From the NCBI GenBank assembly GCA_018725485.1, contig QLUP01000050.1, forward strand, positions 1-7,110: 7,110 bases of DNA, in the 5' to 3' direction. The DNA comes from Candidatus Lithacetigena glycinireducens (lineage in GTDB: Bacteria > Coprothermobacterota > HKB111). The translations under genes and the position numbers were made by a program. Position 1 is the stretch's first letter. Each line of letters begins with the position of its first letter. Under the pieces are notes generated by a model. The model made no database searches and was not told the DNA's origin. It was given only the letters and a program-made list of their open reading frames with translations. Positions 1 through 7,110 of the stretch are shown here, one piece after another.

Positions 1-332
1 GAACCCCTGATATAAAGAGGGGATGTAGTAAATTTTGAACCATTTCTCACCTTGCAACCACTTTCTATCCTGCAACCGCTACTTATCCTACTACCTCTAC
101 CTATCTTACAATAATCTCCTATCCAGCAATGGCTTCCCACCCAACAATTACCTCCTATCCAACAATAATCTCCTATCCAACAATTGCTTCCTATCCTGAA
201 ATCATTACCTATTCTGCAATTACTTCCTATCCTAATACTCCATTTTTCAAACTCCTCTTGCAATTCACTAATGTTAATATACTCAATCCATTTTTCATCT
301 CCCATAAAATAAATTTTCTTTATGCTTTTCAT
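1..332 (-). CDS. Hexapeptide-repeat (left-handed beta-helix) protein, 3'-truncated by the window edge
   Basis: The reading frame starts at ATG 332-330 and stays open to base 1 (110 codons visible), so the C-terminus is outside the window. The start overlaps the preceding stop as ATGA, and GGGGGT lies 5 bases upstream. Residues 1-33 are a non-repeat leader. Residues 34-99 form eleven consecutive hexads of the form x-[IV]-G-x-x-C, such as RIGSNC, WIGDYC, WIGGNC, WVGSHC. This is the signature of left-handed parallel beta-helix proteins, best known from acyltransferases. Eight of the eleven hexads have Cys at the small inward position, where the family usually has Ala, Ser, Thr or Val, and four consecutive hexads begin with Trp. 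The next residues, KFTTSPLYIRG, look like the end of the helix. The helix fold is well supported. Enzyme activity cannot be judged because no catalytic part is visible; a structural phage protein is equally possible. Confidence 0.85.
   Translation of the reverse strand, partial: MKSIKKIYFMGDEKWIEYINISELQEEFEKWSIRIGSNCRIGNDFRIGSNCWIGDYCWIGGNCWVGSHCWIGDYCKIGRGSRISSGCRIESGCKVRNGSKFTTSPLYIRG
36..233 (-). repeat. 18-bp tandem repeats encoding the hexapeptide helix
   Basis: Eleven degenerate 18-bp units, best conserved between about 105 and 200. They read on the plus strand as variants of CTATCCaacaatnnnntc and encode one beta-helix hexad each. The period is a multiple of three, so copies can be gained or lost without a frameshift. 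Confidence 0.7.
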
Positions 333-700
333 TTTATACCCCCTATATCTGGCAATGGGATAATCTTATCAAACTCAACCTCCTCGCTAGGTGGCAAATT
401 CCGTATCACATCTCTAAAACTTTCGCACTCATTGTATTGCTTAATGCATTTGTCAAGTTCAATCTTCTGCCCCCGTATTATGCCATCACCTGCTATGTTT
501 TTTGTCTGTAATACTTCAACTGCCTGCTTACAATCCTTCAACTCTCTGTTCAGTCGGGTGATATACATCTTTGTCTGACTAATAACAATTACTATCCCCA
601 GACAAATGGTAACGGCAAAAAGGATTTTGAAAAACTTATCCTCTGTCCGATGCCATCTTTCCCTTGTATTCCTCCAAAACCTTTTTAGTTTTCTACGCAT
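329..700 (-). CDS. Small single-pass membrane protein with cysteine-containing coiled coil
   Basis: A 123-aa protein. Residues 1-22 are strongly basic (RRKLKRFWRNTRERWHR). Residues 23-41 are a hydrophobic helix (FFKILFAVTICLGIVIVIS), so the basic end should stay in the cytoplasm and the rest face outward. Residues 44-100 are helical and charged, with Cys57, Cys85 and Cys92, and the end is Pro/Ile-rich. The start codon follows AGGAGGTGAAAG, an SD that includes the stop codon of the upstream gene, so the two are probably translationally coupled. The stop overlaps the next start as ATGA. A short N-terminal anchor with an external coiled coil is also the layout of phage inner-membrane spanins (Rz), but I see no holin or endolysin nearby and no sequence match that I recognise. 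Function is unknown. Confidence 0.8.
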   Translation of the reverse strand: MRRKLKRFWRNTRERWHRTEDKFFKILFAVTICLGIVIVISQTKMYITRLNRELKDCKQAVEVLQTKNIAGDGIIRGQKIELDKCIKQYNECESFRDVIRNLPPSEEVEFDKIIPLPDIGGIK

Positions 701-703
701 CTT

Positions 704-904
704 TCACCTCCCCCACCTTGCCTCAACTTCTTTTCTTAGATACTCTATGTTTTTCAACAACTCTTCCTTACCCTCTTCTCCATACGCCTGTAAATATTTT
801 TTTATAAGCGTGGGATACACTCCATACCTTACTTCTCCTTGCTTCACATAACTACTGTCACTTTCTACTACTACGGAAATAGCCATCAAAATTTCATCTT
901 TCAT
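704..904 (-). CDS. Hypothetical 66-aa protein following the coiled-coil array
   Basis: It starts at ATG 904-902, 11 bases inside the 3' end of the fifth coiled-coil paralog. Its SD, AAGGGAGGT, is encoded by that paralog's Ala-Arg-Glu-Val tail. The ATG sits at the same offset from the REVK codons as the starts of the array members, so it takes the position of a next copy. The protein is mixed and soluble, with a short hydrophobic start (ILMAISVVV) and a charged helical C-terminal half (KEELLKNIEYLRKEVEARW). No known family is recognised. It is probably expressed by coupled translation with its neighbours. Confidence 0.72.
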   Translation of the reverse strand: MKDEILMAISVVVESDSSYVKQGEVRYGVYPTLIKKYLQAYGEEGKEELLKNIEYLRKEVEARWGR

Positions 905-1577
905 TTTTTACCTCCCTTGCTAATTTTTCATCGCAACTTTCCTTCGGCATAGTCCATATAGAAAATACTGTATGCTTTACACCATTAAAATCCCCCGCAA
1001 AGACGGGGATAATCCAATCCTCTTTTTCATCTTTGGGAATAGTGATATAACCCCTCCAATCACAGTAGTGAGCCTTTGGACAAATTGGAATAAGGATGTC
1101 AAAAAGTTTTATGTCATACTCCGCCCCTACCTTCTCACACTCCGCTCTTGCCCTATTCCGCTCCGCCTTTGCTTTATTTCGCTCTGCCGCTATCTTATCC
1201 AATTCTGCCTCTGTTATGTTGTCCTTCTCATCTGCCATAAAATGCTTCTCCTCTGCTTTATCATATTCTGCCTCTGCTTTATCGTATTCCGCCTCCAACT
1301 CGTCAAGTTTTCTTTCACCTAACTCACTTATCTTATCCCTAATGCTTTTCACTTCCTCTAATGTGTAGTATCTACTCATCTTTTGCCTCCCTTCAGACTT
1401 CTCCCTTGTAGTATCAGTTAGAACTTTCTTAAATTCTGGTAATCCTCTCTTATGTTCTTTGATTGTTTTGCTACATCCATTCAAGATTGCGTGGAAGTGT
1501 GCAGGACAAAAATGCCTTTTCTCTTTATTATATCTCTCATAACAATAAATCCAACCACATTTTTTACACTTTTTCAT
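894..1577 (-). CDS. Coiled-coil paralog 5 with a fused Cys/His-rich N-terminal domain
   Basis: A 227-aa frame starting at ATG 1577-1575, one base after the stop of the 43-aa ORF, with SD AAGGAGG nine bases upstream. Residues 1-66 are absent from the other four paralogs. They contain Cys4, Cys7, Cys12, His22, Cys24, His27, His29 and Cys35, a pattern fit for a small zinc-binding domain. From Met67 the protein is a standard array member: MSRYYTLEEV and IRDKISELGER, about nine heptads (AEYDKAE type, Tyr/Ala core), then the shared C-terminal domain with CPKAHY, WIIPVFAGDF and SCDE. Met67 (1379-1377) has its own SD, GGGAGG, 7 bases away, so a 161-aa form may also be made, or this may be the only true start. 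The C-terminal domain is closest to paralog 4. Function is unknown. Confidence 0.8.
   Translation of the reverse strand: MKKCKKCGWIYCYERYNKEKRHFCPAHFHAILNGCSKTIKEHKRGLPEFKKVLTDTTREKSEGRQKMSRYYTLEEVKSIRDKISELGERKLDELEAEYDKAEAEYDKAEEKHFMADEKDNITEAELDKIAAERNKAKAERNRARAECEKVGAEYDIKLFDILIPICPKAHYCDWRGYITIPKDEKEDWIIPVFAGDFNGVKHTVFSIWTMPKESCDEKLAREVKNER
1377..1392 (-). promoter_or_regulatory. Internal ribosome binding site and start within paralog 5
   Basis: GGGAGGCAAAAGATG on the minus strand places a good SD 7 bases before the ATG that aligns with the starts of paralogs 2, 3 and 4 (MSRYYT versus MSKYYT, MSKCYT, MNKHYT). It decides between a 227-aa fusion and a 161-aa standard member, or allows both from one mRNA. 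Confidence 0.6.
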
Positions 1578-1578
1578 C

Positions 1579-1710
1579 TTATTGTGCCTCCTTTGCCCCA
1601 AATATTATTCTAATTAACTGCACATAATATTTTACTGCCTCTTTATCTGCCTTACTACCAAATATCTTAAACCACATATCTTTTAATTTATCTATGCTTT
1701 TCTGCATCAT
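1579..1710 (-). CDS. Small ORF (43 aa) inserted between paralogs 4 and 5
   Basis: A frame from ATG 1710-1708 to TAA 1581-1579, overlapping the 3' end of paralog 4 by 23 bases. Its SD, AAGGGAGGTGA, is encoded by that paralog's AREVK tail, and its ATG sits exactly where the next paralog would start. The product begins MMQKSIDKLKDMWFKIFG and ends IIFGAKEAQ. It is basic and amphipathic, with hydrophobic residues spaced as in helices (LKDMWFKIF, VKYYVQLIRIIF), so it may touch a membrane or a partner protein. The codons for AKEA carry the SD for the next gene, one base beyond the stop. The good SD and tight packing on both sides argue that it is real. No homolog is recognised. Confidence 0.62.
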   Translation of the reverse strand: MMQKSIDKLKDMWFKIFGSKADKEAVKYYVQLIRIIFGAKEAQ

Positions 1711-2245
1711 CTTTCACCTCCCTTGCTAATTTCTCATCGCAACTTCCTTTCGGCTTGGTCCATATAGAAAATGCTTTGTGCTTTACACCATTAAAATCCC
1801 CTGTAAATACTGGTATAATCCACTCCTCATCTTCACTTTTAGGAATAGCAAGATAACCTCTCCACTCAATATAATACGCCTCTGGACAAAGTGAGATAAG
1901 AATTTTAAAAAGTTTCGTATCATATTCCGCCATTGCATCATACAACTCATCCCTTGCCTTATTATACCTCGCCTCTGCCTCTTTCCACTCTTTCCTTGTC
2001 TTGTTCCAGTCCGCTATCTTATTCCACTCTGTTCTTGCCCCTTTCCACCTTACCCCCGCCTTATTCCACTCTACCCTTGCTTTACTCCACCCTGCCATTA
2101 CTTCATTCCACCCTACCCTTATCTTTTTCCACTCTTCCCTTGTCTTGTCCCACTCTTCCTCCAGTTGGGGGAAGGTTCTCTCCCCCAACTTGCTTATTTC
2201 ATCTCTAACATTTTTTACCTCTTTAAGCGTATAGCATTTACTCAT
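1688..2245 (-). CDS. Coiled-coil array paralog 4
   Basis: A 185-aa protein, the longest standard member. N-terminal motif: MSKCYTLKEV and VRDEISKLGER (residues 1-23). The middle, from about residue 30 to 112, has twelve repeats such as EEEWDKT, REEWKKI, RVEWNKA, with Trp at one core position and mostly Ala, Ile or Thr at the other. One repeat, ADWNKT, has six residues instead of seven, which shifts the phase. The C-terminal domain carries CPEAYY, GYLAIP, WIIPVFTGDF, FSIWTKP and SCDE. The tail runs on to DDAEKHR where the other copies end KDE, because the sequence diverges at the junction with the 43-aa ORF. It starts in an 8-base overlap with paralog 3, behind a perfect AAGGAGGTGA. Probably cytoplasmic and oligomeric; function is unknown. 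Confidence 0.85.
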   Translation of the reverse strand: MSKCYTLKEVKNVRDEISKLGERTFPQLEEEWDKTREEWKKIRVGWNEVMAGWSKARVEWNKAGVRWKGARTEWNKIADWNKTRKEWKEAEARYNKARDELYDAMAEYDTKLFKILISLCPEAYYIEWRGYLAIPKSEDEEWIIPVFTGDFNGVKHKAFSIWTKPKGSCDEKLAREVKDDAEKHR

Positions 2246-2744
2246 CTTTCACCTCCTTTGCTTCACTCCCATTACAACTGCTTCTCGGCATCTCCCAAAT
2301 AGAAAACGCTTTGTGTTCCATATCTTTGTAATCCCCTGTAAAAACAGGTATAATCCAATCCTCTTTTTCACTCTTGGGGAGTGCAAGATAACCATTCCAA
2401 TCACGATAATATGCCTCTGGACAGATTACAAGAAGAAGGGTAAAAAGTTTCATATCCCACTCCGCCCTTGCCTTGTTCCACTCCGCCACTGCCTTGTTCC
2501 ACTCCGCCACTGCCTTACTCCACTCTGCCTTATCCCGCTCTACCATTGACTGGGTGATAAGAACTTGGCTATGCAATTGATTACCCCACCTTACCCATAC
2601 TTTTTCCCACTCCACCCCTGCCTTATTCCACTTCACCCTTGCCCTATCCCGCTCCGCCTCCAACTCATCAAACTTCCTCTCTCCCAGCCTGCTTATTTCA
2701 TCTCTAATGCTTTTCACCTCTTCAAGTGTATAGTATTTACTCAT
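2238..2744 (-). CDS. Coiled-coil array paralog 3, with an insertion in the coil
   Basis: A 168-aa protein. The N-terminus (MSKYYTLEEVKSIRDEIS) is closest to paralog 5, while the C-terminus (FSIWEMPR, SCNGSEAKEVKDE) is nearly identical to paralog 1, so the gene looks mosaic. Heptads such as RVKWNKA and GVEWEKV are interrupted at about residues 54-69 by a non-heptad stretch (GNQLHSQVLITQSMV). They then resume as VAEWNKA, VAEWNKA, RAEWDMK. The last repeats are encoded by an exact 21-bp duplication. The C-terminal domain has the usual CPEAYY, WIIPVFTGDY and SC motifs. The SD, AAGGGAGGTGA, lies inside the tail of paralog 2 and the start overlaps its stop by 8 bases. Function is unknown. Confidence 0.85.
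   Translation of the reverse strand: MSKYYTLEEVKSIRDEISRLGERKFDELEAERDRARVKWNKAGVEWEKVWVRWGNQLHSQVLITQSMVERDKAEWSKAVAEWNKAVAEWNKARAEWDMKLFTLLLVICPEAYYRDWNGYLALPKSEKEDWIIPVFTGDYKDMEHKAFSIWEMPRSSCNGSEAKEVKDE
2243..2258 (-). promoter_or_regulatory. Perfect SD encoded in the conserved paralog tail (example at the 3/4 junction)
   Basis: The minus strand reads AAAGGAGGTGAAAGATGAG. The codons AAG GAG GTG for Lys-Glu-Val form the SD, ten bases complementary to the usual 16S rRNA 3' end, seven bases (counted from GGAGG) before the next ATG. Equivalent sites are at about 2748-2758 and 3167-3176. After copies 4 and 5 the same site serves the 43-aa and 66-aa ORFs. Confidence 0.85.
2471..2512 (-). repeat. 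Exact 21-bp tandem duplication in paralog 3
   Basis: A 21-bp unit at 2471-2491 is repeated without change at 2492-2512 and encodes one heptad (VAEWNKA) per copy. A similar pair, 19 of 21 identical, lies in paralog 5 at 1251-1271 and 1272-1292. Such repeats fit expansion and contraction of the coil by replication slippage. Confidence 0.85.
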
Positions 2745-3162
2745 CCTTCACCTCCCTTGCTTCATCCTCATCACAACTATTTTTCGGTATAGTCCAAATA
2801 GAAAATGCTGTATGTCTTACATCATTAAGACCCGCTGTATAATCCCCTGTAAATAAGGGAATAATCCACTCCCTTTTTTTATCTTTGGGAATAGCAAGAT
2901 AACCTTTCCAGTCACGATGATATGCCTCTGGACAGATTTGAGTAAGGAGAGTAAAAAGTTTTGCATCCCACTTCGCTTCTGCTTCCTTCCTCTCCGCCTT
3001 TGCCTTTTCTACCGTTATCTTATTTGACTCCGTTCTTGCCTTTCTCCACTCAGCCATTACCTCTTCCAACCTTACTTCTATTAAAGGAAAACTCCTTTCC
3101 CCTAACTGGCTTATCTTATCTCTAATTGCCCTTACCTCTTCAAGTGTGTAATGTTTATTCAT
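2737..3162 (-). CDS. Coiled-coil array paralog 2, the short form
   Basis: A 141-aa protein with the shortest coil. N-terminal motif: MNKHYTLEEV and IRDKISQLGER. The coil, about residues 29-66, begins EVRLEEV, MAEWRKA, RTESNKI and then slips phase (TVEKAKAERKEA) before EAKWDAK. The C-terminal domain (from about residue 67) has CPEAYH, GYLAIPK, WIIPLFTGDY, a short insertion (TAGLND), FSIWTIPK and SCDED. It starts in an 8-base overlap with paralog 1, behind AAAGGAGGTA encoded by the previous gene's AKEV codons. Its tail, EAREVKDE, supplies the SD of paralog 3. Function is unknown. Confidence 0.85.
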   Translation of the reverse strand: MNKHYTLEEVRAIRDKISQLGERSFPLIEVRLEEVMAEWRKARTESNKITVEKAKAERKEAEAKWDAKLFTLLTQICPEAYHRDWKGYLAIPKDKKREWIIPLFTGDYTAGLNDVRHTAFSIWTIPKNSCDEDEAREVKDE

Positions 3163-3652
3163 CCTTTACCTCCTTTGCTTCACTCCCATTACAACTATGT
3201 CTCGGCATCTCCCATATAGAGAATGCTGTGTGTTCCATACTTTTGTAATTCCCAGAAAACACAGGTATAATCCAAAGTTCATCTTCATCTTCGTTCTTTG
3301 GGATACCAAGATAACCGCTCTCACGGTAATGTGCCTCCGGACAAACTGAAGTAAGAATATCAAAGAGTTTTATATCCCACTCCGCCCCTGCCTTATTCAA
3401 CCTTACCTTTGCTTCATCCCACTCCGCTACCATCTTGTCCCACTCCGCCACTGCCTTACCCAACTCTGCCCTTGTCTCATACCATCCTTCCCCTGTCTTA
3501 TTCCTCTCTGCCATTGCCTTATCACACTCTACCTTTGCCTTATTATACTCTGCCTCTGCCCTATTCTGCTCCGCCTCCAGTGAAGGAAAATTTCTTTCAC
3601 CTAGTTTACTTATTTCGTCCCTTATTCTTCTTACTTCTTCAAGTGTCCTCAT
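3155..3652 (-). CDS. Coiled-coil array paralog 1, first of the array
   Basis: A 165-aa protein, first in transcription order, behind AAAGGAGGTGA. The start MRTLEEV lacks the three or four residues (SKYY type) found in the other copies. The coil, about residues 26-95, holds ten uninterrupted heptads, among them EAEYNKA, KVECDKA, VAEWDKM and GAEWDIK. Ala dominates one core position, while Trp, Tyr, Leu, Cys or Arg alternate at the other. The C-terminal domain has CPEAHY, GYLGIPK, WIIPVFSGNY, FSIWEMPR and SCNGSEAKEVKDE. One residue is missing in RESGYL compared with the RDWKGYL type of the other copies. It is separated from the upstream gene by 177 bases, so the array may have its own promoter there, though none is clear. 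Function is unknown. Confidence 0.85.
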   Translation of the reverse strand: MRTLEEVRRIRDEISKLGERNFPSLEAEQNRAEAEYNKAKVECDKAMAERNKTGEGWYETRAELGKAVAEWDKMVAEWDEAKVRLNKAGAEWDIKLFDILTSVCPEAHYRESGYLGIPKNEDEDELWIIPVFSGNYKSMEHTAFSIWEMPRHSCNGSEAKEVKDE

Positions 3653-3829
3653 TTCACCTCCTTTACCTAAAAACCCTTATAAAATCAAGGAAACCCCACC
3701 AGACGCACAAAAAGGCATCAAATTGCGGTTTTGTGAGTTTTCGGGTATCCTACCCTATGCTGACCCAAAACTCGTTAATTTAACCCCTCCAGACGCTTCT
3801 GGGTGGCATCTGGTAAAAACTCTCCAACC
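3653..3829. other. Gene-free spacer with direct repeats and hairpins
   Basis: No convincing gene lies here. A 15-base direct repeat (aacccc-a/t-ccagacgc) is at 3692-3706 and 3782-3796, one mismatch apart, each followed 7 or 8 bases later by ggcatc. Between them, 3735-3746 and 3763-3773 can pair as an 11-bp stem with one bulge (GAGTTTT-GGGT arms). A competing hairpin inside the loop is GGGTA/TACCC. A second stem at 3789-3796/3806-3813 has eight pairs including one G-T. No U-tract follows any stem, so none is a clear terminator. A TATAAG box lies near 3680 but has no good -35. The spacer marks the border between the replication-side genes and the paralog array. Confidence 0.55.
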
Positions 3830-4063
3830 CTATACCCTTATCCTTCCACATACCAGGCACTCCCCATCTGCCACCTCTTCTGCATGCGCCCCGCAGGTGC
3901 AATGCTCACCTGCCTCCAGCATCTCCCTAATGGTATCTCCCTGCTCTAACTCCTCGCTTCCACGCAATAGGGAGTTATCTATTGCTGGTCGCTCTGGTTG
4001 GAAACGCGGACCTGTTTCATATAATCCCATTACTCTGAAAACTTGTGCGGTTATGTCAAACAT
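3830..4063 (-). CDS. Small protein with a C-terminal zinc-knuckle-like motif
   Basis: A 77-aa protein starting in an 8-base overlap with the upstream gene, behind AAGGAGG seven bases from the ATG. Residues 1-50 are soluble and acidic (ELEQGDTIREMLEAGE). The C-terminus has Cys55, Cys57, His60, Cys69 and Cys72 (HCTCGAHAEE and ECLVCG), arranged like a compact zinc site. The end of its coding region has higher GC and more CpG-containing codons than its neighbours, so it may have a separate origin. It is the last gene of a coupled set that begins with the replication genes. No family is recognised. Confidence 0.75.
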   Translation of the reverse strand: MFDITAQVFRVMGLYETGPRFQPERPAIDNSLLRGSEELEQGDTIREMLEAGEHCTCGAHAEEVADGECLVCGRIRV

Positions 4064-4301
4064 TTGACACCTCCTTTTTATTTTTCTTGTTTTCTACTTC
4101 CTCGTCTTTTTTTACGAGGTTAGTGAGGTAGGTTATTTGTGGGCAGAGCTGAAAACAATCCCAGTGGCAGTCAAAGAAGCAACACTCAGAGAAAATACCT
4201 CTTTTGCATTTCTCACTCCTCTCCAAATTCTGCAAGCACTTCCCCCTCACCAAGTCGGGGCACTCCTTTTTTGCTTTCACTTGCAAGGTTTTCCTTGTCA
4301 T
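4056..4301 (-). CDS. Cysteine-rich small protein (81 aa)
   Basis: The start overlaps the upstream stop as ATGA, with SD AAGGAGG eight bases before the ATG. Eight cysteines lie between residues 14 and 53 (14, 22, 32, 40, 41, 45, 49, 53), plus His46, with spacing C-x7-C-x9-C-x7-CC-x3-C-x3-C-x3-C. The rest is basic, with a Lys/Glu-rich tail. The pattern suggests metal or iron-sulfur binding rather than disulfides, as no signal peptide is present. No known family is recognised. Confidence 0.75.
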   Translation of the reverse strand: MTRKTLQVKAKKECPDLVRGKCLQNLERSEKCKRGIFSECCFFDCHWDCFQLCPQITYLTNLVKKDEEVENKKNKKEVSNV

Positions 4302-4630
4302 ACGCTCCTCCTTATGTTTTTTTGTTCTTTCTCTCTCTCCTCTTTTATCTCCTTATGTGTCTTGACGCCTTCAATTTTTCTCGTAAGTTCATCAAGTTCC
4401 AGGTCCGAGTAGGGATACCTTGCCTCTAACTCTCCCTCTGATATACCTTCGTTCTGCAACCACTTCTGGTAAACGGAGTAGTGCAAATCGTCAAGGGGGT
4501 AGCCAGCGAGAGACATCACGGTTTTCCAAGTCTTAAATAGGGTCCATCTTATCCTCCCTATTCGCTGGATTAAATCGTAGGTGTATTTTGAGTCCATATT
4601 TCTACTTACTTCTCTTTCTTCTTTTTTCAT
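4298..4630 (-). CDS. Hypothetical 110-aa protein coupled to the helicase loader
   Basis: The start ATG overlaps the loader's stop as ATGA and follows AGGAGGGTAAAGCA, so it is probably translated in a coupled way. The protein is mainly helical and charged. Residues 14-45 (KYTYDLIQRIGRIRWTLFKT) are aromatic and basic, the middle contains HYSVYQKWLQNEGISEGEL, and the tail is Lys/Glu-rich. No signal peptide, membrane span or cysteine is seen. Its position just after the initiator and loader suggests an accessory role in replication or early gene control, but this is inference from place only. Confidence 0.75.
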   Translation of the reverse strand: MKKEEREVSRNMDSKYTYDLIQRIGRIRWTLFKTWKTVMSLAGYPLDDLHYSVYQKWLQNEGISEGELEARYPYSDLELDELTRKIEGVKTHKEIKEEREKEQKNIRRSV

Positions 4631-5181
4631 TGCTTTACCCTCCTGTCTTCTCCCCCTATTTTTACAACCTCAAAATTCCCTACTATCCGAGACGCTATTC
4701 TATCGCTTACTCTACCCATTATTTCGCTTATGCTGTAATTTGATGTTATCATTATTTTTTTTCTCTCCATTACTTCTACCAAGTCAAAAAAGTCATACAC
4801 CTTTTCAAAAACAAATTCAGTTAGTTTTTCAGTTCCGAAGTCATCAATGAAAAATGGCTTCTCACTATCAAGTAAGTCCCTTATTATCTCGTTATCATTA
4901 GCCACAATCCTTTCTCTTATCATATTTAGGAAGTCAATCATCCGATAAAACAAAATTCGCTCTGCTTTTCTTACCTCGTTGGCAACTGCACAGAGTAGAT
5001 GTGTTTTACCATACCCTGCCCTTCCCCAGAGGTATATGTTTATATCTTTTTTATTTAGGAAGTCCCCGCACTTCTCTACTGCTTCTTTGTTTTTGTTGTT
5101 AATAGTAAAGTTATTAAAGGTCTTATCAATGTGCTTGCCATACATAAAACTCTTGTTTCCAAAGTTAATTATATTTGTCAT
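4627..5181 (-). CDS. DnaC-like AAA+ replicative helicase loader
   Basis: A 184-aa ATPase of the DnaC/DnaI type. Such proteins bind the DnaB-family helicase and deliver it to origin DNA opened by the initiator. Walker A is GRAGYGKT at residues 53-60, Walker B is FFIDDFG at 110-116, sensor 1 is MITSN at 144-148, and SDRIASRI at 159-166 matches the arginine-finger region of this family. The start at 5181 was chosen over the upstream 5247 because GAGGGAGGT lies 5 bases before it and the product then begins at the conserved region. It overlaps the initiator gene by 17 bases. It is shorter than DnaC (about 245 aa): the N-terminal helicase-binding segment is reduced to about 45 residues, as in some phage loaders. 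Confidence 0.92.
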   Translation of the reverse strand: MTNIINFGNKSFMYGKHIDKTFNNFTINNKNKEAVEKCGDFLNKKDINIYLWGRAGYGKTHLLCAVANEVRKAERILFYRMIDFLNMIRERIVANDNEIIRDLLDSEKPFFIDDFGTEKLTEFVFEKVYDFFDLVEVMERKKIMITSNYSISEIMGRVSDRIASRIVGNFEVVKIGGEDRRVKQ

Positions 5182-6007
5182 ATTTACCTCCCTCCTCCTC
5201 GTTTGTAGAGAATTCATCTTCCCACTCTCCTCTATCGTATTTAGCATATTTGCTCGCCTCCTCTTTCATAGTTAGTTCATCCTCCCATCTCTTGTTATTA
5301 AGGTAAGTAGATGGGTGGGGTATGAATTGTCCTTTGTCTTTTCTCCACTCTACACTTTTTTTTGCTTTCTCAACTGCTGATATAATAGTGTTTGTTAATT
5401 CTTGTGATGGTTTTAGTTTATTCCATACCTTTATTGCATATGCTTTATTTACTTTTTTAGGGTATGTTTTCCAAAAAAGGTCAAAATCGCACATGTTTGT
5501 TTTTGTTTCTACTTCTGTTTCTACTTCTGTGTATACTTCTGTGTATACTTCTGTTTGCTCCGATAGGGTATCGGTAGGGTATTGATAGGGTATCGGTAGG
5601 GTATTGATAGGGTATCGGTAGGGTATTGATAGGGTATCGTAGTAGGTTAGATAGGGTATCAATAGGGTAGAATTATGTAGTTCTCCTAAATGATTGGCAA
5701 TTCCTTTGATTTGTGTTTCGCTGTATTTTGTAGTTAATTGGTATTTTAGCATATTTTTAACCCAGATTATATTATTTTCCTTATCATATCTTATGAAATC
5801 ATCTTTGACAAAGATGTTCATTATACTTTGAATATCCTTTTTTGCAAGTCCTGTCTCCTCTTGTATCAAGGACAAGGGCAAATAATATATTCCAGAGTAG
5901 TGGCTGTGGGGATTTGTTATAAGATACAGGAATAGTAATTTTTCTTGCACTGATAATTTTTTTACCTTCGGGTCAGTCCAGAAGGTATGATGTATTTGTT
6001 TGAACAT
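5165..6007 (-). CDS. Phage-type replication initiator (winged-helix, lambda-O/DnaD-like)
   Basis: A 280-aa protein. Residues 1-95 form a winged-helix type domain (FWTDPKVKKLSVQEKLLFLY, ending IIWVKNMLKYQ) like phage replisome organisers. Residues 112-148 are a low-complexity linker encoded by ten phased 11-bp DNA repeats (SIPYRYPINTLPIPYQYP). Residues 152-169 are TEVY/TEVE repeats encoded by 12-bp units. Residues 175-247 hold the common phage replication C-terminal motif: FDLFWKTYPKKVNKAYA, KVWNKLKP, GQFIPHPSTYLN and RWEDEL. It would bind the repeats, open the origin and pass the DNA to the downstream loader. SD AAGGGAGGT precedes the ATG, and the loader gene overlaps its 3' end. The closing stretch is acidic with KYDKYN-type repeats. 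The role is well supported; the exact family name is less certain. Confidence 0.9.
   Translation of the reverse strand: MFKQIHHTFWTDPKVKKLSVQEKLLFLYLITNPHSHYSGIYYLPLSLIQEETGLAKKDIQSIMNIFVKDDFIRYDKENNIIWVKNMLKYQLTTKYSETQIKGIANHLGELHNSTLLIPYLTYYDTLSIPYRYPINTLPIPYQYPTDTLSEQTEVYTEVYTEVETEVETKTNMCDFDLFWKTYPKKVNKAYAIKVWNKLKPSQELTNTIISAVEKAKKSVEWRKDKGQFIPHPSTYLNNKRWEDELTMKEEASKYAKYDRGEWEDEFSTNEEEGGKYDKYN
5511..5558 (-). repeat. 12-bp tandem repeats in the initiator linker
   Basis: Four consecutive 12-bp units of acttctgt plus four variable bases (tttct-type or gtat-type ends), encoding TEVY/TEVE. The period keeps the reading frame, unlike the neighbouring 11-bp array, so these may simply be a spacer in the protein. 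Confidence 0.8.
5565..5674 (-). repeat. Array of ten 11-bp iterons, candidate replication origin
   Basis: Ten units stand exactly 11 bases apart. Units 1-6 alternate agggtatcggt and agggtattgat, giving a 22-bp super-period. Units 7-10 are degenerate (agggtatcgta, gtaggttagat, agggtatcaat, agggtagaatt) but stay in register. Eleven is not a multiple of three, so the protein period is eleven residues (33 bp) and the conserved object is the DNA. Eleven bases is about one helical turn, so sites would face the same side of the helix. Iterons inside the initiator gene are known from lambda O and related phages. Confidence 0.85.
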
Positions 6008-6018
6008 ACCTACCTCCC

Positions 6019-6225
6019 TTATCCCTCCTCTTTTATTTTTATGCTTTCTGTCCCGTAGGGTATTGATAGGGTATCAATAGAGCATCGGTGTGGTATTGAT
6101 AAGGGGTTGATTTTACTTTCCTCTTTTTTTCTTTTCCACATTGGGATTTTGCATCTGGGACATTGCTTGGGGGATTTTACCCTTGTTTCCCACTCATATT
6201 TACAACTTCTGCATTTTGCAATCAT
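6019..6225 (-). CDS. Small zinc-ribbon protein 2, with an iteron-encoded tail
   Basis: A 68-aa protein with Cys5, Cys8, Cys22 and Cys25 (KCRSCKYEW and KQCPRCK), a compact zinc ribbon. It is a paralog of the protein at 6494-6673 (shared C-x2-C-x3-W, QCPRCK). Such proteins often bind nucleic acid or proteins. ATG 6225 was preferred over 6231 because AGGAGG is nine bases away rather than three; the longer form would add Met-Lys. From about residue 38 the tail (NPLSIPHRCSIDTLSIPYG) is encoded by five 11-bp repeats like those in the initiator gene, and is absent from the paralog. Its promoter is at 6261-6290. The stop lies just before the initiator's SD, so it leads the replication operon. Confidence 0.83.
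   Translation of the reverse strand: MIAKCRSCKYEWETRVKSPKQCPRCKIPMWKRKKEESKINPLSIPHRCSIDTLSIPYGTESIKIKEEG
6057..6111 (-). repeat. Second 11-bp iteron array, in the zinc-ribbon gene
   Basis: Five units at exact 11-base spacing: agggtattgat, agggtatcaat, agagcatcggt, gtggtattgat, aaggggttgat. The first two match or nearly match units of the main array about 490 bases away. They occupy the 3' end of an unrelated gene, which supports a DNA-level role. Confidence 0.8.
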
Positions 6226-6260
6226 TTTCATTTCCCTCCTTTTGTAGTAGTAGTATTAGT

Positions 6261-6290
6261 ATTATACCACAAAAAAAAAGCATTTGTCAA
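6261..6290 (-). promoter_or_regulatory. Promoter of zinc-ribbon 2 and the replication operon
   Basis: TTGACA (6290-6285) and TATAAT (6266-6261), both perfect, with an 18-base spacer containing a run of nine T. Transcription should start near 6254, about 30 bases before the zinc-ribbon start. Confidence 0.9.
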
Positions 6291-6300
6291 TACCCCGTTG
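6261..6300 (-). repeat. Promoter block, copy B of a direct repeat (copy A at 6704-6742)
   Basis: A 40-base block identical to 6704-6742 except for one extra base in the A/T run. It covers -10, spacer, -35 and GGGGTA just upstream of -35. With the paralogous zinc-ribbon genes downstream, it shows that promoter and gene were duplicated as a unit. Confidence 0.92.
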
Positions 6301-6323
6301 AATTTTTGTAGAAAAAAAACAAA

Positions 6324-6410
6324 AAGACACGAGGTCGGCAGATATTGGAAACCCCCGACAGTGGTCAGGTATATGTCGCCATATACCCTATCTACTTTCC
6401 CTCGTGTCTT
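6324..6410 (-). ncRNA. Structured element B, three-stem fold followed by a U-tract
   Basis: On the minus strand an 11-bp closing stem (6410-6400 with 6334-6324) encloses a perfect 8-bp hairpin with a GCGA tetraloop (6387-6380/6375-6368) and a 5-bp stem, GTCGG/CCGAC (6359-6355/6338-6334). The GNRA loop is read only from the minus strand, the direction of the genes. TTTTTGTTTTTTTT follows directly, so the closing stem may act as an intrinsic terminator. With the promoter at 6479-6507 this would give an RNA of about 160 nt. It matches no riboswitch class that I recognise. A terminator, an attenuator or a stable RNA are all possible. Confidence 0.55.
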
Positions 6411-6443
6411 GTATTTTAAATTAAAAGAGCCGGCTTTATTTTC

Positions 6444-6462
6444 CAAGTTTTTACCTCCTAAA
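6444..6462 (-). promoter_or_regulatory. SD-TTG leader block, copy B (copy A at 6818-6836)
   Basis: TTTAGGAGGTAAAAACTTG is shared with copy A (ATTAGGAGATAGAAACTTG) at 16 of 19 positions, and both are followed within 9-15 bases by GCCGGCT. The frame from the TTG ends after seven codons in A but stays open through fold and promoter in B, so only a short leader peptide or a non-coding role is plausible. Confidence 0.5.
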
Positions 6463-6478
6463 TTTTTACTACACTAAT

Positions 6479-6507
6479 ATTATACACTATTTTTTACCCT
6501 TTGTCAA
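6479..6507 (-). promoter_or_regulatory. Promoter upstream of structured element B
   Basis: TTGACA (6507-6502) and TATAAT (6484-6479), both perfect, with a 17-base spacer. The -35 lies in the last codons of zinc-ribbon 1 (GLDKG). Transcription should start near 6472, just before the SD-TTG leader and structured element B. Confidence 0.88.
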
Positions 6508-6673
6508 GTCCTTGTAATTTTTCCCTTTCCATTTGTGCTTTTTGCCATCGGTTATATTTTTCTTGTCTTTCTATTTCCCAGCATGTTGACTTACATCTGG
6601 GACATTGGACAGGGTTTTCTACAAGTGGTATCCAGACATATAGACACCTTAAACACTTTTTTGTTGTTTCCAT
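6494..6673 (-). CDS. Small zinc-ribbon protein 1
   Basis: A 59-aa protein with Cys7, Cys10, Cys24, Cys27 and Cys31 (KCLRCLYVW, QCPRCKSTC), a zinc ribbon, followed by a basic helical tail (EIERQEKYNRWQKAQME). It is a paralog of the protein at 6019-6225. The start at 6673 follows AAAGGAGGT by four bases. The longer frame to 6745 is rejected because it runs back through the promoter. Its own promoter is at 6704-6732, giving a leader of about 24 bases. It may act as a small regulator binding nucleic acid or host protein, but no target can be read from the sequence. Confidence 0.82.
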   Translation of the reverse strand: METTKKCLRCLYVWIPLVENPVQCPRCKSTCWEIERQEKYNRWQKAQMEREKLQGLDKG

Positions 6674-6703
6674 TATTACCTCCTTTAATAATCCTATATT
6701 AAC

Positions 6704-6732
6704 ATTATACCACAAAAAAAAGCATTTGTCAA
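6704..6732 (-). promoter_or_regulatory. Promoter of zinc-ribbon 1
   Basis: TTGACA (6732-6727) and TATAAT (6709-6704), both perfect, with a 17-base spacer containing eight T in a row. It lies in the duplicated promoter block, copy A, one base shorter than copy B. Confidence 0.9.
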
Positions 6733-6748
6733 TACCCCGTTGCATTTG

Positions 6749-6810
6749 GGGTAGGCACCAGACTAGGGCAAGGGTAGGGGATTTCTCCCCTCATTAGCCG
6801 GCGCCTACCC
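6749..6810 (-). other. Structured element A, foldable leader-like region
   Basis: On the minus strand GGGTAGGC (6810-6803) pairs with GCCTACCC (6756-6749) over eight bases. Inside is a 6-bp hairpin, AGGGGA-GAAA-TCCCCT (6791-6776), capped by a GNRA tetraloop. GGGTA of the closing stem can instead pair with TACCC next to the inner hairpin, and the distal TACCCC can pair with GGGGTA just upstream of the -35, so alternative folds exist. No U-tract follows. It occupies the same place as element B in its cassette, but the stem sequences differ. Its role is unknown; terminator-like, attenuator or protein-binding site are options. Confidence 0.45.
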
Positions 6811-6817
6811 GTTTTTG

Positions 6818-6836
6818 CAAGTTTCTATCTCCTAAT
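6818..6836 (-). promoter_or_regulatory. SD-TTG leader block, copy A
   Basis: Homolog of 6444-6462, beginning at the stop codon of the upstream gene. The TTG frame has seven codons and stops within GCCGGCTAA. The shared part is SD, AAAC, TTG and the GCCGGC palindrome (6797-6802), not a protein. Confidence 0.5.
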
Positions 6837-7110
6837 GTTTGACAAAATCATCGTCCAATGAAATAATATCATCCTCTGCGCTCTCACAGTCCTTAATTTT
6901 CAACCGCACCTTCCCATCTCTATCCTTTGCGTAGTAGAAGTATGCCTTTATCCTTCTGCCGATGGCTTCCTCGTCATCCCACTCTATCTTATTTTTTTGC
7001 ACTTCAACCCCGCCTACCGAAAGCAATAACTCTTTGCTCTCACCAGGAAAGAGCAAGACACGAATTTTCTTGCTTCCCTCTGGTTTAAGGGGTATCCAGA
7101 ATACCCATAT
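6832..7110 (-). CDS. Unrecognised acidic protein, 5'-truncated by the window edge
   Basis: Ninety-two codons are visible, in frame from base 7110 (IWVFWIPLKPEGSKK at the start of what is seen) to TAG 6834-6832. An in-window TTG at 7056 has no SD and the frame continues upstream without a stop, so the true start lies outside. The protein alternates short beta-like stretches (KKIRVLLFPG, ELLLSVGGVEV, RIKAYFYYAK, KVRLKIKD) and ends in an acidic tail (SAEDDIISLDDDFVKH). An acidic C-terminus is seen in single-strand DNA binding proteins, but the last residues do not match the usual DDDIPF type, so I make no assignment. It lies upstream of the regulatory cassettes and may belong to another transcription unit. 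Confidence 0.72.
   Translation of the reverse strand: MWVFWIPLKPEGSKKIRVLLFPGESKELLLSVGGVEVQKNKIEWDDEEAIGRRIKAYFYYAKDRDGKVRLKIKDCESAEDDIISLDDDFVKH

Follow-up and report, generated by a model that had tools for sequence, protein, structure and literature searches.

Five adjacent coil genes in a phage-like element

Five paralogous genes lie side by side on the minus strand at positions 894-3652 of the window, which is the whole 7,110-bp stretch of DNA analysed here and represents the complete contig C151 of a bacterial bin (1.24 Mb, 204 contigs, 83% complete). The sequence-only reading had proposed such an array, and its members are indeed present, with 55-60% pairwise identity, ~50 invariant columns, and intact reading frames and overlaps. 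In the direction of transcription, the window comprises (i) genes for a DnaD-like initiator and a DnaC-like loader; (ii) a 110-aa gene, an 81-aa Cys-rich gene, and a 77-aa gene; (iii) a leader of ~126 bp followed by the array; and (iv) a 66-aa ORF, a 123-aa gene, and a hexapeptide-repeat frame that leaves the contig (Table 1).

Table 1. Array copies and flanking features, with coordinates in the 7,110-bp window
Feature	Coordinates	Strand	Evidence or comment
Array copy 1, 165 aa, coil of 71 residues	3155..3652	-	ORF and paralog alignment
Array copy 2, 141 aa, coil of 41 residues; 8-bp overlap with copy 1	2737..3162	-	AlphaFold model, pLDDT 81.5
Array copy 3, 168 aa, coil of 72 residues; 8-bp overlap with copy 2	2238..2744	-	Coil nearly common to C79 copy 7174-7683
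Array copy 4, 185 aa, coil of 84 residues; 8-bp overlap with copy 3	1688..2245	-	
Array copy 5, 161 aa, coil of 64 residues; start codon ATG at 1379, preceded by a Shine-Dalgarno sequence	894..1379	-	
43-aa ORF between copies 4 and 5, unrelated to the family	1579..1710	-	Homolog in C175
Cys-rich, zinc-ribbon-like stretch (MKKCKKCGWIYC...) between copies 4 and 5	1380..1577	-	In frame with copy 5
123-aa gene, hydrophobic segment and coil-like tail (TM-coil)	329..700	-	One per element, 4/4 elements, downstream of array
Hexapeptide frame, I-G-x4 repeats (18-bp DNA repeats)	1..306	-	Leaves contig; resembles left-handed beta-helix proteins
Intergenic leader upstream of array	3654..3779	-	Related leaders before C175 and C132 arrays
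77-aa gene with Cys pairs	3830..4063	-	Conserved upstream neighbour
81-aa Cys-rich gene	4056..4301	-	Conserved upstream neighbour
DnaC-like helicase loader	4627..5247	-	phrog_50 E=7.6e-31
DnaD-like replication initiation protein	5165..6007	-	phrog_270 E=9.4e-29, phrog_1701 E=5.6e-27
Tandem repeats of 11 bp/22 bp (GATAGGGTATC-like)	5561..5669		Within replication initiation gene; possibly origin iterons

The reading frame of copy 5 stays open upstream as far as 1601, through the Cys-rich stretch, which is either fused to this copy or an overlapping gene in its own right. Successive genes of an array usually share 8 bp (ATGAGTAA or a close variant), and the typical final codons of a gene, GCA AAG GAG GTG AAA GAT GAG TAA (A-K-E-V-K-D-E-stop), include the Shine-Dalgarno sequence and the ATG of the following gene. 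The conserved C-terminal tail is therefore explicable at the nucleotide level. The C175 homolog of the 43-aa ORF (L010 2303-2437) encodes 44 aa; its middle is unrelated but its ends (MSKYY...AKEVKDE) are family-like, and the junctions may accordingly behave like cassette borders.

No 16S sequence was detected in the bin, and RecA was therefore taken for its placement; this protein shares 93% identity with its counterpart in Candidatus Psychracetigena formicireducens BS5B28, with the following matches at ≤60%. The phylum Candidatus Lithacetigenota, which includes Candidatus Psychracetigena, has been described from serpentinite springs (PMC9751293), and the habitat of the bacterium is hydrogen-rich alkaline springs; the main text of the paper naming the phylum makes no mention of a phage or virus (PMC9751293). 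Since phage-like contigs may be mis-binned, this bacterium is only the probable host of the element. The window contains no structural phage gene, and the phage-type genes on it and on its sister contigs are those for replication, amidoligase, and methylase. Because a search for one large-terminase family across the bin gave zero matches, "phage-like" is the upper limit of what the window element and its sisters may be called as far as the evidence goes.

Modular architecture of the family

Each protein opens with an N-terminal motif (consensus MSKYYTLEEVRxIRDEISxLGER), continues as a heptad coil, and closes with a C-terminal domain of ~75 residues that starts near DxKLF. The coils, estimated earlier at about 5 to 12 heptads, measure 5.9-12.0 heptads in the window. 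Their self-identity reaches its maximum of 0.36 at lag 7, as against 0.03-0.12 at lags 1-6, and the repeat is therefore not due to chance. The heptads are of the AEWDKAR type, with W, L, R, or Y at position a; K at c; A at d; R, K, or E at e; A at f; and E at g. Hydrophobic residues make up 80% of position a and 78% of position d, so that a 7-residue period, hydrophobic a and d positions, and helices in the structural model identify these regions as coiled coils. Heptad-repeat coiled-coil proteins in general share the same strict period and the hydrophobic a and d, whereas members of the window family carry Ala at f as well, frequently have Trp at a, and end in a C-terminal domain for which no relative was detected. 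As judged from its sequence, this heptad make-up would allow pairing between different members.

Among the 13 distinct coil lengths in the family, seven equal 1 mod 7 (simulated P about 0.007; this class was picked post hoc, for which the simulation accounts by using the largest class), and the length changes thus mostly keep the helical phase, by whole heptads. The N-terminal motif and C-terminal domain are common to all copies, as had been claimed. Two cysteines said to be invariant are so in five of the five window copies, whereas, of the 18 family members, one lacks the first and four lack the second.

Searches for relatives and structural comparisons

The family had been called unrecognised, and it remained without a match in every library tried. 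Profiles from Pfam, PHROGs, NCBIfam, and PADLOC gave weak coil-type or chance matches alone, none of them significant over the C-terminal domain, and the comparison with PDB sequences stayed at chance level. Further, no relatives were found in phage records, plasmid records, IMG/VR, GTDB contigs, or 385 other genomes, nor in IMG/VR scanned with the neighbour proteins, an absence that is not absolute because these scans depend on short conserved patterns and may omit records near the window. Membership of the C-terminal domain in a well-described family, which would have spoken against novelty, found no backing in the profile, phage, and metagenome searches. A match to G081 (E 7e-4) was rejected as a relative since it covers the coil only, and no homology to known anti-defence proteins was found. 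The protein family appears to be new; absence of homologs is common among fast-turnover accessory genes.

With the five window sequences as input, AlphaFold returned for copy 2 a model of three helices and then short strands (mean pLDDT 81.5, pTM 0.73). The C-terminal domain modelled alone was uncertain (pLDDT 71.8, pTM 0.54), with its other four models at 41-53. Foldseek searches of the full model against PDB and BFVD, and of the C-terminal domain against PDB, yielded no match below E 0.1. The top-ranked match of the full-length model was T4 Vs.4 (PDB 7uq2), a short helical chain with cyclic-nucleotide binding, of which the helices alone align (Foldseek E 1.6; VIA Z 4.9, rmsd 3.1, 73 residues); this is within the noise for helical bundles, many unrelated bundles score higher, and there is no sequence match. 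An SMI1/KNR4 chain (VIA Z 4.5, rmsd 3.7, 63 residues) was likewise dismissed as a fold match, being at noise level.

Copy number and gene order in sister elements

The neighbours of the array recur around it in three sister contigs of the same bin. Copy number in related elements, proposed earlier as a check, came to eight in C79 (12.7 kb; 4642-8471), with a separate copy at 11334-11798 and another severed by the contig end; to three in C175; and to one in C132. Tandem paralogs in numbers of 5, 8 (+1, +1 cut off), 3, and 1 on four related contigs thus constitute an amplified array. The view of the array as a set holds insofar as it recurs with differing copy number; the single-copy sister shows that a multi-copy set is not obligatory.

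On the plus strand of C79 (L009 8835-12568), the order is a COOH-NH2 ligase (8835-10277), an unassigned gene, the separate family copy, an R2K-type ATP-grasp gene (11810-12568), and then the severed copy; by eye, the unassigned gene is class II glutamine amidotransferase-like. N6/N4 methylases are present on C79 and C132, and C132 further carries a Lin1244-type replication protein and a sigma-70 region 2 fragment. Near its single array copy, C132 (L011 6499-7032, minus strand) also encodes a 177-aa protein with repeated GQSxSGD units.

The leader stands before the arrays of three elements and occurs a second time in two of them; the leader-like sequences, all on the minus strand, are located at L010 (C175) 163-285 and 3259-3389 and at L011 (C132) 3166-3303 and 6106-6226, with 163-285 and 3166-3303 as the further occurrences. 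One such sequence lies immediately upstream of the C132 gene 2459-3148, which is small terminase subunit-like by eye only, its profile matches being weak. This placement hints at a possible shared regulation of that gene and the array through the leader, in which a structured RNA was tested for and received no convincing support.

Evolutionary rates and probable exchange of modules

For cross-element family pairs with matching coils, dN/dS was 0.17-0.41, compared with 0.06-0.20 for the neighbours, ratios that are approximate given short genes and a dS often near saturation. These values indicate constrained proteins that change faster than their neighbours, rather than positive selection. Likeness is no higher among the copies of one element than across elements, either in the N-module (identity 0.764 within vs. 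0.746 between, p 0.11) or in the C-domain (0.714 vs. 0.736), and the variants therefore either arose before the elements split or pass from one element to another. Moreover, coil types recur in different elements. Window copy 2238 and C79 copy 7174 differ by a dS of 0.19 in the coil and of 0.87 in the C domain, and C79 8073 and C175 2854 share 94% protein identity in the coil and 90% in the C domain as against 57% in the N motif. Such uneven divergence of modules is probably best read as recombination within genes. A Mantel test, which covers the coil and C domain (the N-module part was dropped for poor alignments), gave r 0.34 between these two modules. The suggestion of a kept set of variants agrees with coil types common to several elements, a within-element likeness that is not higher, and dN/dS below 1. 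The repertoire thus seems to be old and shuffled, a real set that varies in size and mixes its parts.

Possible roles of the array

We tentatively favor, at a probability of about 0.38, an expandable phage accessory locus that encodes co-assembling proteins, each a rod with a small head, which bind or titrate factors of the host or of rival phages; such binding by the family proteins is what we infer. Recombination at the near-identical junctions and the 21-bp heptads would add, remove, and mix copies; assembly of the proteins through their coils would give mixed rods that differ in length; and the variable heads might bind or titrate host or rival-phage factors in infection. The array is located between the replication genes and the methylase region, and an accessory locus acting during infection fits its position after the replication genes, its varying copy number, its faster evolution, and its lack of homologs. 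A bolder version, which we consider rather improbable, is a recombination-driven protein repertoire in which the junctions would be cassette borders and the 21-bp heptads length adjusters, with one operon giving ever-new combinations of rod and head, as mixed oligomers, against changing host targets.

The same proteins might instead form a scaffold or ruler internal to the phage, i.e., hetero-oligomeric rods that bind no host factor and serve the element itself, such as its replisome or the 123-aa TM-coil protein. Coil lengths that change mostly by whole heptads, with the phase kept, agree with this, as do the replication genes and the TM-coil gene that flank every array where the contigs extend that far; a copy number from 1 to at least 8 and an evolution faster than that of the neighbours would nevertheless be odd for a core machine part, and we regard this alternative as unlikely, if a serious one. 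Doubtful, too, is amplification of an ancestral accessory protein mainly for its amount, with copies that drifted and a variety of lengths and heads that has no function. Here the junctions and 21-bp repeats would ease unequal recombination, and tandem amplification for dosage is on record for tifA, an anti-defence gene of phage T4 that undergoes segmental amplification under toxIN selection (PMC9391042). There, recombination at short homologies multiplies a small phage accessory gene in tandem (PMC9391042), as it probably does in our array. However, the tifA copies are fresh repeats under laboratory selection, whereas the array copies, at merely 55-60% identity, are unlike recent identical repeats, differ in coil length, and belong to distinct types that recur across elements. 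tifA is a precedent for the process and not evidence of kinship.

On C79, the separate family copy is flanked by genes known from phage COOH-NH2 ligase/ATP-grasp sets, and the family could in principle supply the substrates on which the amidoligase and ATP-grasp enzymes carry out peptide modification. Members of the coil family are not themselves such enzymes, though, the ligase and ATP-grasp genes are not seen in the window or in the fragments C175 and C132, and the start signals of the next gene, which overlap the conserved tail, already account for it, all of which makes this explanation very improbable. Least credible is an artefact of assembly or binning through collapsed or misjoined repeats, a caveat raised at the outset: despite the fragmentation of the bin, the copies are strongly diverged and have intact frames and overlaps, their dN/dS stays below 1, and the locus recurs among the same neighbours on three further contigs, on which grounds the artefact was rejected.

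The arrangement belongs to the already known tandemly amplified accessory genes, while its modular shuffling is unusual. Under the accessory-locus reading, the naturally occurring range of copy numbers, coil lengths, and module swaps would offer a direct way to ask how sets of accessory proteins are built up and varied in phages and which host factors they meet.

A ThiF/E1-like gene on a related contig

A further contig, C198, has DNA in common with window positions 6539-7110. On its plus strand (L100 3139-4811), a ThiF/E1-like gene (PF00899, E 1.4e-21) follows genes of 185 aa and 85 aa without Pfam matches, a gene set that could be a phage-borne ubiquitin-like conjugation operon.
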